A stretch of DNA of 7,129 bases from JBDRED01 sp043820025 [NCBI: Elusimicrobiota bacterium] (lineage in GTDB: Bacteria > RUG730 > JBDRED01), in the NCBI GenBank assembly GCA_043820025.1, contig JBDRED010000010.1, positions 1-7,129 of the forward strand. The letters are read 5' to 3'. Below the pieces are notes generated by a model, which worked only from the letters and a program-made list of their open reading frames with translations, made no database searches and was not told where the DNA came from. The translations under genes were made by a program, and so were the position numbers. Of this stretch, positions 1 to 7,129 are shown in pieces. Position 1 is the stretch's first letter, and each line of letters starts with the position of its first letter.

Positions 1-148
1 TTAAGGAACCGAAAGCTCCTAAAGTTAAGAAAATTAAAGAACCTAAGGTAAAGAAGGTTAAGGAACCGAAAGCTCCTAAAGTTAAGAAAATTAAAGAACC
101 GAAAGTAAAGAAGGTTAAGGAACCGAAAGCTCCTAAAGTTAAGAAAAT
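1..148 (+). repeat. 57-bp in-frame tandem repeat (minisatellite), about 2.6 copies
   Basis: Copies start at 1, 58 and 115. The period is 57 bp, which is 19 codons. Copies 1 and 2 differ at only two bases, both synonymous (Pro CCT/CCG and Lys AAG/AAA). Copy 3 is identical for its first 34 bases, then diverges into unique sequence. The encoded unit is KEPKAPKVKKIKEPKVKKV: nine Lys, two Glu and three Pro in 19 residues. Each unit is itself two related halves, an 11-residue KEPKAPKVKKI and an 8-residue KEPKVKKV. The array continues beyond the left edge, so the copy number is unknown. Confidence 0.95.
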
Positions 149-1424
149 GAAAACAAAAAAAATTAAGAAAACCAAGAGAGTCGGTAAACTAACAAAAGGA
201 AATAAAATAATTAATCAGTTAGGGGATGTCTCTTTCCTGTATAGCGCAGATGGAACAATTCAAATAGATAGTTATGAAACTTTTGATATAGCTATAAATA
301 AAGGAAAAGCTAAAGCAAGAAATCGCGCGAAAGAGATTAATGATTATTTAAATTATTGGCTAAAATATTGGAACACTAAAACAGGCGCGTTAACTTATTC
401 CGGCGAAGAAGGCGATAAAAAAGATGATACAATAACCATTAGTTATGAATTTGTTATGCAGGATGCGCCAGACAGGTCATTTATTGAAAAGGATATTGAA
501 AAGATATTAGTTAAGCTTGGGAATAAAGATGGAGTCGTCTACAATAAAACAGCAAAAGGATTTGAGATTGTATGCAGGCAGGATGTATTGTTTGAATTTG
601 ACTCAAATGAGTTTAAATTTGGCTCAATGGCAATCTTGGATATTTTAGTTGATATTGCAAAGGAGTTTAAGGAAAAAGGAACAATAACAATTAATGGTTA
701 TTCGCAAAAAAGCGTAATTGAAGGCAAAGCTAAAAAAAGAGCGTTAAAATGGAGCAGAAACATAGGCAAGGGTATTATTAAATACTCAAAAATTAATAAA
801 GTAAGATTTCTTTACACATCAAACGAAGGTTATGCAATTAAACCAAAAATATCAGTTACGTTTTATCCCTACAAAATAGCTGACATCACAGGCAAAGAAA
901 AGCAAGCGCCGAAATATAAAGGCCTTACTGTGTATAAAGAATTTGAAGACCCGGATAATCATTATCAGCCTACCGGATGGATGGGAGACACAAATGATTT
1001 AAGCATGAGCCTGTCTTGTAAGCAAGATACAAGAAGCGGGTTCAATTGTATAAAGGTTGAATATAAAGCTCGAGGAGAACAGGGTTGGGCAGGAATTTAT
1101 TGGCAGAATCCAATGAATAACTGGGGTACAAAACCCGGCGGTATTAATCTTACAGGGGCTGAAAAGCTCACATTTTGGGCAAGAGGAGAAAGAGGCGGCG
1201 AAAGGATTCGTCAGGTTAAAATAGGCGGCATTAAAGGAGAGTATGGCGATTCAGACGCTGCATGGACAGCTCCTATAACGCTGGGCAAAGCGTGGAAAGA
1301 GTATACCATTGATTTAAGAGGCAAGGATATAAGCTCTATTATCGGTGGATTTAGTTTTGTTGTTAATAAGGAAGACAATAAATATGGAGCAACATTCTAC
1401 CTAGATGATATTCGTTTCGAATAA
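1..1424 (+). CDS. Lys/Pro-repeat protein with OmpA-like segment and C-terminal carbohydrate-binding-like domain (5' partial)
   Basis: The frame is open from base 3 to the TAA at 1422-1424 (double stop TAATAA), so the gene starts outside the window. The ATG at 147 has no clear Shine-Dalgarno and sits inside the repeat coding region, so I treat it as internal. Residue numbers below count from that ATG. The visible N-terminus is a Lys/Pro-rich repeat, followed by a basic linker to about residue 20. Residues about 141-240 (VLFEFDSNEF, a TITINGYS strand, then KWSRNIGKGIIKY) resemble an OmpA-like peptidoglycan-binding domain, but the usual GHTD Asp is Gln187. Residues 51-70 look like a second copy of that domain's terminal helix. 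Residues about 258-425 form a galactose-binding-like beta-sandwich (LTFWARGERGGE, WKEYTIDLRGKD, GATFYLDDIRFE), common in carbohydrate-binding proteins. The next gene starts 14 bp downstream. A surface or periplasmic glycan/cell-wall-binding role is inferred; the exact function is unknown. Confidence 0.8.
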   Translation, partial: KEPKAPKVKKIKEPKVKKVKEPKAPKVKKIKEPKVKKVKEPKAPKVKKMKTKKIKKTKRVGKLTKGNKIINQLGDVSFLYSADGTIQIDSYETFDIAINKGKAKARNRAKEINDYLNYWLKYWNTKTGALTYSGEEGDKKDDTITISYEFVMQDAPDRSFIEKDIEKILVKLGNKDGVVYNKTAKGFEIVCRQDVLFEFDSNEFKFGSMAILDILVDIAKEFKEKGTITINGYSQKSVIEGKAKKRALKWSRNIGKGIIKYSKINKVRFLYTSNEGYAIKPKISVTFYPYKIADITGKEKQAPKYKGLTVYKEFEDPDNHYQPTGWMGDTNDLSMSLSCKQDTRSGFNCIKVEYKARGEQGWAGIYWQNPMNNWGTKPGGINLTGAEKLTFWARGERGGERIRQVKIGGIKGEYGDSDAAWTAPITLGKAWKEYTIDLRGKDISSIIGGFSFVVNKEDNKYGATFYLDDIRFE

Positions 1425-1438
1425 TAAAAAGGAATTAT

Positions 1439-2302
1439 ATGATGATGATTAGTAGAAAATCTAAACCATATGCAATCATGCTTTTTAGCGCGCTTGTTTT
1501 AGCAGGCTGTTCAGTAAAGGAGAGGCTTGCCAATTCTACTGTGGAAGTACGCATAACGCCAAGCGGTAATAATGTATATGTTGGCGAAAACATTCTACAG
1601 TTAACTGTAGATATCAGCAATGCTAACCATGACAAAGTTGCTGCTGTTCCTGTATGGAGTATTGAAGAGAACACAGACAGCTCAACAGCTTATGGAACAA
1701 TTACACAGGACGGTTTATATACAACGCCTGCTTCGCTTGCTGCAAAGCCGCTTACTGCTACAGTAAGAGTTGATGTGCAGGGCGCTATTGGCACAGCAAA
1801 GGTTAATATTGTTAATACTGAACTATCCGGCGCGTCACAAAGTTTTTATTTCTATTCAGAATTAAAACAGGATGTTACATATGGCGTTGGAAAAGATGCA
1901 ATAATGGGTACTTCGTCAAGTCCTGTATTTGGAGCTGATACAAATTATGCGTATGAAGGCGAGGAATCATTAAAAACTGTAACCAGCGGCCTTGCAAATT
2001 GGTATATCAGCTTTAATGCATTAAAGGATTTATCCGCGTTTTCCGGCGGCAATTTGAAATTTGCTGTCAAAACAACAGATAATATAACAATAAAACTTGG
2101 GTGGGGCGCAGGCCCTACATTTGGAGTCAAGACTTTAAGCAATTTTGAAACAGTGCCCGGAGAATATAGAGACAATAAATGGCATGAAGTTAGTGTGTCC
2201 TTGAGTTCGTTTTCCGGAATAAATCTAACTAAGTTTAGCCAGATAGTCTTTGAAGGAACAAATGCAGAATACTATATAGACAACGTATATTTTGAGAAAT
2301 AA
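1439..2302 (+). CDS. Lipoprotein with Ig-like domain and C-terminal beta-sandwich (carbohydrate-binding-like) domain
   Basis: This 287-aa protein has a classic lipoprotein signal: Arg/Lys near the N-terminus, a hydrophobic stretch (residues 11-22) and the lipobox LVLAGC with Cys24 as the lipidated residue. Ser follows Cys, which would suit outer-membrane sorting under the enterobacterial Lol rule (inference). Residues about 34-125 look like a bacterial Ig-like domain (ITPSGNNVYVGE, VPVWSIEEN, GTITQDGLYTTPASL). Residues about 135-287 form a beta-rich sandwich ending in AEYYIDNVYFEK, parallel to the ending of the upstream protein (TFYLDDIRFE). AGGA at 1430-1433 is the ribosome binding site; any of the three consecutive ATGs at 1439, 1442 and 1445 could serve. 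It lies 14 bp after the previous stop, probably in one operon, and a terminator follows. Glycan binding at the cell surface is inferred from fold-like patterns; no catalytic motif is visible. Confidence 0.85.
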   Translation: MMMISRKSKPYAIMLFSALVLAGCSVKERLANSTVEVRITPSGNNVYVGENILQLTVDISNANHDKVAAVPVWSIEENTDSSTAYGTITQDGLYTTPASLAAKPLTATVRVDVQGAIGTAKVNIVNTELSGASQSFYFYSELKQDVTYGVGKDAIMGTSSSPVFGADTNYAYEGEESLKTVTSGLANWYISFNALKDLSAFSGGNLKFAVKTTDNITIKLGWGAGPTFGVKTLSNFETVPGEYRDNKWHEVSVSLSSFSGINLTKFSQIVFEGTNAEYYIDNVYFEK

Positions 2303-2318
2303 AAGCGATAAATATAAA
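2292..2318 (+). promoter_or_regulatory. Possible weak sigma70-like promoter upstream of the terminator hairpin
   Basis: TTGAGA at 2292-2297 and TATAAA at 2313-2318 are separated by 15 bp, shorter than the preferred 17. It overlaps the end of the lipoprotein gene. If real, its transcript would run at once into the hairpin at 2338-2370 before the PilZ gene, an attenuator-like layout. In such AT-rich DNA these hexamers arise easily by chance. Confidence 0.2.
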
Positions 2319-2337
2319 TTTTAATATATGTTAAGTG

Positions 2338-2370
2338 AGGCAGATAATTAATCTGCCTTTCTTTTTGTTT
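2338..2370 (+). terminator. Rho-independent terminator after the lipoprotein gene
   Basis: A perfect 8-bp stem, AGGCAGAT (2338-2345) with ATCTGCCT (2351-2358), closes a 5-nt AATTA loop. It is followed by a T-rich tract with single C and G interruptions (2358-2370). The other strand has no T-tract after the stem, so it acts in the + direction. It probably ends the transcript of the two surface-protein genes. It ends only 12 bp before the next start codon, so it could also act as a leader hairpin for that gene. Confidence 0.85.
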
Positions 2371-2382
2371 CCGGAGAAAAAA

Positions 2383-4311
2383 ATGTTTTTTAAAAAGGAT
2401 AAATTAGAAGATCTGCGCAAGTATGTGCGCATACCAACCGTTATCCCCGTCGAATTTGCCGTTGTAAATGACGCGCATGAAATTGTTTGGCAGACAACCT
2501 ATCAGGGTTATACAAGAAATATTAATCAGGGCGGAGTCTGTCTTGAAGTAAGCAACCTCGACGATAATTTAAGTAAAAGATTGTCGGACGGCGATTACCT
2601 GCTTAAGCTTAGTATTAACCTGCCTACTCAAGATGAGCCGATTATCGCGTATGTAAGCCCGCGATGGGTTACTAAAATTAAACAAGATGTAGCCACAAAG
2701 TTCCGCATTGGCGTTGCATTTCACACTATTGCCGATGGCGATAAAAATAAAATAATTAAGTATGTGGACAGACTCAAGAAAAGGCCAAGGCAGGCAGTGT
2801 TTGTAATTTCATTTCTAGCGTTGATTGCCGGTTTTAGCGTTGTGCACGATCTTAAGGTTCAGTATGATAACAAGAGGCTTATTCAGGAGCTTTCTGACGT
2901 GACAGTAATGCGCGATGTTATTGATACACAGCTGGATGAGTTGAATGACCTGCGTTTACAGTACGAAGAAAAACTGGACCAGGCTAATTTAAAATTAGAA
3001 TCATTGCAGGAGCAGTTTAAAGAGGTCGCTGAAGAAAAAATTGATGCTATAGAGGGTAAGATAAGGAGCATTTCTACAAATAAAGACAAACTTAGAAAAA
3101 CTCTCGAAGAGTTAATTCAAAAGGAACAAGACCTGCAGCAGAAGAAGAGCGATCTTAAAAAGGCTCAAGGTAAGATTGATAAAAAGAATGCTGTAAAAAT
3201 GTTTAATTGGATAAAGTCATGCCAGAATGCAAGGACAGGATTGGTGCCAAGCTATGAGGGCGACCCTGATTTAAGCAATTTCGCGTTTACCTATGATCAA
3301 GCATTAGCTATTGATACCTTTATCATAAATGAAAATCTAGAATCAGCAAAAAAGATATTGGATTTTTATGTCTATAGAGCAAGAAAATCAAATGGAGGGT
3401 TCTTAAACGCGTATGATTCAGTTACTGAACAGGGCGTTGAATGGAGTGTGCATGTAGGCCCTAACGCGTGGCTTGCAATGAGCGCTGTCCAGTATTATGA
3501 TAGAACCAACGCGTCAATATATTTAGATTTTGCCGAAGATATTGGAAGATGGATTTTAGGCCTTCAAGATAAGGAGGGCGGTATAAAAGGCGGCCCTGCC
3601 ACGACGTGGTATTCAACCGAACATAACATTGACGCTTACGCATTATTTAGAATGTTATACATTACTACAAATAATGTTATATATAGAGTAGCTGCTGATC
3701 GTATACTTGAATGGATAAGATTTGCAACTTATAATGAATCTGAAAAACGGTTAAATAGAGGGAAGAACGATTTTTTTGTTGCTACGGATGTTGTATCATT
3801 TGGCCTTGAATCAATTGGGCCTAAACGCTTTTTAGCTGTTGGAATAAATCCTGATGACCTTATAGATTTTGTAGAGAAGAATACCGAGGTAACAGCTGAG
3901 TTTACAAATACGCAGGGTAAGGTGTTAAAAATATCAGGGTTTGATTATACAAATCCAAGTTTGATTGGAAGGCAGGGTATTGTATCCTCGGAATGGACAG
4001 CTCAGATGATTATTGCGTATCAGATAATGGCAAGATATTATGAAAGCGCAGATCCTGTAAAAAGTAGTAAGTACGCTTACAAAGCGCAATTTTTTATGTC
4101 TGAGCTCGATAAGATGCTGATTATGCAGCCGTATTCAAAATATTTGGGCGGCGGGCTTCCTTATGCGACCGGCTCTTCTGCAAGCACCGGGCATGGCTGG
4201 ATAACTCCAAAGTCTCCTTTTGCAATTTCCGTAGCAGGGACTGCATACGCGCTTTTAGCGCGCAAAGAATTTAATCCTTTCCGTTTAGCTTCAGATAACA
4301 AATTTAGTTAG
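2383..4311 (+). CDS. PilZ domain - transmembrane - coiled coil - periplasmic alpha/alpha-toroid (glycosidase-like) protein
   Basis: I start this 642-aa protein at ATG 2383, preceded by GGAG (2373-2376) at 6-bp spacing. An in-frame GTG at 2335 would place its first codons inside a terminator hairpin. Residues 11-130 are a PilZ domain: RKYVR at 12-16 fits the RxxxR c-di-GMP motif, and NINQGG at 46-51 is a degenerate (D/N)xSxxG. RLKKRPR precedes one hydrophobic helix (about 137-155), so the PilZ side should be cytoplasmic. Residues about 158-270 are charged, heptad-like coiled coil. Residues about 272-628 are helical with toroid-type motifs (FTYDQALAI, GGFLNAY, EWSVHVGPNAWLAM, STEHNIDAYALF, SSEWTAQMIIAY, SVAGTAYALLA), resembling alpha/alpha-barrel glycosidases or glycan epimerases/lyases. 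No exact family or catalytic pair is assigned. I infer a membrane protein in which c-di-GMP may control periplasmic glycan processing. Confidence 0.82.
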   Translation: MFFKKDKLEDLRKYVRIPTVIPVEFAVVNDAHEIVWQTTYQGYTRNINQGGVCLEVSNLDDNLSKRLSDGDYLLKLSINLPTQDEPIIAYVSPRWVTKIKQDVATKFRIGVAFHTIADGDKNKIIKYVDRLKKRPRQAVFVISFLALIAGFSVVHDLKVQYDNKRLIQELSDVTVMRDVIDTQLDELNDLRLQYEEKLDQANLKLESLQEQFKEVAEEKIDAIEGKIRSISTNKDKLRKTLEELIQKEQDLQQKKSDLKKAQGKIDKKNAVKMFNWIKSCQNARTGLVPSYEGDPDLSNFAFTYDQALAIDTFIINENLESAKKILDFYVYRARKSNGGFLNAYDSVTEQGVEWSVHVGPNAWLAMSAVQYYDRTNASIYLDFAEDIGRWILGLQDKEGGIKGGPATTWYSTEHNIDAYALFRMLYITTNNVIYRVAADRILEWIRFATYNESEKRLNRGKNDFFVATDVVSFGLESIGPKRFLAVGINPDDLIDFVEKNTEVTAEFTNTQGKVLKISGFDYTNPSLIGRQGIVSSEWTAQMIIAYQIMARYYESADPVKSSKYAYKAQFFMSELDKMLIMQPYSKYLGGGLPYATGSSASTGHGWITPKSPFAISVAGTAYALLARKEFNPFRLASDNKFS

Positions 4312-4314
4312 AGT

Positions 4315-4320
4315 TATAAT
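4315..4320 (+). promoter_or_regulatory. Possible -10 box for the DUF4416-ParB-SPL operon
   Basis: A perfect TATAAT lies just after the PilZ-gene stop and 47 bp before the DUF4416 start. The best -35 candidates are poor (TTCAGA at 4290-4295, 19-bp spacing; CAGATA at 4292-4297, 17-bp spacing). No terminator is visible between the PilZ gene and the operon, so read-through is equally possible. AT-rich context makes chance matches likely. Confidence 0.3.
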
Positions 4321-4367
4321 TCAAAATACTAAAACAAGAATATTAAAAAATTATTAATGCAGGCCTT

Positions 4368-4886
4368 ATGGGAAAAATACAAGCGGTAAAACCGGTTAAG
4401 TTATTTTGCGCGCTTATCTATAGTAATAAAGATATTTATAATAATGCAAAAAATTATTTAATAGAAAAATTTGGAGATATTGATATTGAAACTATTGAAA
4501 TAGAATTTATATTTACTGATTACTATAAAAATGAAATGGGTGAAACTCTGACTCGAAGATTTCTTAGTTTTAGAAATTTAATAAATCCTGCTGATCTAAG
4601 CGGAATAAAGCACATAACAAATGATATTGAGTCTTCTTATTTAGAGTCCGGGAATAGAAAAATAAATATTGATCCGGGTTATTTGGACGAAGCAAAGGTT
4701 GTTTTAGCTACCACAAAAGATTATACGCATAGAGTGTATATCGGCGAAAACATGTACGCAGAAGTTACTCTTTATTTTAACGACAAAATTTATAAACCTT
4801 GGCCATGGACATACCCTGATTATAAAACAAAAGAATATATTGGTTTTTTTATGGAGATGAGAGGATTTTATAGAGAAAAATTTTAA
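4368..4886 (+). CDS. DUF4416 family protein
   Basis: This 172-aa protein matches the DUF4416 pattern almost end to end: KPVKLFCALIYS (8-19), FTDYY...EMG (49-58), RRFLSF (63-68), a NIDPGYL block (100-106), LATTKD (113-118), HRVYIG (121-126), AEVTL (131-135) and PWTYPDY (146-152). The length is normal for the family, with no signal peptide or membrane segment, so it should be cytosolic. The family's function is unknown. The start is ATG 4368 with a weak AGG (4361-4363) four bases upstream; another ATG at 4357 is out of frame. It leads a three-gene unit, with the ParB-like gene starting 23 bp after its stop. The conserved Asp/Thr/Lys/His-rich motifs could form an active site, but that is a guess from conservation only. 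Confidence 0.88.
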   Translation: MGKIQAVKPVKLFCALIYSNKDIYNNAKNYLIEKFGDIDIETIEIEFIFTDYYKNEMGETLTRRFLSFRNLINPADLSGIKHITNDIESSYLESGNRKINIDPGYLDEAKVVLATTKDYTHRVYIGENMYAEVTLYFNDKIYKPWPWTYPDYKTKEYIGFFMEMRGFYREKF

Positions 4887-4909
4887 AGTTTTTACATTCG
4901 CGAGGGTTA

Positions 4910-5842
4910 ATGAAAGTATATAAGGTTCCAATAGAAAAAATTAATACTACTAATACTAAATATATTTTTAGTTATCCTTTAATGCCGGATAGAATGGTTG
5001 AATCTGTAAAGAATGCAGGGATATTACAGCCAATCTTAGTCGAGAAACAGAAAGATGAATATTTTGTGCTGGACGGAATAAGAAGGGTTTTGGCAGCAAA
5101 AAAATTAGGCATAGAAAATATTTATATTCAGGAATATGAGGGGCCGGATTCTATATTTGATAAGATCAAAACAGTTATATACGCTAATATGTCTCATAGG
5201 GCATTTAATGAAGTTGAAAAAGCGGTTATCATGAGTAAGACAGCAGGCAATAGCGGGTTATTGCAGATAGTTTTAAATATTTTAGGCATATCTCAAAATA
5301 TTATTTTAATTGATAAATATAAACGTCTTGCAAACGAAGAAAACAGCATTAAGATGCTGGTGTATGAGGGCAGGTTAAAGTTAAACTCTGTATATGACTT
5401 AACTTTTTTTAATTACGCCGATAAATCACAAATTGTCTTACTAACTCAGGAATTACAATGTTCAGCGAGCATAGCTCAAGAAATAATAGAAAATTCTAAA
5501 GATATAATTCTTGGTTCCGATAATGAAGAAAATACATTTGAAGAGCTGGCGCATGCAGTTGGCGTTAATGAAATATTTGGAAATGATAGTTTAAACGTTT
5601 CAGAAAAACTTGGCGTTTTGCGAGATAGAATAAGGAAGAAAAGATACCCCGGGCTTAGCAGAAAAGAAGAAGAGTTTAATAAATTTTCAAAATCGCTCAA
5701 TTGTATAAATGGCGTGTCATGCGGCCATACTCCTTTTTTTGAGAATGAATCAAAGGAACTGAAAATTTCATACAATAATTATCATGAATTAAATCAAAAG
5801 ATTGAACAGGTTCGTAAAAAAATAGAAAATGAAGAATATTAA
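4910..5842 (+). CDS. ParB/Srx-superfamily domain protein with HTH-like middle region
   Basis: This 310-aa protein has an N-terminal ParB-like domain (about 1-105): MVESVKNAGILQPILV (29-44) matches the first ParB box, DGIRRVLAAKKLG (55-67) the GERR/DGxxR box, and ANMSHRAFNEVEKA (92-105) the ENxxR box. Residues about 117-165 look like the ParB/KorB helix-turn-helix region (LNILGISQNIILIDKYKRL, then YEGRLKLNSVYDL). The C-terminal third (about 200-310) is charged and helical, ending in a possible coiled coil, with Cys265 and Cys271; I do not recognise it. It starts at ATG 4910 with GAGGG at 4902-4906. The SPL-like gene starts inside its last codons. No parA or parS-like site is visible, so chromosome partitioning is unlikely to be its job. 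DNA binding or a nucleotide-dependent switch with the adjacent radical SAM enzyme is inference. Confidence 0.82.
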   Translation: MKVYKVPIEKINTTNTKYIFSYPLMPDRMVESVKNAGILQPILVEKQKDEYFVLDGIRRVLAAKKLGIENIYIQEYEGPDSIFDKIKTVIYANMSHRAFNEVEKAVIMSKTAGNSGLLQIVLNILGISQNIILIDKYKRLANEENSIKMLVYEGRLKLNSVYDLTFFNYADKSQIVLLTQELQCSASIAQEIIENSKDIILGSDNEENTFEELAHAVGVNEIFGNDSLNVSEKLGVLRDRIRKKRYPGLSRKEEEFNKFSKSLNCINGVSCGHTPFFENESKELKISYNNYHELNQKIEQVRKKIENEEY

Positions 5843-6923
5843 AAGACTATATATTGAACAAAGTGTTTTGAATAATAAATATGCGGAAAGGATCATTAGC
5901 AGGTTAGAAATAGATCCGATTATAATTAATCATTATAAAGATCTTAACGCGAATGACAGGCAGTTAAAAGAATCTATTATACTGGCTGAACAGCGTGGAA
6001 GATATCTGAAACCCTGCCCATGCACGCCAAAATATATAGGCTGTAAGTATTATGTTCTTGAGCTGGTAATGGGCTGCGGCTTTGATTGTTCCTATTGTTA
6101 TCTTCAACAGTATCAAAATCAGCCCGGCATGATAGTTTATGTAAATCTCGAAAAAATGTTTGAAGAGTTAAGCGCCAGGTTAGATGAAGACCCAAATGAA
6201 TTGACAAGGATTGGAACAGGCGAATTTACTGATTCGCTTTTCTTGGACGAATACACAGGCCATACTAATGACTTAACTGAATATCTTGCGAATAATCATA
6301 AAAATTATATTATTGAATACAAAACAAAGAGCAATAATATCGCAAATCTTCTTAAGAGTAAGCCTACAGGCAACGAAGTTATCAGCTGGTCATTAAATCC
6401 AAGCCGTATTTCTTTGAGCGATGAAAATGGCGCTCCGGCGCCGGAAGATAGGCTTGAGTCTGCAAAAAAATGTATTCAGCATGGGTATTATATTGGCCTG
6501 CATTTTGATCCAATAATATATTTTAAGGGTTATGAGGATGAGTATAATGATTTAATTGATAAGGTGTATAATTATTTGGATAAGGACAGAATTTTATGGA
6601 TTAGTTTAGGCACATTGCGATTTAACTCTGAGTTAAAATCTATAATGGAATATAGGCATCCCATGAGCAGGATTCATTTTGGAGAAATGATAAAAGGGCT
6701 AGATGGGAAGACGCGGTATTTTAAAGATTTAAGAAAGGAAATGTACAGGGCTATAACAAGTAAAATAAAGGGTTATGATAAAAACGCGTTTATTTACTTT
6801 TGTATGGAAGATAGGGAGATATGGAATGATGTTTTAGGCCTGGATATTAATAATTCTGAAGATGTACATAAACTTTTTTGTAAGAGGCGGAAGGAGTTGA
6901 AAAATAATGAAATGCTGCGCTGA
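5829..6923 (+). CDS. SPL-family (spore photoproduct lyase-like) radical SAM protein
   Basis: This 364-aa protein has the SPL-family N-terminus (KRLYIEQSVL) and the radical SAM cluster motif CGFDCSYCYLQ, with Cys83, Cys87 and Cys90 to bind [4Fe-4S]; the two Tyr of this motif (89, 91), functional in SPL, are present. Later family-type segments are RIGTGEFTDSLFLD (127-140), VISWSLNP (184-191), GYYIGLHFDPII (219-230) and ILWISLGTLRF (255-265). Where Bacillus SPL has its H-donor Cys (Cys141, in a CTSD context) this protein reads GEFTD, Glu132 (alignment by eye), so true spore photoproduct repair is doubtful. Extra Cys63, Cys65 and Cys72 precede the cluster. The start ATG overlaps the ParB-like gene by 14 bp without a strong ribosome binding site, implying translational coupling. 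Family membership is firm; substrate and reaction are unknown, a DNA lesion or modified base being possible. Confidence 0.87.
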   Translation: MKNIKRLYIEQSVLNNKYAERIISRLEIDPIIINHYKDLNANDRQLKESIILAEQRGRYLKPCPCTPKYIGCKYYVLELVMGCGFDCSYCYLQQYQNQPGMIVYVNLEKMFEELSARLDEDPNELTRIGTGEFTDSLFLDEYTGHTNDLTEYLANNHKNYIIEYKTKSNNIANLLKSKPTGNEVISWSLNPSRISLSDENGAPAPEDRLESAKKCIQHGYYIGLHFDPIIYFKGYEDEYNDLIDKVYNYLDKDRILWISLGTLRFNSELKSIMEYRHPMSRIHFGEMIKGLDGKTRYFKDLRKEMYRAITSKIKGYDKNAFIYFCMEDREIWNDVLGLDINNSEDVHKLFCKRRKELKNNEMLR

Positions 6924-6986
6924 GCAGGAATATTTTTAGGAGCGCCGGCATTCGTTACAGCTCAATAATATCTAATAAATTATTAT

Positions 6987-7033
6987 GTTAAAAACCATGA
7001 ATGCGTTTTCTTGCTCTCGTTGTAATTTTTAAC
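6987..7033. repeat. Perfect 8-bp inverted repeat with 31-nt loop
   Basis: GTTAAAAA (6987-6994) and TTTTTAAC (7026-7033) are exact reverse complements. The AT-rich stem and large loop make a weak hairpin. It could help end the upstream operon or be a protein-binding palindrome; chance is a real alternative in AT-rich DNA. Confidence 0.4.
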
Positions 7034-7037
7034 GGAA

Positions 7038-7129
7038 AATATCAGCGCAAAAAAAGCTAAAACTCAAACTCGGCCTCCTTTTGTCGGCCTCAGACATGTG
7101 AGTTTATAAACGCTCTTTTTGCGCATATT
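7038..7129. repeat. About 92-bp imperfect inverted repeat at the right edge
   Basis: The left arm reads AATAT (7038-7042), a CA bulge, then GCGCAAAAAAAGC (7045-7057) and AAACTC (7060-7065, repeated at 7066-7071). The right arm reads GAGTTT (7100-7105), then GCTCTTTTTGCGC (7112-7124) and ATATT (7125-7129). The 13-bp GCGC arms pair with one mismatch. Between the arms lie two copies of CGGCCTC (7071-7077 and 7085-7091), GC-rich against the surroundings. The element ends exactly at the window edge and may extend further. It could be a MITE-like or intergenic repeat, a structured RNA, or a bidirectional terminator between convergent genes. Confidence 0.6.

What the first reader, a model, noticed from the sequence alone, without database searches (positions are those of the whole stretch)
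4368..6923. DUF4416 - ParB-like - SPL-like radical SAM operon as a candidate undescribed system
Three tightly packed genes, the last two overlapping by 14 bp, join a family of unknown function, a putative DNA- or nucleotide-binding ParB-superfamily protein and a radical SAM enzyme from a DNA-repair family. The coupling of ParB-like and SPL-like genes suggests a working pair: one recognises DNA or senses a nucleotide, the other does radical chemistry on a base or lesion. No sporulation gene is visible.
Basis: inference. Interest (0 to 1): 0.75.

Follow-up and report, generated by a model that had tools for sequence, protein, structure and literature searches.

The report
ParB-like partner of radical-SAM enzyme
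Two overlapping genes in this window belong to a conserved, apparently undescribed bacterial partnership between a nucleotide-binding ParB-like protein and an unusual relative of a DNA-repair enzyme, but the third gene named in the finding is only a neighbour.

Summary
In detail: DUF4416 (4368-4886), a ParB_N protein (4910-5842) and an SPL-like radical SAM enzyme (5829-6923), the last two overlapping by 14 bp. The ParB-SPL pairing is real. In 198 genomes of a deltaproteobacterial phylum, 79 carry orthologues of this ParB-like protein; 75 of those also carry the SPL, and in 44 the two are adjacent, ParB-like first, often behind a GT2 glycosyltransferase. In sampled Omnitrophota the two are not adjacent; there 54 of 82 genomes have an SPL with the ParB-like C-terminal domain fused to its N-terminus (profile match E 5.5e-9; reversed controls negative), and no genome has both the fusion and the ParB-like gene. 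Three loci encode the domain alone, beside SPL. The C-terminal domain is best read as the SPL's partner and the ParB fold, with its nucleotide motif intact (72/72), as an added switch. DUF4416 is not part of it. Spore-lesion repair is unlikely: Cys141 is Glu/Gln in 137 of 138 sequences and Tyr99 is lost in 104. Four other cysteines, one switching between two positions, suggest an auxiliary metal site. The substrate is unknown.

The parts
4368..4886 (+). DUF4416 protein (172 aa); neighbour, not part of the conserved unit
   Evidence: PF14385 E 2.6e-60; 0 of 60 loci in the deltaproteobacterial phylum by BLAST; 2 of 28 ParB-like loci in Omnitrophota; PilZ-type gene directly upstream in 12 of 20 loci, by eye
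4910..5842 (+). ParB-like protein (310 aa), whole
   Evidence: PF02195 E 2.3e-7; orthologues (28/384; 79/198); AlphaFold2 model pLDDT 94.5, pTM 0.87
4910..5449 (+). ParB N-terminal (ParB/sulfiredoxin) fold and ParB-type helical part, residues 1-180
   Evidence: Foldseek to ParB/Noc/KorB chains, best E 4.0e-8; VIA-align Z 11.5 for residues 1-96 and 11.4 for 1-206; HTH_ParB hits in two relatives are below cut-off
5075..5086 (+). GxxR nucleotide (P) motif, Gly56-Arg59
   Evidence: Gly56 and Arg59 invariant in 72 of 72 sequences; motif named in PMC12704722
5450..5710 (+). C-terminal SPL-partner domain, residues 181-267, with R-[YF]-P motif (5642-5650)
   Evidence: hhalign prob 95.9, E 5.5e-9 (one comparison) to the N-terminal extension of fused SPLs, controls prob 0.4-0.5; stand-alone form in L311, L314, L315
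5829..6923 (+). SPL-like radical SAM enzyme (364 aa)
   Evidence: PF20903 E 5.7e-29; relatives; model of a fused relative matches 4rh0, E 5.1e-22
6015..6044 (+). CPCTPKYIGC loop: Cys63, Cys65, Cys72 of the putative four-cysteine site
   Evidence: Cys63 127/138, Cys72 138/138, exactly one of Cys65/Cys71 in 126/138 (window included)
6075..6098 (+). radical SAM CxxxCxxC motif, Cys83, Cys87, Cys90
   Evidence: 138/138
6213..6224 (+). GTGE motif; Glu132 replaces the SPL H-donor Cys141
   Evidence: Glu in 54/54 deltaproteobacterial-phylum and 74/84 Omnitrophota-plus-window sequences, Gln in 9, His in 1
6801..6803 (+). Cys325 (here YFCME), fourth cysteine of the putative site
   Evidence: 130/138

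Best explanation
The ParB-like and SPL-like genes encode the two parts of one enzyme system. The SPL-like protein is the catalyst: a radical SAM enzyme of a large subfamily that has lost the Cys141 (and mostly the Tyr99) of the spore photoproduct lyase relay and has gained a four-cysteine site, probably an auxiliary Fe-S cluster or other metal site. It therefore probably consumes SAM and releases 5'-deoxyadenosine, instead of regenerating SAM as SPL does. The ParB-like protein is its partner: its C-terminal helical domain (residues about 181-267) docks on the N-terminal side of the SPL core, and its ParB N-terminal fold binds an NTP and acts as a switch or targeting part. In lineages without the ParB-like protein the docking domain is fused to the enzyme. 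A GT2 glycosyltransferase is the third recurring member. DUF4416 is a chance or older neighbour. Shown: homology, gene order, fusion, exclusivity in the sample, conserved residues. Inferred: physical contact, NTP switching, metal cluster, SAM consumption. Unknown: the substrate.
For: Adjacency: 44 of 79 genomes with the ParB-like gene have it directly before SPL, a lower bound, since adjacent ParB-like genes in L316 and L321 fell under the genome-wide cut-off; 23 of 40 fetched pairs overlap, with starts taken as the longest ORF. Co-occurrence in that phylum: both 75, SPL only 35, ParB-like only 4, neither 84. Fusion: the N-terminal extension of 31 long SPLs is homologous to ParB-like residues 181-267 (hhalign E 5.5e-9; controls prob 0.4-0.5); over 7,021 ORFs its HMM hits only SPLs (83) and ParB-like or stand-alone domains (34) (some genes occur in more than one locus, and the training rows are among the hits). 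Exclusivity: of 82 Omnitrophota genomes, 54 fused without ParB-like, 21 unfused with ParB-like, 7 neither, 0 both. The window's SPL is sister to the clade of fused SPLs, 99/98, midpoint root. Models: ParB-like pLDDT 94.5/pTM 0.87; fused SPL 91.5/0.90 with matching helices around the R-Y-P motif. GxxR 72/72. Four cysteines. GT2 in 60 of 138 SPL loci, always on the same strand, at -1 or -2.
Against: In the 28 Omnitrophota loci of the ParB-like gene SPL is never near; the gene sits in another constant cluster, so it may have another job there. 35 of 110 SPL genomes in the other phylum lack a ParB-like gene at the cut-off; of the 10 of these whose SPL locus I fetched, 3 have the stand-alone domain, 3 a ParB-like gene below the cut-off (L316, L321, L366), 1 a fusion (L362) and 3 nothing visible (L323, L363, L365). 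7 of 82 Omnitrophota genomes have neither form, one of them with SPL cut by a contig end. P values are not corrected for descent. No complex was modelled and no cysteine distances could be measured. Eleven relatives lack part of the cysteine set. Both window proteins sit on long branches.
Confidence: 0.6

Rival explanations
1. DNA lesion repair or base modification: the ParB-like protein finds DNA through its HTH part and delivers the SPL-like enzyme to a thymine lesion or base.
For: SPL fold (4rh0 E 5.1e-22); ParB and Noc DNA-binding structures align with residues 75-208 (Z 6-7, a range the tool calls common); SPL of Clostridium acetobutylicum uses another cysteine, C74, as donor (PMC5368176 passages), and phmmer aligns window Cys65 with the Cys at the S76C place of the C140A/S76C SPL structure 4rh0; the window keeps Tyr at the Tyr99 place.
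Against: Cys141 is Glu/Gln in 137 of 138 sequences and Tyr99 is Ile/Val/Phe/Ala in 104 of 138; Cys65 is kept in only 60 of 138 and alternates with Cys71; the fused forms keep only the C-terminal domain; HTH_ParB matches are below Pfam's cut-off; GT2 is the commonest further partner.
Confidence: 0.17
2. Small-molecule or surface-glycan pathway: the SPL-like enzyme joins or activates a metabolite by 5'-deoxyadenosyl radical chemistry, a nucleoside phosphorylase removes adenine or the by-product, and the GT2 glycosylates the product, in the manner of HpnH/HpnG in hopanoid synthesis (recalled). The ParB-like part is an NTP-sensing regulator.
For: Recurring neighbours by unsupervised clustering: GT2 in 60/138 loci; a phosphorylase-superfamily protein at -1 in 10 of 84 Omnitrophota loci (9 on the same strand); an SDR within four genes in 10 of 54 loci of the other phylum. 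Pfam PNP_UDP_1 E 3.6e-10 (L219) and 3.2e-38 (L321, directly downstream of SPL), Glycos_transf_2 E 1.7e-36. HpnG and HpnB models hit weakly, far below cut-off.
Against: No substrate-specific enzyme is shared by all loci; GT2 and phosphorylase are absent from the window and from many loci; phosphorylases may only clear 5'-deoxyadenosine.
Confidence: 0.3
3. The ParB-like protein is a transcriptional regulator of its own operon and never touches the enzyme.
For: Upstream position and ParB-type fold with a helical part like the ParB HTH; KorB and Noc relatives regulate or bind DNA (known).
Against: Its C-terminal domain is fused to the enzyme in Omnitrophota and stands alone beside SPL in L311, L314, L315; in 31 of 79 genomes the gene is not adjacent to SPL yet co-occurs with it.
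Confidence: 0.1
4. Chance neighbours in one lineage.
For: Of 86 fetched Omnitrophota SPL occurrences none of the 83 with an upstream gene in view has the ParB-like gene there; 3 lie at a contig edge.
Against: 44 adjacent pairs in another phylum, and the fusion.
Confidence: 0.02

Closest known systems
Spore photoproduct lyase (SplB; PF20903, TIGR04070; structures 4fhc-4fhg, 4rh0)
   Same: Radical SAM fold, CxxxCxxC, Tyr97 (window Tyr89, 138/138), overall fold of a fused relative (E 5.1e-22)
   Different: No Cys141 (Glu/Gln in 137 of 138), no Tyr99 in 104 of 138 (the window has Tyr), four extra conserved cysteines, 113 bits against the TIGR04070 cut-off of 400, partner protein, GT2 neighbour
ParB/Noc/KorB family of CTP-dependent DNA clamps
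   Same: N-terminal ParB/Srx fold, GxxR motif, ParB-type helical region
   Different: C-terminal domain is the SPL-partner domain, which ordinary ParB profiles do not match; TIGR00180 36.1 bits against cut-off 58.45; no parA in the window; partner is a radical SAM enzyme
Orphan ParB-CTPase-fold proteins with fused domains (survey PMC12704722)
   Same: ParB fold outside parAB with an extra domain and an intact GxxR
   Different: The section on domain fusions, which I read whole, lists no radical SAM partner; the terms radical SAM, photoproduct and glycosyltransferase occur 0 times in the main text
Clostridial and other distant SPL relatives (L001-L003, L035-L102), some beside a phosphorylase-like gene and an SDR
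   Same: SPL-family radical SAM enzyme with a recurring helper gene
   Different: Only 24-33% identity to the window's enzyme; SYDTD-type motif in place of GTGE and another cysteine pattern in most; no ParB-like gene by tblastn with the window protein

Membership tests
Spore photoproduct lyase | CxxxCxxC radical SAM motif and SPL fold | tested here: met
   motif 138/138; model of a fused relative to 4rh0, E 5.1e-22, TMt 0.80
Spore photoproduct lyase | H-donor Cys141 (B. subtilis numbering) | tested here: not met
   Glu132 in the window; Glu/Gln in 137 of 138 sequences
Spore photoproduct lyase | Relay Tyr99 | tested here: inconclusive
   Tyr91 in the window, but Tyr in only 34 of 138 of the subfamily
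Spore photoproduct lyase | NCBIfam equivalog cut-off (TIGR04070, TIGR03886) | tested here: not met
   113.2 against 400 and 39.6 against 437.55 bits
Spore photoproduct lyase | Repair of spore photoproduct | not testable with these tools
   needs an assay
ParB/Noc (canonical partition or occlusion protein) | ParB N-terminal fold with GxxR motif | tested here: met
   PF02195 over cut-off; GxxR 72/72; fold
ParB/Noc (canonical partition or occlusion protein) | TIGR00180 cut-off | tested here: not met
   36.1 against 58.45 bits
ParB/Noc (canonical partition or occlusion protein) | ParA partner and parS site | not tested
   no ParA among the six larger ORFs of the window; parS not searched
ParB/Noc (canonical partition or occlusion protein) | CTP binding | not testable with these tools
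   motif present only; abstract of PMC12704722: relatives may bind ATP or GTP instead
DUF4416-ParB-SPL as one system (the finding) | ParB-like and SPL linked across phyla | tested here: met
   44 of 79 adjacent; fusion
DUF4416-ParB-SPL as one system (the finding) | DUF4416 linked to the pair | tested here: not met
   0 of 60 loci by BLAST; 2 of 28 ParB-like loci, without SPL

The most novel reading that the evidence does not exclude
A new class of radical SAM system in which an NTP-switching ParB-fold protein controls or targets an SPL-derived enzyme that carries a second, four-cysteine metal cluster. The enzyme consumes SAM in an uncharacterised reaction, coupled in many lineages to a dedicated GT2 glycosyltransferase. 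ParB folds are so far known (to me) as DNA clamps, kinases, nucleases and sulfiredoxins, not as switches of radical enzymes.
Probability: 0.35. Interest if true: 0.85.

Novelty: new variant of a known kind. Interest (0 to 1): 0.68.

Why it matters
The subfamily is common (146 of 384 sampled Omnitrophota genomes at E 1e-15; 110 of 198 in the other phylum at E 5.4e-40 or better). Its members match Pfam's spore photoproduct lyase model although they lack that enzyme's catalytic cysteine. The work gives three testable statements: a partner domain shared by fusion, a four-cysteine auxiliary site, and a ParB-type nucleotide switch on a radical enzyme. It also adds a radical SAM partner to the growing list of jobs of the ParB fold.

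Tried and rejected
Exact-peptide scans of viral contigs with the window's proteins found no relatives; the scan with a typed 59-residue fragment gave only 9-residue matches, and the scan with alignment A1 only distant SPL relatives (21-26% identity). The phage and plasmid searches also gave only distant SPL relatives.

First wrong turn, told because it changed the verdict: after the Omnitrophota searches I had concluded that the ParB-SPL pairing was not conserved, because no Omnitrophota SPL locus had the ParB-like gene beside it and GT2 was the commonest neighbour. The search of the second phylum reversed this.

DUF4416 as a third member: rejected, with the reservation that in the only two of the 28 ParB-like Omnitrophota genomes that also have DUF4416 the two lie in one cluster (L117, L186), as in the window.

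Defence system or phage origin: PADLOC matches were negligible (E 0.01 or worse) and PHROGs matched mainly ParB-like partition models, a radical SAM model and families of unknown function. Promoter-like sites were fewer than in shuffles (11 against 14.6) and terminator-like sites near the shuffled mean (2 against 1.4), so uninformative.

VIA-align rows for residues 247-310 (aIF2, polymerase beta, Z up to 6.0) are in the range of common arrangements and were not used. The Fusobacterium 623-aa protein was suspected to be a phosphorylase-SPL fusion, but Pfam found only SPL and radical SAM in it. Whether the cysteines meet in space could not be checked because model coordinates are not given. Paper searches: 0 papers; 1, not read; 0; 1, listing only: a C. 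acetobutylicum genome paper with one mention of each term; 4, listing only; 17, ten listed; passages of PMC10853773 seen, no such pair.
Full report
What is there. The window holds the three genes at the stated places, on one strand and tightly packed: DUF4416 (4368-4886), a ParB_N protein (4910-5842) and an SPL-like radical SAM protein (5829-6923), the last two overlapping by 14 bp. Upstream lie a protein with a sub-threshold OmpA match, an unannotated 287-aa protein and a PilZ protein with a sub-threshold prenyltransferase-like region. No whole genome is held for the window; its organism is unknown.

Omnitrophota. In 384 Omnitrophota genomes the SPL is found in 146 at E 1e-15 and DUF4416 in 209. 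The window's ParB-like protein alone finds 4. A profile of five ParB-like proteins (A2) finds orthologues at E 2.8e-33 or better in 28 genomes, two of them cut by contig ends, with a gap to ordinary ParB proteins at 1e-22 and worse. 27 of the 28 lie in one order of 47 genomes. Their neighbourhood is constant: Ste24-like protease, TPR protein, ParB-like, BatD-like protein (names given by eye from the sequences, not by a family search). SPL is in none of the 28 loci and DUF4416 in two, L117 and L186 (contigs end early in several). Of the 28 genomes 22 also have SPL, always on another contig. Among 86 fetched SPL occurrences (two genes counted twice) the immediate upstream gene is a GT2 glycosyltransferase in 44, something else in 39, out of view in 3, and the ParB-like gene in none. 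On this evidence alone the pairing looked accidental.

The second phylum. The picture changed in the phylum of a MAG labelled Deltaproteobacteria bacterium (L057 = G386; 198 genomes drawn from a larger group). SPL was found in 117 genomes at E 1e-20; for the counts below I kept the 110 genomes with a row at 5.4e-40 or better and dropped 7 with weaker rows. The ParB-like profile finds 79 genomes at E 1e-22, most matched nearly end to end, a few in part. In 44 of the 79 the ParB-like gene lies directly before SPL on the same strand, at most 488 bp between matches; in 9 it is elsewhere on the same contig, in 22 on another contig, and 4 have no SPL row. Co-occurrence over 198 genomes: both 75, SPL only 35, ParB-like only 4, neither 84. 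The cut-off makes these lower bounds: L316 and L321 hold adjacent pairs not among the 44. In 60 fetched loci (32 of the last 40 chosen because of adjacency, so not an unbiased sample) 40 pairs are adjacent and 23 overlap; GT2 is directly upstream of 18 of 47 ParB-like genes. The order GT2, ParB-like, SPL thus joins the two pictures.

The fusion. Many Omnitrophota SPLs are about 100 residues longer at the N-terminus. A profile of 31 such extensions matches the ParB-like family at window residues 181-267 (hhalign probability 95.9, E 5.5e-9 for this one comparison, 81 columns). Reversed profiles and five ordinary ParB proteins give probabilities of 0.4-0.5. Against 7,021 ORFs the extension HMM hits 83 SPLs and 34 ParB-like or stand-alone domains and nothing else; the SPLs it was built from are among the hits and some genes occur in several loci. 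Three loci (L311, L314, L315) encode the domain alone, 168-175 aa, directly before SPL. In 82 Omnitrophota genomes with a fetched SPL, 54 are fused and lack the ParB-like gene, 21 are unfused and have it, 7 have neither (one with SPL cut by a contig end), 0 have both (not corrected for descent). One genome of the other phylum, L362, is fused too. The window's SPL is sister to the clade of fused SPLs (99/98, midpoint root, long branch; 33 rows, one of them, L213, cut by a contig end), while its ParB-like protein groups with the deltaproteobacterial ones (97/86, long branch). The window therefore looks like the two-gene state beside the fused one.

The ParB-like protein. AlphaFold2 gives a confident model (pLDDT 94.5, pTM 0.87). 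Residues 1 to about 200 match ParB, Noc and KorB. Gly56 and Arg59 of the GxxR motif, whose Arg-to-Ala variants served as non-binding controls in the ParB-fold survey (PMC12704722, passages), are invariant in 72 of 72. The fused relative L025 is also modelled well as a whole (pLDDT 91.5, pTM 0.90), with helices 59-73 and 75-80 around its R-Y-P at 73-75, as helices 230-245 and 247-263 stand around R-Y-P 245-247 in the window protein.

The enzyme. In SPL the substrate radical takes hydrogen from Cys141, and Tyr99, helped by Tyr97, passes the radical back to 5'-deoxyadenosine (PMC5368176, passages). Over 138 sequences including the window, the Cys141 position is Glu in 128, Gln in 9 and His in 1, and the Tyr99 position is Tyr in only 34, the window among them. 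So SPL-type recycling is unlikely for most of the subfamily. Four other cysteines are conserved: Cys63 in 127, Cys72 in 138, Cys325 in 130, and exactly one of Cys65 and Cys71 in 126, both in 1, neither in 11. The 11 without either are the same 11 with Phe63, and some of these have lost Cys325 too. One ligand moving between two places while the total stays four is what a metal site would leave. Contact between the loop and Cys325 is inferred, not measured. Clostridial SPL uses a donor cysteine at C74, and phmmer aligns Cys65 with the engineered Cys of 4rh0; this leaves a DNA-repair role possible.

Function. Recurring neighbours in 138 loci are GT2 (60), a phosphorylase-superfamily protein (10, Omnitrophota) and an SDR (10, the other phylum) (Pfam of examples). 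They fit an enzyme that makes 5'-deoxyadenosine and a product that may be glycosylated, better than they fit DNA repair. I commit to the two-part enzyme with an NTP-binding partner; the substrate is open.

DUF4416. In 20 fetched Omnitrophota loci it directly follows a PilZ-type gene in 12 and lies two genes behind one in 2 (by eye). A PilZ protein also stands before it in the window. It is best read as the end of that neighbouring block.

Literature. Searches for DUF4416, SPL family names, SPL with ParB, COG1533 and ParB with radical SAM showed no description of the pair in the held open-access library; most of the few papers found were seen as listings only. Of the 2025 survey of ParB folds I read the outline, passages and the domain-fusion section; it does not mention the pair there.

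Noticed in passing
window 3-150: The protein with a weak OmpA match begins with a lysine-rich repeat (KEPKAPKVKKIKEPKVKKVK repeated), cut by the window start.
   Followed up: no
window 2335-4311: One protein joins a PilZ domain (E 2.1e-7) to a prenyltransferase-like toroid (sub-threshold); PilZ-type genes often stand before DUF4416 in other Omnitrophota (by eye).
   Followed up: partly
L116-L119, L180-L203: Constant cluster around the ParB-like gene, almost wholly in one Omnitrophota order: Ste24-like, TPR protein, ParB-like, BatD-like, often TrpB and TrpA beyond (names by eye); no SPL there, so the ParB-like gene may have another role.
   Followed up: partly
L001 4098-5969; L002, L003: Distant clostridial and fusobacterial SPL relatives stand beside an SDR and a phosphorylase-like protein, or behind a similar N-terminal half in Fusobacterium; Pfam did not confirm the phosphorylase in the Fusobacterium protein and only weakly in L003.
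   Followed up: partly
L218, L219, L253, L262, L265, L272, L274-L276: A phosphorylase-superfamily protein of about 231 aa overlaps the start of the fused SPL in place of GT2; Pfam checked for L219 only.
   Followed up: partly
L153, L155, L156, L158, L162, L163, L165, L166, L168, L209, L210: Eleven short Omnitrophota SPLs have Phe at position 63 and have lost the fourth cysteine as well; a natural set without the putative metal site.
   Followed up: partly
L152, L160, L215: SPL preceded by a protein like the pyruvate-kinase C-terminal domain (PK_C, sub-threshold for L152; the other two by eye).
   Followed up: no
L044 (558 aa): A WOR-3 SPL relative with a long N-terminal part of unknown nature and GDFSDS in place of GEFTDS.
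   Followed up: no
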